Shown here piece after piece: positions 1 through 64,000 of a DNA stretch of 64,000 bases; position 1 is the stretch's first letter, and every line of letters starts with the position of its first letter. The notes beneath the pieces are model-generated. The model worked only from the letters and a program-made list of their open reading frames with translations. It searched no databases and was not told the origin of the DNA. Position numbers and translations under genes: made by a program. The stretch comes from Bacteroidetes bacterium ADurb.Bin139. GTDB taxonomy: Bacteria > Bacteroidota > Bacteroidia > Bacteroidales > UBA932. The stretch is taken from positions 1-64,000 of the forward strand of contig MWDM01000003.1 in assembly GCA_002070565.1 (NCBI GenBank), written 5' to 3'.

Positions 1-2300
1 AACTCGGCAACAAGCCCACCGACTGGACACCTGCTCCGGAAGACGTTCAAGCAGAAATTGATGCAGCAGATGCCGCAGCAGCCACAGCCCAATCCACAGC
101 CAACAGCGCAAGTACGGCAGCGTCAAACGCACAGACTTCTGCTAATACAGCAAATAACCTTCTGTCCGATATTGCCAACGACAATAAATTAACAGCTTCC
201 GAGAAACAGGAAACGAAAAAGGAATGGGATGCAATCGTATCAGAAAAAACGAAAAACGATTCACAAGCTGACACCTTCGGCGTATCAAAAACGGCCTACG
301 GAACGGCTTACAATGCGCTGAACACCTACATAACGCCCTTGCTTTCAAATCTGACAACGACCTCGGACATCACAGGCACGACCTTCCGAAGCACTTTTAA
401 GGCTTATTATGATGCCCGGACTGACTTATTGAATGCTATTGCAGCCAAAGCCCGGACACTTGCCAATACCGCACAGACCGCAGCTAATAATGCCGCCACC
501 GCAGCAGCGAACGCACAGACCTCCGCCAACAGCGCTGCAACTGCAGCGTCAAACGCACAGACTTCCGCCAATAATGCAAATACTGCAGTAAGCAGTCTGA
601 ATACTTACGTTGACGGCACATTCAAGGATGGAGTAATCTCGCAATCCGAGGCACAGACTATCGAGGCATATATAAACCTTGTGAACTCCACAAAAACACA
701 GGTAGATGCAGCTTATACAAAGCTATACGCAAACAGCTACCTATCCGGAACTCCAAAGACAAACCTGAACAGCGCAAAAACGGCTGTCAATACGGCTACA
801 ACGAACCTAATCAGTTCAATAACAACAGCTATTGCAGACGGCAAGACAACGACTGCAGAAAAGACCGATGTTGATACTAAATACACCGCTTTCAACAGCG
901 CATTATCAACATACCAGACGAGGGTTGAAGAAGCAAACGTGGCAATACAGGCAGCAATAAGGTCTGCCGCAGCCGGTGATGCAACCACAACGGCCGCATC
1001 CGATGCGACAAACAAAGTAACCGCAGCCAAGAATGCTATCGCACAGGAAGCCGGGTATGCGGATTTTGCCGACATGGCATCAAAGGCAGCCCTGACCGTC
1101 AACGGCTTGCTGAACTCGAATATCATCAACACAGACCAGATTTTAGCTGACAAGCTATTGGCATTCAGTGCATTTGTAAATTACCTTACGGTACGGCAGT
1201 TACAGACACTACCAGACACAGAGGAGGCAGCATTGTTCATAGGCACAAAATCCATCGGTTCTAACCCTTATTCTGTAATTGAAATGTCTGCCGGAAATTC
1301 GCTATTACAGATAGTGTCCGATACTTATGATGACTATGTCGGACAAAGGATGACGATGCAAACCGTAGGCGCAAGCGGCTTTACTTATTCGTACACCTTC
1401 ACACCGGAAGAACTACGTATAACGAAGGAGAAAATGGTGCAAGGCGTATTGACTCGTAATATGACGACTCTTAACTACGAGAAGCTGGCATTCTGGGGCG
1501 CAAATGGTACTGTGCCTACGGCATTTTATACTGCTAATAGTATAAAATTGTCAACCCTTTTAGGCTTTGCAAGTGTTACGGAGGGAGAACTATACAAGGA
1601 CACACTCGGAAGAATCTTCCGAAAAGAATCGTCCACTGCTCCAGATGACCCGGTAATGCACTTCGGGACAGCCATAACAGGGATAACCGCAGGGGAGTTT
1701 ATATATTCGTCTTCCGGAGTCGCTAACGCTCTGGCAGGTGATTACTATATTAACATATCTACGGGAGGCATATACAAGTGCACGCTTGGTGGTACTCCCG
1801 CATATGCTAAATGGTCATATCAAGGCAGACCTGCATACTCCGCAGCCGATGTGGGGGCTGTACCAACAACTCGCACCGTAAACAGTAAGGCTTTGTCTGC
1901 AAACATTTCGCTCACCGCAGCCGATGTTGGGGCGGCTGCAACAAGTCATGGAAACCACGTTCCCACCACCGGGATAGCTAACAACGCTATATTCCTGCGC
2001 AATGACAATACATGGCAGTATGTAACACCGGCTAACATAGGAGCAGCAGCCGCAAGTCATACACACAGCTATGCCGCAGCGAGCCACACGCACACAAAGA
2101 GCCAGATTACAGACTTTCCTTCATCCATGCCGGCGTCAGACGTATATGCTTGGGCTAAAGCCTCGGCGAAGCCCTCCTACACCGCATCAGAGGTGGGGGC
2201 TTTGGCAACAAATACAATACAATACTTTACGCAAGCTCAATGGGACGCTCTTACGCAAGCACAAAAAGACGCTGTTCCGTTGGCGGTTGTAGGAGAATAA
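1..2300 (+). CDS. Phage tail fibre/tail tip protein, 5' end outside the window
   Basis: The reading frame is open from the first complete codon at position 3, so the gene begins upstream of the window; about 766 residues are visible. The N-terminal half is rich in Ala, Asn, Ser and Thr heptad-like runs (NAQTSAN, TAASNAQ) of the long coiled or fibrous kind found in phage tail fibres. It contains two modules of about 142 codons with near-identical starts. The C-terminal third has AADVGA repeats and SHTHS motifs (around positions 1845-2100), typical of phage tail-fibre distal regions. The next gene starts 4 bases after its stop. The family identification rests on repeat style and context; an exact host receptor cannot be inferred. 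Confidence 0.85.
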   Translation, partial: LGNKPTDWTPAPEDVQAEIDAADAAAATAQSTANSASTAASNAQTSANTANNLLSDIANDNKLTASEKQETKKEWDAIVSEKTKNDSQADTFGVSKTAYGTAYNALNTYITPLLSNLTTTSDITGTTFRSTFKAYYDARTDLLNAIAAKARTLANTAQTAANNAATAAANAQTSANSAATAASNAQTSANNANTAVSSLNTYVDGTFKDGVISQSEAQTIEAYINLVNSTKTQVDAAYTKLYANSYLSGTPKTNLNSAKTAVNTATTNLISSITTAIADGKTTTAEKTDVDTKYTAFNSALSTYQTRVEEANVAIQAAIRSAAAGDATTTAASDATNKVTAAKNAIAQEAGYADFADMASKAALTVNGLLNSNIINTDQILADKLLAFSAFVNYLTVRQLQTLPDTEEAALFIGTKSIGSNPYSVIEMSAGNSLLQIVSDTYDDYVGQRMTMQTVGASGFTYSYTFTPEELRITKEKMVQGVLTRNMTTLNYEKLAFWGANGTVPTAFYTANSIKLSTLLGFASVTEGELYKDTLGRIFRKESSTAPDDPVMHFGTAITGITAGEFIYSSSGVANALAGDYYINISTGGIYKCTLGGTPAYAKWSYQGRPAYSAADVGAVPTTRTVNSKALSANISLTAADVGAAATSHGNHVPTTGIANNAIFLRNDNTWQYVTPANIGAAAASHTHSYAAASHTHTKSQITDFPSSMPASDVYAWAKASAKPSYTASEVGALATNTIQYFTQAQWDALTQAQKDAVPLAVVGE
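117..565 (+). repeat. Direct repeat bounding the tail-fibre modules
   Basis: A 23-base segment beginning GCAGCGTCAAACGC is identical at 117-139 and 543-565. The spacing is 426 bases, exactly 142 codons, so the repeat is in frame and encodes the same AASNAQTS stretch. This points to internal module duplication in the fibre gene. Confidence 0.85.
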
Positions 2301-2304
2301 TGCT

Positions 2305-3339
2305 ATGCCGACTTACAGATACGGAAATAAAGGAGTAAAGATATTCAAGCACGGAAGCAAAGGAAACTATGTCTACCGTTATGGTATACTTGTTTATAGG
2401 GCAGCCCCACCGGTATGGAGCAAGGCAGCGCTTACAAACATGACTATTGCAAGGTATTCTATGGCTGCAGCAGCAATACCCAATGGAGGCGTGGTACTTG
2501 TTGCCGGTGGTAATGATATATCATATGATAGATTATCGCTTGTTGAGATGTATTCATCTGCAGGAGTGCGTACGACAGTTAATAGTTTAGCAGAGGCTGT
2601 CAATGGGCATGCAGGTTATGGGTATGGAGATAAGGCGTTTTTTGCAGGAGGGTGGGCATCTTATTTTACTACAAACACAGCTAATATGTATAATTCATCC
2701 GGAGTGCGCACCACGGTAGCGGCGTTAGGCGTTTCTCGTAATAATCTTGCGGCAGCAGAGGCAGGTGGATACGTGCTGTTTGCCGGAGGAGGTGATTATT
2801 ATGGGCCATCTACGTATGTAGATGCTTATAATCAAAGTGGAACAAAGACAACGGTAGCGGCACTTACTTCGGCGGGATATCCCATCACCGCCGCCTCTTG
2901 TAATAATCACGCATTTATTTTTAGCGGCAATAGTAATATCGTTGACATATATACAAATACATTAACACGCAATACGACTACTCTGACTTCAGCTGGTGCT
3001 GTGTATGCAACTAAACTCGCACAAGGGGTTGTGTGTGCCAAGTATACTGAATGGACTAATTACATAACAACATCAGGTGTGGTAACGTCTTTACAGACTC
3101 TTACGAGGTCAAGTGATAAAGCAGGCACAATAGGGGGAAAGGCGGTATTTATAAACAGTAGTGTTTCGAAAATATTTGAGATATACGACACAACAGGCGT
3201 AAAAGAAACCGCACCATTTCAGCTTATATATGATGCCAATTCAGCAATAGTAACAACGCTTGGAGCGACCATGTACATCTTTGGTGGATATTATGATGGA
3301 GATTACCAAGCTACAGTGCAAACAATATCATACAAATAA
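2305..3339 (+). CDS. Phage kelch-like repeat protein, predicted beta-propeller tail protein
   Basis: The protein has 344 residues. After a short N-terminal segment (GNKGVKIFKHGSKGNYVYRY) it consists of repeats of about 45-50 residues. Each repeat has a FAGG or VAGG turn, a hydrophobic strand, then a YNSSGV/YNQSGT-type turn followed by TTV. This is the kelch pattern, and six or seven blades can be traced. Kelch repeats fold into beta-propellers and often bind carbohydrate or protein. The position directly after the tail fibre suggests a virion receptor-binding or accessory fibre component; that role is inferred. No signal peptide is seen, as expected for a virion protein. Confidence 0.7.
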   Translation: MPTYRYGNKGVKIFKHGSKGNYVYRYGILVYRAAPPVWSKAALTNMTIARYSMAAAAIPNGGVVLVAGGNDISYDRLSLVEMYSSAGVRTTVNSLAEAVNGHAGYGYGDKAFFAGGWASYFTTNTANMYNSSGVRTTVAALGVSRNNLAAAEAGGYVLFAGGGDYYGPSTYVDAYNQSGTKTTVAALTSAGYPITAASCNNHAFIFSGNSNIVDIYTNTLTRNTTTLTSAGAVYATKLAQGVVCAKYTEWTNYITTSGVVTSLQTLTRSSDKAGTIGGKAVFINSSVSKIFEIYDTTGVKETAPFQLIYDANSAIVTTLGATMYIFGGYYDGDYQATVQTISYK

Positions 3340-3351
3340 AACAACAAGAAT

Positions 3352-3708
3352 ATGGAACTATCATTTTACCCCGGAGGGGGCGCAACATTACCAAACGGAA
3401 AATATCTGACAGAAGCAGAGTTAAAGGCCGAATACCCGATTTTCAACAACCCGAACGTGGCGTTATGGGAAGCGGCAGGGAACACGGAAGAAGGTTATGT
3501 AATGACAGCCTACGAAGATTTACGAATGCTTCGAGGAATGTATAACATTGACACAGTCGTTTTCGCAACAAAAGAAGAACAGCTGGCGGAAATCAACCGC
3601 ATCCGGGCTGCAGAACGTGAGCCACAGCAGGAGGCCGGCTTTACGGAAACTGAACTCGCTATCATGGAGGCACAGGCAGAATTGTACGAACTAATTAATA
3701 CACAGTAA
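3352..3708 (+). CDS. Small phage protein in tail module, unknown function
   Basis: A 118-residue acidic soluble protein starts 12 bases after the kelch gene. It has an N-terminal segment with a PGGG turn, a middle part resembling short tail-associated proteins, and a Glu/Gln-rich helical C-terminus (EREPQQEAGFTETELAIMEAQAELYEL spans the last 30 residues or so). Position right after the fibre genes would fit a tail-fibre assembly or chaperone role, but no family motif is recognised. Confidence 0.6.
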   Translation: MELSFYPGGGATLPNGKYLTEAELKAEYPIFNNPNVALWEAAGNTEEGYVMTAYEDLRMLRGMYNIDTVVFATKEEQLAEINRIRAAEREPQQEAGFTETELAIMEAQAELYELINTQ

Positions 3709-3709
3709 T

Positions 3710-3865
3710 ATGGCACAGATATACAAAAACTTAATCCTTGCAGGAAGAAAAACATACTCACAGGTTCCGGCAAACCTGCAAAACACCGTCAAGGCCCTTT
3801 TGCAAGACATGGTAAGCCGGGGGGAACTGTTGCAGGAACACTACAACGAAATTATTAACCAATAA
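3710..3865 (+). CDS. 51-residue phage protein, unknown
   Basis: ATG follows the previous stop by one base (TAATATG) and the frame runs to TAA at 3863-3865. The product is a small soluble helical protein (MAQIYKNLILAGRKTYSQVP at the N-terminus). Tight spacing on both sides and phage-like base composition support it as real. No function can be assigned. Confidence 0.55.
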   Translation: MAQIYKNLILAGRKTYSQVPANLQNTVKALLQDMVSRGELLQEHYNEIINQ

Positions 3866-3873
3866 AATAAAAC

Positions 3874-4230
3874 ATGGAAACAACAGCTTATGCACTAATC
3901 GCAATCTTCTGTTTGCTGTTCATAGCAGCAATAGCACTACTGTCGTACCGTGAGAAGTACGCAAAAGTAAATGAGAGATACACAGACCTCGAAGCAAGGT
4001 TGAAGGCAACAGACATCCGCATGTGCAACCTCGCTGCAGAAAATAATGCGCTTCGGGAAAAATACGACGGACGTATCAAGGTATTAAGCAGCAACAACCC
4101 GGAACGACGCGAAGCAGAATCCGACGCCGGATATGCCCGTCGCTGTCGTATGTCAATAGGCAACAAGGCGGCACAACACGCAGAAATCGGAAGACATAAT
4201 ACTGTGTTACGAATTTATATTAACCCTTAA
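3874..4230 (+). CDS. Phage membrane protein with N-terminal TM and coiled coil
   Basis: The 118-residue product has one N-terminal membrane segment (about residues 5-24, ALIAIFCLLFIAAIALL). A charged alpha-helical stretch follows, with heptad spacing to about residue 70 (VNERYTDLEARLKATDIRMCN). This is the layout of an inner-membrane spanin (Rz-like) or another lysis accessory, and it lies at the front of the lysis region. The layout alone is not diagnostic; a second membrane-anchored candidate occurs at 5862-6470. Confidence 0.6.
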   Translation: METTAYALIAIFCLLFIAAIALLSYREKYAKVNERYTDLEARLKATDIRMCNLAAENNALREKYDGRIKVLSSNNPERREAESDAGYARRCRMSIGNKAAQHAEIGRHNTVLRIYINP

Positions 4231-4243
4231 AAACAAATAAGTT

Positions 4244-4336
4244 ATGGAAAACTGGATTGCAATTTTCGAGGTCGTTTGGAACTTTTTTAAAACGCTCGCA
4301 GAGATTCTATTCAACGCTTTCGGGATATGCTTCTGA
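4244..4336 (+). CDS. 30-residue hydrophobic phage peptide
   Basis: A short frame encodes MENWIAIFEVVWNFFKTLAE and ten more residues, ending TGA at 4334-4336. It is strongly amphipathic/hydrophobic, and its last codons overlap the next start (ATGCTTCTGA). Such short membrane peptides are common in phage lysis regions. Existence is supported by the overlap with the next small gene and by filling an otherwise empty gap. Confidence 0.45.
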   Translation: MENWIAIFEVVWNFFKTLAEILFNAFGICF

Positions 4337-4449
4337 AAGTATGTATGTACGTATGCGCCGGCATAGTGGTCGGAATCCCGGTCGGCGCATTCCTTCAATA
4401 TCGCAAGGCGGTAATTGACAGGATATTAGGCAAGAAAAACAGAACATAA
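4327..4449 (+). CDS. 40-residue single-TM phage protein
   Basis: The frame overlaps the previous small ORF by 10 bases and ends at TAA 4447-4449. One membrane segment (about residues 8-22, YVCAGIVVGIPVGAFL) is followed by a basic tail (QYRKAVIDRILGKKNRT), which predicts a small membrane peptide with a cytoplasmic positive tail. It could be a small holin or antiholin-like component; the role is inferred from position only. Confidence 0.5.
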   Translation: MLLKVCMYVCAGIVVGIPVGAFLQYRKAVIDRILGKKNRT

Positions 4450-4463
4450 AAAAAACAAAAAAC

Positions 4464-4793
4464 ATGAAACTACTTGACAAAATCGAAAAAATAAAAATCT
4501 ACTTCACAAACATATCGAAGATTGTGAACTTTATTATGAAAACCGTCGGCGAGGCACAGGCATTGAAGGACAAGAAGGCAAACGGTTGGACGTGGACGGA
4601 GTGGGTACTCGCATTTCTCGATGATGCACTTAAATACGCACAGGAACTCGCAGCCCTGTCTAATCCTGCCCCTGTACAGACAAAAGGCATAAAAGTTACA
4701 GCAGTAACAGCATCGTCGAAAAAACTTACAGGACAATACCGTACTACTTACTTCAAAGAGCAGGTACGCAGCCATAACGCTTTCGTAAAATGA
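4464..4793 (+). CDS. Phage protein of 109 residues, unknown
   Basis: A soluble, lysine-rich, largely helical protein (MKLLDKIEKIKIYFTNISKI at the N-terminus) with a Trp-rich patch (NGWTWTEWVLAF) near residues 40-51. It overlaps the next gene by ATGA. It sits within the lysis cassette. No recognised domain. Confidence 0.55.
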   Translation: MKLLDKIEKIKIYFTNISKIVNFIMKTVGEAQALKDKKANGWTWTEWVLAFLDDALKYAQELAALSNPAPVQTKGIKVTAVTASSKKLTGQYRTTYFKEQVRSHNAFVK

Positions 4794-4948
4794 TACTCGC
4801 AAGACCACTTTTCGGAACGCTCGATATTGCGTTATTCGCAATCACATTAACGCTCATTGCTTTTTTTGTTGTGAAGAAAAATTGGCGCACATGGCTCGCC
4901 CGAGTACGTGGGTGGTGGGTAAGCAGAAAAAGCAAAAAGAATAAATAA
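4790..4948 (+). CDS. 52-residue single-TM phage protein
   Basis: The start overlaps the previous stop as ATGA (4790-4793), and the frame ends TAA at 4946-4948. One hydrophobic segment (about residues 12-28, DIALFAITLTLIAFFVV) is followed by a very basic, Trp-rich tail (KKNWRTWLARVRGWW). Translational coupling supports it as a gene. The arrangement resembles small lysis-regulating membrane peptides; this is inference. Confidence 0.5.
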   Translation: MILARPLFGTLDIALFAITLTLIAFFVVKKNWRTWLARVRGWWVSRKSKKNK

Positions 4949-4985
4949 ACGGCGTACATAAACACGCATTAACAGCACATTAAAA

Positions 4986-5459
4986 ATGATGTCAGACAGG
5001 AATATATTTTCAGCAACAATGTCGGCTGCCCTCGCTCCGTTCATTGAAATAATCGGCGTAATGAAATGGTTTTTTTTCCTTGCCGCTATACTTATCATTG
5101 TCGATTTACGTTTCGGCGTACAGGCAGCACGAAGGCGAGGGGAACAAATCAAGAAGTCAAGGGCAATACGCCGCACATTTAACAAGGCTGTCGATTATAT
5201 CTGTTGGATATTTCTGTCCGGCATTTTGGGGCAGGCAGTTGGAACACCTCTCGAAATACCTGTCCTACCTGTTATATTTATGCTGATTATAATAGGTGTT
5301 GAACTTGAATCATGCCTCATGAACTACTTCGAAGCACAGGGCAAGAATGTAAAAATCAATATCTGGAAGATATTCGGGAAGAAGGTTTCCGAATCTATCG
5401 ACATCAAAAAGGAAGAAAAAGACAATGATACGAACGGAACTGATACAACAAATTCGTAA
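4986..5459 (+). CDS. Phage holin family protein
   Basis: The 157-residue membrane protein has segments near residues 24-40 (WFFFLAAILIIVDL), 70-85 and 90-107. A basic loop (QAARRRGEQIKKSRAIRR) separates them and the tail is hydrophilic and charged. The pattern fits holins of Bacteroidota phages (Phage_holin_4-like), which form membrane lesions that release the endolysin. It overlaps the endolysin start by 35 bases, the usual holin-endolysin order. Two start codons in tandem (4986 and 4989) are possible. Confidence 0.8.
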   Translation: MMSDRNIFSATMSAALAPFIEIIGVMKWFFFLAAILIIVDLRFGVQAARRRGEQIKKSRAIRRTFNKAVDYICWIFLSGILGQAVGTPLEIPVLPVIFMLIIIGVELESCLMNYFEAQGKNVKINIWKIFGKKVSESIDIKKEEKDNDTNGTDTTNS

Positions 5460-5865
5460 CTACTTCACACTCGAGGAACTCGCCTGCCCTCATACGGTCG
5501 CTTATTTCGGCAGCCGTGCGTGGGGTTTTTTCCGGCAGGACTACCTCGAAACGCTCCTGTTCATACGCAGGCATTTCGGCGTACCTATGTATTGCAACGT
5601 CGAAGGACACAGGCAGCGAGGCACAAGGTGCAATCTTTGCAAAATTGTCGCAGCAGAAGAAAAGCCCTACGTTTCCGCTCACGTACTTTGGTGCGCCGGG
5701 GACTTCACGTTTTCGGGCTTTACAGCCGAAGAAATACGCAGCGAGATAAAAGGTATCGAACACTTACTGCCCTACCCTATACGGCTCGAAAAAAACGTTT
5801 CTTGGGTGCACCTCGACACGTCAGCATATTGTCAAACAGGTGAGATAACAGAGTTTGAAGTATGA
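5425..5865 (+). CDS. Endolysin, peptidase M15-type (D-Ala-D-Ala carboxypeptidase-like)
   Basis: The 146-residue protein carries the M15 zinc motif SAHVLWCAGD (H86, D93) and the downstream WVHLD (H129), giving the expected His-Asp-His metal ligands. The N-terminal FTLEELACPH is typical of Bacteroidota phage M15_3 endolysins. Such enzymes cut peptide cross-links in peptidoglycan. It is unusually Cys-rich for its size. It follows the holin with overlap and is followed by an ATGA-coupled membrane protein, so this is a lysis cassette. No signal peptide is present, so export would rely on the holin. Confidence 0.85.
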   Translation: MIRTELIQQIRNYFTLEELACPHTVAYFGSRAWGFFRQDYLETLLFIRRHFGVPMYCNVEGHRQRGTRCNLCKIVAAEEKPYVSAHVLWCAGDFTFSGFTAEEIRSEIKGIEHLLPYPIRLEKNVSWVHLDTSAYCQTGEITEFEV

Positions 5866-6470
5866 GCAAGGTTATTAGCTACACCATAGCGGCGGCGTTA
5901 CTCGTCGTGTTCGGATATATTGCCGGAATAATTAACAACAATCGGCAGGAAAATGGGGATTTTTTACATACCGACACGACCACCGTTACTGCTTATGATA
6001 CGATTCAGGTAAGGATCCCGGAACCGGTTGTCTCACGATCAGCCGGTATTGAGGTTTACCCGATAGCCCAGGTTCCGGTTCTTTTGTTTCATTCTGATAC
6101 GGTTACTAAGCCTTATTTCGTGAACAATGATCTTGTAATACCGATAACTCAGCGATATTACAAGGATCCTCGTTTCGAAGCCTGGATCTCAGGCTATAAT
6201 CCGAGGCTTGATAGCGTAAACGTCTTTGTACCTACCCGGGTTCAGACTATAACCAATACAGTTGAAAAGATCTATAGAAACGAGGTATATGTGAATGGAA
6301 AACTTTCTTATGTAGCACCATTCCCAGTCATGGCGGTAGGCCTTGAGGCCGGGTACACAAGGGATCGCTGGGGATTGAGTGTTGGTGCCGGAGTATTATC
6401 GACAACTGTAGGTGTAAAATGGTACGGGAGTGTCGGGTTAAATTACAATTTCATTAAAACACAATGGTGA
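5862..6470 (+). CDS. Membrane-anchored phage protein (DUF6808-like), possible lysis accessory
   Basis: The 202-residue product has one N-terminal membrane segment (residues 6-24) followed by an exported region rich in beta strands. The C-terminus (GLEAGYTRDRWGLSVGAGVL) has the alternating Gly/aromatic pattern of outer-membrane-like beta strands. It starts within the endolysin stop (ATGA). In Bacteroidota prophages a protein of this layout commonly follows the endolysin; I believe it belongs to the DUF6808 group, but that name is from memory and unverified. A spanin-like role is possible. Confidence 0.6.
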   Translation: MSKVISYTIAAALLVVFGYIAGIINNNRQENGDFLHTDTTTVTAYDTIQVRIPEPVVSRSAGIEVYPIAQVPVLLFHSDTVTKPYFVNNDLVIPITQRYYKDPRFEAWISGYNPRLDSVNVFVPTRVQTITNTVEKIYRNEVYVNGKLSYVAPFPVMAVGLEAGYTRDRWGLSVGAGVLSTTVGVKWYGSVGLNYNFIKTQW

Positions 6471-6575
6471 TAAATGATGGTGACACACCATTACTATGAT
6501 GAAAATTTACCTGAACAAGGAGGCTTATTATAATAATAAGCAATAGTGTATAGAAACTTATTCTGAGTTTTTGAT

Positions 6576-6583
6576 TACATTTG
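6576..6583 (+). promoter_or_regulatory. Candidate -7 box TACATTTG
   Basis: TACATTTG matches the Bacteroidota TAnnTTTG element and lies 10 bases before the ATG of the next gene. No clear TTTG -33 box is seen at the usual distance. Confidence 0.4.
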
Positions 6584-6593
6584 AAAAAAAGCA

Positions 6594-6896
6594 ATGGATG
6601 TTAATGAATTAGACAAATCAGATGAGCTTGAAAAGTTGATTCGTGAAAATCGTGTGTTAAGTGATCTACTTTTAGAGAACATAGAAAAACAAAGAGTTAT
6701 TATTGCGAAGGCTCTCTGCAATAAACTGGGCATATCATATGGAGACACAATTAGAGTTGAGTGTAATAACAAAAGAATTCAGGGTGTTTTTAAAGGTTTT
6801 GACTTTCTCATGACTAATCCAAATTCCATAATTGTTGGATCAGAAAATAATAAATATCTATTACGTGATTGTAAATCAATCAGTGCCGTTAATTAA
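6594..6896 (+). CDS. Hypothetical protein, 100 residues, in prophage accessory strip
   Basis: The first 40 residues are charged and helical (LDKSDELEKLIRENRVL). The rest looks like a small beta barrel (YGDTIRVEC, IQGVFKGFDF, NKYLLRDCKSI), an SH3- or Sm-like layout. No family is recognised. Base composition is much more AT-rich than the tail and lysis genes, which suggests acquisition separate from the phage core. A candidate promoter box precedes it and a terminator hairpin follows at 6967. Confidence 0.6.
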   Translation: MDVNELDKSDELEKLIRENRVLSDLLLENIEKQRVIIAKALCNKLGISYGDTIRVECNNKRIQGVFKGFDFLMTNPNSIIVGSENNKYLLRDCKSISAVN

Positions 6897-6966
6897 GATC
6901 AAGTATAGATTACCTGTTTGGAGATAAAGAGTGCTTATTTACATATCGAAAATGATTTTAATTGCT

Positions 6967-6990
6967 GGCTGTGAAGTCGGCCTTTTTTTT
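6967..6990 (+). terminator. Intrinsic terminator after the 6594-6896 gene
   Basis: The stem GGCTG/CGGCC (one G-T pair) with loop TGAAGT is followed directly by eight T residues. It separates the preceding gene from the two-gene unit starting at 7185. The rest of the 288-base gap (6897-7184) shows nothing else I can support apart from the promoter box at 7172. Confidence 0.65.
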
Positions 6991-7171
6991 CAGAAAAAAA
7001 GTACTCTTATGGAATTATTTGAGAATGTGCCGAAACAAGGTGGTTTATTCTTGATTGTGTAGTATTTGTTCCCCTTTGTAATTTAATGAATTAAATAATA
7101 AAACGTTATTAAATAAAACACTATAGAATAAGATGCATTCTGATTTATATCTATAATTTAATTAAATATTA

Positions 7172-7179
7172 TACTTTTG
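7172..7179 (+). promoter_or_regulatory. Candidate -7 box TACTTTTG, possibly driving a near-leaderless mRNA
   Basis: TACTTTTG fits TAnnTTTG and ends 5 bases before the ATG at 7185. If transcription starts about 7 bases after the box, as in Bacteroidota, the mRNA would begin at or near the start codon. No TTTG is seen at the -33 distance. Confidence 0.45.
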
Positions 7180-7184
7180 TATAA

Positions 7185-7958
7185 ATGGATAAAATTGGAC
7201 ATATAGAAATTAGAGTGTCGGGTAAAAAGGGAAACCTGGATATTACACCCGATAATTTCGATATAAAAGAAATTATTCAAATCCTTGAACAAGTTGATAA
7301 TCTTCTTTTTCCTACTGAAAAAAACAAAAGACCAATAATAAGTTATTCTATTGAAGAGGGCTCCATTAGGCATAAATTTAAAACTTCAATACAGGCCATT
7401 ATCGCATTTAATGCTATAATGGCTCAAATTGTTACTGTTCAAAATATTGATTTTCTAGATCTGCCAACAGCACAAGCTATTGAAGTGTTTCAAAACTCAG
7501 CTGTAAAGAATGATTATTCATTTTTGATAACTACATCAATAGAAGATTCAGTCAAATTATCAATTGATAAGAGTACCCATTATTACAGAAATTCTGCAGT
7601 ATGGGTTGATGCGGAATTTTATTTTTATGGAAAAGTGACTAATGCTGGTGGAAAAGATAAGGCAAATATTCACATATTAACTGATGACATTGGTATTGTC
7701 AAAATTGATACACCTATACAATTTCTGCAAAATCAAGAAAATAATATCTTATATAAGTCGTATGGCATTCGTGCAATAGGCAAGCAAAACTCAGAGACAG
7801 GTGAAATTGACAGAACAAGTTTAAAATTTATCGAGATTGTTGATTACCAGAATTCTTATAACGAGGAATATTTGAAAAAATTACGAAAAAAGGCGGCTTG
7901 GATAAAAGATGTAGATCCAGAATTATGGTTAAACGAAATACGTGGGCGTGATGCGTAA
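7185..7958 (+). CDS. Uncharacterised 257-residue protein coupled to a PIN-domain gene
   Basis: No family is recognised. The N-terminus (residues 1-55) looks like an alpha/beta domain (GHIEIRVSGKKGNLDI). The middle is helical. Residues 145-215 look like a beta-rich domain (AEFYFYGKVTNAGGKDKANI), and the C-terminus is a charged helix ending LWLNEIRGRDA. There is no signal peptide or membrane segment, so it should be cytosolic. Its stop overlaps the start of the PIN gene by 8 bases, so the two are co-translated. It could be an antitoxin or sensor partner, but it is far larger than VapB-type antitoxins. Very AT-rich, unlike the phage structural genes. Confidence 0.7.
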   Translation: MDKIGHIEIRVSGKKGNLDITPDNFDIKEIIQILEQVDNLLFPTEKNKRPIISYSIEEGSIRHKFKTSIQAIIAFNAIMAQIVTVQNIDFLDLPTAQAIEVFQNSAVKNDYSFLITTSIEDSVKLSIDKSTHYYRNSAVWVDAEFYFYGKVTNAGGKDKANIHILTDDIGIVKIDTPIQFLQNQENNILYKSYGIRAIGKQNSETGEIDRTSLKFIEIVDYQNSYNEEYLKKLRKKAAWIKDVDPELWLNEIRGRDA

Positions 7959-8433
7959 AGCCGTTTTACTAGATACAAGTTTTTTCATTAGGTTCTTAAA
8001 TGAAGAAGATCCTTTGTTTATAAACGCAGAGGGATATTATCGGTACCTTATTCAGGAAAAATTTGATCTTGTAATATCCACAATATCTATTGCCGAATAT
8101 TGTGTCAAGGGGAATGTCAATGAATTACCATTATTGAATTTACAGGTGTTACCTTTTAATCTTAACCATGGCACAATGGCAGGTCATTTAGCGAGCATCG
8201 CATTTTGTGCTAGAAAAGAAAAAGCCATTGAACTCAAACAACGATTCATTATTCCAAACGACACAAAATTGTTCGCACAAGCAGCTACTGAAGAGTATAT
8301 TAGTTTTTATTTATCATCTGATTCTGAGAGTAAAAAGATTTATGATTTAATTAGAATTAACGCTCCGGTCAGGTTCGAATTTATCGATCTTAATATCCCA
8401 TACACTCAGTTTTTCGGAACTATTGGGTTATAG
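7951..8433 (+). CDS. PIN-domain protein, candidate toxin nuclease
   Basis: The 160-residue protein starts at ATG 7951; GTG codons at 7942 and 7948 are alternatives. It has the PIN acidic tetrad layout: an Asp in LLDTSFF near the N-terminus, a Glu in ISIAEYC, an Asp in NDTKLFAQAA and an Asp in YLSSDSES. PIN domains are metal-dependent RNases, usually VapC-type toxins acting on tRNA or rRNA. The residues needed for metal binding all appear present, so the nuclease is probably active. The partner is the overlapping upstream gene. The location between lysis genes and integrase is the usual place for lysogenic-conversion cargo. Confidence 0.75.
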   Translation: MRKAVLLDTSFFIRFLNEEDPLFINAEGYYRYLIQEKFDLVISTISIAEYCVKGNVNELPLLNLQVLPFNLNHGTMAGHLASIAFCARKEKAIELKQRFIIPNDTKLFAQAATEEYISFYLSSDSESKKIYDLIRINAPVRFEFIDLNIPYTQFFGTIGL

Positions 8434-8609
8434 TCCCTGTTATTTATTTTTCCTACCTTTTTAATAGAGACATCTCCGTTCACTGTCTATTATGTTACAA
8501 TTCTTGAAAAGCCTACTATAGAAATAAGTTGTTTCTCGTTACCTGAGAAATACTAAAGGGGAACAAATAGAGATTGAGCGAATCCGGGAAAAGAAACATT
8601 GAGTATAGC

Positions 8610-9821
8610 TTACTTTTTAAAATACGGATGCTCAGCCAGCATCCGGGCGTTTTCTTCTTTTGAGATCTTGATATATTTTAAGAATGAGGATTCTGAGGTA
8701 TGGCCAGTAACTTTCATGATGGCCAAGGTGGGGATTCCTGCCTTGTACATATTGGTAGCACCGGTCCGGCGGGCTGTATGAGAGCTTACCATTTCCCATT
8801 TTTCTTTCGTTATGGTGTATTTCTGACCTCCATTTGAGACGGTTTTAAAAATTGGATCTGTCAGGCCGTTTTTTTTGCAGATCTTTTTGATTTCCCGATT
8901 GAAGTACTGTTCGCATACGGTAGGCGCTTTCCCCTTGTTTCTTTGGAGAATATCCAGTACACGGGCAGTGGCCGGCAACAGCACTGGATCTTTCGTCTTT
9001 TCCTGAACAAATCTTATGATTCCCTTGTCATCGATATTGTTAAGTTTTAATCTGCTGTAATCGGAATACCTGGCGGCTGTATCCACTCCCAGAAAGAACA
9101 TATCTACGACTTTCCTTTCCCGTGCAGAATAGTCCTGCCGGCTCCAGATCCGGTCCAGTTCCTCTTCGGTAAGGTATACATTGTCCACCGGATCATTGAA
9201 TACTTCAAAATTCAGATATGCTCGATTACTATGGTACCCCAATTTTTCCCCTTCTCTCATTACCGTTTTGATTTTCTTGACAATGGTCCCAACGTAATTT
9301 CTTGAATTTCCCTTTGAAAACATGAAGTCGACAAAATTTCGGTAGAACTTATAATCGATATCATTCCAGGTCAATTTCTTGCCACCATACTCTATGAGTA
9401 AATTATAAGCGGTTGTTCTCGATTTTGCTCCCTTATTTCTCCAGCTATCAAAGAATTGAATGAATGAATCTTTTTGGTTTCTAACATTGCCAGGGCGGTA
9501 TATTTCTTTTGGATTATTAAAATGTCTGATGGCATAACTCACCCAGTCTTTGACTTCTTCTTTTGATGGGACCCCCTGAAATTCTGTACTCAAACGAAGA
9601 AGTATGTTCTCTATGTCCGAAAGCCGGATGTTTACTTCAGGATCATAATGAGCATCAGATACTCGTTGTTTCTTCTTTCCGTTTTTCTTGTTACCTAGCC
9701 AAAGCTTTGTCGGAACAAACATTCCTGTCGAGGCGGAAACCTCATTTCCTGACCAAGAGCAAATAACTCGTATGGGAGATATTTTCTCTTTAGGAGTCTT
9801 AAGATTGAATCGGATTTTCAT
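8610..9821 (-). CDS. Tyrosine site-specific recombinase (phage integrase)
   Basis: The 403-residue protein starts at ATG 9819-9821 (MKIRFNLKTPKEK). A longer frame from a TTG at 9893 would add 24 residues that include a KTVPKTVP duplication, so ATG is preferred. It has the Bacteroidota arm-binding N-terminus, a SAM-like core-binding middle, and a catalytic part with Arg in TAARYSDYSRLKL, the HTARR box, GHTSE and the Tyr in FLKYIKIS. It should integrate and excise the element. It reads away from the adjacent tRNA-Arg gene, which is the likely attachment site. The 176 bases before it (8434-8609) show nothing recognisable. Confidence 0.92.
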   Translation of the reverse strand: MKIRFNLKTPKEKISPIRVICSWSGNEVSASTGMFVPTKLWLGNKKNGKKKQRVSDAHYDPEVNIRLSDIENILLRLSTEFQGVPSKEEVKDWVSYAIRHFNNPKEIYRPGNVRNQKDSFIQFFDSWRNKGAKSRTTAYNLLIEYGGKKLTWNDIDYKFYRNFVDFMFSKGNSRNYVGTIVKKIKTVMREGEKLGYHSNRAYLNFEVFNDPVDNVYLTEEELDRIWSRQDYSARERKVVDMFFLGVDTAARYSDYSRLKLNNIDDKGIIRFVQEKTKDPVLLPATARVLDILQRNKGKAPTVCEQYFNREIKKICKKNGLTDPIFKTVSNGGQKYTITKEKWEMVSSHTARRTGATNMYKAGIPTLAIMKVTGHTSESSFLKYIKISKEENARMLAEHPYFKK

Positions 9822-9858
9822 TGCTTTATGAATTGAATTTCCAGTCCTTTTCCTAAAA

Positions 9859-9882
9859 GGGACTGTTTTTGGGACTGTTTTT
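9859..9882 (+). repeat. Tandem 12-base repeat upstream of integrase start
   Basis: GGGACTGTTTTT occurs twice in tandem at 9859-9870 and 9871-9882. It lies between the preferred integrase ATG and the tRNA end, so it could be an integrase arm-type or regulatory site. Confidence 0.5.
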
Positions 9883-9941
9883 GCTTTACACAAAGGTAAA
9901 AAAGCGGAAAATGATATGCAAGGAAACCCTTTAAAAACAGG

Positions 9942-9984
9942 ATAAAATAAAAGCCGGCTTTACGTTTTCGTAAAAAACCGGCTT
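9942..9984 (-). terminator. Terminator of the tRNA-Arg transcript
   Basis: AAGCCGG (9951-9957) pairs with CCGGCTT (9978-9984), and the stem is extended by TTTACG/CGTAAA. On the minus strand the hairpin is followed by a T-rich tract (TTTTATTTT). It lies just after the tRNA 3' end. Confidence 0.7.
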
Positions 9985-9992
9985 ATTTCTTG

Positions 9993-10066
9993 TGATCCGG
10001 TTGGGGCTCGAACCCAAGACCTACAGCTTAGAAGGCTGTTGCTCTATCCAACTGAGCTACCGGACC
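9993..10066 (-). tRNA. tRNA-Arg (anticodon TCT)
   Basis: The full cloverleaf is readable: acceptor GGTCCGG pairs with CCGGATC, the D arm contains GCTCAGTTGGATAGAGC, the anticodon stem-loop has loop CTTCTAA with TCT at 10030-10032, and the T arm contains GGTTCGAGCC. The discriminator base is A and CCA is not encoded. The 3' end faces the integrase, which marks this gene as the probable integration target of the element on the left. Confidence 0.95.
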
Positions 10067-10112
10067 TTTTGTATTATTTTTATATTACAGCCTGCAAAAG
10101 TAGGCATTTTTT

Positions 10113-12752
10113 TCAATACTCGTCTTTTGAATGGTTGATCCCGGCCCATTTTACCACTTCAACCACCAGGATGGGAACCAGTGAAAGTCCGGCTGTTATG
10201 AGCCAGTGAACCTTGTCCATGGCCACGATTCCAAAGATGTTCATCATGCCGGGTATAACCAGAACGGCAAACATCATCAATGCCGATATGGTGATGGCAC
10301 CCAGCAGCGCTTTATTGCTTAACAAGCTGCTTTTAAAGGATGAAAGCCTGTTTGAATGCAGGTTGCGTACGTGGAACAGCTGTGAGAAACCCAAAACCGT
10401 AAAAGCCATAGTCCTTCCCAGAGCGTCTCCTCCGTCTTTTTGCCCTACCAGGTAAGCAGCCAGGGATATCAATCCTATGGTTACCCCCTGGTAGATAATC
10501 CTCCAGATCATTCCCCGGGTGAAAAATCCTTTTTTCGGATTCCTGGGCTTTCGTGTCATAATACCCCTTTCGGCAGGGTCCATACTTAGGGCAAGTGCGG
10601 GAAGACTGTCTGTGACCAGGTTGATCCACAGGATCAGGATGGGGGAGAGGGGATTTCCTAAATTAAGAACAGAGGCAATGAATATGAGCAACACTTCACC
10701 CACGTTTGCCGAGAGAAGAAATTGAATGGCCTTCAAAATGTTGTCGTAGATGCGACGGCCTTCTTCCACAGCCCTTACTATGGTGGCAAAATTATCATCC
10801 GTCAGGACCACATCAGAGGCATCTTTGGCCACTTCAGTTCCCGTTATCCCCATGGAAATCCCGATATCGGCCTGTTTGAGCGCCGGGGCATCGTTTACCC
10901 CGTCTCCGGTCATGGCCACAATCTGCCCCTGGGACTGCCATGCCTTGACAATCCGGACTTTGTGTTCCGGGGCAACCCGGGCGTATACCGAATAATCCCT
11001 TACCTGTGCAAACAGATCCTGGTCACTGATCTGGGACAGTTCGGAACCGGTAATGTCCTTTTCGCCAGGATTGTACAGGCCGATTTCGCTGGCTATGGCA
11101 ACTGCGGTAACCCGGTGGTCACCTGTGATCATCACGGGACGTATCCCTGCAGTCTGACATTTTTTCACGGCATCCGGGACCTCGGGCCGGGCCGGATCCA
11201 TCATGCCCAGCAGCCCTGTGAAGACCAGGTCTTTTTCCACCGTTGTTGCGTTTACAGGTGAAGGAATGGCATCGATATACCGGTATCCCACAGCAAGCAC
11301 ACGCAGCGCAGAACGTGCCATACGTCTGTTTTCCTTTTCTATGATATCCCTGTCTTCCTGGGTGATGGGCCTTTCTTTGCCGTTTATAAGAATTCGCGTG
11401 GTGACGCTCAGCATTTCATCCAGCCCTCCCTTAACATTCACCCGTAGCAGGCCTTTTTCCATCCGGTTGATGGTGGCCATTCTTTTTCGGTCCGAGTCGA
11501 AGGGAACTTCCTCCACCCTCGGAAATTGTTTTTCAAGTTCGTTTTTGTTGAGATTCGCACCCAGACCCGCCTGCACGATGGCCGTTTCTGTGGGGTCACC
11601 AGACATCTGATAGTTTCCGCCGGGCAACATTTTCAAGTGTGCATCGGTGCATAGCAGCGATACTTCCAGCAGGGTGGTATGGCTTGAATCCTTCTCAACC
11701 GGCCAACTTTCCACAATGCTCATTTTGTTTTGCGTGAGCGTTCCCGTTTTATCGGAACAGATCACCGTGGTGCTACCCAGCGTTTCCACCGATGGCAGTG
11801 TACGTACAATGGCATTGAATTTCACCATCCGCTGGACACCAATGGCCAGCACAATGGTCGATACAATCTGTAAGCCTTCCGGTATGGCAGCCACGGCAAG
11901 GCTTACGGCCATCATGAACATATCAAGCCAATTGTTGCCGTAGACTATGCCTAACAGGAAAATCACGGCACAAATAATCAGGGCCACGTAACCCAGGACC
12001 TTTCCCAGCTCCCTGAGCCGTTTGCCCATGGGTGTTTCTGTCTCCTCTGTGTGTTGCAACATATGGGCAATTTTTCCCACTTCTGTTTTCATGCCCGTCG
12101 CCACGATAAGTCCCTTACCCCGGCCGTAGGTGACTATACCGGTGGAAAAAGCCATGTTATGACGGTCGCCCAAAGGAATATCCCGGCCTTGCAGCGGAGC
12201 AACGGTTTTATCCACAGGCACCGATTCGCCGGTTAAGGCCGATTCCTGGATTTTCAGGTTCACCGTTTCTATCAGGCGAAGATCGGCAGGAATGATGTCT
12301 CCTGTATTCAGGATAATAATATCTCCGGGAACGATTTCAACCGAATCAACCTCATAGACCTGCCCGTTACGCAAAACCTTGCTCCGGGGTGAGCTCATTT
12401 TATTCAACGCCTCAAGAGAAGATTGGGCTTTGATTTCCTGGGCAGTTCCTATAATTGCATTGATAACCAGAATTGCCAGGATTACTATGGTTTCTATTAA
12501 TCCTTCTCCCTCAATGATCCCAATAACACCGGAAACGATAGCGGCAATAAGAAGTATGAGCACCATGCTGCTTTTAAACTGTTCCAGAAAGATGCCCGCA
12601 AGTGACTTGTTTTTTTTTGCCTGAAGCCTGTTGGACCCATATTCCACGAAGCGTTTCTTCACCTCTTCTTCCGAAAGGCCCGAATCTGATGCTGTTCCGT
12701 ACTGTTGAAGGAGCTGCTCAACAGACAGATTGTAAAATGGTTCTGAATTCAT
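10113..12752 (-). CDS. P-type ATPase, calcium-translocating type (P2A/P2B)
   Basis: The 879-residue protein pumps cations out across the inner membrane with ATP, probably Ca2+. It has the N-terminal cation ATPase domain (NLSVEQLLQQYG), the A-domain TGES loop, the phosphorylation motif DKTGTLTQNKM, and the GDGVNDAPAL hinge. The membrane helix VAAIPEGLQ carries the PEGL signature of Ca2+-type pumps, and NLVTD lies in M6. ATG 12750-12752 is preferred over an upstream TTG. It is preceded 20 bases upstream by the unknown membrane gene, so the two may share an mRNA. Exact ion specificity is inferred from family. Confidence 0.9.
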   Translation of the reverse strand: MNSEPFYNLSVEQLLQQYGTASDSGLSEEEVKKRFVEYGSNRLQAKKNKSLAGIFLEQFKSSMVLILLIAAIVSGVIGIIEGEGLIETIVILAILVINAIIGTAQEIKAQSSLEALNKMSSPRSKVLRNGQVYEVDSVEIVPGDIIILNTGDIIPADLRLIETVNLKIQESALTGESVPVDKTVAPLQGRDIPLGDRHNMAFSTGIVTYGRGKGLIVATGMKTEVGKIAHMLQHTEETETPMGKRLRELGKVLGYVALIICAVIFLLGIVYGNNWLDMFMMAVSLAVAAIPEGLQIVSTIVLAIGVQRMVKFNAIVRTLPSVETLGSTTVICSDKTGTLTQNKMSIVESWPVEKDSSHTTLLEVSLLCTDAHLKMLPGGNYQMSGDPTETAIVQAGLGANLNKNELEKQFPRVEEVPFDSDRKRMATINRMEKGLLRVNVKGGLDEMLSVTTRILINGKERPITQEDRDIIEKENRRMARSALRVLAVGYRYIDAIPSPVNATTVEKDLVFTGLLGMMDPARPEVPDAVKKCQTAGIRPVMITGDHRVTAVAIASEIGLYNPGEKDITGSELSQISDQDLFAQVRDYSVYARVAPEHKVRIVKAWQSQGQIVAMTGDGVNDAPALKQADIGISMGITGTEVAKDASDVVLTDDNFATIVRAVEEGRRIYDNILKAIQFLLSANVGEVLLIFIASVLNLGNPLSPILILWINLVTDSLPALALSMDPAERGIMTRKPRNPKKGFFTRGMIWRIIYQGVTIGLISLAAYLVGQKDGGDALGRTMAFTVLGFSQLFHVRNLHSNRLSSFKSSLLSNKALLGAITISALMMFAVLVIPGMMNIFGIVAMDKVHWLITAGLSLVPILVVEVVKWAGINHSKDEY

Positions 12753-12772
12753 TGAATCGTATTTGATGTTTC

Positions 12773-13651
12773 TCAAGAAATGACCTGGCCTGTAACGATG
12801 GTTCCTGTATGGTTGTTGTACTCAGATCCGGCTGTGCTATGCGGGATGGAATAGGCTGCTATGGTGACCAGGGCGGCTGCCAGGTAAAGGTAGCGGCGCC
12901 ACCGGCAGAAGACTGGTGATGAAAAAGGTATCTTGTTCAGGATATAGGCAACGATCCATACAAGAATGGCAATCAGGGTTTTGTTGTCCGTCATATCCCC
13001 GCCCAGGGGCCATCCGGACCACCAAACACCAAAAGCGTACTTCTGTACAAGAGGCCCCAGGATGAAGCCTCCGGCAATCAGGATCAGGATCGTCACCAGG
13101 GCAAAACGATTGATCCGGGTATTACCGGACAAAGCATAGATACCGGTAAAGTTGGAAAACAGGAATGCGAAGAATATCAGCAGGATATGGAGCATCAGCA
13201 CCGATGAAGGAACGTAATCACGGAATCGCAGGATGGTTTCCTGAGAATTGACGGTAGTGCCGTCTTTTCCCAGGATTTGCAGGTAATAACTGATCTTCCC
13301 TGCTGCCGGTTGAACAGGTATCATACAATCAATCAGCAATTTATCTTTATCCAGGGAAAAGGAAGGAACTACCGCCGTATAATTATCATTGCCCGGAAAC
13401 CTTTTGTAATAGAGGATTGCCCCAATGATCCTGTCCTCTGCGTTCTCTTTTGAGCGAAGCGACACGGTCAGTTTCGTATCGGATGTTTTGTTACGCGGCC
13501 GCTCCATGCTGCGCGGAAAGGAAGCTTTGAATGAAGTCCCGTTTACTTCCATCAATTGTTTTCCGGGATGGCTCGGGCCTGTGTTTCTTTGGAAAAATAC
13601 GGCAATCAGTGTTATGATCACGGCTAAAGTCCAGGAATATATCGCTTTCAT
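12773..13651 (-). CDS. Uncharacterised multi-pass membrane protein
   Basis: The 292-residue product starts with a membrane segment (residues 5-19). It then has an exported beta-sandwich-like domain of about 110 residues (YYKRFPGNDNYTAVVPSF, ISYYLQILGKDG), followed by four or five membrane segments from about residue 148 (SSVLMLHILLIFFAFLF). No family is recognised. It overlaps the M28 peptidase by ATGA and precedes the P-type ATPase, suggesting one operon. A role in envelope or ion homeostasis would be a guess. Confidence 0.65.
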   Translation of the reverse strand: MKAIYSWTLAVIITLIAVFFQRNTGPSHPGKQLMEVNGTSFKASFPRSMERPRNKTSDTKLTVSLRSKENAEDRIIGAILYYKRFPGNDNYTAVVPSFSLDKDKLLIDCMIPVQPAAGKISYYLQILGKDGTTVNSQETILRFRDYVPSSVLMLHILLIFFAFLFSNFTGIYALSGNTRINRFALVTILILIAGGFILGPLVQKYAFGVWWSGWPLGGDMTDNKTLIAILVWIVAYILNKIPFSSPVFCRWRRYLYLAAALVTIAAYSIPHSTAGSEYNNHTGTIVTGQVIS

Positions 13652-14880
13652 AATTGTACCTCCAGTTCTATGATTTGTCCGTTCCTGCGGACAACAATGC
13701 GGACAAGTTGTCCTGTTTCAAGCCCGGTCAGGGCATCCATATAGGATTCAATGTCTTTTATTGGACGGTCATTGACTTGTATGATCACATCGCCATCCTT
13801 CATGCCCGCCTTATGGGAAGGTCTTCCCCTGATCACCGTACCGGCGCAGAATCCTTCACCTTCGTAGGTGAAGTCAGGAATTACACCCAGGCTTACTTTG
13901 AACCTGACCTGTTCAGGGAGTGACCGGGTATCCATTGTCTCCCTGTAATGGGGCTCAAAGCCTTCTGCAACTACAGCATGTGCAACGGCAGTTACGTAGG
14001 CAACAATGGCAGCCATTCCGGGGTAATTGATCTTATCGGGCGTGTCGTACGGCGTATGGTAATCTGTGTGGGGAAGGGTGCTGAAGAAAAGAACCGGCAC
14101 CCGGGCACGGTAAAAGACATGGTGATCGGAAGGGCCATACCCGCTTTCGGTTTTTTTCAGGACCAGGGGCAGCGAAGGGTCCAGATGTATGTCAAGTAAC
14201 GAGTCAGCTGCCTGAAAAGTTCCCGTTCCACCCACCTGTAACAGGCTGTCCCGGAGCCTTCCCACCATATCCAGATTAATCATCAGCGAGGGGAGAGCCC
14301 CCATTTTATCCAGTGTGTCGGCCAAGATGGCCGAGCCAATGGTGCCTTTCTCTTCTGCCCCGAAGGCAGCAAATATAATGTCCTTTTTTAATCTCTTCCT
14401 GGGGGTGGTTTCCTTGAGCAGTCTGGCTGCCTCCATGGCAGCCGATACTCCGGAAGCATTGTCATCCGCTCCCGGATGAAAAGCTATGGTATCCGGCCTT
14501 AAGCTTCCCGAGCCCTTTCCACCCAATCCCAGATGATCGTAATGTGCTCCCACAAGCAACGTTCCTGACGTTTTTTTGCCCCGGTATACCATAACTACGT
14601 TCCAGGATCGTACATTTCGGTAGCTGAAACGGTGCAGGGGCCCTTCAGAAAAATAGGGTTCAAAGCCATAGGAAGCCATACGGGCTGCAATAGCCAAGGC
14701 AATGGTAGAATCATGGGGGCTTCCTGCATTACGCCCCTCAAAATCAGAAGAAGAGAGCATCTCCACAACTTCTTTCAGGGCGTGTATATCGGCTGTATAA
14801 GACGGCTTCCTGAAATTACACAGAAACAACACGGTGGTTGCCAGGACCACCGTGCCGATCACCAGGGAGGCAGATTTCAT
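13648..14880 (-). CDS. M28-family metallopeptidase with C-terminal PDZ domain
   Basis: The 410-residue enzyme is predicted to be periplasmic (N-terminal segment SLVIGTVVLATTVLFL). The two-zinc M28 site is readable: HYDH, the bridging Asp in GADDNASG, the EE pair in FGAEEKG, the Asp in NLDMVGR, and the His in HTDYHTPYD. The last 85 or so residues form a PDZ domain (SHKAGMKDGDVIIQVNDRPI). M28 enzymes are aminopeptidases releasing N-terminal residues from peptides, which fits the proteolytic, amino-acid-fermenting lifestyle suggested elsewhere. It overlaps the next gene (ATGA). Confidence 0.9.
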   Translation of the reverse strand: MKSASLVIGTVVLATTVLFLCNFRKPSYTADIHALKEVVEMLSSSDFEGRNAGSPHDSTIALAIAARMASYGFEPYFSEGPLHRFSYRNVRSWNVVMVYRGKKTSGTLLVGAHYDHLGLGGKGSGSLRPDTIAFHPGADDNASGVSAAMEAARLLKETTPRKRLKKDIIFAAFGAEEKGTIGSAILADTLDKMGALPSLMINLDMVGRLRDSLLQVGGTGTFQAADSLLDIHLDPSLPLVLKKTESGYGPSDHHVFYRARVPVLFFSTLPHTDYHTPYDTPDKINYPGMAAIVAYVTAVAHAVVAEGFEPHYRETMDTRSLPEQVRFKVSLGVIPDFTYEGEGFCAGTVIRGRPSHKAGMKDGDVIIQVNDRPIKDIESYMDALTGLETGQLVRIVVRRNGQIIELEVQL

Positions 14881-14883
14881 TTC

Positions 14884-15933
14884 TTATCTGCCCAACACTT
14901 CTGCAACTTTGGCTTTCATGGATTCACCACGCAGGTCACGTGCAATTATGGTTCCGTCCGGACCAAACAGGATGATGTGGGGAATACCTTTAATGCCATA
15001 GATGTCGGTGGGAATACTTTGGGCATTGATTATGCAGGGCCAGATAACGCCCAATTCTTCAATGGCTTTCTTCGTGTCTTCCGGTTTTTCCCATACAGCT
15101 ACTCCCAGAACGGTGAAATCCTCCCCGTTGTACATGTCGTAAATCTCTCTGATGTTTGGAATCTCACGTTTACAGGGACCGCACCAGCCGGCCCAGAAAT
15201 CTACCAGGACGTACTTCCCTTTCCCTATATAGTCAGAGAAAGCAACGCTTTGTCCGTCAGAATCTTCAATGGTGAAATCGGCGAACATCACTCCTTCGGA
15301 AGTCAGTGTGAGGGCTTCCCGCTGCTTGATGATCTTCTGGATCGGGCCTCTTGAAGTTACAATTTCTCCGGCCTGGGCAAAAAAAGTGTCTACAGAGTCT
15401 TCGTCTCCATAGTTAGACAGATACATCAGGGCCATTGTGCCAATGTCATTGTTATTATTGGCTTTGAAGATGTCACCAATTTTCTGTGTGAAATTCGGAG
15501 TCCAGACGCTTTTAAAATAACCTTCTTTGTCTTCTCCCTGGTAATTGCTGATCTCGTCCATAAGTTCGTTGTACTGGGAGATCAGACCTCCCAGGGCGTC
15601 ATTCATGGGTGTTCCCGACCCAACAGAAACGCCACCCGGCATTTTCATTTCAATAGAGATGTCCCCTTTTTCCAGAATCAATTGACCGCGTGTACGATCA
15701 CTTTTAATCATGCACAAAACCGGCTCTTTTACCTGACCGGTAAAAAAGGCTTTGCTTTCTGCTATGACCACACTGTCCAGAACGCTCCCGTCGAAGGAAT
15801 TTGTGAGCATGGCTACCTGCCCGTTGAAGGAATCGTCGGGGAAGGTTGCAGTAATATTATATGTATTGATATTGCAGGAACCCAAAAGGAAAATCCCTAA
15901 AAGGGAAACCAAGGTGTAAATAGATTTTTTCAT
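14884..15933 (-). CDS. TlpA-type thioredoxin-fold lipoprotein with DUF4369
   Basis: The 349-residue protein starts at ATG 15931-15933 rather than a TTG 6 bases upstream. It has a signal peptide with lipobox LLGSC. A DUF4369-like N-terminal region (residues 25-130, ATFPDDSFNGQVAML) is followed by a thioredoxin domain with the redox motif WCGPC (FWAGWCGPCKREIP) at about residue 260. It should be anchored in the envelope and reduce or protect disulfides of periplasmic proteins. It lies 3 bases upstream of the M28 gene and is probably co-transcribed. Confidence 0.88.
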   Translation of the reverse strand: MKKSIYTLVSLLGIFLLGSCNINTYNITATFPDDSFNGQVAMLTNSFDGSVLDSVVIAESKAFFTGQVKEPVLCMIKSDRTRGQLILEKGDISIEMKMPGGVSVGSGTPMNDALGGLISQYNELMDEISNYQGEDKEGYFKSVWTPNFTQKIGDIFKANNNNDIGTMALMYLSNYGDEDSVDTFFAQAGEIVTSRGPIQKIIKQREALTLTSEGVMFADFTIEDSDGQSVAFSDYIGKGKYVLVDFWAGWCGPCKREIPNIREIYDMYNGEDFTVLGVAVWEKPEDTKKAIEELGVIWPCIINAQSIPTDIYGIKGIPHIILFGPDGTIIARDLRGESMKAKVAEVLGR

Positions 15934-15979
15934 AAACAAACAGTATTAAAATTATAGGGCAAAGATAATGGAAAAATAA

Positions 15980-16918
15980 TTAATGACTATCTATTCCCAT
16001 GCGCATATAAACCATATGTTTCAAACAGCGCGAGATTCCGGAAAAATATTCTTTTACGGCATTCACACTGCCGGGCAGGGCAAAGACCAAAGTATTTTCC
16101 GAAACACCGGCCAGCGAGGCACTCAGAAGGGCATGCGGATTGTCTTTGCCACAGGAAATCCTGATATACTCCATAATGCCCGGGATCTCTTTTTGAATGA
16201 TCTGCCTGACAACCCCTATGGTAATATCCGAAGGTCCAATTCCTGTGCCCCCGGTAGTGAACACCATATCGTACCCTGCTCTGACAAATTTATTGATTTC
16301 ATGATGAAGTTTTACAGGATCATCGGGCAGCAATACACCGGTAATTTCACAGGGCCAGTCGTTTTCACAGCAGAAACCGGCTATCAGCTCCTTCAGCGTG
16401 GGACCGCTGCGGTCTGTGTAAAAATCTTTATAAGCTCTGTTGCTGAGCGTTATTACGGCAATATGATATTTTTTTGGATCGTAAACAAGGGAGTCTCCCG
16501 GCTTGAGTACGCCCCCGGAAAGAACCCGTGTGAAAATTCCCTCCTTTGGCATGACGCACCGGCCGCTTTTTTCATAAATAGCACACCCTGGTCCGTGGCA
16601 TTGTTTCCCTATCTGTGTGACTTCCAGCAAAACATCGCCGCAATAGAACTTGTCCCCGGGACGGCAGGATTTCAAATCAGGGGTTCCTACACCGGGAGAA
16701 CCCCCGGTGGTAATGTTTTCGGCAAACGATCCATAGGGATACTCTTCAGGATCCAGTTCCATCATCCGGTAGGCCTCTTCTCCCAGCAGGCTTACCTGCC
16801 TGTGCCATGGTCCGGCATGGGCGTCCCCGCACACACCCGATTTGTCAAGGGTTATGGACTCCATTGCTTTTTTAACGGTTCCTTTTGATTCGGAAATATT
16901 AACAGACAGGATTTTCAT
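15980..16918 (-). CDS. MOSC domain fused to MogA/MoaB-type molybdenum cofactor protein
   Basis: The 312-residue fusion has an N-terminal MOSC-type domain (about residues 1-145; GDAHAGPWHRQVSL, SFAENITT, GKQCHGPGC). The C-terminal MogA/MoaB domain follows (residues 155-310; GYDMVFTTGGTGIGPSDIT is the TGGTG pterin-binding loop, ALPGSVNAV the conserved distal loop). MogA adenylates molybdopterin; MOSC domains handle sulfur or bind the cofactor. The frame extends further upstream to 17005 inside moaC, but ATG 16918 (or 16921/16927) with MKILSVNISESKG matches a MOSC start. It overlaps moaC by about 20 bases. Confidence 0.88.
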   Translation of the reverse strand: MKILSVNISESKGTVKKAMESITLDKSGVCGDAHAGPWHRQVSLLGEEAYRMMELDPEEYPYGSFAENITTGGSPGVGTPDLKSCRPGDKFYCGDVLLEVTQIGKQCHGPGCAIYEKSGRCVMPKEGIFTRVLSGGVLKPGDSLVYDPKKYHIAVITLSNRAYKDFYTDRSGPTLKELIAGFCCENDWPCEITGVLLPDDPVKLHHEINKFVRAGYDMVFTTGGTGIGPSDITIGVVRQIIQKEIPGIMEYIRISCGKDNPHALLSASLAGVSENTLVFALPGSVNAVKEYFSGISRCLKHMVYMRMGIDSH

Positions 16919-17399
16919 CATGATCATGCAAACTTTTTTTCGTTTTTTCCAGCAATCTGATTTCGGTAATTTCCATGTGCTTGTCAACTGCCTTGCACAT
17001 GTCATAGATGGTCAGCAGTGCCATGCTTACGGCTGTCAAGGCTTCCATTTCCACGCCGGTAGGCCCTGTGCAGCGAACCTCGGAAAAAGCCTCGATGCTT
17101 TCCGGGTGTACCGTAAAAGTTACATCTGCCATTGATAGTGGAATGTTGTGGCACAGGGGTATCAGGTGGCCGCATAGTTTTGCTGCGCTTATTCCCGCCA
17201 GGGCAGCAGTGGTTAGCACCGATCCTTTCTTTATCCGGTCTTCCTTTATCAGCTGAATTGTGAGGGAAGACAATGCAATGGACCCGCATGCTTTTGCTTC
17301 TCTCAGGCTGTTTTCCTTGGACGAAGTATCCACCATATGTATACGGCCGTCCTGCCGGGTATGGCTTAGTTCCTGTTTTCTGGTTTCTGGTTGTTTCAT
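16899..17399 (-). CDS. moaC: Cyclic pyranopterin monophosphate synthase MoaC
   Basis: The 166-residue protein carries the MoaC signatures HMVDTSSKENSLREAKA, ALAGISAAKLCGHLIPLCHN and the GPTGVEMEALTAVSMALLTIYDMCKA block. It converts 3',8-cyclo-7,8-dihydro-GTP to cyclic pyranopterin monophosphate, the second step of molybdo/tungstopterin synthesis. The extra 20 N-terminal residues may be avoided by starting at MVDTSS. It overlaps moaA (ATGA) and the MOSC-MogA fusion, so it is translationally coupled. Confidence 0.95.
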   Translation of the reverse strand: MKQPETRKQELSHTRQDGRIHMVDTSSKENSLREAKACGSIALSSLTIQLIKEDRIKKGSVLTTAALAGISAAKLCGHLIPLCHNIPLSMADVTFTVHPESIEAFSEVRCTGPTGVEMEALTAVSMALLTIYDMCKAVDKHMEITEIRLLEKTKKSLHDHDENPVC

Positions 17400-18226
17400 C
17401 CTCCTAAATAATTAAATGTTTCACAACTATTGAAAGTCCCGCTTGCCGGCTTAACAAGCAGGGCAGTATCCAGGGCTTTTTCAGCACCCAGTATGCGTAT
17501 ATCGTAACCGGTATTGCTAAACAGACAGGGCTTCAGTATTCCTGTAGAAGTGAGACGCAGGCGGTTGCAACGGGGGCAGTCCCCGCCGTCACCGCCATCT
17601 ACCCGCGAAAAAGAGCCGTTTTTCAGATCCATGTATTGTATCAGTCTGAGCTTCAGTCTTTCTTCCCGTGCAAAAGCTCGCAGTGCGTCCAGTTCTTCTT
17701 CCCGGGTATCCGATAAAAGAACACAGTTGAGTTTTAGCGGCGCGCCGGCCCCTCCAAAACCGGCTTGTTTAGCGGCCCTTATTCCCTGAAGGACCGTGTT
17801 CAGATCCCCTCCCCGTGTAAGCCGTCTGTATTTTTCAGGATCCAGGGTATCCAGGCTGATATTGAGCCGGTGTAATCCGGCCTCTTTCAGTTCCCTGGCC
17901 ATAGCTGTCAACAGGATCCCGTTGGTGGTCATTGCCAGGTCTTTGATGCCCTCAATGGCTGCCAGGGAATGTACCAGACCGGTGATGCCCTTGCGCACCA
18001 GGGGTTCCCCGCCCGTCAGACGGACTTTGTTGATACCACGGCTTACAGCGTACCGGGTAAAAGCCAGGATTTCCTCGTAGGAAAGCACCTGTTCATGCGC
18101 TACAGGAGGTACCCCTTCTGCCGGCATGCAGTATATGCATCTTAAGTTGCAGCGGTCTGTAACCGATATGCGCAGGTAATTGATTTGTCTTCCAAAGGAG
18201 TCTGTCATGGGAGCATCATTCATCAT
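17396..18226 (-). CDS. moaA: GTP 3',8-cyclase MoaA, unusually short
   Basis: From the double ATG at 18221-18226 the product has 276 residues, against about 325-340 for the family. The radical-SAM cluster C26-X3-C30-X2-C33, the GGEPL SAM motif, the second cluster C217-X2-C220-X13-C234 and the terminal Gly-Gly are all present. Missing are roughly 50-60 residues between LIQYMDL and the second cluster, where only a SRVDGGDGGD linker is left. It catalyses the first step of pterin cofactor synthesis from GTP. Gene order and coupling to moaC suggest it is functional; the short middle is the odd point. Confidence 0.88.
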   Translation of the reverse strand: MMNDAPMTDSFGRQINYLRISVTDRCNLRCIYCMPAEGVPPVAHEQVLSYEEILAFTRYAVSRGINKVRLTGGEPLVRKGITGLVHSLAAIEGIKDLAMTTNGILLTAMARELKEAGLHRLNISLDTLDPEKYRRLTRGGDLNTVLQGIRAAKQAGFGGAGAPLKLNCVLLSDTREEELDALRAFAREERLKLRLIQYMDLKNGSFSRVDGGDGGDCPRCNRLRLTSTGILKPCLFSNTGYDIRILGAEKALDTALLVKPASGTFNSCETFNYLGG

Positions 18227-18240
18227 AGAGTAAACACTTC

Positions 18241-19416
18241 CTAAAAAAGCTGCACCTGTATTTTTTCTCCATCCCTTATAGATTGTACCCCTACCGGGAT
18301 ACGACCCAGTCCGTGTGCCGCAGAGAGGGCTGCCAGGTGTGCAGATCCGTTGTATGGAAGGGCGGAACACGTTCCATCCGGATTAATGCGTATGGGTATG
18401 TGCGCCATACGGTCAGCTTTACGCCTTGTATATGCGCCTTTAAGCGGGAGGAGTGTGGTTACCGGTTCCGGAAGGGCTCCCTGCATGGCGGCTAAAAAAG
18501 GATGGATGATGAGCCTGCACTGGACAAAGGAGGATACAGGATTTCCCGGTAATCCGAATATAAATTTCCCGGTGGAAGCTGAAACGGCAAAAGTCGTTGG
18601 TTTTCCAGGCTGTACACGAACCCGGTCAAAAAGGATTTCAAAACCCAATTCCCGGATTACGCGGGGTACCTGGTCATAATCTCCTTGAGAAACACCTCCG
18701 GTCAGGATCACTACCTGGTTTGCATTCAATGCGGTTTTAAGAAGGTGGCGGGTTTCTTCCACACTGTCGGCGGCAATGCCATAGTAAGTGGGCGTGGCTC
18801 CCATCTGCCGCATCATGGCCATAAGCTGCCAGGAATTGCTGTTGTATATCTTGCCTGGCAGGGCAGGGGTTCCCGGTTCCAAAAGTTCGTCCCCGGTAGA
18901 GAGGATACCAACGGTAATTTCACGGCTTACGGTCATGGTTGTTATTCCGCACATGGCCAGCAATGATAAGTGCTGTGGCTGCAAAAGCATTCCTGCTTTC
19001 AGGACCCGTTCACCTGCCTTCAGGTCTTCTCCCTGCCGGATAATGTTGTCCGATGACGGCTGCCGCCCGTACACACGCCCCTGGCGTAAGGTGGCATTTT
19101 CAACCGTCAGAACAGCATTGGCTCCCAAGGGCATAAGGGCACCTGTCATGATCTTGCTGCACGTTCCGGGAACGATCTGGTGAACCGGCGTACTGCCGGC
19201 AGCAATCACTTCCAGAACTTCCATACCGTTTTCCGTATCTTCTTTGCGGCAGGCATATCCATCCATGGCCGATTTGGAAAAGGGAGGCAGATCTGAAGGA
19301 GCGTTTACATCCAAAGCCAGGACTCGTCCACAGGCATTTTCAAGTGATATCACTTCAGTGCCGGCACGGGTTGCATGGTCCAGCACAATTCGTAAAGCAT
19401 CATGGAAATCTGTCAT
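18241..19416 (-). CDS. moeA: Molybdopterin molybdenumtransferase MoeA
   Basis: The 391-residue protein inserts molybdate or tungstate into adenylated molybdopterin. Motifs seen: DLPPFSKSAMDGYA near residue 40, IMTGALMP, the VTILGDGSELLEPG-like loop (ILSTGDELLEPG), ILTGGVSQGDYD, QPGKPT, and FGLPGNPVSS. It is the first gene of the leftward pterin operon moeA-moaA-moaC-MOSC/MogA and is divergent from the oxyanion transporter. A TAnnTTTG box ends 5 bases before the ATG. Confidence 0.95.
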   Translation of the reverse strand: MTDFHDALRIVLDHATRAGTEVISLENACGRVLALDVNAPSDLPPFSKSAMDGYACRKEDTENGMEVLEVIAAGSTPVHQIVPGTCSKIMTGALMPLGANAVLTVENATLRQGRVYGRQPSSDNIIRQGEDLKAGERVLKAGMLLQPQHLSLLAMCGITTMTVSREITVGILSTGDELLEPGTPALPGKIYNSNSWQLMAMMRQMGATPTYYGIAADSVEETRHLLKTALNANQVVILTGGVSQGDYDQVPRVIRELGFEILFDRVRVQPGKPTTFAVSASTGKFIFGLPGNPVSSFVQCRLIIHPFLAAMQGALPEPVTTLLPLKGAYTRRKADRMAHIPIRINPDGTCSALPYNGSAHLAALSAAHGLGRIPVGVQSIRDGEKIQVQLF

Positions 19417-19421
19417 ACAAA

Positions 19422-19450
19422 CAAAGATACAATGGATTTTTTTATATTTG
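19422..19450. promoter_or_regulatory. Divergent moeA/wtpB promoter region
   Basis: Minus strand: TATCTTTG at 19422-19429, 5 bases before the moeA ATG. Plus strand: TATATTTG at 19443-19450, 14 bases before the permease ATG. Both match TAnnTTTG. The two boxes lie within 29 bases, so cofactor synthesis and metal uptake could be regulated together. Confidence 0.55.
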
Positions 19451-19464
19451 CTTTGAAAAGAAAG

Positions 19465-20259
19465 ATGATGTTCCTCAGAAAAAATAATACGACCACACGC
19501 CTGGTCTTTTTGTTTTTATCCGGTATCCTGCTGCTGTTCATCGCAGCACCGCTGCTGGGTCTTTTCTTTTCCACGTCTTTACCGGATCTGTTTGAAACCA
19601 TCAAGGACCCGCAGGTGCAGGAAAGCATTGGCCTGACAATGGGCGTCTCGGCACTTTTTACCCTGCTGGCAGGTTTTTTTGCCCTTCCGCTGGCCTATAT
19701 CATGGCACGGAAAGAATTTTGGGGCAAGGCTTTCATTCAGGGATTGATCGATCTTCCCATCGTATTACCGCACTCGGCTGCCGGAATCGCTATTCTGGGT
19801 TTTATTTCAAGGGACTCGGCCCTGGGCAGGCTTGCCCAAATGCTGGGACTCAACCTGGTAGGCAGTCCTTTTGCCATTGGGCTTGCCATGGCCTTTGTGA
19901 GTGTCCCTTTTTTAATCAATGCGGCAAGGGATGGATTCCAGGCCGTACCGGAACGCCTTGAGCAGGCCGCACGGTCTTTGGGAGCTTCGCCTTTCAGGGT
20001 CTTCAGGCAGATTTCCCTGCCCTTGGCCAAACCTTCTGTCATTACAGGTCTTGTGCTCATGTTTGCCCGTGGAATGAGTGAATTCGGCGCTGTGGTGATT
20101 GTCGCGTACCATCCCATGACTACCCCCGTGCTCATTTTTGACCGGTTCAACTCCTACGGGCTTGATTATGCCCGGCCGGTGGCTGTGCTCTTTATTATTA
20201 TATGTATACTGGTATTTATGATGCTGCGCCTGTTGGGACGTAAAAAGAAAAAGATATAA
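19465..20259 (+). CDS. Tungstate/molybdate ABC transporter permease (WtpB/ModB type)
   Basis: The 264-residue permease has about six membrane segments and the EAA-type loop (EQAARSLGASPFRVFRQISLP) that contacts the ATPase. An upstream in-frame ATG at 19402 lies inside moeA, so ATG 19465 or 19468 (MMFLRKNN) is preferred. It moves molybdate or tungstate through the inner membrane with the ATPase one base downstream and the WtpA-like binding lipoprotein encoded at 20970-21881. The binding protein type favours tungstate, in line with the tungsten enzyme nearby. Confidence 0.88.
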   Translation: MMFLRKNNTTTRLVFLFLSGILLLFIAAPLLGLFFSTSLPDLFETIKDPQVQESIGLTMGVSALFTLLAGFFALPLAYIMARKEFWGKAFIQGLIDLPIVLPHSAAGIAILGFISRDSALGRLAQMLGLNLVGSPFAIGLAMAFVSVPFLINAARDGFQAVPERLEQAARSLGASPFRVFRQISLPLAKPSVITGLVLMFARGMSEFGAVVIVAYHPMTTPVLIFDRFNSYGLDYARPVAVLFIIICILVFMMLRLLGRKKKKI

Positions 20260-20260
20260 T

Positions 20261-20905
20261 ATGTTGTCGTGCAGGGACCTGGAATATAAAGTGGGCAGTT
20301 TTCACCTGAAAGGGTTCTCTCTTGAACTTCAAAAGGGCGATTACTGTGCCCTGCTGGGTCCGTCCGGTTCCGGAAAGACAATCATTTTGGAATTGATAGC
20401 CGGACTGAGAACACTTAAAAAAGGCTCAATCATCATTGATGGCAGAGACTGTACACGCATGCCTCCGCAACACAGACCGGTGGGGATCCTTTTCCAGGAT
20501 TATGCGCTTTTTCCACATATGAGTGTCTATGAAAACATTGCCTGGCCTTTGAAAATCAGAAAAATGAAAAAAAATGATATCAAAGGGATGGTAGAAAACT
20601 TTGCCTCGGACCTGGACATTCAAAGGCACCTGGACAGGATGCCAGAGTCGCTGTCCGGAGGTGAAAAACAGCGCGTTGCCCTGGCCCGGACGCTGGTGAT
20701 TCACCCTAAAGTCCTTTTGCTGGACGAACCCTTGTCCGCGCTGGACGCACCGCTTAGGGATCAATCGGCCCTGCTTCTGAAAAAGGTGTCTCTCACAGGC
20801 ATCACCATCCTTCATGTCACCCATGACCAGGCCGAGGTAATCTCCCTGGCCAACCGCCAGATGAGGTGGAACCTCAGCGCGCCAAATTTGCATTTAAAAT
20901 CTTAA
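20261..20905 (+). CDS. Tungstate/molybdate ABC transporter ATPase, C-terminus replaced by repeat element
   Basis: The 214-residue ATPase has Walker A GPSGSGKT, the Q-loop FQDYALFPH, signature LSGGEKQRVALA, Walker B LLLDEPLSALD and the H-loop HVTHD. After SLANR the homologous sequence stops. The last 14 residues (MRWNLSAPNLHLKS) are encoded by the left arm of an inverted repeat. The usual final strands of the ABC fold and any TOBE domain are absent. All catalytic motifs are kept, so it may still work, or it may be a damaged gene. Confidence 0.85.
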   Translation: MLSCRDLEYKVGSFHLKGFSLELQKGDYCALLGPSGSGKTIILELIAGLRTLKKGSIIIDGRDCTRMPPQHRPVGILFQDYALFPHMSVYENIAWPLKIRKMKKNDIKGMVENFASDLDIQRHLDRMPESLSGGEKQRVALARTLVIHPKVLLLDEPLSALDAPLRDQSALLLKKVSLTGITILHVTHDQAEVISLANRQMRWNLSAPNLHLKS

Positions 20906-20967
20906 CAGATTCTATTATAGCACTTTATAAATTGCAATTGAATTTTGGCGCACTGAGGTTCCACCTC
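20863..20967. repeat. 105-bp inverted-repeat element between convergent transporter genes
   Basis: The left arm 20863-20886 (GAGGTGGAACCTCAG then CGCGCCAAA) matches the reverse complement of 20944-20967 at 23 of 24 positions, with a 57-base AT-rich centre. Each arm also holds its own small palindrome GAGGT-N3-ACCTC. The left arm overwrites the end of the ATPase gene and the right arm ends 2 bases before the binding-protein stop. It could be a MITE-like insertion, an IS remnant, or act as a two-way terminator. No target duplication is seen. Confidence 0.75.
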
Positions 20968-20969
20968 CG

Positions 20970-21881
20970 TCACTGCCCCATTGAGCGAAGGATCTTCTGC
21001 CCTCCGTCAGGATCTGTCAGGAAATCTGCGAATTTTTTCGCCAGTTCCGGATTCTCTGCATTGTGTGGAATAGTGAAACTGTACGTTATGGGTGTCCCTT
21101 TCACAAGAACAGAGTCACCGGGTTTGCTACCCCTGATTTTTAATTGAGCTGTGGCATAGAACTCTGCCATTGTGCTGTCGCCCAGGTTGATTTCCGGGGG
21201 TAAGTCTATAAAGCGCAGGCCGTGTTGCAGTGCTATGGATTTATAGATGAACATATAGTCTATGGCCTGGCTACCCAGCAAGGCCAACAGGTCCACTTCC
21301 TTGGGGCGGATGAAACGGTTGTCCTTCTCTGTGAAATCTCTTAGCTGGAAAGGGGCTTTACCGTCTGCTCCCGCATGATAACGTTCTGCCAGCTGCAGCG
21401 TGAATATGGTGCGGTATCCGCACGGATCGGCATGGGGATCTGACCTTCCGTAAAACACATCGGGTGAAAGCAGTATCTGGTACCAGTTCTCAGAAGTTAT
21501 TTCTTCCGATTTGCGGGATTTATCTGTATAGGCAATGACTATGCTGTTCACGGCAAAGGGTTGGTTGACCGATGCATATTCCGGAATCAGCAACTGGTCA
21601 ATGACCGTATAATCTGCAGAAGCCATGATGTCACAGGAGCGTCCCAGTTCGGTGATTTTCCTGGCACAATCAACACTTCCGGCTGCTTCCATTAAAAATT
21701 CTGTTCCCGGATGCATGATGGTAAAGCTGTCTGCCAGGGCTTTCATGGGCAGGGCCAGGCTGCCTGCGTGAAAAATCACCAGTTGCTTATCAGATTTTTG
21801 ACTGCAACCGGGAAACGAAACGATCAGAAGCGGCAATAGCAGCAACAGTGACAAAACCAAATTATCAATTCGTTTTTTCAT
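20970..21881 (-). CDS. wtpA: Tungstate/molybdate-binding lipoprotein, WtpA type
   Basis: The 303-residue protein starts at ATG 21879-21881 (MKKRIDNLV). It has a lipoprotein signal (VSFPGC). Family motifs are FHAGSLALPM near the mature N-terminus, CDIMASADYTVIDQL, and DPHADPCGYRT, the WtpA hallmark loop. It captures tungstate or molybdate in the periplasm for the permease and ATPase encoded convergently at 19465-20905. It is transcribed with the upstream lipoprotein gene (overlap 17 bases), not with its own permease, an unusual split. Confidence 0.9.
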   Translation of the reverse strand: MKKRIDNLVLSLLLLLPLLIVSFPGCSQKSDKQLVIFHAGSLALPMKALADSFTIMHPGTEFLMEAAGSVDCARKITELGRSCDIMASADYTVIDQLLIPEYASVNQPFAVNSIVIAYTDKSRKSEEITSENWYQILLSPDVFYGRSDPHADPCGYRTIFTLQLAERYHAGADGKAPFQLRDFTEKDNRFIRPKEVDLLALLGSQAIDYMFIYKSIALQHGLRFIDLPPEINLGDSTMAEFYATAQLKIRGSKPGDSVLVKGTPITYSFTIPHNAENPELAKKFADFLTDPDGGQKILRSMGQ

Positions 21882-22965
21882 AGCTTTCCTCCCTGTCAAT
21901 TAACCGGATTTCATTCAGCCCTTTTATGCACCTGTCTGCAAAAGCATCGGGGGCCGTAAAAAGGGAAAAAGATTTTCCCTTTTGCATCAGGAGGATTTCC
22001 CGGTGGTCGTTCCGGTTGACCACCTCTGAAAGCGAAAAAGCAGCCCGGAAGCCGTCCACCCCTGCAATACTGAGTATGCCGGTCCGCACCGTGTTGTAAT
22101 CATCCGGGGGAAACCACGGGTGGATTATACGGCTTAGCATTTGTCCCGAAAATTCGCGGACTCCCTTGTAGCCGGTACTGTTGCCGTAAAAAAGTACAGG
22201 ATAGGATATCACAGGCAGGTTGCTGTCCGGCCGGGTAATAACGGCCAGGGTATCCTGCAGGGAAGTTTGGATGGCTATGCGTCCCGGGTCGTTTTCAAGA
22301 ACTACCGGGTCCCTGTTTACCACATAATTACCTCTTAGAGAGCGAATGGTTATATGGGTCGGATTTTTTATATTCCTGACAGAGACCAGATCCGTTTCCG
22401 ATACCAGTTTCATGGTTGTGGGAAGGTCCCACAGCTCTCCCGTCTTCCCGGGGATGACACGGGTGACCCTTTTGGCAATTACAATGCCGTACATATTGGC
22501 CGGGTAGAAAATCTCGCCCCAGGAAAAAACGGCCAGATCGCCAGCCTGGTTACGCACCTCGACATACAAGTCAATCGGGGGCCAGAGGTCTTCCTTGCTT
22601 GCCTTGTCCACCTTGAGCGAACTGAGGATATCGCACAGGGCATAACCGTCATAGCGGAAGGTGCCCAGAAAGGCAATGGAATCACCCTCCCGGGACCAGG
22701 TTGCCTCTTTGACGGTTACCGTTCGCAAAGGGAATCCGGAGAGTTTGACCTCTGCGGGTTGTTCCACCTCGCCGTTTATGAATATTTTTTTGGGACCTTG
22801 CAGGGTAGCGTAGGCTTCCCGGTTAAAATAATTGTTGGATCCCGAGTTCCATACCAGCGTAGAACCGCTTACAGCATCCAGGTCAAACATTATGCATGAA
22901 GGGACCAGAAAAGCCAATCCGATAAGAATCAGTCCCGTAAGTAGGTATAATAATTTTTTTTTCAT
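21865..22965 (-). CDS. Uncharacterised lipoprotein with possible molybdopterin-binding (SUOX-like) segments
   Basis: The 366-residue product has a signal peptide with lipobox LVPSC. Two segments look alike: one near residues 75-120 (VKLSGFPLRTVTVKEA, then FRYDGYALCDILSSLKVD), and one near 295-320 (GVDGFRAAFSLSEVVNR). The phrase pattern (short strand, then DGY/DGF with a hydrophobic helix) resembles parts of the sulfite-oxidase molybdopterin-binding fold, but the match is weak and by eye. It lies between the ThiS/ThiF pair and wtpA in the tungsten island, so an envelope role in tungsten handling is plausible. Confidence 0.6.
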   Translation of the reverse strand: MKKKLLYLLTGLILIGLAFLVPSCIMFDLDAVSGSTLVWNSGSNNYFNREAYATLQGPKKIFINGEVEQPAEVKLSGFPLRTVTVKEATWSREGDSIAFLGTFRYDGYALCDILSSLKVDKASKEDLWPPIDLYVEVRNQAGDLAVFSWGEIFYPANMYGIVIAKRVTRVIPGKTGELWDLPTTMKLVSETDLVSVRNIKNPTHITIRSLRGNYVVNRDPVVLENDPGRIAIQTSLQDTLAVITRPDSNLPVISYPVLFYGNSTGYKGVREFSGQMLSRIIHPWFPPDDYNTVRTGILSIAGVDGFRAAFSLSEVVNRNDHREILLMQKGKSFSLFTAPDAFADRCIKGLNEIRLIDREESYEKTN

Positions 22966-23020
22966 AGATCAGAACAAGGTGATAATGAACTAACAGGTAG
23001 CTTTTCGTAACAGGTCACCT

Positions 23021-23224
23021 TCAGCCACCGCTTATCAGGTGGATGATATCAAGCCTATCCCCGTCGTTTACCAGGGTTGAAGCAAACGCTTCTTTGGATA
23101 TGATTTTTCCATTCAATTTGACTATCAGCATTTTAAAATGAAACGATTTTTCTTCCATGATCCGGGCAATCGACATGGGTCCGCCATGGAACGTTTCTTT
23201 TCTGTTGTTTAAGGTGATGGTCAT
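23021..23224 (-). CDS. ThiS/MoaD-type sulfur carrier
   Basis: The 67-residue ubiquitin-fold protein (MTITLNNRKETFHGG at the N-terminus) has the ThiS-like LNGKIISKEAF segment and ends in Gly-Gly (IIHLISGG), the tail that is adenylated and thiocarboxylated. It overlaps the ThiF-like gene by ATGA. ThiS serves thiamine synthesis and MoaD serves molybdopterin synthase. The neighbours (AOR, tungstate transporter, moa genes) and the lack of thiamine genes favour a tungstopterin role, but sequence is closer to ThiS. Confidence 0.82.
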   Translation of the reverse strand: MTITLNNRKETFHGGPMSIARIMEEKSFHFKMLIVKLNGKIISKEAFASTLVNDGDRLDIIHLISGG

Positions 23225-23820
23225 AGGGATGGGTCATTTTTTATCAATAAAATTTCCAGCACAATATCTGCCTGGATCATGGCTACCAGCCCGACGCCGG
23301 GGGCCATCAGGGGTACTTCTTTTTCATTGGTTTCTAACTGATGACCGCATATATACAAATTTCCGGAACGTTGCACCCGAATTTTTTCTGAAAGTCCCCA
23401 CCCGGCAATACCCGAACCCATGACCAGGGGGATGTGTGGGAGGTTTTCTGTCATCCAGAGAGCAAACCATTCTTTTTCAGGAGCCATATCAAAGGCTTCC
23501 ACTACAACATGGCAACCCGAAAATAGTTGTCTGGCATTTCCGGTGGTCACACGTCCATAAAACAAGGTCAGCCTGGTAGCGGAATTGATGCGTTGCAGAT
23601 TTTCCTGCAACGCATAGACTTTGGGATGTCCCTTTTGGTCTGAAAAATAGAATTGCCGATCCAGGTTTCCCCGGGAAACAGTATCATGATCTGCTATCAC
23701 CAGATGGCCCACACCGCTTCGTACCAGGGCAGCGGCAACATTCGATCCCAGGCCCCCGGCTCCGGCTATGCCTACGCATTTTTCAGCCAATAGTGTGCTA
23801 ATGTTTTCTTTTACCGTCAA
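23221..23820 (-). CDS. ThiF/MoeB-type sulfur-carrier adenylyltransferase
   Basis: The protein has 199 residues if it starts at TTG 23818-23820; no ATG is available. A TTG at 23850 overlaps the promoter box, so it is unlikely. It has the E1-like nucleotide motif GAGGLGSNVA, the DHDTVSRGNLDRQFYF block, and GKxK-type helix region (KGHPKVYALQENL). This is the short ThiF family 2 form without the rhodanese or long C-terminal parts. It should activate the ThiS/MoaD-like carrier encoded just downstream. It is divergent from the aldehyde oxidoreductase. Confidence 0.85.
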   Translation of the reverse strand: MTVKENISTLLAEKCVGIAGAGGLGSNVAAALVRSGVGHLVIADHDTVSRGNLDRQFYFSDQKGHPKVYALQENLQRINSATRLTLFYGRVTTGNARQLFSGCHVVVEAFDMAPEKEWFALWMTENLPHIPLVMGSGIAGWGLSEKIRVQRSGNLYICGHQLETNEKEVPLMAPGVGLVAMIQADIVLEILLIKNDPSL

Positions 23821-23826
23821 TTTCTC

Positions 23827-23847
23827 TATTTTTGCAATACAAATATA
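23827..23847. promoter_or_regulatory. Divergent promoter between thiF-like gene and aldehyde oxidoreductase
   Basis: Plus strand TATTTTTG at 23827-23834 lies 31 bases before the AOR ATG. Minus strand TATATTTG at 23840-23847 sits so close to the ThiF frame that a TTG start at 23820 is favoured. Both fit TAnnTTTG. Confidence 0.5.
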
Positions 23848-23865
23848 CAACTAAAACACCTTCTT

Positions 23866-26016
23866 ATGAATGCAATGATATCAAAACGTGAAGTACTGGC
23901 CAGGATCCCTTATACATGGAAGCCTCTTGACAAAGGGTACTCAGATCAAAGCCTCTATGTGGATCTGAGTGCATTCAGGGCAGAAGTCCGTCCCATTGCA
24001 CAGGAGGTAAAGGAGAAATTTATTGGAGGTAAGGGTTACGGGCTGCGTTTGTTGTGGGATGCAGTCACACCAAAGACGAAATGGAGTGACCCTGAAAACG
24101 AGATCGTGATCTCGGGAGGTCCTGTATGCGGTATCACCCAGTATTCAGGCACAGGCAAGAGTATATGCGTGGGACTGTCCCCGTTAACCGAAGGAGTTGT
24201 GGATTCCAATGTTGGGGGACATTTTGGCCCACATTTGAAATTTGCCGGATTTGATGCCCTGGAAGTTCAGGGGATTGCTCCCCGGGAGGTCATACTCTAC
24301 ATTAACGGTGTAAATCATGAGATAGAATTTTTTGTTCCACCGGCAGGCATGAACATTGATTCCCACCTGCTTGCAGAGGAGCTTCACCATATGTTTGCCG
24401 ATAGCGAGAGCGACAAATTGAACATATCGGTGGTATCTACCGGACAGGCTGCCGACCATTCACTCATTGGTATGCTAAACTTCTCTTTTTATGATGTAAA
24501 GCGAAAAAAGATCAGGCTCAAGCAGGCGGGCAGGGGTGGACTCGGCACGCTCATGCGAAACAAGAACGTACGCGCCATCGTAGCCAAAATACCCAAGGTA
24601 TCGGGAACACTGAACAACGTGGTGGACTTGCCGGCCATCATGGAGCGTGGCAGGCGTTTTACACGTGAAATGAATGAACTGGATGATCAACAGTGTCAGA
24701 TGAGAAAGGTGGGAACTGCTCACCTTATGGGTGTTATGGAAAAATACGATCTGCTTCCGGTAATGAATTTTAAATACGGGGATCATAAAGACTGCCATAA
24801 AATTGATATGGAGGTCTGGAAAAAACACTTTACACAGGGGGTGCCCGATGGATGCTGGCTGGGGTGTACCATGATGTGTGCCAAAGGTGTTGATGATTTT
24901 GAGCTCAGAACAGGTCCCTATAAAGGGACCAAAGTACTGGTGGACGGACCGGAATACGAAACGGCTGCAGCCCTGGGTTCCAATATGGCCGTTTTTGACC
25001 CGCTTTATATCATAGAACAGAATTTCTATTGTGATACGTACGGTATCTGTTCTATATCCTGGGGAAATATCATGGCCTTTATCATGGAATGCTGGGAAGC
25101 AGGGGTCCTTGACAAAGAAAAGACTGGAGGCCTGGACTTCACCTGGGGAAATGCAGCCGATGCGCTGGAATGCATGCACCAGCTGGCACGGGGAGAGGGC
25201 TTTGGCCTGATAGCCGGACAGGGAGTAAGGAAAATGAAAGAAATGTTCATTGAAAAAGGGTGGGGCGATGCATCCTTCCTAAATGATATTGCCATGGAAA
25301 ATAAGGGAATGGAATATTCCATGTACATATCCAAAGAATCGCTCGCCCAGCAGGGAGGCTATGCCATGACTAACAAAGGCCCCCAGCACGACGAGGCATG
25401 GCTGATCTTCATGGACATGGTCAATAACCAGATTCCCACCTTCGAAGACAAAGCCGAGGCGCTCCACTATTTTCCCATGTTCAGAACATGGTTTGGACTG
25501 GCCGGTTTCTGCAAGTTGTGCTGGAATGACATAGAACCGGCCGATAATGCAAGGACCGTAGAACCTGCCAAGGTCCCCGAACACGTAGACAATTATGTGA
25601 CCGTTTTCAATGCCGTGACTGGCAGCAACATTGACAAACACTCACTGATCCGCATGTCTGAAAGGGTGTATAATTTTCAGAGGATTTTCAATATTCGCAT
25701 GGGAAAAGGATTGCGCAGGCACGATGCACAGCCTTACCGGGCCTGTGGACCCGTCACCGAGGAAGAGTATCTGTCAAGACAGGAAAGATATGATAAGCAG
25801 CTTAAGGAAGAAGCAGGCATTGATCCTTCCGGCATGACTCTTACTGAAAAACACAATACCTTGCGCCGCTACAGGGAAAACAGGTACGAGAAACTCCTGG
25901 ATGCTGTATACAAGCGCCGGGGCTGGAACAATAACGGAGTTCCCCGGGTGGAATTCCTGAAAGAAATTGGAATGGACTTGCCTGAATTGCTGGAAGTGGT
26001 TACTCCGCTGCAATAA
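23866..26016 (+). CDS. aor: Tungsten-dependent aldehyde:ferredoxin oxidoreductase family enzyme
   Basis: The 716-residue protein has the AOR N-terminal domain (residues 30-230; FIGGKGYGLRLLWD, GHFGPHLKFAGFDALEVQG). Its [4Fe-4S] ligands are C330, C334, C338 and C549 or C552, in GCWLGCTMMC and FCKLC. The family usually has CX2CX3C; here it reads CX3CX3C. A C-terminal extension of about 100 residues makes it longer than the classic 605-residue enzyme. The family oxidises aldehydes to acids (or the reverse) with ferredoxin, using a bis-pterin tungsten cofactor. The surrounding uptake and cofactor genes support tungsten. In an amino-acid fermenter it may oxidise aldehydes made from 2-oxoacids. Two in-frame ATGs lie near the start (23866, 23875). 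Confidence 0.9.
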   Translation: MNAMISKREVLARIPYTWKPLDKGYSDQSLYVDLSAFRAEVRPIAQEVKEKFIGGKGYGLRLLWDAVTPKTKWSDPENEIVISGGPVCGITQYSGTGKSICVGLSPLTEGVVDSNVGGHFGPHLKFAGFDALEVQGIAPREVILYINGVNHEIEFFVPPAGMNIDSHLLAEELHHMFADSESDKLNISVVSTGQAADHSLIGMLNFSFYDVKRKKIRLKQAGRGGLGTLMRNKNVRAIVAKIPKVSGTLNNVVDLPAIMERGRRFTREMNELDDQQCQMRKVGTAHLMGVMEKYDLLPVMNFKYGDHKDCHKIDMEVWKKHFTQGVPDGCWLGCTMMCAKGVDDFELRTGPYKGTKVLVDGPEYETAAALGSNMAVFDPLYIIEQNFYCDTYGICSISWGNIMAFIMECWEAGVLDKEKTGGLDFTWGNAADALECMHQLARGEGFGLIAGQGVRKMKEMFIEKGWGDASFLNDIAMENKGMEYSMYISKESLAQQGGYAMTNKGPQHDEAWLIFMDMVNNQIPTFEDKAEALHYFPMFRTWFGLAGFCKLCWNDIEPADNARTVEPAKVPEHVDNYVTVFNAVTGSNIDKHSLIRMSERVYNFQRIFNIRMGKGLRRHDAQPYRACGPVTEEEYLSRQERYDKQLKEEAGIDPSGMTLTEKHNTLRRYRENRYEKLLDAVYKRRGWNNNGVPRVEFLKEIGMDLPELLEVVTPLQ

Positions 26017-26053
26017 TGTTGCAACCTGTTAACCAATAATGTTGCAACCTGTT
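26011..26053 (+). repeat. 20-bp direct repeat at the end of the aldehyde oxidoreductase gene
   Basis: The 20-base unit CAATAATGTTGCAACCTGTT is present perfectly at 26011-26030 and again at 26034-26053, period 23. The first copy includes the stop codon. It ends just before the terminator hairpin. Confidence 0.85.
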
Positions 26054-26060
26054 TAATAAG

Positions 26061-26100
26061 GTGTTGACACCATCACTGGATGATGTCAACACTTCTTTTT
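26061..26100 (+). terminator. Terminator hairpin between aor and htpG
   Basis: GTGTTGACA (26061-26069) pairs with TGTCAACAC (26084-26092), followed by CTTCTTTTT. It overlaps the last codons of convergent htpG (stop at 26073-26075) and should end the aor transcript. Confidence 0.65.
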
Positions 26101-27920
26101 ATAAAGGTGCTCAGGGCTTCTCCCTTAAGCAGGTTGTTGGCCAGCAGGGCCAGGTCACAGATCTGGCTTACCAGGTTCTTGTCTTTGGTTTCCCGGATTT
26201 TCTGTACCAGGGGGTGTTCAAAATTCACCACCAGGTTGTAGGACTCGGGCATGGTTCCCATGAAGTTCATTCCGCCTCCCAGAGCCGACATTTCCCGGTA
26301 ACGGCGCATCCATTCACCCCTTGTTATGACCACAGGAAGCTGTTGTGCCCCCATGTTCTCGAAAGACACTGTGAAAGTAGCCTCTTTGGGCAGGATTTCC
26401 TGGAAAAGTTCACGCAATGCTTTTTCTTCGTCTTCACTAATATCGGGTTTGGCAATTTTTTCCTTGGGTATCAGCTTCTCTGGTGTGTCGGAGTCGATAC
26501 GTACAAACCTGACATCTTTCAATTTTGATTCCAGCAGGTTGACAAAATGCGCACACAAAGGCGAATCCATCAGCAAGACATCGTATCCCTTGTCTTTTGC
26601 GGCCCCTATGTAGGCATACTGTTCTTCCGTGTTTGTGGCATAAAGGTATACCAGTTTGTTGTCCTTGTCTTTTTGATTGGCCTGGATCAGGGTGGCATAT
26701 TCTTCAAAGCTCAGGTATTTGCCATCGGTGTTTTTGAAGAGGGCAAATTTGAGAGCACGCTCGTAGAATTTCTCTTCTGTTAGCATTCCATACTCTATAA
26801 AAAGCTTCAGGTTGTCCCATTTTTCCTCCAGTGCCGGACGGTCGTTTTTGAAGATCTCTTCCAGCCGGTCTGCCACCTTACGTGTGATGTGGGCAGAGAT
26901 TTTTTTCACATTGGAATCGCTCTGCAGATAACTTCTGGACACATTGAGCGGGATGTCGGGTGAATCAATCACGCCGTGAAGCAGGGTGAGAAAATCGGGG
27001 ACTATGCTTTCCACGTTGTCGGTCACGAAAACCTGGTTACAGTAAAGCTGTATCTTGTTGCGCGTTACTTCCAGTTTGTCTTTAATCCTGGGAAAATACA
27101 ACACCCCGGTCAGTTTGAAGGGATAATCCACATTCAGATGGATCCAGAACAGGGGTTCCTCGGCCATTGGATAAAGCTTTTGATAAAAAGCCTTGTAATC
27201 CTCGTCTTTCAGGTCTGCTGGTTTTTTGGTCCACAGGGGGGTAACATCGTTAATAATGCGGTCTTTGTCCAGAACCACTTCTTTACCGTCTTTCCACTCC
27301 TTTTCCTTACCGAAGGCAATTTCTACCGGCAGAAAACTGCAGTATTTGTGCAGCAATTGGTTGATCGAGCTTTCCTGTGCATAAGACTGGTGCTCGGTAT
27401 ACAGGTGCAGGATGATATCTGTTCCCCGGTCCTCCTTTTGGGCAGGTTCCATAGTGTATTCGGGCGTTCCTTTGCAAACCCACCTGACAGCCTGTGCTCC
27501 TTCCTTCCAGCTTTTTGTAACGATCTCGACTTTTTTGGCTACCATAAAACTGGAATAAAAACCGAGCCCGAAATGTCCTATGATATTGTTTTCCTGATCT
27601 TTGTATTTTTCCAGAAATTCACCTGCACTGGAAAAGGCAATCTGATTGATATATTTGTCCACCTCCTCCTCTGTCATGCCAATACCCCGGTCAGATACAG
27701 TGATGGTATGTTCGCCGGTATCTGAACTGACCCGGATGGTCAGGTCTCCGGTATCGCCTTTGAAATCGCCTTTTGCTGCCAGTGCCTTTAGTTTTTGAGT
27801 GGCATCCACAGCGTTGGAAATCAGTTCTCTGAGAAATATCTCGTGGTTTGAATAGAGAAATTTTTTAATGACGGGGAAAATGTCCTGGGTAGTTACCCCG
27901 ATCGTTCCTTTATTTTTCAT
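26073..27920 (-). CDS. htpG: Molecular chaperone HtpG (Hsp90 family)
   Basis: The 615-residue protein has the GHKL ATP-binding domain at the N-terminus (FLRELISNAVDA, SDRGIGMTEEEV, GHFGLGFYSSFMV), the middle domain (PLFWIHLNVDYPFKLTGVLYFP, DIPLNVSRSYLQSD) and a C-terminal dimerisation domain. It is a cytosolic ATP-dependent chaperone. It stands alone, convergent with aor. Confidence 0.96.
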   Translation of the reverse strand: MKNKGTIGVTTQDIFPVIKKFLYSNHEIFLRELISNAVDATQKLKALAAKGDFKGDTGDLTIRVSSDTGEHTITVSDRGIGMTEEEVDKYINQIAFSSAGEFLEKYKDQENNIIGHFGLGFYSSFMVAKKVEIVTKSWKEGAQAVRWVCKGTPEYTMEPAQKEDRGTDIILHLYTEHQSYAQESSINQLLHKYCSFLPVEIAFGKEKEWKDGKEVVLDKDRIINDVTPLWTKKPADLKDEDYKAFYQKLYPMAEEPLFWIHLNVDYPFKLTGVLYFPRIKDKLEVTRNKIQLYCNQVFVTDNVESIVPDFLTLLHGVIDSPDIPLNVSRSYLQSDSNVKKISAHITRKVADRLEEIFKNDRPALEEKWDNLKLFIEYGMLTEEKFYERALKFALFKNTDGKYLSFEEYATLIQANQKDKDNKLVYLYATNTEEQYAYIGAAKDKGYDVLLMDSPLCAHFVNLLESKLKDVRFVRIDSDTPEKLIPKEKIAKPDISEDEEKALRELFQEILPKEATFTVSFENMGAQQLPVVITRGEWMRRYREMSALGGGMNFMGTMPESYNLVVNFEHPLVQKIRETKDKNLVSQICDLALLANNLLKGEALSTFIKRSVDIIQ

Positions 27921-27987
27921 ATATATCCTGTTGTTGAAGATTATAATCGGCTAGCGTCAAAAACCGTTCCAATGATAGGAATAATGA

Positions 27988-30900
27988 CTATTTGTCAGTA
28001 TTGAAGAAATCAAGGCACTCTCTCACAAGGCGGGCCTGCTGCTCTTCTGTTTCCAGTGTTTCCAGTGGGAAACCCAGGGTGACGACACGGTAATTTCCAC
28101 GGTATGCAACCCCTGCACTCAGCCGGTTGTCCCTGTAACGGAATATGGTATAGGCTCCCGGGCCGGCAGGTTCCAGGGCGTCGGGAGATTCAACGGGATA
28201 CACCGTAAGATTAAGGCCGGTACGGAAAGAATAGACGGTCTCTCCCAAGGTTTCACCTTTGTAAAAAGCTGTATAAGGGGAGGGAGCTACCATGATTTTC
28301 CCCGTTTTTGAAGCATGACGGCTGCGGTAACGGATATTGAGTGTTTCCAGGGCAAAATCCCGTCCAAGGGTGTCCATCCCGGTAGTATCCCAGAGTTCAG
28401 ACGCCACATGGGCACCGCTAATAATCATATTTCCTCCCTGGCAGGCATATTGGGCCAGCCTGCTCTGCAGGGCTTGCGGAAAGGCTTTGAATACAGGCGT
28501 GCCATAGGTTGTGCCTCCGCGCCGTACCTGCTTTTGTTTTCCCAGGATTAGGTCTACAGCAAAGAAATTTTGGGGATCAATCTCTGAATTCTCATCAATA
28601 AATGCCTTCAGATCAGATGAAACATAACTGTAACCTGCCTGTGCAAATGACTTGCCGTGGATGATGGCGTAGTCAAAGGTGTTGCCAGGAATGACTTTAG
28701 TTTCCCAGTCGGCATGACTTGCACCAAAACCGGGAGCATCGTCATCTGCCCATCTGTTTTTGCGCCGGAAATCGTACTGAGAACCAATATAGGATATGTC
28801 CTGCAGATAAGGTACACCGTAGTCTGAATGATCCTCAAACCCGGCAAACAGGGTATCTTCCGAGGCAAAATTATCTGGCGCCGAAACACGTGTAAATCCA
28901 TTGACAATCAAAACAGTTCCTTTTTCATCACTGGCAGGGACCTTGAACAGGCTAACCGTTTCGGAAGGGAAACTTTCTCCGCCCCGGTTTACGGCAGTAA
29001 CACGAAAACTGTAGTGTGTCCCTTCCCGGATGGGAATCTCTGCCGAGTTCCCGGAATAAAACACACCCTGGTCAAAAGCCTGGCTTTGATCTCCGGTACG
29101 GGTGTATACAACGTACCCTTGTGCAAGGGCAGTAGGCTCGAGTATGTCGTAGGGGGGTTTCCATGTGAGCAGCGCTTTTCCGTTTCCTGAAAAATCTACG
29201 GATATACCCTGGACGGGGAGTGGTTGAACTATATACTCAAAATTTTCCGTGCTGCTCAGATATCGTAGCATTCCCTTGTATATGGCTCTGCTGACTGTAA
29301 AACGGAATAGGGGGTCGAGCCCGTAACGCATATCGGCAAAATTCTGGTGGGAAAGCAGCTCAAGCAGCATGGCCGGTACCTGTGCCGAACGGCTTTCTGA
29401 ATAAGAACGGTTCCAGATACCGCGCCTTGTCCAGTCGGGATTCCAGAGGGCACGCAGGTCGTTGACGATCTGGGTCTGAACCAGGTCTGTATAATCCCTG
29501 GAAGTAAGGCGGTTGTGACCTGTTGGCAATAACTCGGTTCCATCGCTGTCCCGGGTATAAATGGCCAGGGTCCCTATAATGCTGTCGTTCAGGGTTACTC
29601 CGGCATCGGTGTGAAAAGCCAGAGACAGGTCCACAGGAATATGCAATCCCGGATTATCCGGATGTTTTTCCGATCCGCCGGCCAGCGTGTTCACCCAGCG
29701 CCCCCGCGAGGAATAGTCATCAATATAATCATTTTCTCCTTCGTAATAGGTATATACCGAATCGGCAAACCCCGCCCACTGCAGCCAATATCTGGACCCT
29801 TCGGTAAACCGGGGGTAATTGCTCACCAGGGGGGGGATTTCAATATTCCCATAGGAAGCCAGGACGGCGGTATCCTGAACAAAGCGCCCGATATTACCCA
29901 TGCCGCCTCCAAATTTAACCGCATCTGCAGTAATAATGGCGTTGACCTCGCCGCTTTCATTGGTAAGGGTTACACGGCCTGAAATGTTCCGGCCCTGATC
30001 AAAAGTAAAAGTACCCAGGTAAATCCAGGTTCCGCCTCCCATTTGCTGGTTCACGCGGAATACCTCGCTGCCTCCCTTGTGGTGGACCGTGTAACGGACA
30101 TCGCGTGCACTTTCCGGAAGGCTGGCATAGGATACGTAAACTGCATATTCGCCTTTTTGCGGAATATCTGGTATCCATTCAGCAAAAGAAGGTTGCATTA
30201 CGGCTTTCTTGTTCAATTCCGGATTGTGTGTCATCACCCTGCGGTGGGTGCCCATACGGAAGGGATTGTCGTAATGAGTGTATACTTCTTTTTTATGGGC
30301 AAAACCATGATCGTCTTCTTCGCCTGTACGCCACACATAAGTTCCTGCCCGTTCACTGTAGCCGCTTTCCGGATCATCGTTATCCACAATGACTTCATGC
30401 ACTTGTGTGTCCCTTTCGCGCGGCAGCAATACCACGGCGCCTGCATTTTCAAGCATAGGAGTCAGGAAGGGGAGCACGTAGGACATGGTGTACAGGTCTT
30501 CTACAGTCTGGAACAGCCTGGCCCGCTGCCATTCCCAACGGGAAAGCTTCTGGTCGTAATACAACCCGTGACTGTGCCAGAGTGCAATGTGTCTGTTTTG
30601 AAGTCCACTGGTAATCTCAAACGGACGGTTTTCCCGCAACACAAGGGGAGTAGGGCCCAGGTCGGGCCACTGGTGTCTGTCTCTTTTTCGTGTATTTTTT
30701 TTCATTCTGGACTGAGCTTCCAGTTTAGCCAGATTAACGGATGCCTGCCTGTTTTCCAGTTTTTCCTGCAAGGCTATTTCCCGGGGAGTCCCTTTTTTTG
30801 GTTGAATTTTGGCCGGAGCTTTCCTGTTGATCTCAAAGGCACTCTGGTATACTTTGATGTTTTTTTCCAACTTTTTTTTGTCGTAAGGTTTCCGGCCGGG

Positions 30901-31278
30901 ATCGTAATAGGCGGGTATGAGCTCTTCCAACTCTTTGTTGTCTGTTCTGATTGTCAGACCGTAATGGTTGTATCTTGCAGGCAGGAAATGCCTTACGGTT
31001 TGAAATACCTGTTCTGTATTGCTTTTGCGGATGGGATATTCAGCCATGCCTGCTCCAAAGTCAAAAGTGATGTGCTGGTGTCTGTCATCCAGCGCAATAT
31101 TCAGTATCCTTATCCCGGAAATGCGCATGACCCCGTCAGAGAGTACGGTTCTGAGCGAGTCGGTGAGTTTTACCGCAGTAGTGCTGTCAAACAGAGGGGG
31201 AAAGGAAAATTTTTGGGCTTTGGCGCCGACAACGAACAATAATATTAAGGCAGCCGTGAGTAAGATCCGTTTTCTCAT
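27988..31278 (-). CDS. Large secreted N-acetylmuramoyl-L-alanine amidase/golvesin-domain protein
   Basis: The protein has 1096 residues from ATG 31276-31278, with a signal peptide (RILLTAALILLFVVGAKAQ). N-terminal region of about 200 residues is unassigned. An amidase_3-like part has putative zinc residues in LWHSHGLYYD, LLPRERD and LAFHTDAG, and the late LLELLSHQNFADMRYG block. A golvesin C-terminal-like beta domain (GEYAVYVSYASLPESARDV) is inserted in the middle. A fibronectin type III domain (about 700-790) and a C-terminal alpha/beta region follow. Bacteroidota relatives are often labelled xanthan lyase. Peptidoglycan cleavage is inferred from the amidase motifs. Confidence 0.82.
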   Translation of the reverse strand: MRKRILLTAALILLFVVGAKAQKFSFPPLFDSTTAVKLTDSLRTVLSDGVMRISGIRILNIALDDRHQHITFDFGAGMAEYPIRKSNTEQVFQTVRHFLPARYNHYGLTIRTDNKELEELIPAYYDPGRKPYDKKKLEKNIKVYQSAFEINRKAPAKIQPKKGTPREIALQEKLENRQASVNLAKLEAQSRMKKNTRKRDRHQWPDLGPTPLVLRENRPFEITSGLQNRHIALWHSHGLYYDQKLSRWEWQRARLFQTVEDLYTMSYVLPFLTPMLENAGAVVLLPRERDTQVHEVIVDNDDPESGYSERAGTYVWRTGEEDDHGFAHKKEVYTHYDNPFRMGTHRRVMTHNPELNKKAVMQPSFAEWIPDIPQKGEYAVYVSYASLPESARDVRYTVHHKGGSEVFRVNQQMGGGTWIYLGTFTFDQGRNISGRVTLTNESGEVNAIITADAVKFGGGMGNIGRFVQDTAVLASYGNIEIPPLVSNYPRFTEGSRYWLQWAGFADSVYTYYEGENDYIDDYSSRGRWVNTLAGGSEKHPDNPGLHIPVDLSLAFHTDAGVTLNDSIIGTLAIYTRDSDGTELLPTGHNRLTSRDYTDLVQTQIVNDLRALWNPDWTRRGIWNRSYSESRSAQVPAMLLELLSHQNFADMRYGLDPLFRFTVSRAIYKGMLRYLSSTENFEYIVQPLPVQGISVDFSGNGKALLTWKPPYDILEPTALAQGYVVYTRTGDQSQAFDQGVFYSGNSAEIPIREGTHYSFRVTAVNRGGESFPSETVSLFKVPASDEKGTVLIVNGFTRVSAPDNFASEDTLFAGFEDHSDYGVPYLQDISYIGSQYDFRRKNRWADDDAPGFGASHADWETKVIPGNTFDYAIIHGKSFAQAGYSYVSSDLKAFIDENSEIDPQNFFAVDLILGKQKQVRRGGTTYGTPVFKAFPQALQSRLAQYACQGGNMIISGAHVASELWDTTGMDTLGRDFALETLNIRYRSRHASKTGKIMVAPSPYTAFYKGETLGETVYSFRTGLNLTVYPVESPDALEPAGPGAYTIFRYRDNRLSAGVAYRGNYRVVTLGFPLETLETEEQQARLVRECLDFFNTDK

Positions 31279-31299
31279 GGTATTGTTATAATGAAATGA

Positions 31300-31316
31300 C
31301 AAATATAATAACTTTG
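31300..31316. promoter_or_regulatory. Divergent promoter boxes for amidase and DUF3810 genes
   Basis: Minus strand TATATTTG at 31300-31307 and plus strand TAACTTTG at 31309-31316 lie one base apart. The plus box ends 5 bases before the ATG at 31322. Both match TAnnTTTG. Confidence 0.5.
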
Positions 31317-31321
31317 TCTAC

Positions 31322-32461
31322 ATGAAACTTCGTGTTCCATTGCTTGTGCTGGCCATATCACTGGTGTTTCTGATCCTGTTCAGGCTGTTTCCTGCATTCA
31401 TGGATACTGCCTACTCAGGTTTTTTGTATATGCTTATAGCACAGGCTGTTTCACCTGTAGTTGCCTTTATTCCTTTTTCACTTGCCGAGTTTTTGATTTA
31501 CCTTCTGGGCTTCTTCCTGCTTTTTTACCTGTTGCGTGCCTTTGTGATTTTGTTATATAAGCCTTTTTCGCAGGTGAAGGTGATCTGGAAAAAAAACCTG
31601 CTCTTTACAGCCTCTCTCCTCCTGTGGGCGACCTCGGCCTATATGCTTACCTGCGGGCTACATTACCACCGTCTGCCCCTGGAAGACCGCCTTGGTTATG
31701 AACAACAACAGATTACTCCCGCAGATCTGACCAGTATGGCCGGGGCACTTGTGCACCAAGTCAACAAGGCAGCCTCTTATACCCGGCGTAATCCCCAGGG
31801 CGTTATGATCCCCGATCATACGTTTGACCGTTATAAAAAAGACATTGCCCTTGCCTATGACTCGCTGGCTGTTACCACCGGGCTCAGGATTGGCGGACGG
31901 TATCCGGCAACCAAGGTCATTCTGGCTTCCCGGGTTATGTCCTATGCCTATGTGAGTGGTTTTTTCTTTCCCTGGACACTGGAAGCAAATGTGAACAAAG
32001 ATGTTCCGGTCTTTACGCTCCCTGCCATCATGGCCCATGAGCAGGCTCATGTTCGCGGCTTCATGCGGGAGAACGAAGCCAATTTTCTGGCTTACCTGGT
32101 GGCACGCCATACCGGCAACGGAGACCTGAAGTATTCCTGCCTGCTGCATTCGCTGCGTTATGTACTCAATGCCGTCTATGACACCTCACCGGAAGCGTAT
32201 TCTTCCTTGCTGGAAAGTCTTTCTGCCAGGGTACGGTACGATATGCTAATGGAATATGAGTACTGGGAAAAATTTCGTTCTTCCTTTGGAGTGATGTCTC
32301 AGAAAGTCAATGATGCTTACCTCAAAGCCAATGCGCAACCAGAAGGAGTGGCCAGTTACGGGAAGGTTGTGGATCTTATGATTGCAGATTTCAAAATTCA
32401 TGAAAAACAGGTGCAACAAAATCCTGAACATTCCGTTTATATAGGTGAAGGCACCCTTTAG
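31322..32461 (+). CDS. DUF3810 membrane protein with metalloprotease-like HExxH-like motif
   Basis: The 379-residue protein has three membrane segments in the first 110 residues (VLAISLVFLILFRLF, then near 40-75, then 95-110) and a large following domain. That domain has MAHEQAHVRGF with a downstream Glu (NEANFLAYLV), an HEXXH-plus-E pattern (HEQAH) of zinc metallopeptidases. This matches DUF3810. Catalytic activity is inferred, not shown. It is the likely first gene of the rightward cluster that continues with a sigma factor 10 bases later. Confidence 0.85.
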   Translation: MKLRVPLLVLAISLVFLILFRLFPAFMDTAYSGFLYMLIAQAVSPVVAFIPFSLAEFLIYLLGFFLLFYLLRAFVILLYKPFSQVKVIWKKNLLFTASLLLWATSAYMLTCGLHYHRLPLEDRLGYEQQQITPADLTSMAGALVHQVNKAASYTRRNPQGVMIPDHTFDRYKKDIALAYDSLAVTTGLRIGGRYPATKVILASRVMSYAYVSGFFFPWTLEANVNKDVPVFTLPAIMAHEQAHVRGFMRENEANFLAYLVARHTGNGDLKYSCLLHSLRYVLNAVYDTSPEAYSSLLESLSARVRYDMLMEYEYWEKFRSSFGVMSQKVNDAYLKANAQPEGVASYGKVVDLMIADFKIHEKQVQQNPEHSVYIGEGTL

Positions 32462-32470
32462 CGGACGAAT

Positions 32471-33001
32471 ATGAACCAGACAGCCCTTTACAGGGAGTAC
32501 CACAAACCACTATACCACACGTGTTTGCGTATTTTACGCTCTCCCATGGATGCCGAGGAGTGCATGCAGGATGCCTTTATGAAATTGTTTACCGAAGGTA
32601 AAATGCGTTTCATCAATAATAAAGCCTGTTACGCATGGTTACGCAGGGTGGCGGTAAGGGGGGCCATAGACCGGCTTCGTTCTTTGGACTATCAATGCTT
32701 CAAAGAGGCAGAAACAATTGACAGCAAGGTTATGGAGAACATTGTTGCTCCTCAGGATCCCGAACTGTTCCGGTTCATGGGGGAAGAAAGTGACCATGAA
32801 ACACTTGTGCGCATCATCAAAGAACAAATGGATGCACTACCATCGGGTTACCGCACCATTTTAAGCCTGTACCTGTTCGAAGGGTATGATTTTCATGAAA
32901 TTGCCCAGATAACAGGGCTGCAGCCTGTATCGGTCAGAAGCCAGTACAGCCGTGGCCGGAAAAAAATACAGTCAGCAATAAACAAGATATGGATGAATTA
33001 A
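32471..33001 (+). CDS. ECF-type RNA polymerase sigma factor
   Basis: The 176-residue protein has a sigma region 2 (LYREYHKPLYHTCLRILRSP, AEECMQDAFMKLF) and a region 4 helix-turn-helix (YDFHEIAQITGLQPVSVRSQ, then RGRKKIQ). It should direct RNA polymerase to its own regulon. It overlaps the downstream small membrane protein gene by 13 bases, the usual place for an anti-sigma factor. The DUF2807 genes that follow are probable members of the same operon. Confidence 0.92.
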   Translation: MNQTALYREYHKPLYHTCLRILRSPMDAEECMQDAFMKLFTEGKMRFINNKACYAWLRRVAVRGAIDRLRSLDYQCFKEAETIDSKVMENIVAPQDPELFRFMGEESDHETLVRIIKEQMDALPSGYRTILSLYLFEGYDFHEIAQITGLQPVSVRSQYSRGRKKIQSAINKIWMN

Positions 33002-33486
33002 GATCTTTTATTAAGGATAACAGGGAACTTTTCGAAAAAGAAGCCCTGCCGCAGGGACACCAGACAAGGTTTGAAGAACGGCTGGCAAAAAGCGGTTTGA
33101 AAAAAAATCGTAATAGAGTGAAGTATTTGGTTTATACTTCTGTAGCGGCGTTACTTTTAGTGGTGCTCTCAATAGGAATACGCTTCCTCAAAGAGGAACC
33201 GCTGGCAGGTTTGTTTGCCGATCCATGTGTGGGTGAGGCTTCTGATTGTTATTATAACCAGATCCGGAAAATATCAAGTCAGATAGAATATGATTCCAGA
33301 AATCTTCCGGAATTCAAAAGACAGGAGATACTCATGAATATGCAATCCCTGATACCCGATTCTTCCCATGAATTCTCCGATATGCTTCCCGGGGGAATAT
33401 CTGATAAAGAAGCAAAGCGCTTAAATAAAGAATATTATAAACAGTTATATCAAGGAATGATACAGATCGCTTCATTGACAAAATAA
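32989..33486 (+). CDS. Single-TM protein, candidate anti-sigma factor
   Basis: The 165-residue product has a cytosolic N-terminus of about 45 residues (MDELRSFIKDNRELFEKEAL), one membrane segment (residues 46-63, LVYTSVAALLLVVLSIGI) and a periplasmic C-terminus with two Cys residues (DPCVGEASDCYY). The layout and the overlap with the sigma gene suggest an anti-sigma factor. There is no clear zinc-binding HxxxCxxC motif, so this is inferred. Confidence 0.65.
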   Translation: MDELRSFIKDNRELFEKEALPQGHQTRFEERLAKSGLKKNRNRVKYLVYTSVAALLLVVLSIGIRFLKEEPLAGLFADPCVGEASDCYYNQIRKISSQIEYDSRNLPEFKRQEILMNMQSLIPDSSHEFSDMLPGGISDKEAKRLNKEYYKQLYQGMIQIASLTK

Positions 33487-33498
33487 AACATAATAACC

Positions 33499-34320
33499 AT
33501 GAAAAGAATAGCATTAATCACGTTGGCACTGGTGTCCTTTACCTTCCTTTTTGGTCAGAACACAGTCAGAAAAGATTACCGGCCCGATAATTTCAGCTCC
33601 ATAAACGCCTCTTTCATATATGATATAGAGGTTTTCAAGGGAAAAACACACACAGTAAAACTGGAAGTACCACAAGATCTGGCTAACGACATTCAGGTAA
33701 ACGTTTCGGACAACACACTGTATCTGGGTGTATCCAGAGAGTGGTGGCGTACAGCAAAACACGTTCTGGGTGACAGGCAGAAAATAAAAGCCCGTATCAC
33801 CATGCCCGATCTGGAAGGCTTTCACTTATCCAATGCTGCATTCCTTGTTACGCGGGACAAGTTTTCACCGTCAAATTTTATCGTAAAAATGACAGGCGCT
33901 TCTCAGGCAGAAGTCACCATAATGACACATGCAGCGAATCTTGATATAAACGGGGCATCTGAATTAGAGATCAGTGGATTGGCTACAAAAACAAAAGCTT
34001 ATGTCAGCGGTGCATCCATCTTGCGTTACAACCAGGAGACAGATCAAATTGAATTGAAGGCGTCGGGTGCCTCTACAGTCGTTATGAACGGAAGTTCAAC
34101 AAGTGCCAGTCTTACTGTTTCAGGTGCAAGTCATGTAAAAGCCCGGGGTTTTGTAACAGAAGATATGGATATAAGATGTTCGGGGGCTTCTTCGGCACAA
34201 TTACAGGTAACAAAAAAGATAGGTGTTTCTGCTTCGGGAGCATCGAGTGTTCATATAGAAGGCAAGCCTGAATTCACCAGATCCATAACCAGCGGGGCCT
34301 CTTCAATAAACACATATTGA
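33499..34320 (+). CDS. Exported DUF2807 (head GIN domain) protein
   Basis: The 273-residue protein has a signal peptide (ALITLALVSFTFLFGQN) and an all-beta repetitive body. SGAS-type turns recur about every 12-25 residues (MTGASQAEV, NGASELEIS, VSGASILRY, ASGASTVVM, CSGASSAQL). DUF2807 folds as a right-handed beta helix and is common on Bacteroidota surfaces. Function is unknown. It pairs with a second copy downstream. Confidence 0.88.
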   Translation: MKRIALITLALVSFTFLFGQNTVRKDYRPDNFSSINASFIYDIEVFKGKTHTVKLEVPQDLANDIQVNVSDNTLYLGVSREWWRTAKHVLGDRQKIKARITMPDLEGFHLSNAAFLVTRDKFSPSNFIVKMTGASQAEVTIMTHAANLDINGASELEISGLATKTKAYVSGASILRYNQETDQIELKASGASTVVMNGSSTSASLTVSGASHVKARGFVTEDMDIRCSGASSAQLQVTKKIGVSASGASSVHIEGKPEFTRSITSGASSINTY

Positions 34321-34357
34321 TATATAGTATTACTACAGGTAAATAATATAAGATATT

Positions 34358-35197
34358 ATGAAAAAAATAGTTACAATAATTTTTATGACACTTTTCTGTA
34401 CAGTGGCACTGGCGCAGAAAGAGACTATTGAAAAAAGAAACATCAAGGTGAGTCCCTTTTCAGGGGTGGAAATATCGGGTATTGTTAATGTGACGATAGA
34501 AAAGAGTCCTTCTCATTCCTTATCGGTAGAAACATACAACCAGGTTTTTGAATACCTGGATATCAAAGTCCGCAATGGAGTGCTAAGCATAGGAATTGTA
34601 AACGGAGGCATCCCCAAAGCTGTCCAGCGCAAGTACAAGAACCTGGAGGTAATATGCAGGATTACAATGCCTGAACTTAAAAGTATTGGGATGAGCGGTG
34701 TAACAAAGCTGTATGTCAGGGACCCTTTTGTGACAGGCAGCATGAACATTGAGCTTTCAGGAGTTACCCATGCAGAAATCAAACAGATAGAATGCAATGA
34801 CATGCAGGTGGAAATCTCAGGAGTGTCTGATATTCAAATGTATGGTTTGACAGAACAGTTGAATTTGGAGATCAGCGGTGCGTCCAAAGGTTTTTTCGGA
34901 TTGGATGGAAAAACCATTACCTTTGCCGATATTGAAATCAGTGGGAGCGGAAGTGCGGTGATCCAGGGAAAAGCTATTCGTTCTTCCATAGATATCAGCG
35001 GCACGGCTGGTTTTGAGGGACAGGAATTTGAGGTGGAAGTTATGAAAGCCGTATTAAGCGGGGTGGCCAAAGCACAGGTGAAGGTTTTAGGTTCCCTTGA
35101 ACCAACGGTTTCAGGAGCTGCAAAACTGCGCTACAACAGAAATGTTACCCTCCGCAACGTGAACACCAGCGGTGCGGCCCAAATGACATCTTATTAA
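34358..35197 (+). CDS. Second exported DUF2807 protein
   Basis: The 279-residue protein is a paralogue of the previous gene: signal peptide (IFMTLFCTVALAQ), then beta-helix turns with SGV, SGA and SGS (GVEISGIVNVTIEK, MSGVTKLYV, LSGVTHAEI, ISGASKGFFG). The turn residues differ (SGV instead of SGAS in several rungs), so it has diverged rather than being a recent copy. It is followed 9 bases later by the dipeptidase gene. Confidence 0.88.
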   Translation: MKKIVTIIFMTLFCTVALAQKETIEKRNIKVSPFSGVEISGIVNVTIEKSPSHSLSVETYNQVFEYLDIKVRNGVLSIGIVNGGIPKAVQRKYKNLEVICRITMPELKSIGMSGVTKLYVRDPFVTGSMNIELSGVTHAEIKQIECNDMQVEISGVSDIQMYGLTEQLNLEISGASKGFFGLDGKTITFADIEISGSGSAVIQGKAIRSSIDISGTAGFEGQEFEVEVMKAVLSGVAKAQVKVLGSLEPTVSGAAKLRYNRNVTLRNVNTSGAAQMTSY

Positions 35198-35206
35198 AGT
35201 TTATAT

Positions 35207-36286
35207 ATGACAGCCAAAGAGATCCACCAGAAGATTCTGGTTCTTGATTCACATTGTGATACACCCATAATGCTCAGAAGGTATGGCCTGGACATAGGCC
35301 AGAGATCTCTCACAGGTCATGTGGATCTGGTAAGGATGAAAGAAGGAGGCCTGGACGCTTCCTTCTTTGCCATTTATGTTTCCAACAAGTGGGAACCTTA
35401 TCAATGCACTTATAAAGCGCTTGAAGCGATTGCCTCTGTGTACGATATGCTTGAACGTTACCCCGATAAAGCGGCCCTGGTAACCGATGCCTGCACAGCC
35501 AGAGAGTTGAAAAAGCAGGGCAGGATTGCCTTATTCCTGGGAATGGAAAACGCCGGTCCCATTCACAAGGACCTATCCCTGCTGCGCCTGTTCTACAGGA
35601 TGGGAGTCCGCTATATCACCCTGACCCATGCCGGGAACAACGAAGTGTGTGACAGTTGTGCCACCAAAGAGAAGCGTTGGCACGGGTTAAGTCCTTTTGG
35701 CCGGGAATTGATTGCCGAGATGAACCGCCTGGGTATTCTGGTGGATGTGGCACATATTTCTGACGAAGCATTTTATGATGTGCTTACGTATTCCACACGT
35801 CCGGTTGTCTCTACCCATTCTTGTTGCAGAGCTTTATGTGACGTGCCCAGAAATCTTACAGATCAAATGATTAGAGATCTTGCGGCAAAGGGTGGGGTAG
35901 TCCAGATCAACTTCAATCCCCCTTTCCTGGATAAAGCTTATTCCCTGGCTGTAGCCCCATTACTGGACGTTTATGAAGAAGCAGAGGAAGCATACAGGGA
36001 AAATCCTGCCGAGAACGAAAAACGCATGCAGGAGGCAAAAAAGGCCCTTTTTGCACTTCCCAGGCCTTCCTACAAAAGAGTGGTCGACCATATTGATCAT
36101 GTAGTGTGCCTGGTAGGGCCTGACCATGTGGGCATTGGTTCTGACTTTGACGGGATAGAAGTCTGTCCCGCCGGTCTGGAAGACGTATCACAGCTTCCGG
36201 TAATTACAGAAGAATTATATTCCAGGGGTTATTCCTGTAAAGACATAGAGAAGATTATGGGGGGCAATTTCCTGCGGCTTTTATAG
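35207..36286 (+). CDS. Membrane dipeptidase, M19 family
   Basis: The 359-residue zinc enzyme has SHCDTP (metal ligands), GMENAGPI with the bridging Glu, THAGNNEVCDS, DVAHISDEAF, VSTHSCCRALC, and GIGSDFDGIE near the C-terminus. M19 enzymes hydrolyse dipeptides, which fits growth on peptides. No signal peptide is seen, so it is probably cytosolic. Its last 6 bases overlap the convergent serine hydrolase stop. Confidence 0.92.
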   Translation: MTAKEIHQKILVLDSHCDTPIMLRRYGLDIGQRSLTGHVDLVRMKEGGLDASFFAIYVSNKWEPYQCTYKALEAIASVYDMLERYPDKAALVTDACTARELKKQGRIALFLGMENAGPIHKDLSLLRLFYRMGVRYITLTHAGNNEVCDSCATKEKRWHGLSPFGRELIAEMNRLGILVDVAHISDEAFYDVLTYSTRPVVSTHSCCRALCDVPRNLTDQMIRDLAAKGGVVQINFNPPFLDKAYSLAVAPLLDVYEEAEEAYRENPAENEKRMQEAKKALFALPRPSYKRVVDHIDHVVCLVGPDHVGIGSDFDGIEVCPAGLEDVSQLPVITEELYSRGYSCKDIEKIMGGNFLRLL

Positions 36287-37378
36287 CCAGCCGGCTTTGG
36301 CCAGGATACTTTCCACTTTTTCCACTGTTTCTTCCCGTTCAAAATCCCTTGTCGAAAATATTAGCAGCAGGGTTTCTGTTTGTGGATACCTGCCGGCATA
36401 GATTTTAAAGCCTCCGTTGTCCCCGGTATGGAAGATCTTTGGGGCTCCGTTAATTTGGGAAATAAACCAGCCGTAACCGTAACCGGTATCGGGCAAATCA
36501 GTTGATATATAGGAGGTATGGGCTTTACCGGTCATTTCCTGATCCAGTATTGTGTTTTTCCTCAAGGCATATTCCCAGAGCACAAACTCTTCTGCCGACG
36601 TATAAAGAGCCCCGTCTGCCTTGGAAGCAAAAAAGGATGCCTCGCCGTAATCATATTCTTCCCAAACACCCGATTCACTGTTAAAAAGGTACCCATGCGC
36701 CATAGAGGGGATATCCCTGCCTGATTCAAAATATAACGTGTTTGACATACCGGCCGGCAGGAATAATTCGTTCTTCATGTATTCTTCAAAGGGCACTCCA
36801 GAAGCTGTTTCAACTACTGTATACAAAAGCTGGTATGTTGGATTGATATATTCATAGGAGGATCCGGGAGGAAAATTCAGAAAACTCAGGGTGTCCAGGT
36901 AGGAATATGATTCCACATCGGTGGAATGGTATACATAAAGGCTGTCTGTACGTGGCCTCACGTCGGGGATTCCCGAGGTATGGGAAAGCAGATGGGCAAG
37001 GGTTATTTCCTGGAAAAAAGGCGCCCTGAATTGCGGAAAATACTTAGAAACAGGATCTTCAAGCGACAATTTGCCTTCCTGGGCCAGTCTAAGAATGGCA
37101 ACGGAAGCGAATTGTTTGGAAACAGAGGCTATGCAAAAATTGGTTGCAGGAGTGGCAGGGATTTCAGGATCGATAGCGGCCAGCCCATACCCTTTGCTAA
37201 ATACTACCTTGTCTTTATTCAACACCAGCACAACCCCTCCGGGTTCACCCGAAGGCCACATTAGGGTAAAGAGCTCGTCAATTTGATTGATCGCCTTATC
37301 CTGTTTGTTGTTGCAGGATACAGTCAGCAGTATCGATCCCAGCAAGGAGAAGAGTACCACAAAGCATTTGTTAATCAT
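36281..37378 (-). CDS. Serine hydrolase, class C beta-lactamase/PBP4* family lipoprotein
   Basis: The 365-residue protein has a lipoprotein signal (LLGSILLTVSC). The family triad is visible: SVSK (SxxK) near residue 85, YIN (YxN, YEYINPTYQ) and HTGDNGG near the C-terminus in the KTG/HTG position. Such proteins include D-alanyl aminopeptidases, esterases and penicillin-binding-like enzymes, and true beta-lactamase activity should not be assumed. It stands alone between convergent and unrelated genes. Confidence 0.88.
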   Translation of the reverse strand: MINKCFVVLFSLLGSILLTVSCNNKQDKAINQIDELFTLMWPSGEPGGVVLVLNKDKVVFSKGYGLAAIDPEIPATPATNFCIASVSKQFASVAILRLAQEGKLSLEDPVSKYFPQFRAPFFQEITLAHLLSHTSGIPDVRPRTDSLYVYHSTDVESYSYLDTLSFLNFPPGSSYEYINPTYQLLYTVVETASGVPFEEYMKNELFLPAGMSNTLYFESGRDIPSMAHGYLFNSESGVWEEYDYGEASFFASKADGALYTSAEEFVLWEYALRKNTILDQEMTGKAHTSYISTDLPDTGYGYGWFISQINGAPKIFHTGDNGGFKIYAGRYPQTETLLLIFSTRDFEREETVEKVESILAKAGWL

Positions 37379-37403
37379 AAAGTAAAAATTTAAGTAATTA
37401 CTA

Positions 37404-38426
37404 CTAACTTATGTATTTCAATATTTTACGTGCAAAGAAAGGGCCTTCATAAATAAACCCGGTATAAACCTGAACAAGCGATGCTCCGGCATCCAGCATG
37501 TCTTTGGCATCACGTGGAGTCATGATACCTCCCACACCAATTATGGGAAGATTGCCATCAGTTTTTTTATGGATATACCGGATCACAGAAAGCACTTTTT
37601 CTTTAAGCGGAGCCCCGCTCAGGCCTCCTTCCCCTATTGCTTCCAGCTTCTCCCCGGAGGTAACAAGGCCTTCCCTGGAAACGGTTGAGTTGCACGCTAC
37701 TATGCCATCCAGACCCGATAATAAGATTAATTCAATCACCTGATCCAGCGTACCGGTAGGCAGGTCGGGAGATACTTTAAGTAAAATAGGGCGGTATAAG
37801 TCACAGTACCTGCGGATTTCTGTCAAATGCCTGGTAATCGCGGTCAAACTGTCAACTGTCTGCAGGTTGCTTAGATCTTTCACATTAGGGCAGCTAACAT
37901 TGATGACAAAGTAATCCACGTAATCGTACATTTGCGCAAATGTCTTTTCAAAATCCTTATATGCCAGATCATTAGGTGTTAAAGTGTTTTTTGAAATATT
38001 GCCGCCTATGATCACATTCGGTTTGTCTCTCTGGATATTACGTACTATTTGTTTTACACCGTAGTTGTTGATTCCCATACGGTTAATCAAGGCTTTGTCC
38101 TTGACCAGGCGAAAACTTCTTGGTTTTGGATTCCCTTCCTGGGGAGCCAGCGTGACAGATCCAATCTCTACAAAACCAAAGCCTAAAGCGCCCAACTGAT
38201 TATAGACCTCTGCATTCTTATCCAGCCCGGCTGCAAGTCCCACAGGATTTGGGAAGTCAATTCCCATCACCTGTCTGGGCAATGAAGAGGATTTATAGGA
38301 AAAGAGCATCCGTAAAATCCTGGTTGCAAAGGGGATGTATTTCATTAATGCCAAAGCCCTGAATGCCAGCTTATGGGCAGTTTCAGGGGGTAAAAGAAAC
38401 AAAAGTGGCCTGATGATACGATACAT
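37404..38426 (-). CDS. pyrD: Dihydroorotate dehydrogenase, class 2 (quinone-dependent)
   Basis: The 340-residue flavoenzyme oxidises dihydroorotate to orotate in pyrimidine synthesis. It has the class 2 N-terminal membrane-associating helices (LLFLLPPETAHKLAFRAL), NPVGLAAGLDKNAEVY, FGFVEIGSVTL, the VINVSCPNV loop with the active-site Ser, CNSTVSR, GGLSGAPL, and GVGGIMTPRDA. Confidence 0.96.
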   Translation of the reverse strand: MYRIIRPLLFLLPPETAHKLAFRALALMKYIPFATRILRMLFSYKSSSLPRQVMGIDFPNPVGLAAGLDKNAEVYNQLGALGFGFVEIGSVTLAPQEGNPKPRSFRLVKDKALINRMGINNYGVKQIVRNIQRDKPNVIIGGNISKNTLTPNDLAYKDFEKTFAQMYDYVDYFVINVSCPNVKDLSNLQTVDSLTAITRHLTEIRRYCDLYRPILLKVSPDLPTGTLDQVIELILLSGLDGIVACNSTVSREGLVTSGEKLEAIGEGGLSGAPLKEKVLSVIRYIHKKTDGNLPIIGVGGIMTPRDAKDMLDAGASLVQVYTGFIYEGPFFARKILKYIS

Positions 38427-38482
38427 TTGATTTCATATTTGACGAACAAATATAAAGGATTAATTGCAACAGGCAATCAGGT

Positions 38483-38914
38483 TCAGGTCAGCTTGTCGGG
38501 GATGTATTCAGTAAACGTGTTGTCAGAATAGAAGAGCAACACTTTTACCAGCTTATGTTTCACTTTAGGTAATTCACTGTAAGTATCTTCAGGTAAATTG
38601 ATATTATCTGAAATAGATGGTTCTTCAGAAAACAAATCCCGGGAATTTTCCAGAGTATTTTCATGGGTTGTTTCCTGGATTCTTTCTTGGATTCTTTCCT
38701 GCATTTCTTTATACATCTTGCCTTTTCCGGTTATGAGCCATTCTGCATTAAGAAACGGGTAGGCTATTAGCATCTTTTCAATAAAGTCAAATCCTGGTTT
38801 ATTTCTTCCGGCCAATATATGGGATAAACCTGAACGCTGGACACCAATCTGATCTGCCAGACGCGAAGGAGAGATGTTTTCTGCCGTTAAAAATTGTTGC
38901 AAACGCGTTCTCAT
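38483..38914 (-). CDS. XRE-family transcriptional regulator
   Basis: The 143-residue protein has an N-terminal HTH_3 domain (residues 5-60; ISPSRLADQIGVQRSGLSHI) followed by the NAEWLITGKG motif of phage-repressor-like regulators. A charged linker with a short IQERIQER repeat follows, and a C-terminal strand-rich part (KLVKVLLFYSDNTFTEYI) may dimerise. The ATG is followed upstream by three evenly spaced palindromes that overlap its own probable -7 box, so autorepression is likely. Nearby phage remnants are not evident. Confidence 0.85.
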   Translation of the reverse strand: MRTRLQQFLTAENISPSRLADQIGVQRSGLSHILAGRNKPGFDFIEKMLIAYPFLNAEWLITGKGKMYKEMQERIQERIQETTHENTLENSRDLFSEEPSISDNINLPEDTYSELPKVKHKLVKVLLFYSDNTFTEYIPDKLT

Positions 38915-38930
38915 AATTGTAAACTACTTT

Positions 38931-38990
38931 TTACAAATGTAATATAAAATATGATTACATATGTAAATTACTTCATTGATACATTTGTAA
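38931..38990. promoter_or_regulatory. Three phased operator-like palindromes upstream of the XRE gene
   Basis: TTACAAATGTAA at 38931-38942, TTACATATGTAA at 38955-38966 and ATACATTTGTAA at 38979-38990 share the pattern TWACAWWTGTAA. Their centres are exactly 24 bases apart (38936.5, 38960.5, 38984.5). On the minus strand the first contains TACATTTG, a fit to the -7 element, 19 bases before the XRE ATG. This is the layout of an autoregulatory operator. Confidence 0.7.
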
Positions 38991-39318
38991 ACAACAATTC
39001 TTCCAGACCCTTATAGTTCATTAGTAATCAACCTCTTTTATAAGAATTCATAAAAAGCTTTTATATTACATTATAACTTTATATAAAACTTATAGAATAC
39101 TGGGATATAGTTATATAATAAATATTAAACTGTGATTTTTGCAAAAAATCCAATAAAAAACCGAAAAATCACAAAAATATGTTGAATCAAAGATGTAAAT
39201 AAAACTTACAAAACGCAGATTATTAATTATATAACAATTAAGTATTAGCCATTTATAATTTTGTAAACAAACATGATTTTTGAAATGAAAAAAGAAGGGA
39301 ACAAAAAGGGCATAACCG
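38991..39318. other. AT-rich intergenic stretch between operator arrays
   Basis: No convincing protein gene is seen on either strand; a 96-codon minus-strand frame (39111-39401) is low-complexity Phe/Ile/Tyr and probably spurious. There are several partial operator halves (GATGTAAAT near 39190, TTTTGTAAAC near 39260) and a candidate -7 box TAATTTTG at 39256-39263. Confidence 0.5.
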
Positions 39319-39389
39319 CTACATATGTAAAATATATTTATACAAATGTAAACTACAAATGTAAATTTGATATTAAAGTAAAACTTTAA
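39273..39389 (+). CDS. Possible 38-residue ORF overlapping the second operator array
   Basis: The frame from ATG 39273 to TAA 39387-39389 encodes a basic peptide (MIFEMKKEGNKKGITATYVK first). A TAnnTTTG box (39256-39263) ends 9 bases before the ATG. Because the repeats of the operator array provide much of the second half, this may be chance; it is listed as weak. Confidence 0.2.
   Translation: MIFEMKKEGNKKGITATYVKYIYTNVNYKCKFDIKVKL
39319..39364. promoter_or_regulatory. Second cluster of operator-like palindromes before queA
   Basis: CTACATATGTAA at 39319-39330, ATACAAATGTAA at 39340-39351 and CTACAAATGTAA at 39353-39364 match the same TWACAWWTGTAA-like pattern as the XRE-proximal sites (first base varies). 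Centre spacings here are 21 and 13 bases. They lie 66-111 bases upstream of queA. Confidence 0.65.
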
Positions 39390-39412
39390 GTGATAAAACA
39401 CTCAAATTACAA

Positions 39413-39420
39413 TACCTTTG
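39413..39420 (+). promoter_or_regulatory. Candidate queA -7 box TACCTTTG
   Basis: TACCTTTG matches TAnnTTTG and ends 9 bases before the queA ATG. No clear -33 TTTG is seen. Confidence 0.45.
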
Positions 39421-39429
39421 ATGTAGCTT

Positions 39430-40662
39430 ATGACAACATTTCATTTTTCAGTTCCGGGGGTTCGCATAGATGACTATACCTATGAACTGCCTGATCAAAA
39501 AATTGCTAAGTACCCACTTCCTGTCCGACACGATTCAAAATTATTGTGCTACCGTGGCGGCAGGATATCTGATCATTTGTTTCGTGATTTGCCCTCCCTG
39601 CTGCCAAAGGATAGCCTTCTGGTGTTCAATAACACAAAAGTTGTTCCTGCCAGATTGTTTTTCCGCAAGGAAACCGGCGCTCTCATAGAAATTTTCTGCC
39701 TTGAACCGGCCTCTCCCAAAGAATACATACTGGCATTTTCCCAGCATGCATCTTCAACCTGGTATTGTGCTGTAGGTAATGCAAAAAAATGGAAAACCGG
39801 CCATTTGCCCCTGTACAATCCGAAAAATGACCCAAAGCTGGCAAACCTGGGTCTTTCGGCCAGTCTTTTAGGTCAGGAGGCCGACAGGTTCCTGGTCCGT
39901 TTCAGCTGGACTGCCAGTCTGCCTTTTTCCACTGTCCTAGACGCTTCGGGCAGGGTCCCGATTCCCCCTTATCTTAAAAGAGAATCTGAAGATAGTGATC
40001 TGGAGCGATACCAGACTATATATGCCAGAAAGAGAGGATCTGTTGCCGCTCCTACTGCAGGGCTGCATTTCTCTCGAACTGTTATGGATGACCTCCTGAG
40101 AAGGGGGATAAGAATTGGTGAACTGACTTTACATGTGGGTGCAGGCACTTTCAGACCTGTAAAAAGTCATTACATACGCGATCACATTATGCACAGCGAA
40201 CAATTCAGTGTATCAAGGGAGTTTCTTCAGCAGCTGATATCACATAAGGGCCCCGTTGTTTCTGTCGGAACTACTTCCTGCCGCTGCCTGGAAAGCCTTT
40301 ACTACCTGGGGCTGCAGGTGGCCGGGGGAAGGACGCCTTCTTTCGTGGGCCAGTGGGAACCCTATGTGACCCCGTCCGGTATCCCGTACAAGAACTCCCT
40401 GGAGCATTTATGCCTATACATGGACAGGGAGAAAATTCCCACCCTCAATGCCTCTACCCAGATCATCATAGCACCTTCCTACAGGTTCCTGACCACAGAT
40501 ATCCTGATCACAAATTACCACCAGCCAAACTCTACTTTACTGCTGTTGGTTGCTGCCCTGACAGGGGAGGACTGGAGGAAAATTTATGACCATGCACTGA
40601 CTGAAAACTACCGTTTTCTCAGTTACGGCGACTCTTGTTTGTTGTTTAATTCTAATATTTAG
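39430..40662 (+). CDS. queA: S-adenosylmethionine:tRNA ribosyltransferase-isomerase QueA
   Basis: The 410-residue enzyme moves the ribosyl group of SAM to preQ1 in tRNA, making epoxyqueuosine. Motifs: YELPDQKIAKYPLP at the start, VFNNTKVVPARL, RVPIPPYLKRESEDSDLERYQTIYA in the middle, SVAAPTAGLHFS, LHVGAGTFRPV, and TNYHQPNSTLLLLVAAL near the end. It is longer than the E. coli enzyme (about 356). queH, the next queuosine step, lies at 55795-56376 in the same window. Confidence 0.95.
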   Translation: MTTFHFSVPGVRIDDYTYELPDQKIAKYPLPVRHDSKLLCYRGGRISDHLFRDLPSLLPKDSLLVFNNTKVVPARLFFRKETGALIEIFCLEPASPKEYILAFSQHASSTWYCAVGNAKKWKTGHLPLYNPKNDPKLANLGLSASLLGQEADRFLVRFSWTASLPFSTVLDASGRVPIPPYLKRESEDSDLERYQTIYARKRGSVAAPTAGLHFSRTVMDDLLRRGIRIGELTLHVGAGTFRPVKSHYIRDHIMHSEQFSVSREFLQQLISHKGPVVSVGTTSCRCLESLYYLGLQVAGGRTPSFVGQWEPYVTPSGIPYKNSLEHLCLYMDREKIPTLNASTQIIIAPSYRFLTTDILITNYHQPNSTLLLLVAALTGEDWRKIYDHALTENYRFLSYGDSCLLFNSNI

Positions 40663-40679
40663 AAAATCAGTGAATTATA

Positions 40680-40730
40680 AATAAATATAACAAATATGTT
40701 ATAATATATAACAAAGTAGTTATATTTATT
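40680..40730. terminator. AT-only inverted repeat between convergent queA and antiporter genes
   Basis: AATAAATATAAC (40680-40691) is the exact reverse complement of GTTATATTTATT (40719-40730), and a nested TATAAC/GTTATA pair lies inside. It could serve as a two-way transcription end. With no GC in the stem, this is tentative. Confidence 0.45.
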
Positions 40731-42222
40731 AGATATCTGAATCCAATCCAAGATTTTCGTAAGTTTCTCGTAAAGCCTTCTCATCATCTGAAATAATGAG
40801 CAGTTTATCTCCTACATGAATCTCTGTACCACCTCTGGGAATGAAAAATGAATCACCTCTTTTAACCATTACCACAAGCGTTTTGTCGGGCAGCGGGATC
40901 TCTGTCATACGGTTCCCGAAACGCAAACTTTCTTCGGTCACGATCACCTCACTCATGGCAGATTTGATGTCTTCAGAAAACTCCATTTCGAACTCAGACC
41001 GGGCTGTTTTTTTCTGAGGAACGGAAACGTGCAGTTTTCTGGCGACCCAGGGTATGGAAGTCCCCTGGATCAGGAGGGAAAGTATGGTAATGAAAAAGAC
41101 AATGTTGAAAAGTATGTTTGCCTGGGAAACACCACTCACCAGGGGGTATGTTGCAAAAATAATGGGAACAGCACCCCTGAGTCCCACCCAGCTTGTGAAT
41201 ATCCTGGATTGCATAGTCATCCTGCTGAATGGCAGCAGTGACAACAATATGGCTAAGGGGCGGGCCAGTATGATCATAAAGATACCAATAAGCAATCCCA
41301 CTCCTGCTATGGGCCATAGTTCAGAGGGATTAACCAACAATCCCAGGGCCAGGAACATGATGATCTGCGAGAGCCAGGAAAGCCCGTCAAAAAAGTTTTT
41401 GACGGACTTTTTGTGTACAAAGCGGGAATTTCCTATCACAAGTCCTCCAATGTATACAGCCAGGAATCCGTTGCCCTTCACCAGGTCGGTAAAAGCATAG
41501 ATGAAGAAACAAAAGGCCAGGATAAGTATAGGGTATAGAGAATCGTTCTCAATATTGAATTTTTTCATCAAAAGGGCACAAAGCTTTCCCAGAAGGTAAC
41601 CTGCCAGTCCACCTGTGATCATCTGATAAAAAAACATCAACACAACCTTCCAGAACTTTAGTTCACCGGTGGTCATGATCACCTGGATCAAGGTAATGGT
41701 AAGCATATAGGCCATGGGGTCGTTGCTCCCGCTTTCCAGCTCAAGCAATGGTCGCAGGTTGTGTTTGAGTTTGAGTCCTTTTGACCTGAGTATGGCAAAG
41801 ACCGAGGCCGAATCGGTAGAGGACATGATGCTGCCCAGCAGCAGGCATACAGGCAGGGGCAGGTCAAACCCGGGAATGATCCTTGTAAGGGCGTATATGA
41901 AAGCACTGGTAAAAATGGCTGTCAGCAGCACACCCAGTGTAGCCAGAATGACTCCCTGGGCGGCTATGGGCTTTATCTCCTCGTATCTGGTGTCCATACC
42001 GCCCGAAAAGAGAATAACACAAAGTGCTACCACGCCTATGAATTGTGCCGTTTTAGGATTTGAAAACTGAAGCCCCATACCCTCACTGCCAAATATCATT
42101 CCTACGAAGAGGAATAGTAAAAGGGTAGGAACTCCGAACTTGTATCCGGTCTTTCCGGCCAGCAAACTAAAAAAAAGCAATATGGATCCTATCAGGAGAA
42201 TGTTTTCGGCTGTTATTGCCAT
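40729..42222 (-). CDS. CPA1-type potassium/proton or sodium/proton antiporter (CvrA/NhaP2-like) with TrkA-C domain
   Basis: The 497-residue protein has about 12 membrane segments. The transport core carries STDSASVFAILRSKGL and the ESGSNDPMAYML motif (the ND pair of CPA1 antiporters). The C-terminal 90 residues form a cytosolic RCK_C/TrkA-C domain (FIPRGGTEIHVGDKLLIIS). It exchanges K+ or Na+ for H+ across the inner membrane. It may be regulated by nucleotide binding through the RCK_C part. It is divergent from the lysine operon. Confidence 0.9.
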   Translation of the reverse strand: MAITAENILLIGSILLFFSLLAGKTGYKFGVPTLLLFLFVGMIFGSEGMGLQFSNPKTAQFIGVVALCVILFSGGMDTRYEEIKPIAAQGVILATLGVLLTAIFTSAFIYALTRIIPGFDLPLPVCLLLGSIMSSTDSASVFAILRSKGLKLKHNLRPLLELESGSNDPMAYMLTITLIQVIMTTGELKFWKVVLMFFYQMITGGLAGYLLGKLCALLMKKFNIENDSLYPILILAFCFFIYAFTDLVKGNGFLAVYIGGLVIGNSRFVHKKSVKNFFDGLSWLSQIIMFLALGLLVNPSELWPIAGVGLLIGIFMIILARPLAILLSLLPFSRMTMQSRIFTSWVGLRGAVPIIFATYPLVSGVSQANILFNIVFFITILSLLIQGTSIPWVARKLHVSVPQKKTARSEFEMEFSEDIKSAMSEVIVTEESLRFGNRMTEIPLPDKTLVVMVKRGDSFFIPRGGTEIHVGDKLLIISDDEKALRETYENLGLDSDI

Positions 42223-42257
42223 TTTTTAAGGAGGATTTAGATTACAAAAATAATCTT

Positions 42258-42292
42258 TTTGTCAAGAAATCCGTAACAAATCGTTATATTTG
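42258..42292 (+). promoter_or_regulatory. Candidate promoter of the lysine-fermentation operon
   Basis: TTTG at 42258-42261 and TATATTTG at 42285-42292 fit the Bacteroidota -33/-7 elements with a 23-base spacer, slightly longer than the usual 19-21. The box ends 30 bases before the first ATG at 42323, so a leader of about 24 bases is expected. No riboswitch-sized leader is present. Confidence 0.6.
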
Positions 42293-42322
42293 CTAATTAA
42301 TTCTTAAACATATTTATCCGTT

Positions 42323-42967
42323 ATGAGCAAACTAATATCAATACAGGAAGCAGTTACGCACATCAAATCCGGCATGACCATCATGGTTGGCGGTTTCCTG
42401 GGTGTAGGCAGTCCTAACCGCATACTGGATGCAATTTTGGAAACAGACGTTAAAGACCTTACCATCATTGCCAACGATACAGGATTCCCTGACAGGGGTC
42501 CGGGAAAACTGATCGTAGCCCGCAGGGTATCCAGTGTTATTACCAGCCACATTGGAACCAATCCCTCTACCGGGGACCAGTACCACGCCGGTTCTTTGAA
42601 AATCACCTTTGTTCCCCAGGGTACGCTCATTGAACGGATACGCTGTGCAGGGGCCGGACTGGGTGGTGTGTTAACCCCTACAGGTCTTGGCACGGTCGTA
42701 CAAGAGGGAAAGCAGGTGATCTGTGTAGACGGCAAGGATTACCTGCTGGAAACCCCCCTCAAAGCCGATGTCGCTCTTTTAGGTGCGAGCGTGGCTGATG
42801 AACTGGGCAATCTGTTTTATAAGGGAAATACACGCAATTTCAACGGTATGATGGCGATGGCTGCCGGTCTGGTCATTGCAGAAGTGAAAGAAATAGTCAA
42901 ACCGGGAGATATCCTGCCTGAAAACGTGCACACACAGTCCATCTTTGTGGACTATCTTGTTAAATAA
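42323..42967 (+). CDS. atoD: CoA-transferase subunit A (acetoacetate/butyrate type)
   Basis: The 214-residue alpha subunit has the class I CoA-transferase signature (MTIMVGGFLGVGSPNRILDA), DTGFPDRGPGKL, and a GAGLGGVLTPTGLGT loop. With the beta subunit at 52226-52879 it moves CoA between acetoacetate and a donor acyl-CoA (acetyl- or butyryl-CoA). It is the first gene of the lysine operon; the partner is about 9.3 kb downstream at the other end of the core. In lysine fermenters it activates the acetoacetate released by Kce. Confidence 0.93.
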   Translation: MSKLISIQEAVTHIKSGMTIMVGGFLGVGSPNRILDAILETDVKDLTIIANDTGFPDRGPGKLIVARRVSSVITSHIGTNPSTGDQYHAGSLKITFVPQGTLIERIRCAGAGLGGVLTPTGLGTVVQEGKQVICVDGKDYLLETPLKADVALLGASVADELGNLFYKGNTRNFNGMMAMAAGLVIAEVKEIVKPGDILPENVHTQSIFVDYLVK

Positions 42968-43002
42968 TAATCACATCTATAAATATTAAAAATCGAATCG
43001 TT

Positions 43003-44247
43003 ATGTCAAAGAAACTAAAACTGGACGTTTCCGATCACATGTATCAGGAAGCACTGAAAATCATTCCCGGCGCTATTGCCGGAATCCGCCGTCCTTACAA
43101 TTTTGTACCCGGAGAGTATCCAATCTATTTTGATCACGCCAAAGGCGGCAGGGTTACCGATGTTGATGGCAATGAATACATAGACATGCTTTGTGCCTAT
43201 GGACCCATTATTATCGGACACCGTGAAGAAGAGATTGACAATGCTGTAATAGAGCAGATGCGGAACAAAGGTTTCTGTTTTTCCCTGACGCAACCCATAC
43301 AGAACCAACTGGCAGAAAAACTCATAGAACTGATCCCCTCAGCCGAGATGGTTTCTTTTGTCAAAACCGGGTCAGATGCCACATCGGTGGCCATCAGGGT
43401 GGCTAGGGCCAGTACAGACAGAATTAAGGTAATCCGTTGCGGTTATCACGGCTGGCATGACTGGTGCGTGGAAGTCAAAGGCGGAATTCCCAGAAAACTA
43501 TGGGAAGATGTCTACGAATTCCATTACAACGAACTGGACGAGCTGGAAGATCTGATGAAACACCATGGAGACGAAACAGCCGCCATCATCATTACGCCGG
43601 TGGGACATCCTTTGGCCGATAAGGTTCAGATGCCAAAGCCGGGTTTCCTGGAGGGCGTACGAGCACTGGCCGACAAATACGGGACCGTCCTTGTTTTTGA
43701 CGAAATCAGAAGCGGTTTCCGCTACGATCTGGGAGGTGCCCAGAAATTGTTTGGTGTCACTCCCGATATTTCCGTCTTTGGCAAAGCCATGGCCAACGGA
43801 TATCCAATCGGGGCTGTGGTAGGAAAGGAAAAATTCATGAAGGTGTTGGCAGACAAGGTATTTCTCTCATCCACTTTCTTCCCTAACAGCCTGGAACAGG
43901 TGGCATCCCTGAAGACTATAGAAATTCTTGAAAGGGATCATATTCTGGATAAGATAAGGGAAAAAGGAGAATTTTTCGGAAAACGGCTGAACCAGATTAT
44001 CAAGAACGTCCCCTATGATGTGGAAGTGTCCGGTATACCCCTGATGCCCTTTATTACGTTTAAAAAGGATGCCGATAACCTATACAAAAAACTCCGCCCG
44101 GGCTTCTATACAGAGCTTATCAGAAGGGGTGTGTTCCTGCAGCCTTACCACCACGGATACATAGCATACCGTCATACAGATCAGGATATTGCCTACGCAG
44201 CGGATATGGTTGAAGAATCATTCGGCGAACTGAAAAAATATATTTAG
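43003..44247 (+). CDS. kat: Class III aminotransferase, predicted 3-aminobutyryl-CoA beta-transaminase (Kat)
   Basis: The 414-residue PLP enzyme resembles glutamate-1-semialdehyde aminotransferases. It has GHREEEI, MVSFVKTGSDATSVAIRVARA, YHGWHDWC, the VFDEIRSGFR cofactor Asp and the Schiff-base Lys K261 in FGKAMANGYPIGAVVG. A class III transaminase at this operon place has been described as a beta-transaminase acting on 3-aminobutyryl-CoA with 2-oxoglutarate (Kat). It replaces the ammonia lyase Kal, for which no gene occurs in the window. The product would be acetoacetyl-CoA plus glutamate. Assignment is from context and family, not from residue-level substrate evidence. Confidence 0.82.
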   Translation: MSKKLKLDVSDHMYQEALKIIPGAIAGIRRPYNFVPGEYPIYFDHAKGGRVTDVDGNEYIDMLCAYGPIIIGHREEEIDNAVIEQMRNKGFCFSLTQPIQNQLAEKLIELIPSAEMVSFVKTGSDATSVAIRVARASTDRIKVIRCGYHGWHDWCVEVKGGIPRKLWEDVYEFHYNELDELEDLMKHHGDETAAIIITPVGHPLADKVQMPKPGFLEGVRALADKYGTVLVFDEIRSGFRYDLGGAQKLFGVTPDISVFGKAMANGYPIGAVVGKEKFMKVLADKVFLSSTFFPNSLEQVASLKTIEILERDHILDKIREKGEFFGKRLNQIIKNVPYDVEVSGIPLMPFITFKKDADNLYKKLRPGFYTELIRRGVFLQPYHHGYIAYRHTDQDIAYAADMVEESFGELKKYI

Positions 44248-44265
44248 CATCTATAAATATTTGTT

Positions 44266-45093
44266 ATGGATAAATTGATCATTACCGCTGCAATATGTGG
44301 CGCTGAAGTTCTGAAGGAACACAATCCCGCCGTACCTTATACGGTGGAGGAATGTGTGCGTGAAGCCCTTTCGGCCTACCAGGCCGGCGCAAGCATCATC
44401 CACCTGCACGTACGTTACGATGACGGGACACCAACACAGGACAAGGAACGTTTTCGCGTGGTGATGGATGCGATTGCCAGGGCATGCCCCGGGATTATCA
44501 TTCAGCCTTCTACCGGAGGAGCTGTAGGAATGACCAATGATGAAAGGCTTCAGCCCACGGAGCTGAACCCCGAAATGGCTACCCTTGATTGCGGAACGCT
44601 CAATTTTGGCGGCGATGAGATCTTTGAAAACACTGAAAACACAATAAAATATTTCGGGCAGCGCATGATAGAACGGGGTATCAAACCCGAGCTAGAAGTC
44701 TTTGACAAAAGCATGATAGAAATGGCCCTGCGTCTTCACAAAAAGGGATATATCCTCAGTCCTATGCACTTTGATTTTGTCATGGGAGTAAACGGTGGGA
44801 TAGGCGGTTCCCTCAGGGATTTTGTATTCCTGCGCGGGAGTATTCCTCCTGATGCCACATACACGGCAGCCGGCCTTGGACGCTATGAAGCGCCCCTGGC
44901 TGCTGCGGCCATTATCGACGGAGGTCACGTCAGGGTGGGTTTTGAAGACAATGTATACCTGTCCAGAGGGGTTCTGGCCAAATCAAACGGTGAGCTTGTA
45001 GCCAAAGTGGTACGCCTGGCCTGTGAGCTGGGACGGGATATTGCCACTCCCGATGAAGCCCGTCAAATCCTTGGCCTGCCATTAAAAAAATGA
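44266..45093 (+). CDS. kce: 3-keto-5-aminohexanoate cleavage enzyme Kce (BKACE family)
   Basis: The 275-residue zinc enzyme has the metal-binding HLHVR motif (H46, H48) and a third ligand Glu in VGFEDNVY (E227). It condenses 5-amino-3-oxohexanoate with acetyl-CoA and cleaves it to acetoacetate and 3-aminobutyryl-CoA. It lies 18 bases after the transaminase gene that would take the 3-aminobutyryl-CoA. Confidence 0.95.
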   Translation: MDKLIITAAICGAEVLKEHNPAVPYTVEECVREALSAYQAGASIIHLHVRYDDGTPTQDKERFRVVMDAIARACPGIIIQPSTGGAVGMTNDERLQPTELNPEMATLDCGTLNFGGDEIFENTENTIKYFGQRMIERGIKPELEVFDKSMIEMALRLHKKGYILSPMHFDFVMGVNGGIGGSLRDFVFLRGSIPPDATYTAAGLGRYEAPLAAAAIIDGGHVRVGFEDNVYLSRGVLAKSNGELVAKVVRLACELGRDIATPDEARQILGLPLKK

Positions 45094-45126
45094 ACTGAAA
45101 CCAAATAATTTATCACCATCACACAT

Positions 45127-46170
45127 ATGAAAAAAGGAAACAAATACGGTCTCCACAGGGTCATTGAACCCAAAGGTGTCCTTCCCCAGCCGGCAAACAA
45201 GCTGGACAACAATATGGACGAGATTTACGACAACGAGATCCTGATAGATGTCAGGACCCTGAATGTTGACTCGGCAAGCTTTACCCAGATAGAGAAACAG
45301 GCCGGAGGCGACAAGGCCAAAATTGCGCAGATAATGCTCGATATTGTGGCCAAACAGGGAAAGCACAGGAATCCGGTCACCGGATCGGGAGGGATGTTGC
45401 TGGGTGTGGTGGAGAAAATTGGGGAAGCGCTGGAAGGCAAAATTGACCTTAAGGTTGGGGACAAGATTGCCACCTTGGTTTCCCTTTCTCTAACCCCCCT
45501 GCGCATTGACAAGATTAAAGACATAAGGCCCGATATTGACCAGGTGGACATTGACGGGAAGGCCATCCTTTTTGAGAGCGGCATTTATGCCAGGATTCCG
45601 GACGACATACCTGAAACCCTCGCGCTTTCAGCCCTTGACGTGGCAGGAGCTCCTGCACAGACAGCCAAGCTTGTAAAACCCGGAGACACGGTTCTTATCA
45701 TTGGTGCCGGTGGAAAATCGGGTATGCTCTGCAGCTACGAGGCCAGGAAAAGGGCCGGGGTTACCGGCAAGGTGATAGGGCTCTGCCACAGTGAACGCTC
45801 TACCAAACGTATGCAGGATCTGGGTTTTTGCGATCATGTCTTTTCAGCCGATGCCACCCAGCCGGTCGCCGTCCTGGAAAAGATACAGGAGCTTACAAAA
45901 GGACAGTTATGTGATATAACCATCAACAATGTGAACATTCCCGATACCGAGATGACTTCCATACTCTGTACCAAAGATTCCGGGATGGTTTACTTTTTCT
46001 CCATGGCCACCAGTTTCACGAAAGCGGCGCTAGGAGCAGAAGGAGTCGGTTCCGATGTCACCATGATCGTTGGAAACGGCTATACGAAAGGTCACGCAGA
46101 GATCACGCTGCAGTTGCTCAGGGAAAGTGAAAAGCTCCGCAAGATCTTTACAGAACTTTACGCATCATAA
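45127..46170 (+). CDS. kdd: 3,5-diaminohexanoate dehydrogenase Kdd
   Basis: The 347-residue NAD-dependent enzyme oxidises L-erythro-3,5-diaminohexanoate to 5-amino-3-oxohexanoate, with oxidative deamination. It opens with KYGLHRVIEPKGVLPQPANK, a highly typical Kdd N-terminus. The Rossmann loop GAGGKSGMLCSYEARKRAG is around residue 195, and the C-terminus has a conserved GNGYTKGHAEI stretch. Its substrate comes from KamDE and its product goes to Kce. Confidence 0.95.
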   Translation: MKKGNKYGLHRVIEPKGVLPQPANKLDNNMDEIYDNEILIDVRTLNVDSASFTQIEKQAGGDKAKIAQIMLDIVAKQGKHRNPVTGSGGMLLGVVEKIGEALEGKIDLKVGDKIATLVSLSLTPLRIDKIKDIRPDIDQVDIDGKAILFESGIYARIPDDIPETLALSALDVAGAPAQTAKLVKPGDTVLIIGAGGKSGMLCSYEARKRAGVTGKVIGLCHSERSTKRMQDLGFCDHVFSADATQPVAVLEKIQELTKGQLCDITINNVNIPDTEMTSILCTKDSGMVYFFSMATSFTKAALGAEGVGSDVTMIVGNGYTKGHAEITLQLLRESEKLRKIFTELYAS

Positions 46171-46181
46171 TTTTTACATAG

Positions 46182-47429
46182 ATGAAAGAATCAAGAAGAA
46201 AACAACTGTTTCCAGAAGTTACGGACCAGGAATGGAATGACTGGAAATGGCAGATCCGCAACCGCATTGTTAACCTGGAACAGTTGAGAAAATACATCAG
46301 CCTTACCCCGGAAGAGGAAGAAGGCGTGCAGGAATCTCTGAAAATGCTCCGCATGGCCATCACACCTTACTATCTGAGCCTGATAGACCCTGATAATCCG
46401 GATTGTCCCATAAGAAAACAAGCCATACCTACCAAAATGGAGACGTACCGGTCTCCGGCAGATTTGCTGGATCCTTTGCATGAAGATGAAGATTCACCTG
46501 TGCCAGGACTGACGCACCGGTATCCGGACAGGGTCCTTTTCCTGATCACAGACCAGTGTTCCATGTATTGCCGTCATTGCACAAGACGCCGCTTTGCAGG
46601 CCAGAAGGACCACGAAGCATCGGGCGACAGGATCCAGGAATGTATCAATTATATTGCCCGTACACCACAGGTAAGGGATGTGCTCTTGTCTGGGGGAGAC
46701 CCACTGACCATGAATGATTCGCGTCTGGAGTCCATTATTGCCCGCCTGCGTGAAATTCCCCATGTCGAAATTATTCGTATAGGAACACGCACCCCGGTCG
46801 TATGCCCCCAGCGTATTACCCCCGGGCTGATGACCATGCTCCGAAAGTACCATCCCATTTGGATCAATACTCATTTCAATCATCCCGGCGAAATTACCGC
46901 AACATCCAGGGCTGCCTGTGAAATGATGGCCGATGCCGGCATACCGGTGGGAAACCAGAGCGTTTTACTGCGCGGGGTGAACGATTGCGTGCATATCATG
47001 AAAGAACTGGTTCACAAGCTGGTGCTCATACGCGTACGCCCATACTATATTTATCAGTGCGATTTATCCATGGGGCTGGAACATTTCAGGACACCGGTTT
47101 CCAAGGGGATCGAAATCATCGAAGGGCTTCGCGGACATACATCAGGCTATGCCGTTCCGACTTTTGTGGTGGATGCACCGGGGGGTGGCGGCAAGATCCC
47201 TGTGATGCCCACCTATATGATCAGCCATGCGCCGGGACGAATGATCCTGCGCAACTACGAGGGAGTAATTACAACATACACAGAACCAACTAACTATATA
47301 AACGAATGTCATTGCAAAAATTGCAGCGACAAGGTAAGTCTTGAAGGAGTCTCGGGTATTCTCCAAGGGCAGCAATTATCTCTGGAACCGTCTTATCTTG
47401 CAAGAAAAGAACGAAATCACAAGAAATGA
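46182..47429 (+). CDS. kamA: Lysine 2,3-aminomutase KamA
   Basis: The 415-residue radical-SAM, PLP enzyme converts L-lysine to L-beta-lysine, the first step. It has the cluster motif C126-X3-C130-X2-C133 (CSMYCRHC), SGGDPLT, and K338 in GGGGKIP, the PLP lysine position. The TRRRFAG segment follows the cluster. It needs an iron-sulfur cluster, SAM and PLP and should be cytosolic. It is 11 bases downstream of kdd and 4 bases before kamB. Confidence 0.97.
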   Translation: MKESRRKQLFPEVTDQEWNDWKWQIRNRIVNLEQLRKYISLTPEEEEGVQESLKMLRMAITPYYLSLIDPDNPDCPIRKQAIPTKMETYRSPADLLDPLHEDEDSPVPGLTHRYPDRVLFLITDQCSMYCRHCTRRRFAGQKDHEASGDRIQECINYIARTPQVRDVLLSGGDPLTMNDSRLESIIARLREIPHVEIIRIGTRTPVVCPQRITPGLMTMLRKYHPIWINTHFNHPGEITATSRAACEMMADAGIPVGNQSVLLRGVNDCVHIMKELVHKLVLIRVRPYYIYQCDLSMGLEHFRTPVSKGIEIIEGLRGHTSGYAVPTFVVDAPGGGGKIPVMPTYMISHAPGRMILRNYEGVITTYTEPTNYINECHCKNCSDKVSLEGVSGILQGQQLSLEPSYLARKERNHKK

Positions 47430-47433
47430 TTAA

Positions 47434-48450
47434 ATGCCTTTTGTAGATCAGATCGTCCGTTGCGGCAGCCTTTCTGTTGTGGGTTTGGGTAAAAATACCG
47501 GAAAGACAGAGTGTCTGAGGTATGTCATCAAACGGTTGTCTGAAATGCAAAAAGTAGTGGCTGTAACATCGATAGGCGTTGATGGAGAAAGAACAGACCA
47601 GGTCACACACACTGCAAAGCCCGACATTTTCCTGGACAGGGGCATGTATTTTACCACGGCTGCTTCCTATTACCTGGAAAAACGTTTTGATGCAGAGATA
47701 TGCCATGTAGGGGAGCACACAACTGTGTTGGGCAAGATGGTTACAGCCAGAGCCCTGGAAAGGGGGAAAATGATCCTTGCCGGGCCTTCTGACACTGTTT
47801 CTCTACGGGAGTGGATAATGCAGATACCTAAAAGGTTTCACGTGGATGTTTGCCTGGTGGACGGTGCCATTTCACGTCTTAGTCCTGCTTCTCCTGTGGT
47901 GACGGCCTCGATGGTCCTGGCCACGGGAGCTGCCTATTCTCCGCACATGAAGACACTGGTAGAAAAAACGCGCTATGTGTACGATACCATATGCCTTCCC
48001 CGCGCACCTGAGGACCTTGTGAAAAAACTGGAAGGCATTACCAACGGAGTACGGGCCGTTACCCCGCAGGGCGATGTGACAGAACCCATAGCCGGACAGG
48101 CCCTGCTTTCAGAGCAGGTCCGGCAGGTCCTTGAAAAGTGCGGTGACAGGCTGTATGTTCCGGGTGTGGTGAGCAACATACTTCTGAAAGCGTTGGGAGA
48201 AAGAAAGAATGCAAGTGAAACCGAGCTGTATATCAGGGATTTTACACGCATTTTTGCAGAACCGCGTGTGTTTTACACATTCCTGCGCAAGGGTGGCCGC
48301 ATTTTTCAGCTGTATAAGACCAACCTGCTGGCTGTATGCGTTAATCCCGTTTCTCCTGATGGAGTCCGGCTTGATTCCGGGCAACTTGTAGATAAGATTC
48401 AGCAGGCCATCGAGGTGCCTGTTTATGATATAAAAAGAATGGAAAAATGA
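47434..48450 (+). CDS. kamB: KamB-like P-loop protein of the lysine operon
   Basis: The 338-residue protein has a Walker A-like motif GLGKNTGKTE near residues 17-26. It is located between kamA and the MutS-like kamC, the order known from lysine-fermenting operons where it is called KamB. Biochemical function is not established; with KamC it has been proposed to reactivate the cobalamin-dependent lysine 5,6-aminomutase. It overlaps kamC (ATGA). Confidence 0.8.
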   Translation: MPFVDQIVRCGSLSVVGLGKNTGKTECLRYVIKRLSEMQKVVAVTSIGVDGERTDQVTHTAKPDIFLDRGMYFTTAASYYLEKRFDAEICHVGEHTTVLGKMVTARALERGKMILAGPSDTVSLREWIMQIPKRFHVDVCLVDGAISRLSPASPVVTASMVLATGAAYSPHMKTLVEKTRYVYDTICLPRAPEDLVKKLEGITNGVRAVTPQGDVTEPIAGQALLSEQVRQVLEKCGDRLYVPGVVSNILLKALGERKNASETELYIRDFTRIFAEPRVFYTFLRKGGRIFQLYKTNLLAVCVNPVSPDGVRLDSGQLVDKIQQAIEVPVYDIKRMEK

Positions 48451-49856
48451 CTTTTGCTCGTTATTCTGAACGAATTGAAGGGCTTCACTATCTGGCCGGT
48501 AAAATGGAATTATCCGGTTCCCGTGTACGCCGTTACCTGATGCAGGAGTTGTTTTGCACCAGTCAGAAGGTTCTGGAATCGAATTTGGATATTGTCCAAA
48601 ATGCCCTTGAACTCCTTAATGACAAAAGGTTCAACAACGGCATCATGCAACTGCGCCATCTTTTCACCCAGGTACACGACATCAGAGGAACGTTGGATGC
48701 CCTGCGTGAGAACCGGGTTCTGGACGAGGTGGAACTTTTTGAAATCAAGTATTTTGCAGCCTTGTGCAGGGATTTTATAACGTTGCTCGGCACCCTCGGT
48801 TTCAAGCATGAAAACCTGCAATCCCTTCAGAAGACATTTGACCTTCTTGACCCTGTTGGGAACGGAATGGTATCCTTCCATCTCTACGATGCCTACAGCC
48901 AGGCTTTATCTCAGGCCAGGAAGCTTGCAAAAGGAATCGATCCTGAAAAGGAAACGGACAGGTGGAATGATGCCCGGGACCGGATCAGAGAGGAAGAATT
49001 GGCTGTAATGAAGAGGCTTTCTTCTGAATTGAGCCCGATGCATATCGTTTTGCAGGATAATTTTGACCGTATCGCCCGCCTGGAGATTTGGTTTGCAAAA
49101 GCCGCACTGGCCAAACGTTACGGCATGGTCAGACCCCGGATAGCAACAGGACCGGATCGCTTTGTTTTCCAGGCAGAAGGCATGATTAACCCCGTTATTG
49201 CCGATACCCTGAAATCTGTTAACAGGGTGTTCCAGCCTGTATCCATTTCACTGGAAAGCGGCCCCTGTCTTCTGACTGGTGCCAACATGAGTGGCAAGAC
49301 CGTGGTTTTAAAAACACTGGCCCTGATACAGGCGCTTGCACAGTTTTCTTTTTTTGTGCCTGCCCGGAGCGCGTCAATTCCCCTGGTAAAGGACGTTTTT
49401 CTGGTCATAGGCGACAAACAGGACCAATACAGGGGCTTGTCATCATTTGCAGCCGAAATGCTTGAATTGGACAGAATAATGGCCAGGATCAGGGGAGGGA
49501 ACAAGGTGCTTGTTCTTGCCGATGAACCGGCCAGAACTACAAATCCGGCCGAAGGAGCAGCCATTTTATGTGCCCTGGTTGAATTCCTGGACCGCCACAA
49601 GACAATGTCTTTGATAAGCACGCATTACGGAGACCTGGGCCTTTCCTGCCGTAAACTGCGTGTTAGCGGCTTTGACAGCACACAGGTAAAAGGACGGCTG
49701 GATCCGTTGATGATGAACCAACATATGAATTACAGCCTGATTGAGGAAAAAGAAGAGTCTGTTCCCATGGAAGCCTTGCATATAGCACGTTTGCTGGGCG
49801 TAGACGAGACTTTTATCCAATCTGCACAACAATATGTGAAAAACACAAAAAAATGA
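48447..49856 (+). CDS. kamC: KamC, MutS-like ATPase of the lysine operon
   Basis: The 469-residue protein has MutS-family core and ATPase motifs: Walker A in TGANMSGKTVVLK near residue 280, a Walker B ADEPARTTNPAEG near 355, and STHYG. It lacks the mismatch-recognition N-terminal domain of MutS, so it is not a repair protein. The place between kamB and kamD and translational coupling on both sides (ATGA, ATGA) suggest a part in maturing or reactivating the KamDE mutase; this is inferred. Confidence 0.85.
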   Translation: MTFARYSERIEGLHYLAGKMELSGSRVRRYLMQELFCTSQKVLESNLDIVQNALELLNDKRFNNGIMQLRHLFTQVHDIRGTLDALRENRVLDEVELFEIKYFAALCRDFITLLGTLGFKHENLQSLQKTFDLLDPVGNGMVSFHLYDAYSQALSQARKLAKGIDPEKETDRWNDARDRIREEELAVMKRLSSELSPMHIVLQDNFDRIARLEIWFAKAALAKRYGMVRPRIATGPDRFVFQAEGMINPVIADTLKSVNRVFQPVSISLESGPCLLTGANMSGKTVVLKTLALIQALAQFSFFVPARSASIPLVKDVFLVIGDKQDQYRGLSSFAAEMLELDRIMARIRGGNKVLVLADEPARTTNPAEGAAILCALVEFLDRHKTMSLISTHYGDLGLSCRKLRVSGFDSTQVKGRLDPLMMNQHMNYSLIEEKEESVPMEALHIARLLGVDETFIQSAQQYVKNTKK

Positions 49857-51409
49857 GAGAATCAAAATTAGGGCTTGATTTTAAAAAAGTAGAAAGTGCC
49901 AGGACCATGGCCGGTGAAATAGCCGGCCAGGTACAGCAATTCGTTGAAAATTATACCACCGTTGCAGTCGAAAGAACACTGTGCCGGCTGGTGGGAATTG
50001 ACGGAACAGATATCGATGGTATTCCACTGCCCAATCTTGTGGTTGATGCAGTCAGCCAAAAGGGGATTCTGGGAGATGGTGTGCTTCGTTTCCTGGGCAT
50101 AGCCGTCAGCCGCACGGGTAAGAGTCCTGTACAGATTGCAGGTGAAATTGCAGCCGGGGAATTTGATTTTTCATGTTTGGAAATCAATAAACCGGAAAAT
50201 ATTGCCCGGGCGCTCAGCCCCTACATAGAGGATAGCGTTTCAAGGATAAGGGCTAAAAGACAGTCGAGGGAAGAAGGTATAAAAAAGTATGGGGAAGGCC
50301 CCCGTCCTCTTCTCTATGTGATCGTAGCCACCGGAAATATTTATGAAGACGCCGTCCAGGCCCAGGCAGCTGCCCGCCAGGGTGCAGACATTGTTGCGGT
50401 AATCCGCACTACGGGACAATCATTGCTTGATTACGTTCCCTATGGTGCCACTACAGAAGGTTTTGGAGGGACATATGCCACCCAGGAAAATTTCAGGATC
50501 ATGCGCAAAGCCCTGGACCAGATCATGCCCGAAACCGGTCGTTATGTCAGGTTGTGCAATTACTGCTCAGGCCTGTGTATGCCCGAGATCGCCATTATGG
50601 GAGCACTGGAAGGGCTGGATGTGATGCTTAACGATGCCCTCTACGGGATCCTGTTTCGGGACATCAATATGCAAAGGACCCTGGTAGACCAGTATTTTTC
50701 CAGGATAATTAACGGATTTGCCGGGGTGATCATCAACACCGGTGAAGACAATTACCTTACTACGGCAGATGCCTTTGAAGAAGCCCATACGGTCCTTGCC
50801 TCGGATTTTATCAATGAACAACTGGCAATCATAGCCGGCATACCGGAAGAACAGATGGGCCTGGGACATGCCTTTGAAATGGACCCTGAACTGGAAAATG
50901 CATTCCTGTATGAACTGGCGCAGGCGCAGATGACCCGTGAAATCTTCCCGCGTGCCCCACTCAAATACATGCCTCCCACCAAGTTCATGACCGGAAACAT
51001 TTTCAAGGGTCATATCCAGGATGCCCTGTTCAATATTGCAGGTATCTGGACCGGGCAGGGCATTCAGCTGCTGGGCATGCCTACAGAAGCCATCCATACA
51101 CCCTTTATGAGCGACAGGTATCTTTCCATTGAGAACGCACGGTATATCTTCAACAATTTCAAAGACATCGGGCGAGAAATTGAATTCACTAAGGACGGGA
51201 TCATCAGGCGGCGCGCATCGGAAGTGTTGGATAATGCCTGCAAATTGCTTGAAGACGTGAAGGAAGAAGGACTATTTACGGCCCTTGAAAAAGGCAAATT
51301 TGCCGGAGTTCGCAGGCATAGGGAAGGGGGAAAAGGTCTGGACGGGGTGACCCGGAAATCACCCCTATATTGGAATCCATTTATTGAATTATTTAAAGGA
51401 AAAAGATAA
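49853..51409 (+). CDS. kamD: Lysine 5,6-aminomutase alpha subunit KamD
   Basis: The 518-residue subunit holds the TIM-barrel that binds adenosylcobalamin and substrate (RTTGQSLLDYVPYGATTEGF, GGTYATQENFRIMRKAL, NYCSGLCMPEIA). With KamE it converts beta-lysine to 3,5-diaminohexanoate using adenosylcobalamin and PLP. The gene overlaps kamC and is 2 bases upstream of kamE. No cobalamin riboswitch is visible upstream. Confidence 0.96.
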   Translation: MRESKLGLDFKKVESARTMAGEIAGQVQQFVENYTTVAVERTLCRLVGIDGTDIDGIPLPNLVVDAVSQKGILGDGVLRFLGIAVSRTGKSPVQIAGEIAAGEFDFSCLEINKPENIARALSPYIEDSVSRIRAKRQSREEGIKKYGEGPRPLLYVIVATGNIYEDAVQAQAAARQGADIVAVIRTTGQSLLDYVPYGATTEGFGGTYATQENFRIMRKALDQIMPETGRYVRLCNYCSGLCMPEIAIMGALEGLDVMLNDALYGILFRDINMQRTLVDQYFSRIINGFAGVIINTGEDNYLTTADAFEEAHTVLASDFINEQLAIIAGIPEEQMGLGHAFEMDPELENAFLYELAQAQMTREIFPRAPLKYMPPTKFMTGNIFKGHIQDALFNIAGIWTGQGIQLLGMPTEAIHTPFMSDRYLSIENARYIFNNFKDIGREIEFTKDGIIRRRASEVLDNACKLLEDVKEEGLFTALEKGKFAGVRRHREGGKGLDGVTRKSPLYWNPFIELFKGKR

Positions 51410-51411
51410 TT

Positions 51412-52203
51412 ATGGGCGGAGGTTTGTATTCAACAGAAGTGCAGGACTTTGATAAAACACTGGATTTGAAAAGGGTAAAGCCCTATGGTGACACCATGAA
51501 CGACGGGAAAGTCCAGCTTAGCTTTACCTTGCCGGTTCCCTCGGGGCCGGAAGCCATAGAAGCAGCCAAACAATTGATTCGCAGCATGGGAATGGACAAC
51601 CCCCAGGTTGTCTTTACAAAGGAGCTGACACCCGGTTTCACTTTTTTCAACGCATACGGGAGTCTTCGCCACACCGTGAATTATACCACCATCCGCGTAC
51701 CCAAGGTTGATAGCAAGGTGATGGATATGCAGCAGGTGGATGACTACATCCGGGAACACATAGGCCGCAAACTGGTCATGGTGGGGGCAAGTACCGGATC
51801 AGATGCACACACCGTGGGTATCGATGCCATCATGAACATGAAAGGATATGCCGGTCATTACGGTTTGGAGCGCTACGCCATGATTGAAGCACACAATCTT
51901 GGATCACAGGTGTCCAACGAAGAACTGATTGCAAAGGCCATCCACCATTCGGCCGATGCCGTGCTTGTTTCCCAGACGGTTACGCAGAAAGATATTCATA
52001 TAAAGAATTGTACCGAGCTCATAGAGATGGCCGAGGCCGAGGGAATCAGAAACCGCATGATACTTGTTTGCGGCGGACCCCGGATATCGCATGAACTGGC
52101 CAAAGAGCTGGGCTTTGATGCCGGTTTCGGTGTCAACACCTATGCCAATGATGTGGCATCCTTCGTAGCCCAGGAGTATGTAAAAAGAAAAGCAAAACAA
52201 TAA
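51412..52203 (+). CDS. kamE: Lysine 5,6-aminomutase beta subunit KamE
   Basis: The 263-residue subunit contains the cobalamin-binding DxHxxG motif at D131-A-H133-T-V-G136 and K144, the position of the PLP-binding lysine in the characterised enzyme. The Rossmann-like B12 domain ends with GFGVNTYANDVASFVA. The pair with KamD is complete and should be active. Confidence 0.96.
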   Translation: MGGGLYSTEVQDFDKTLDLKRVKPYGDTMNDGKVQLSFTLPVPSGPEAIEAAKQLIRSMGMDNPQVVFTKELTPGFTFFNAYGSLRHTVNYTTIRVPKVDSKVMDMQQVDDYIREHIGRKLVMVGASTGSDAHTVGIDAIMNMKGYAGHYGLERYAMIEAHNLGSQVSNEELIAKAIHHSADAVLVSQTVTQKDIHIKNCTELIEMAEAEGIRNRMILVCGGPRISHELAKELGFDAGFGVNTYANDVASFVAQEYVKRKAKQ

Positions 52204-52225
52204 AAACATTTTTAAGCATAAAATC

Positions 52226-52879
52226 ATGGACAAGAATCAAATCAGGGAAACCATTGCACGTCGCGCAGCCATAGAGTTGAAAGACGGAGACGTTGTAAAT
52301 CTGGGTATAGGACTGCCCACACAGGTTTTGAAATACCTGTCGCCTAAAGTAAAAGTGATTATGCAATCTGAGAATGGATGCATGGGTATGGGAAATCCGC
52401 CGGAACCAGGCCAGGAAGATCCTAACCTGATCGATGCCGGGGGAGGGCCCATCACATTGCAGCCGGGGGGTTCCTGTTTTGATTCCGCCACATCGTTTGC
52501 CATAATCCGGGGAGGACATGTGGATGTAACCATGCTGGGATCGTTGCAGGTAGATGAAAAAGGAAACATTGCAAACTGGTCAATACCCGGGATCAAGACA
52601 CCGGGAATTGGAGGGGCCATGGACCTGATCACCGGAGCAAAAAAAGTCATCGTGACTATGGAGCACACTGCCAAAGGACAACATAAAATTTTGGAACATT
52701 GCACCCTGCCCCTGACGGCGGCAGCCCAGGTAGACCGGATTATTACAGAAATGGGCGTTATGGATGTTACTCCTGACGGCCTTGTGCTCAAGGAAATCAA
52801 CAGTGAATTTACCCTGGAACAGGTACAGCAGGCCACCGGGTGCCGGCTGATTATATCGGAAAATTTAAAGAATATGTAG
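52226..52879 (+). CDS. atoA: CoA-transferase subunit B (acetoacetate/butyrate type)
   Basis: The 217-residue beta subunit has the catalytic Glu in SENG (MQSENGCMGMG), GGGPITLQPG and the GGHVDVTMLGSLQVDEKGN block. It works with the alpha subunit encoded at 42323-42967. Having the two subunits at the two ends of the mutase core rather than adjacent is unusual. Confidence 0.94.
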   Translation: MDKNQIRETIARRAAIELKDGDVVNLGIGLPTQVLKYLSPKVKVIMQSENGCMGMGNPPEPGQEDPNLIDAGGGPITLQPGGSCFDSATSFAIIRGGHVDVTMLGSLQVDEKGNIANWSIPGIKTPGIGGAMDLITGAKKVIVTMEHTAKGQHKILEHCTLPLTAAAQVDRIITEMGVMDVTPDGLVLKEINSEFTLEQVQQATGCRLIISENLKNM

Positions 52880-52899
52880 TTTATCATAAAATCAATATC

Positions 52900-54102
52900 A
52901 TGGAAAAAATATACATCGTAGCAGCTAAACGTACAGCCGTAGGAAAAATGATGGGATCACTAACCAGTGTGAGCCCTGCCGAAATGGCATCGATAGTCAT
53001 TCGCAACATCCTGGAAGAAACAAAACTGGATCCCTCTGTAATAGATGAAGTCATTGTGGGGAACGTCCTGATGGCAGGACAAAAACAGGGTATTGCCCGC
53101 CAGGCGGCGGTTAATGCCGGAATTCCGTATCATGTTCCGGCCTATGGCATCAACATGATCTGCGGAAGCGGCATGAAATCGATCATGAACGGATGTCAGT
53201 CAATCCTTGCCGGGCAGGCATCGGTGGTACTTGCCGGAGGGGTAGAAAACATGTCTTCCTCGGGATTTGTGATGCATGGGATAAGGGAAGGTATCAAGAT
53301 GGGGGATTTTAAAGCGATAGATCATATGGTATGTGACGGGCTGACAGATGCTTTTGGAAATTATCACATGGGTATTACCGCCGAGAACGTTGCCCAAAAG
53401 TATCATATAACACGTGAGCAGCAGGATGAATTTGCATTCGGTTCGCAACAGAAAGCAATTCATGCCATTGATACCGGAAAATTCAAAGACGAAATTGTTC
53501 CCGTCAGCATTACCCGTAAGAAGGACATCATTGTCTTTGATACGGATGAATTCCCCAACAGGACGACAACACCGGAGAAAATGGCTTCCCTGCGTCCCGC
53601 TTTCAAAAAAGACGGAACGGTCACTGCTGCAAACGCCTCGGGAATCAACGACGGAGCTTCTTTTGTATTGCTTGCTTCCGAAAAGGCAACGAACGACCTT
53701 GGCCTGATTCCCCTTGCAGAAGTGGTGGCTACGGCACAGGCAGGTGTTGACCCTGCCTTTATGGGCATGGGACCTGTACCGGCTATTGACAAGGTGCTTA
53801 AAAGGGTCCGGGTAAAACTGGATCAGATGGATGTTGTAGAACTCAACGAAGCTTTTGCCGCGCAATCCCTTGGCGTCATGATAGAGCTGCAACAACAGCA
53901 AGGTGTGGACCGTTCGTGGCTTGATACGCATTGCAATGTCAACGGGGGGGCCATAGCCCTTGGACATCCCATAGGAGCATCCGGGAACAGGATCACCGTT
54001 ACATTGATCCATGAAATGAAACGCAGGAAAGCCAGCTACGGACTTGCTTCATTGTGCATTGGGGGAGGAATGGGAACTGCACTGGTCCTGAGGAACGTCT
54101 GA
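52900..54102 (+). CDS. Acetyl-CoA C-acetyltransferase (thiolase)
   Basis: The 400-residue thiolase has the nucleophile Cys in INMICGSGMKS, the NVNGGAIALGHPIGASG block and the C-terminal CIGGGMGTALVL with the second catalytic Cys. A longer frame begins inside atoA; ATG 52900 (MEKIYIVAAKRTAVG) is the family start. It cleaves acetoacetyl-CoA with CoA into two acetyl-CoA, which takes the products of Kat and of the CoA-transferase toward acetate and ATP. Confidence 0.95.
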   Translation: MEKIYIVAAKRTAVGKMMGSLTSVSPAEMASIVIRNILEETKLDPSVIDEVIVGNVLMAGQKQGIARQAAVNAGIPYHVPAYGINMICGSGMKSIMNGCQSILAGQASVVLAGGVENMSSSGFVMHGIREGIKMGDFKAIDHMVCDGLTDAFGNYHMGITAENVAQKYHITREQQDEFAFGSQQKAIHAIDTGKFKDEIVPVSITRKKDIIVFDTDEFPNRTTTPEKMASLRPAFKKDGTVTAANASGINDGASFVLLASEKATNDLGLIPLAEVVATAQAGVDPAFMGMGPVPAIDKVLKRVRVKLDQMDVVELNEAFAAQSLGVMIELQQQQGVDRSWLDTHCNVNGGAIALGHPIGASGNRITVTLIHEMKRRKASYGLASLCIGGGMGTALVLRNV

Positions 54103-54143
54103 TTTATCTGACCGGGGGAAGGGTTATTTCAAAAAAATACTTA

Positions 54144-54161
54144 TTTTTAACCAGTTAAAAA
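54144..54161. repeat. Small inverted repeat before the acyl-CoA ligase gene
   Basis: TTTTTAAC and GTTAAAAA are perfect complements with a 2-base loop, in the 68-base gap between the thiolase and ligase genes. It could be a weak terminator, an operator, or an RNA processing signal; nothing further supports one choice. Confidence 0.35.
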
Positions 54162-54170
54162 AAATCGGTT

Positions 54171-55817
54171 ATGAAAACTCATTATCTGGAATATATCCAA
54201 CATAGTATTGTCAAGGCATGGAATTCGCCCGGTCTCACCAATTACAAGAAGAATTCCTATACTTACGGCGAAATAGCCCAACATGTTGCCCGGCACCATG
54301 TCCTGTTTGAAAAGCTGGGATTGAAAAAAGGGGATAAGGTAGCGCTATGCGGTCCCAACAGTGCAGAATGGGGCATATCATTCCTGGCAGTCACTTCTTA
54401 CGAAGCCGTCGCTGTGCCTTTACTGAACGATTTTCTGCCCGATAGCGTAATGACACTGACAGACCATTCAGAAGCCTGTATCTTTTTTGTAAGTCGGGAT
54501 ATCTGGGAAAAGACAGACATCGCCAGGATGCCACTCCTGAAACTTGTGATTTGCCTGGAAGGCTTTGAACTTCTTTATGCTAAAGACAAGGCCATTAAGC
54601 AGGTATATGACTCACTGGACGCTCTGTTCCAGGCAAAATACCCCGACGGATTTGGTCCCGAACAAGTTGACTATCCCACCGATAATTTTGATGATCTGGC
54701 GCTTATAAACTACACTTCAGGCACAACCAGTGCCCCAAAGGGAGTTATGCTGACTTACAGAAATATCAGTTCCAATATCCAGTACGGACAAAGTGAAATT
54801 CCAAACGGTCCTGACGACACGCTGGTCTCCATGCTTCCAATGGCTCATATGTACGGAATGGCCTTTGAATTCCTTTACCAGCTGGCCGGAGGAACCCAGG
54901 TCTTTTTCTTGGGGAAAGTCCCTTCTCCCAAGGTACTGCTGGATGCCCTGGCAACTGTCAGGCCCTATATGGTGATCACCGTACCCCTTGTGATAGAAAA
55001 AATCTTCAAGAGTTCTGTTTTTCCAACCATCCGGAAACCGATTGTCAAATCCGTCATGAAAGTTCCCGGTCTTGCATCTGTCATTTACAAACAGATCCGC
55101 AAGAAACTGCTTCATGCTTTTGGCGGAAGGATACGCACCATTGTCATTGGCGGTGCGGCCATCAACCAGGAAGTGGAAGATCTGATGAAAGCTGTGAAAC
55201 TGCCTTATACCGTGGGCTACGGAATGACTGAATGCGGACCGCTTCTTTCTTATGAGGACACCAGGAAATTTGTTAAGGGATCCTGCGGAAAACCGGTGCA
55301 CAGGATGTCGCTCAGAATTGATTCCGACGATCCCCGCACCATCGTGGGAGAAATTCAGGCCCGCGGAGACAATGTCATGTTGGGCTATTACAAAAATCCC
55401 GAAGCAACGGCAGCTGCCTTCACCAAAGACGGGTGGCTACGTACCGGTGATCTTGGGATTATGGATAAGGAAAATAATGTATTTATAAAGGGGCGCAGCA
55501 AGAACCTGATCATTGGGGCCAGCGGACAGAATATTTATCCCGAAGAGATCGAAGACAAGCTAAACAATCAACCTTACGTGGTGGAATCAATTGTTGTAGA
55601 GCGTGATAAAAAACTGGTAGCCCTGGTATTTCCCGATTACGACCGGGTGTCTCAGAAATCGCTGGATTCTATGCACCTGGCTCAATTAATGGAAGAAAAC
55701 CGTATGAGGCTTAATATGCTCTTACCGGTTTTCAGCCGTATAGCCAAAATTGAATTACAACCTGAAGCTTTTGAAAAGACACCCAAACGCAGTATCAAGC
55801 GTTTCCTTTACAGATAG
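54171..55817 (+). CDS. AMP-dependent acyl-CoA synthetase/ligase (long-chain type)
   Basis: The 548-residue ANL enzyme has the P-loop YTSGTTSAPKGVMLTY, the GYGMTECGP motif, the hinge WLRTGDLG, and the C-terminal KGRSKNLIIGASGQNIYPEEI with a catalytic Lys (K in KRSIKRFLY, near the end). It activates a carboxylic acid to acyl-CoA with ATP. Being last in the lysine operon, it could activate acetoacetate or a related acid, but sequence features are those of the long-chain type, so the substrate is uncertain. Confidence 0.88.
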   Translation: MKTHYLEYIQHSIVKAWNSPGLTNYKKNSYTYGEIAQHVARHHVLFEKLGLKKGDKVALCGPNSAEWGISFLAVTSYEAVAVPLLNDFLPDSVMTLTDHSEACIFFVSRDIWEKTDIARMPLLKLVICLEGFELLYAKDKAIKQVYDSLDALFQAKYPDGFGPEQVDYPTDNFDDLALINYTSGTTSAPKGVMLTYRNISSNIQYGQSEIPNGPDDTLVSMLPMAHMYGMAFEFLYQLAGGTQVFFLGKVPSPKVLLDALATVRPYMVITVPLVIEKIFKSSVFPTIRKPIVKSVMKVPGLASVIYKQIRKKLLHAFGGRIRTIVIGGAAINQEVEDLMKAVKLPYTVGYGMTECGPLLSYEDTRKFVKGSCGKPVHRMSLRIDSDDPRTIVGEIQARGDNVMLGYYKNPEATAAAFTKDGWLRTGDLGIMDKENNVFIKGRSKNLIIGASGQNIYPEEIEDKLNNQPYVVESIVVERDKKLVALVFPDYDRVSQKSLDSMHLAQLMEENRMRLNMLLPVFSRIAKIELQPEAFEKTPKRSIKRFLYR

Positions 55818-56376
55818 AGGAGGAGGGTAAAGAAAACAAGCACCCGCAATAATTCTGGCGGTATATATTAAATGATTGTGACAATTCAACGGAACGGCGA
55901 AAACCGTTCCGTTTTTTGAAATCTGAAGGCAGGTAGATCAGTTTGTTGTATCGAACGGCCAGATCTTCCCCTGTTTTATTGATCAGCAAAGCATTTTTGT
56001 GTGGGCTGACAGTCAGTGTGGTACAAAAAAATGAATAACCATTTTCATTGGCATAACGGGCAGTTTCCTCCAACCTGAGCTTGTAGCATATGGCACAGCG
56101 GAGCCCGCCTTCGGGTTCCTGTTCATATCCTTTAACAGAATTCAGAAAAACATCGGGGCGGTACTGACCTTCCAGGAAAGGGACTTTACTGCCGTAGGCC
56201 TCTTCTGTGAATCGCTTTGCTTCATTCCTTCTCAGGTTATATTCATCGTGCGGGGCAATATTGGGATTGTAGAAAAAAACGGATACATCATAGTCCGGGA
56301 ATAAACGTTCCAGGGCTGTTGTGGAACAGGGACCACAACAGGCATGAAGCAAAAGTCTGGGGGTGTGGTTTTTCAT
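55795..56376 (-). CDS. queH: Epoxyqueuosine reductase QueH
   Basis: The 193-residue protein starts at ATG 56374-56376 (MKNHTPRLLLHACCGPCST). It carries the CCGPC motif, RCAICYKLRL, TTLTVSPHKN and the KKRNGFRRSVELS segment, followed by Cys-rich YRQNYCGC. These are the metal and cluster ligands of QueH, which reduces epoxyqueuosine to queuosine in tRNA. It is convergent with the lysine operon and overlaps its last 23 bases. Confidence 0.95.
   Translation of the reverse strand: MKNHTPRLLLHACCGPCSTTALERLFPDYDVSVFFYNPNIAPHDEYNLRRNEAKRFTEEAYGSKVPFLEGQYRPDVFLNSVKGYEQEPEGGLRCAICYKLRLEETARYANENGYSFFCTTLTVSPHKNALLINKTGEDLAVRYNKLIYLPSDFKKRNGFRRSVELSQSFNIYRQNYCGCLFSLPSSSICKGNA
55889..55918 (+). terminator. 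Terminator of the lysine operon, inside convergent queH
   Basis: ACGGAACGG (55889-55897) and CCGTTCCGT (55904-55912) form a perfect 9-base stem with loop CGAAAA, followed by six T residues. It lies 72 bases after the acyl-CoA ligase stop. On the opposite strand the same DNA codes for the conserved KKRNGFRRS segment of QueH. Confidence 0.75.
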
Positions 56377-56388
56377 AGTTATTCTTTG

Positions 56389-56425
56389 CAAATATAAAGG
56401 TTTTGATTGATTTTAATTACTTTTG
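56389..56425. promoter_or_regulatory. Divergent promoter boxes for queH and the RND operon
   Basis: Minus strand TATATTTG at 56389-56396 lies 12 bases before the queH ATG. Plus strand TACTTTTG at 56418-56425 lies 20 bases before the ATG at 56446. Both match TAnnTTTG. Confidence 0.5.
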
Positions 56426-56445
56426 CCTTGATTAACCAATCTGTT

Positions 56446-57495
56446 ATGGAATTGTTCAAAAAATCTGGTATTCCGATTGTTTTTGGCCTTCTGGCATTTA
56501 TTTCTTCCTGTGGGTCTAAGTCGGATAAAAACCAGCAATTACCACTTCCGGTAAATGTACGTGTTCATACTGTCTCGGAAACCACTTTAGCGCTGGAAAG
56601 GGAGTATGTTGGTGTGTTGGAAGAATCAAACAATGTCTTGTTAAGTTTTCCGGCTCCTGGAAAAATTAAAAACGTTTATGTCACAGAAGGGCAAGAGGTC
56701 CGGGAAGGACAATTGCTTGCCCAAACAGATGCCGGGTTGCTGGAGAACATGCATGCCACTACGGTAGCCACACTCAGGCAGGCAGAAGATGCTTACCGGA
56801 GAATGACCCTGTTGTACGAATCCCAGAGCCTGCCCGAAATTCAATACATCGATATCCAGACTAAACTGGAACAGGCCAGGTCTGCCGAGCGCATATCGGC
56901 AATAGCCCTGGCAGAAACCAAACTCATTGCCCCACAGCGCGGGGTGGTGGAAAAACGCATGATGGAACCCGGCATGAATGTGTTACCGGATCAGCCGGTA
57001 CTGACTTTGTTGAATACGCACCATCCCGTGGTCATGGTTTCTGTCCCTGAAAATGAGATATTTGACACCCATACCGGACAGGCGGCCCGCATTGTGGTAG
57101 GAGCACTCAGGAACCTGGAACTAAAGGGTAAGGTAACAGAAAAAGGCGTCCAGGCACACCCGTATACCCACGGTTACCAGGTCAGGATTTCTCTTGAACG
57201 TGAAGTCCCGGGATTGCTTCCGGGTATGGTCTGCAAGGTTTTTCTGAGTAACCTGCCCGCAGAGGTTGCGCTGGTGGTGCCGGTTCGCGCCGTGCTTCCT
57301 CTTGAATTCGGTAAAGGTCATTTTGTATGGCTCCTGGACCAGGATAATGTAGCACAAAGAAAGATGGTCCGGGTGGGTGAGATTGTGCCGGGCGGGATCT
57401 CCGTTTTGAAAGGAATATCTCCCGGTGACAGGATCGTGGTGGAAGGGTATCAGAGATTGAGCGAAAACATAAAGGTAACCGTCACAAATGAGTAG
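56446..57495 (+). CDS. RND efflux periplasmic adaptor (membrane fusion) lipoprotein
   Basis: The 349-residue protein starts at ATG 56446 (MELFKKSGIPIV); a longer frame from 56407 is unlikely. It has a lipoprotein signal (LLAFISSCG). The MFP layout follows: barrel-sandwich half (GKIKNVYVTEGQEVREGQLL), a short coiled-coil hairpin, the second half (TKLIAPQRGVVEKRMMEPG), then beta-barrel. It links the inner-membrane pump to the outer-membrane channel. It overlaps the pump gene by 8 bases. Confidence 0.92.
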   Translation: MELFKKSGIPIVFGLLAFISSCGSKSDKNQQLPLPVNVRVHTVSETTLALEREYVGVLEESNNVLLSFPAPGKIKNVYVTEGQEVREGQLLAQTDAGLLENMHATTVATLRQAEDAYRRMTLLYESQSLPEIQYIDIQTKLEQARSAERISAIALAETKLIAPQRGVVEKRMMEPGMNVLPDQPVLTLLNTHHPVVMVSVPENEIFDTHTGQAARIVVGALRNLELKGKVTEKGVQAHPYTHGYQVRISLEREVPGLLPGMVCKVFLSNLPAEVALVVPVRAVLPLEFGKGHFVWLLDQDNVAQRKMVRVGEIVPGGISVLKGISPGDRIVVEGYQRLSENIKVTVTNE

Positions 57496-60400
57496 AAAAC
57501 GCAGAAGCATTGTCGAATGGACGATGCACAACCATAAGATCGTTTTACTGCTGGTTACTTTCCTTGTAGGCCTGGGTATTTTCGCCCTGCCCAATATGCC
57601 CAAAAAGGAATATCCCGATTTTACCATCCGCAATGCCCTGGTAGTAGGTGTTTACCCGGGAGCTTCCTCCGCCCAGGTGGAAGAACAACTTACCATCCCT
57701 CTTGAAAGACGAATCCTCAGCTATAAAGAGATTGACCGTGAAAAGACTTATTCACTGACCCGTGATGGGATTGTCTACTTTGTTCTGGATCTTACAGAAA
57801 AGGAAAAAACGCCTCGCAACTTCTATGCAAACCTGCGCCTGGATCTGGAAGAATTCAAAGCCCAGCTGCCCTCCGGAGTATTGCCGCTGATGGTCATCAG
57901 TGAATTTGGTGAAACCTCGGCCATTCTTATTACCCTGGAAAGCGAATCCCTCACATACGATCAGCTGGACGATTGTCTTGACAGGCTGGAAGGGCGCCTC
58001 AGGCCGCTGCCCATAGTAACCAATATCAAGCGTTATGGCCAGCAGCAGGAACAAATCAACATTTATCTGGACAAAGATAAACTGGCTGCGTATGCTTTGA
58101 ATACGCAACAGATTATGGTACAGCTGTTTTCATCAGGCCTGGTTACTTTTGCCGGAACGTTGAATTCACCCGGCGGAAGCATCCCGTTCCACCTGAACAA
58201 TGCCTATCAGAACGAAAGACAAATCCTGGAACAGCCCATTTACTTTGATCCCTCGGGCAATGTTCTTCGCGTCAAGGATATTGGACGTGTTGTCAGAGAA
58301 TACCCGGCCCCTTCTTCTTACATTACAAACAACGGCAAAAAATGCCTGCTCCTGTCCATGGAAATGAGCAAGGGATTTGATATGGTGGAATTGGGAAAAC
58401 AGGTGAACCGGGTACTTAAGGATTTTGAATCGGAACTGCCCCCCGATGTTAGCGTTTTCCGGATTGCAGACCAGCCCCAGGTGGTGAAGGATTCGGTGTA
58501 CTCATTTCTTAAGGAAATGCTCCTGGCCGTACTGACAGTAATCGCTGTCATGATGGTGATGCTTCCCCTGCGCGTGGCTTCTGTTGCCGCAGCAACCATT
58601 CCCATTACCATATTCATATCCCTGGGGATCATGTATGTGCTGGGCTTTGAGATCAACACCGTGACACTGGCTTCCCTGCTGGTTGTCCTGGGCATGGTCG
58701 TGGATGACAGCATAGTGGTGATAGATAATTATATGACTCTGCTTGATCAGGGTATGAGCCGGTGGAAGGCTTCCATTACAGCAGCCAATTCCTACTTTAA
58801 ATCTGTCTTTTCGGCCACCCTGGCCATCAGCATCACCTTCTTCCCCTTTTATTTTACATTTCCGGAAAATTTTGTAGAGTTCATCTTCATGGCACCCTGG
58901 ACCATTTCCATTTCCCTGATGGTCTCTTTGTTGGTTGCCATGCTGTTCATACCTTACTTCCAGTACTTCACTATCCGTAAAGGGTTAAAGCAGGTGGTGG
59001 AAAAACAGCGGCAGAAAAGTAAACGAGACGTTTCCATCCTGGAATTATTCGGGATATTCTATGAAAAAACTTTACGCATATCCTTCGCCCATCCCAAATG
59101 GGTGATAGCAGTGATCATATTTTTCCTGGTATCGCCTTATTTTGTTTACCAGCACTTGCCTAAGCGCCTGATGCCCATGGCAGACAGAAACCAGTTCGTG
59201 GTTGAAATTTACCTTCCTTTCGGTTCATCGGTGGAAGAGACTGAAAAGTTGACCGATTCACTGTGCAGGCTTATGCAGCAGGAAGAGCGGGTATTGGCCA
59301 TTACCTCTTTTGTGGGCACCAGTGCTCCCCGTTTCCAGGCTTCCTATACGCCTCAGATACCCGGGCCCCATTACGGACAGTTTATTGTCAACACACCTTC
59401 ATACAAGGCAACAGAAAGCCTTGTAGCCCTGTTCCAGGAAAAATACATGCATTATTTTCCCGGCACCTATGTCCGGGTCAGGAGGCTGGATTATTCCTTG
59501 CTTTCTGCCAATGAGGTAGAAGTAAGGCTCAAGGGAGAAAACAAGCAGGCCATGATGGTCCTGGCAGATTCTCTTGCCGCCGAATTCCGGAAAATCCCCT
59601 ACATAGCCAGTGTCCGTTCCGATTTTGGAGGCATGCAATATGGCATAGGAGTTAACATAGACCCGGTTGCGGCTGCCCACGTGGGCATCAACCCGGGATT
59701 ACTGTCCCTGAACCTGGCATCCAGGTATTCCGGGGTGCCTGCGACTTCCATGTGGTCAGACGGAAAGACGATCCCGGTGCTTATTCGTACCGACAGACAG
59801 AACGAACCCCCTTCTGCTGACAGGCTTGGAAACGAATACATTCAGGGAATTATACCCGGTGCCGGTGTCCCGTTGCGCCAGATTGCCACCCTTGAGCCGG
59901 AATGGAACATATCGCAGATCGTGAGAAGGAACGGGTATCCCACGCTCACCCTGATGATGGACCTGAAGTACGGAAAAATATCCACCGACGTATTTGACCA
60001 GGTTGTTGATATAATGGACGATACGCCTATGCCCGATGGGGTCTGGTACCAGTACGGCGGCACGTACCAGGCAGACAAATCCATGTTGCCCGGCATCATT
60101 AAAGGGGTGGGTATCGCCATTTTCCTGATTTTCCTGATCCTGCTTTTTCACTTCAAAAAAATTTCCCTCTCATTACTGGTCATGGGCTCTACCTTGCTAA
60201 GCATACTGGGTGCCTTTGTGGGAACCTGGGTTCTGGGTCTGCCGGTAAGCCTGACCACATTCCTGGGATTGGTGACCCTGATAGGACTGGTGGTCAGAAA
60301 CGGAATAATCATGTTTGATTATGCCGAGTTGCTCCGCAGGGAAGGCAGTTCTGTTAAGGAAGCAGCATTCCTGGCGGGATGCCGGCGGATCCGGCCCATA

Positions 60401-60607
60401 TTCCAGACATCTTCTTCAACAGCTGTCGCAGTCATTCCCATGCTCATCACCAACGATTCACTCTGGGCTCCCATGGCAGCCACCATCTTTTTTGGTGTTC
60501 TTACTTCTATGTTCTTTGTGTCTGTTTTTCTGCCCGTTATATATTGGCTCTTTTACAGGAAACAGGACAGGATCAAATCTATTCGTGAACCTGAAAAACT
60601 GACTTGA
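57488..60607 (+). CDS. RND family efflux pump (AcrB/MdtC type inner membrane transporter)
   Basis: The 1039-residue pump has 12 membrane segments and two large periplasmic loops. The TM4 relay motif VLGMVVDDSIVVIDN has the paired Asp needed for proton transfer. The N-terminus (VLLLVTFLVGLGIFALPNMPKKEYPDF) is typical. It exports drugs, bile-like compounds or other amphiphiles. Substrate cannot be read from the sequence. It sits in the adaptor-pump-channel operon. Confidence 0.95.
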   Translation: MSRKRRSIVEWTMHNHKIVLLLVTFLVGLGIFALPNMPKKEYPDFTIRNALVVGVYPGASSAQVEEQLTIPLERRILSYKEIDREKTYSLTRDGIVYFVLDLTEKEKTPRNFYANLRLDLEEFKAQLPSGVLPLMVISEFGETSAILITLESESLTYDQLDDCLDRLEGRLRPLPIVTNIKRYGQQQEQINIYLDKDKLAAYALNTQQIMVQLFSSGLVTFAGTLNSPGGSIPFHLNNAYQNERQILEQPIYFDPSGNVLRVKDIGRVVREYPAPSSYITNNGKKCLLLSMEMSKGFDMVELGKQVNRVLKDFESELPPDVSVFRIADQPQVVKDSVYSFLKEMLLAVLTVIAVMMVMLPLRVASVAAATIPITIFISLGIMYVLGFEINTVTLASLLVVLGMVVDDSIVVIDNYMTLLDQGMSRWKASITAANSYFKSVFSATLAISITFFPFYFTFPENFVEFIFMAPWTISISLMVSLLVAMLFIPYFQYFTIRKGLKQVVEKQRQKSKRDVSILELFGIFYEKTLRISFAHPKWVIAVIIFFLVSPYFVYQHLPKRLMPMADRNQFVVEIYLPFGSSVEETEKLTDSLCRLMQQEERVLAITSFVGTSAPRFQASYTPQIPGPHYGQFIVNTPSYKATESLVALFQEKYMHYFPGTYVRVRRLDYSLLSANEVEVRLKGENKQAMMVLADSLAAEFRKIPYIASVRSDFGGMQYGIGVNIDPVAAAHVGINPGLLSLNLASRYSGVPATSMWSDGKTIPVLIRTDRQNEPPSADRLGNEYIQGIIPGAGVPLRQIATLEPEWNISQIVRRNGYPTLTLMMDLKYGKISTDVFDQVVDIMDDTPMPDGVWYQYGGTYQADKSMLPGIIKGVGIAIFLIFLILLFHFKKISLSLLVMGSTLLSILGAFVGTWVLGLPVSLTTFLGLVTLIGLVVRNGIIMFDYAELLRREGSSVKEAAFLAGCRRIRPIFQTSSSTAVAVIPMLITNDSLWAPMAATIFFGVLTSMFFVSVFLPVIYWLFYRKQDRIKSIREPEKLT

Positions 60608-60609
60608 TC

Positions 60610-61899
60610 ATGAGGAAGACCATTTACCTGATAATTACTCTCTGTTTTCCTGCCATATTTCAGCATCTTGCCGCTCAGACGTATACGTATACCCTTGAAG
60701 ACTGCAGACAAATGGCCATTGAAAAGAATGCTCAGCTGCAGGAGATGAAGATCGGGGAACAAATATCCCTTCAGATGAAAAAACAGGCCCTTACTTACTT
60801 TTTCCCCAATGTTTCTGCCTTCGGAATGGGGTTTAAAGCAAGCAATTCTGTGATATCGCTGGATCTGGGCATGCTGGGCAGCATGGCGCTTCTCAAAGAC
60901 GGGGTAATGGTGAGTGCTATGGCTGTTCAGCCTGTTTTTATGGGGGGGAAAGTTTTTTATTCCACAAAACTTGCCGATACCGGGATTCGTGCCAGTGAGC
61001 TGTTTACTGCCCTGAAAAAAGATGAAGTCCTTGCCAGGACAGACGAATACTTCTGGCTTTTATATTCGTTGTATGAAAAAAGAAAAACCGTTGCTGTCAT
61101 GCAGCAGGTGCTGGATTCTCTGTACAAAGACGTGCAACAGGCCGTAAATGCAGGCATCCTGGGACAAAACGAAGTGTTGAAGGTCACATTGCAGCAACAT
61201 ACCCTGAGAACAAAAAATGTGGAATTGGAAAACGGTATTTTCCTGGCTAACATGGCCCTGGCCCGTCAGATGGGTTTGCCTGTCGATTCGGTGGATCATT
61301 TTATGATCGCTCCTCCCGGGGATCTAACGGTAAGCGATCCTATACAGTATTTTCTTGAGCCTTCCCAGGTGCTCTCACTCAGAACAGAATACCAGCTCCT
61401 GGAAATGGGTGTGCGTGCGGCAGCACTGGAGAAAAAGATAGAAACTGCTTCCTATATGCCCCAGGTTGGTATAGGTGCGTTTTACTATTATGAAAATTTT
61501 TTAGACAAAAACAACTGGAACGGAGGCGTCATGGCTGCTGTTCGTGTTCCCATTTCCGATTGGGCCAGAGGGTCTTATGCCATCCGCCAGAAAAAGCTTG
61601 AAGAATCAAAAGCACAGATACGCAGGGAAGACGGCCATCAGCAATTGCTCATGCAGATCCGCCAGGCCTGGGGCAAATTTGTGGAATCTTACCAGAAATA
61701 CCTTCTGGCAGAACTTACGGTTGAGGAATCCCGGGAAAACGCCCGTCTGAACGAAACATATTACAGGGCCGGTACGGTAAGCCTTACCGAATTGCTCGCC
61801 GCACGGGGTTTTTTGCAGGAAAGTCAGGATAAAAGAATTGATGCCATAAGGGATTACCAGGTGGCTAAAAGCATGTACCTGCAGGTCACCGGACGTTAA
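60610..61899 (+). CDS. TolC-family outer membrane efflux channel
   Basis: The 429-residue protein starts at ATG 60610. It has a signal peptide (IYLIITLCFPAIFQHLAAQ) and the outer-membrane-factor helical repeats (LEDCRQMAIEKNAQLQEMKI; then GAKVFY-like segment MGGKVFYSTKLA; second copy with SESRENARLNETYYRAGTVSL). It completes the tripartite pump with the two upstream genes. Convergent with the MG2/plug protein gene. Confidence 0.93.
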   Translation: MRKTIYLIITLCFPAIFQHLAAQTYTYTLEDCRQMAIEKNAQLQEMKIGEQISLQMKKQALTYFFPNVSAFGMGFKASNSVISLDLGMLGSMALLKDGVMVSAMAVQPVFMGGKVFYSTKLADTGIRASELFTALKKDEVLARTDEYFWLLYSLYEKRKTVAVMQQVLDSLYKDVQQAVNAGILGQNEVLKVTLQQHTLRTKNVELENGIFLANMALARQMGLPVDSVDHFMIAPPGDLTVSDPIQYFLEPSQVLSLRTEYQLLEMGVRAAALEKKIETASYMPQVGIGAFYYYENFLDKNNWNGGVMAAVRVPISDWARGSYAIRQKKLEESKAQIRREDGHQQLLMQIRQAWGKFVESYQKYLLAELTVEESRENARLNETYYRAGTVSLTELLAARGFLQESQDKRIDAIRDYQVAKSMYLQVTGR

Positions 61900-61904
61900 A
61901 AAAG

Positions 61905-63593
61905 TTATTTTACGGTAAACTCTGTCGAATTCCTGAAGGTTTTCCCCTCGGGGTTCATTCCTTCGGCTACCACCACAAAAGTTCCTTTTGTTTCCGATGT
62001 TGTTGTCCTGATTGTGACCGGTTCAGTACCTTTAAGATCAACCCGGGGATTCCAGTACAGGGTATGGCGTACATCGGGCAGCCGGCTATCACGGGGTACC
62101 ATCCCGAAAGAATGAGGATTCTGAACTCCCTGGAATTCATGTATACGCATAGATTCCTTCATTTCCAGGTCAGGAAAATCGCCACGGTACGTTTTCAGAA
62201 ACAGTATCCCGTTGTAGTATATGGGGCCGAAGGCATATTTGTCCGGATATATTACTATTTCCCTGACCAGGGCGGGATCATAGGCATATATTTTTTCATG
62301 GTCCCGGACCGGTATTCCGTCCAGTAGCACAAGCGGCGGGGTAGGATCGTCTACATAATAAACGGTTCCGCCGGCATCTCTCAGGCGCAATTGCAGCACG
62401 CGGGAGCCTCCGATGGTCCTAAAACGGGCTTCTCTTACGAATTCCACTATTACTTCTCCCATGGTGGGGAAACGTGTATACTCGTCCAGTTTGTAAACAA
62501 TCCCCGAATTTTCAAACAGAAGGTTGGTTTCGGTTCTTTCCTCCCTGAACAGGGAATCCAGGCCAAAGGCATGCCACAACTGAACACCCAGGCTTCTTTC
62601 CTCCAGTACAGGCTGTTGTCTGACATCCAGGATCAGTTCAGGAAGTTCATGTACCCGGGGATTCATGTACACAGAATCCAGCACCAGGTGATACTGTTTG
62701 TCGTTGTGCGACGGTATATAGCTTATCAGGGTGCCGTTGCCGTATAGGTTGGAAGTAAAAAAACGTAAACGGCCATTATCCCCCAGCTCCCCGGTATAAT
62801 ATTGTACCTGGCTTCCTGCAATGGAAATATACGATCCAAAACCTCCGGAGGGGGCCACAGGATCGTTGTTTTGGTCCACTACATGTCCCCTTATGACTTC
62901 GCCCGGGTAATCAACCCGCCAGAAAGAAAAAGGGGTAAAGGTCTGATTCCTTGTGCTGTCAACGAGAAACGAAATGGATGGATTGCTAAAATGATTCAAA
63001 TTCTCTTTTCTGAAAACAGAAACGGAAAGTGATACTTCTTTGGGCAGGGAATGGCTGAGCGTTATCCTTACCTCTTCTCCGGGCTGGTACACGTTTTTGT
63101 CTGTGAAAACACCAAGTTCCGGGTTATTGTCCTGATTCGCCTTTTGTTTGACGACAGGTCCTGAGCCGGAATCAACTTTCACATTATCGGAACGCAGCGA
63201 TGTCAGGGGATTGTAGATTGTTATGATCCGTGAAAACACATTATTTTCACTTTCTGAATACATATAACGGGTGTAAGCCAGCAGACGGTAGTTCCCTGTA
63301 GGCAGGAATAGGGGAAGGTCTATCAATCCGCTGCCACGGCCGGCAGCAAGGGCTATCTTGGCCTGTACCACGGAACCGGAAAGGTTTTGCAGTTCTATGT
63401 ATGCCACGGCGCTCACAGGGGAAAGTTTTCCGGTTACCGCATCGTAGCAAAAGGCAGAAATCCAGATATGCTCGCCGGCAAGATAACATTCCTTGTCTGT
63501 ACTCAGGTACAGCCTTTCGTGCAGCATGTGGCTTTGTGCCTGCAGTAGCAGTGAAGTTGCAGATAGTATAAGTATTGTAAGGATCCGTTTCAT
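61905..63593 (-). CDS. Secreted MG2-like protein with a TonB plug-like C-terminal domain
   Basis: The 562-residue protein from ATG 63591-63593 (MKRILTILILSATSLLLQAQ is the signal peptide) has the MG2-type phrase LYLSTDKECYLAGEHIWISA near its start, then macroglobulin-like beta domains. The region near residues 425-480 (PLVLLDGIPVRDHEKIYAYD, VREIVIYPDKYAFGP, YNGILFLKT) resembles the plug domain of TonB receptors, but there is no barrel. The next gene, 12 bases upstream, encodes a DUF4249 protein, and such pairs lie in TonB-receptor loci. Function is unknown. Confidence 0.75.
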   Translation of the reverse strand: MKRILTILILSATSLLLQAQSHMLHERLYLSTDKECYLAGEHIWISAFCYDAVTGKLSPVSAVAYIELQNLSGSVVQAKIALAAGRGSGLIDLPLFLPTGNYRLLAYTRYMYSESENNVFSRIITIYNPLTSLRSDNVKVDSGSGPVVKQKANQDNNPELGVFTDKNVYQPGEEVRITLSHSLPKEVSLSVSVFRKENLNHFSNPSISFLVDSTRNQTFTPFSFWRVDYPGEVIRGHVVDQNNDPVAPSGGFGSYISIAGSQVQYYTGELGDNGRLRFFTSNLYGNGTLISYIPSHNDKQYHLVLDSVYMNPRVHELPELILDVRQQPVLEERSLGVQLWHAFGLDSLFREERTETNLLFENSGIVYKLDEYTRFPTMGEVIVEFVREARFRTIGGSRVLQLRLRDAGGTVYYVDDPTPPLVLLDGIPVRDHEKIYAYDPALVREIVIYPDKYAFGPIYYNGILFLKTYRGDFPDLEMKESMRIHEFQGVQNPHSFGMVPRDSRLPDVRHTLYWNPRVDLKGTEPVTIRTTTSETKGTFVVVAEGMNPEGKTFRNSTEFTVK

Positions 63594-63604
63594 AATTACA
63601 ACTT

Positions 63605-64000
63605 TCAAAACCATGGCCATTCAACCGGCCAGAAGGCGGGGACCACCGGCTGTCCGCCTTTGCTCCGGCAATCTATGCACCTTGTGAGATTCCAGTAGCT
63701 TACTTTTGCCAGCGGGTCTATCGTATGGGGGGAATATCCCTCCTGGATCAGAGACAGCATTAAGCTTACCTTGGCATCCAGAGGTACAATCGTGTCCGGG
63801 GGCATGGGTTCCCGGATATAGCCGGGAAGTCCTATACAGTTGATAAACAATTTTTTCCTTACAGAATTGCACACAGATACAAATCCAATGGCACGGACAG
63901 AAGGATCGGTCACACAACGGATGTTACCGCTGATCTCGTTTGGCTGGGGTGAAAAAATATTACCTATGTCGTACGAATTCCTTCGCATATTTTCCATATA
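63605..64000 (-). CDS. DUF4249 lipoprotein, C-terminal part; rest outside the window
   Basis: The visible frame encodes about the last 130 residues and remains open to the window edge; an ATG at 63995-63997 is internal, since the family is usually 300-400 residues. SPQPNEISGNIRCVTDP and the closing RCIDCRSKGGQ with a FWP tail are typical of DUF4249 C-termini. The family is exported and found with TonB-dependent receptors. It is presumably co-transcribed with the MG2/plug gene 12 bases downstream. Confidence 0.8.
   Translation of the reverse strand, partial: YMENMRRNSYDIGNIFSPQPNEISGNIRCVTDPSVRAIGFVSVCNSVRKKLFINCIGLPGYIREPMPPDTIVPLDAKVSLMLSLIQEGYSPHTIDPLAKVSYWNLTRCIDCRSKGGQPVVPAFWPVEWPWF

Follow-up and report, generated by a model that had tools for sequence, protein, structure and literature searches.

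Gene organization at the junction of the lysine cluster and queH

The window, that is, the whole 64,000-nucleotide stretch of DNA that was analyzed, contains a lysine-fermentation gene cluster whose last gene meets queH tail to tail. The features at this junction are as follows.

42323..55817, + strand: lysine-fermentation gene cluster, all genes on the same strand
54171..55817, + strand: AMP-binding acyl-CoA ligase-like gene, the last before the hairpin
55795..56376, - strand: queH, epoxyqueuosine reductase QueH (PF02677, E 2e-64; solved QueH 7lc5, E 3.7e-31)
55795..55817: 23 bp shared tail to tail by the ligase and queH coding sequences
55888..55897, + strand: 5' arm of the predicted terminator hairpin, AACGGAACGG
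55898..55903, + strand: loop CGAAAA, over a Phe codon
55904..55913, + strand: 3' arm of the predicted terminator hairpin, CCGTTCCGTT
55912..55917, + strand: run of six T, antisense to two invariant Lys codons (AAA AAA)

The cluster encodes CoA-transferase A, an aminotransferase III-like protein, KCE, KDD, lysine 2,3-aminomutase, KamB, KamC, KamD, KamE, CoA-transferase B, a thiolase, and the ligase. The identity of queH was supported by the PF02677 match and by the conserved Cys motifs CCGPC and YCGC in the alignment. The order of lysine genes, ligase, reversed queH, and efflux genes was the same in relatives as far as the stretches reach. Two queuosine genes, queA (window positions 39430-40662) and queH, lie on either side of the lysine-fermentation cluster.

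A predicted terminator hairpin within the queH reading frame

Positions 55888-55917 of the + strand read AACGGAACGG-CGAAAA-CCGTTCCGTT-TTTT, a perfect 10-bp stem with a 6-nt loop, which lies antisense to the QueH codons KKRNGFRRSV. The original prediction had described a 9-bp perfect stem with six T residues within the queH frame, over the KKRNGFRRS codons. The antisense position agrees with our analysis, as do the perfect stem and the T run; the count itself was off, with one T entered in both stem and tail (a 9-bp stem is followed by five T and a 10-bp stem by four).

The element has the sequence features expected of an intrinsic terminator. The stem, with 10 bp, six GC pairs, a loop of 6 nt, and a stem-loop energy of -15.2 kcal/mol, surpasses the usual minimum of at least 5 bp with GC content and a short loop, and the T run adjoining the 3' arm has a tail score of 3.21 (10-bp stem) or 3.79 (9-bp stem). 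It starts 71 nt beyond the stop of the ligase, just downstream of a same-strand transcription unit, and no nearer candidate with a comparable stem plus tail was found between that stop and the hairpin. The + strand folded at -16.1 kcal/mol (z -2.2, with 7 of 200 shuffles equally good) and the - strand at -18.6 kcal/mol (z -3.6, with 0 of 200). On the - strand the sequence after the stem reads GAATTG; because this queH-strand flank has no T run, the hairpin should be one-directional.

A search of Rfam at the gathering score over window positions 54000-57000 gave no matches, and a standard terminator scan of the window did not list the site at 55888-55917, presumably because that scan lets the stem run on into the T residues. 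A strict scan (at least 8 contiguous bp, at least 4 GC pairs, a loop of 3 to 8, then TTTT) of both strands of the 64-kb window returned two sites only, the hairpin at 55888-55917 and one at 9842-9865. When applied to 449,249 bases, consisting of the window and 20 stretches of genomes G005, G004, and G008, it returned 16 sites, 7 of them in intergenic DNA (6% of the bases are non-coding) and 9 within ORF calls, the gene calls in these background stretches being greedy ORFs rather than those of a trained caller.

Several other hairpins were observed. The second strict site in the window (9842-9883; CAGTCC...GGGACTG TTTTT) is intergenic, near a tRNA-Arg at 9992-10066, with GGGACTGTTTTT in tandem. 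A similar hairpin, CGGCACGGTGGT...ACCACCGTG followed by TTTCT, is found after a gene in several genomes of the genus (window position 14883, - strand; L174, L182, L188) and is perhaps a terminator or attenuator. Genome G008 (L193:961-994, contig C11 near 12,760) has a second hairpin, TACAGGCAAACTCCTGAGTTGCCTGTA, followed by at least seven T. It lies antisense within an ORF that, judged by its translation, is MarR-like and shares a 4-bp tail-to-tail overlap with a gene of phosphoribosyltransferase-like translation.

Distribution of the hairpin in the genus

Thirteen genomes of the genus were sampled. An orthologue of queH and one of the ligase were present in the same 12, and G006 (82% complete) lacked both; in 11 of the 12 the two genes were adjacent and convergent. 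Six genomes (G000, G005, G001, G004, G003, and G008) carried the same 10-bp stem, each with the 23-bp overlap, with the stem plus T run at +71/72 to +95/96 past the ligase stop. A seventh, G010, had a different perfect 10-bp stem, AGAGCGACGG-AAT-CCGTCGCTCT-TTTT, over the same codons and at +69 to +91. Since this stem encodes SDGFRRS, the bases have changed and the pairing has stayed.

The expectation in the original prediction that the hairpin would be kept wherever the gene order is kept thus held for 7 of the 11 adjacent convergent genomes, one of them with the stem rebuilt from other bases, and failed in the rest. G002 has a 55-nt gap between the genes and, in place of a queH stem, an intergenic ligase-strand hairpin (dG -15.3) with a long T run, and no clear hairpin-plus-T was found in G007, G009, or G012. 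In G011 (L089), ligase and queH are separated by ~1.9 kb, including a long ORF in the queH direction, and thiolase and ligase by ~3 kb; here too there is a long intergenic ligase-strand hairpin (dG -29.9, short T run) and no strong queH hairpin.

The stem of the six genomes has most simply one origin, and because of this shared descent the six are not independent. The stem of G010 would most simply be a second gain, since G010 sits on another branch. In the ligase tree G012 lies inside the shared-stem clade, yet it has no stem, and its QueH groups with that of G002 (support 0.87-0.88); loss or replacement of queH therefore seems likely in G012.

A Val-to-Ile change in G004 (GTT to ATC) results in two G-U pairs and no mismatch in the antisense RNA and in two mismatches in the sense RNA. 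This one case points to the antisense strand, as do the hairpins of G002 and G011, which lie on the ligase strand outside queH.

Synonymous codons under the hairpin

The original prediction had proposed that a coding constraint and a termination signal share the same bases, and had suggested comparing synonymous positions in queH of relatives; the codon comparison supports this reading. Across the six genomes with the shared stem, 108 queH codon columns had one amino acid in all six. Mean pairwise codon identity was 0.93 in the eight hairpin columns versus 0.60 in the other 100 (20,000 permutations, p 0.0016). A stratified test in which amino acids were matched, and 406 ligase columns were added to the queH pool, gave p 0.00014 for the eight columns; for the seven arm and tail columns, the observed identity was 1.00 and the expected 0.57, a value reached in 0 of 50,000 draws. 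The only hairpin codon that varied among the six genomes, with the amino acid identical, was the Phe codon in the loop. A four-genome subset gave a weaker result (p 0.022). In the six genomes without the shared stem, the hairpin codons were ordinary (0.47 versus 0.45, p 0.45).

The longest queH stretch identical across the six genomes, 17 nt, covers the T run and one arm. The T run is not independent evidence because it derives from two invariant Lys codons and AAA is strongly preferred, being used for 63 of the 73 other Lys codons that the six queH genes contain. Selection on a hairpin nested in coding sequence is the best reading of these codon patterns.

Chance expectation and the QueH motif

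In recoding trials the six proteins with the shared stem were held fixed and synonymous codons were drawn from each genome's own usage. A stem of at least 8 bp appeared anywhere in queH in 0.6-0.9% of 1,500 whole-gene trials, and much of this rate was contributed by the KKRNGFRRS motif, where such a stem forms most easily. Recoding of the motif (20,000 trials) produced stems of at least 8 bp at a rate of 0.5-1.0% and stems of at least 10 bp at 0.03-0.07%. For G010 the local chance of at least 10 bp was 0.00045 per genome.

Outside the genus we collected 80 QueH loci from named genomes, whose titles point mostly to Clostridia and Bacilli, and dropped the 12 without the motif pattern. None of the remaining 68 genes had a stem of at least 8 bp (one had 6 bp), which shows that a hairpin is no automatic consequence of the protein motif; by a looser energy criterion (dG < -6, tail > 2.5), something was found in 6 of the 68. 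The hairpin as a general property of QueH was hence rejected for strong stems only. A repeat or uptake sequence was also rejected, because the arm sequence occurs a single time per genome (in 5 of the 13 genus genomes). A fixed protein-binding palindrome is unlikely, as G010 uses other bases and another spacer length.

The motif itself, called conserved in the original prediction, is so in part: among 16 aligned QueH sequences, K155, K156, G159, and S163 were invariant and R162 nearly so, and R157, N158, F160, and R161 varied. Residues 157-158 were Arg-Asn in all six genomes with the shared stem; in the remaining members of the genus they were QD, KD, QN, KD, SD, or QN. No antisense terminator of 8 bp arose when KD, QD, and similar pairs were each given 4,000 uniform synonymous codings; G010 has its own putative terminator with the pair SD. 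It is conceivable, if rather doubtful, that the neighbor's terminator shaped the residues, and not only the codons, of the unrelated enzyme QueH, with the invariant Lys-Lys as a ready-made donor of the U run and the motif as a repeat landing place for convergent terminators.

Wider sampling gave a QueH match in 39 of 295 genomes of the order and 7 of 395 of the phylum, mostly of a different type with NWRKGG (typed among the loci read, with L190-L192 left out). These loci do not test the hairpin because they mostly have NWRKGG-type QueH in place of the motif. QueH of this genus (L001-L012) has FKK..G..RS where most QueH elsewhere in the family and order (L014-L020 and most of L027-L048) has NWRKGG, which suggests that the gene has a different origin.

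Interpretation as a probable antisense-encoded terminator

We consider it probable (about 0.72), on the sequence evidence, that the hairpin is a Rho-independent (intrinsic) terminator of the lysine-fermentation operon transcripts. In the proposed mechanism, RNA polymerase would leave the ligase gene and transcribe a 3' untranslated region of ~100 nt that is antisense to the last part of queH; this RNA would fold through AACGGAACGG/CCGUUCCGUU, and the polymerase would be released at the U run. The U run would come from the two invariant lysines (AAA AAA) and the two arms from the Arg-Asn-Gly and Arg-Ser codons, and selection on the antisense hairpin would freeze synonymous codons beyond anything that the QueH protein requires. 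Because the 23-bp gene overlap leaves no intergenic room, the signal would be placed within queH codons. We infer that the polymerase stops at the T run, that the lysine cluster forms a single transcript, and that the benefit would be to avoid antisense transcription of queH or collision with it. The support from pairing, namely the G-U pairs of G004, the alternative stem of G010, and the frozen synonymous codons, has its counterpoint in the three adjacent convergent genomes that have no such element.

The main rival reading, which we regard as improbable, is a Rho-trimmed end, in which Rho terminates the operon further on and the antisense hairpin blocks the trimming 3' exonucleases. Conservation and the preference for the ligase strand would look the same under this reading, and it fits the scarcity of intrinsic terminators at convergent ends in the genus. 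A loose scan placed a hairpin-plus-T at 8 of 86 convergent versus 23 of 276 codirectional gene ends, without the expected enrichment, and a contiguous-stem scan (at least 6 bp) placed one at 3 of 43 convergent junctions. Intrinsic terminators seem to be sparse in this genus, where Rho may do most of the work. A T run immediately behind the stem, as found in all seven genomes and in G002, would not be needed for protection from trimming, yet the Lys codons give a T run anyway.

Even less probable is a role of the sense RNA in queH mRNA, such as slowing ribosomes or protecting the message. The sense RNA does fold slightly better than the antisense RNA in five of the six genomes with the shared stem (-17.6 or -17.7 versus -15.8), and the stem of G010 is likewise more stable in sense, a counterpoint to the terminator reading. 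Against a sense role, the G004 substitution breaks two sense pairs and no antisense pair, strong stems are lacking from all 68 outside QueH genes, and G002 and G011 have their hairpin after the ligase and outside queH.

That the motif codons pair by chance and have no function is very unlikely, since, easily as a stem forms at this motif and free as the T run from the Lys pair is, synonymous codons are frozen across diverged genomes and G010 has a second stem against low local odds.

Significance and comparison with known systems

The locus offers a compact natural case in which one strand carries a conserved enzyme motif and the other very probably a transcription stop, with controls from relatives in which the stem is the same, rebuilt, moved to an intergenic gap, or absent. 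If the terminator reading is true, scans restricted to intergenic regions can miss the terminators of gene-dense convergent operons, and such terminators can bias the codon choice, and perhaps the residues, of the neighboring gene, which would mislead studies of codon usage and synonymous rates at these gene ends.

A literature search, covering titles and abstract openings, found none on a terminator inside queH. Judging from the parts of the sources consulted, the hairpin belongs to a known kind, since predicted in-gene terminators have already been described (PMC5381666, PMC1852404). TransTermHP scores structures inside genes as well, according to the portions of its description consulted, and our element resembles that class in its GC-containing stem, its short loop, and a T tail placed directly behind what is probably the final gene of an operon; it differs in being wholly contained in the convergent gene's coding sequence (PMC1852404).

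Also close are the terminators predicted for convergent gene pairs of Bacillus cereus, for which the sections consulted report that the stems are under selection and show compensatory switches as well as G-U intermediates (Safina et al. 2017, PMC5381666). An opposite-strand terminator was sought there for the second gene, and three cases inside that gene were excluded from the bidirectional class. Stem selection, compensatory and G-U changes, and in-gene location are shared with our hairpin. The difference is that a conserved enzyme motif is encoded opposite our hairpin, whereas in those sections the in-gene cases were not analyzed as dual-coding.

The bidirectional terminators of Zymomonas mobilis, as far as that account was consulted, likewise place a hairpin between convergent transcripts (PMC7566282), but here the T run is on one strand only and the other flank is GAATTG. 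In Rickettsia prowazekii, by the portion of the report consulted, most convergent transcripts have no site-specific stop (PMC3027695); transcripts there similarly enter the convergent gene and antisense RNA is made, whereas our case involves a specific, retained site. Intrinsic terminators are a known class, and examples within a convergent gene have been predicted before; what this case adds is an unusually good set of natural controls.
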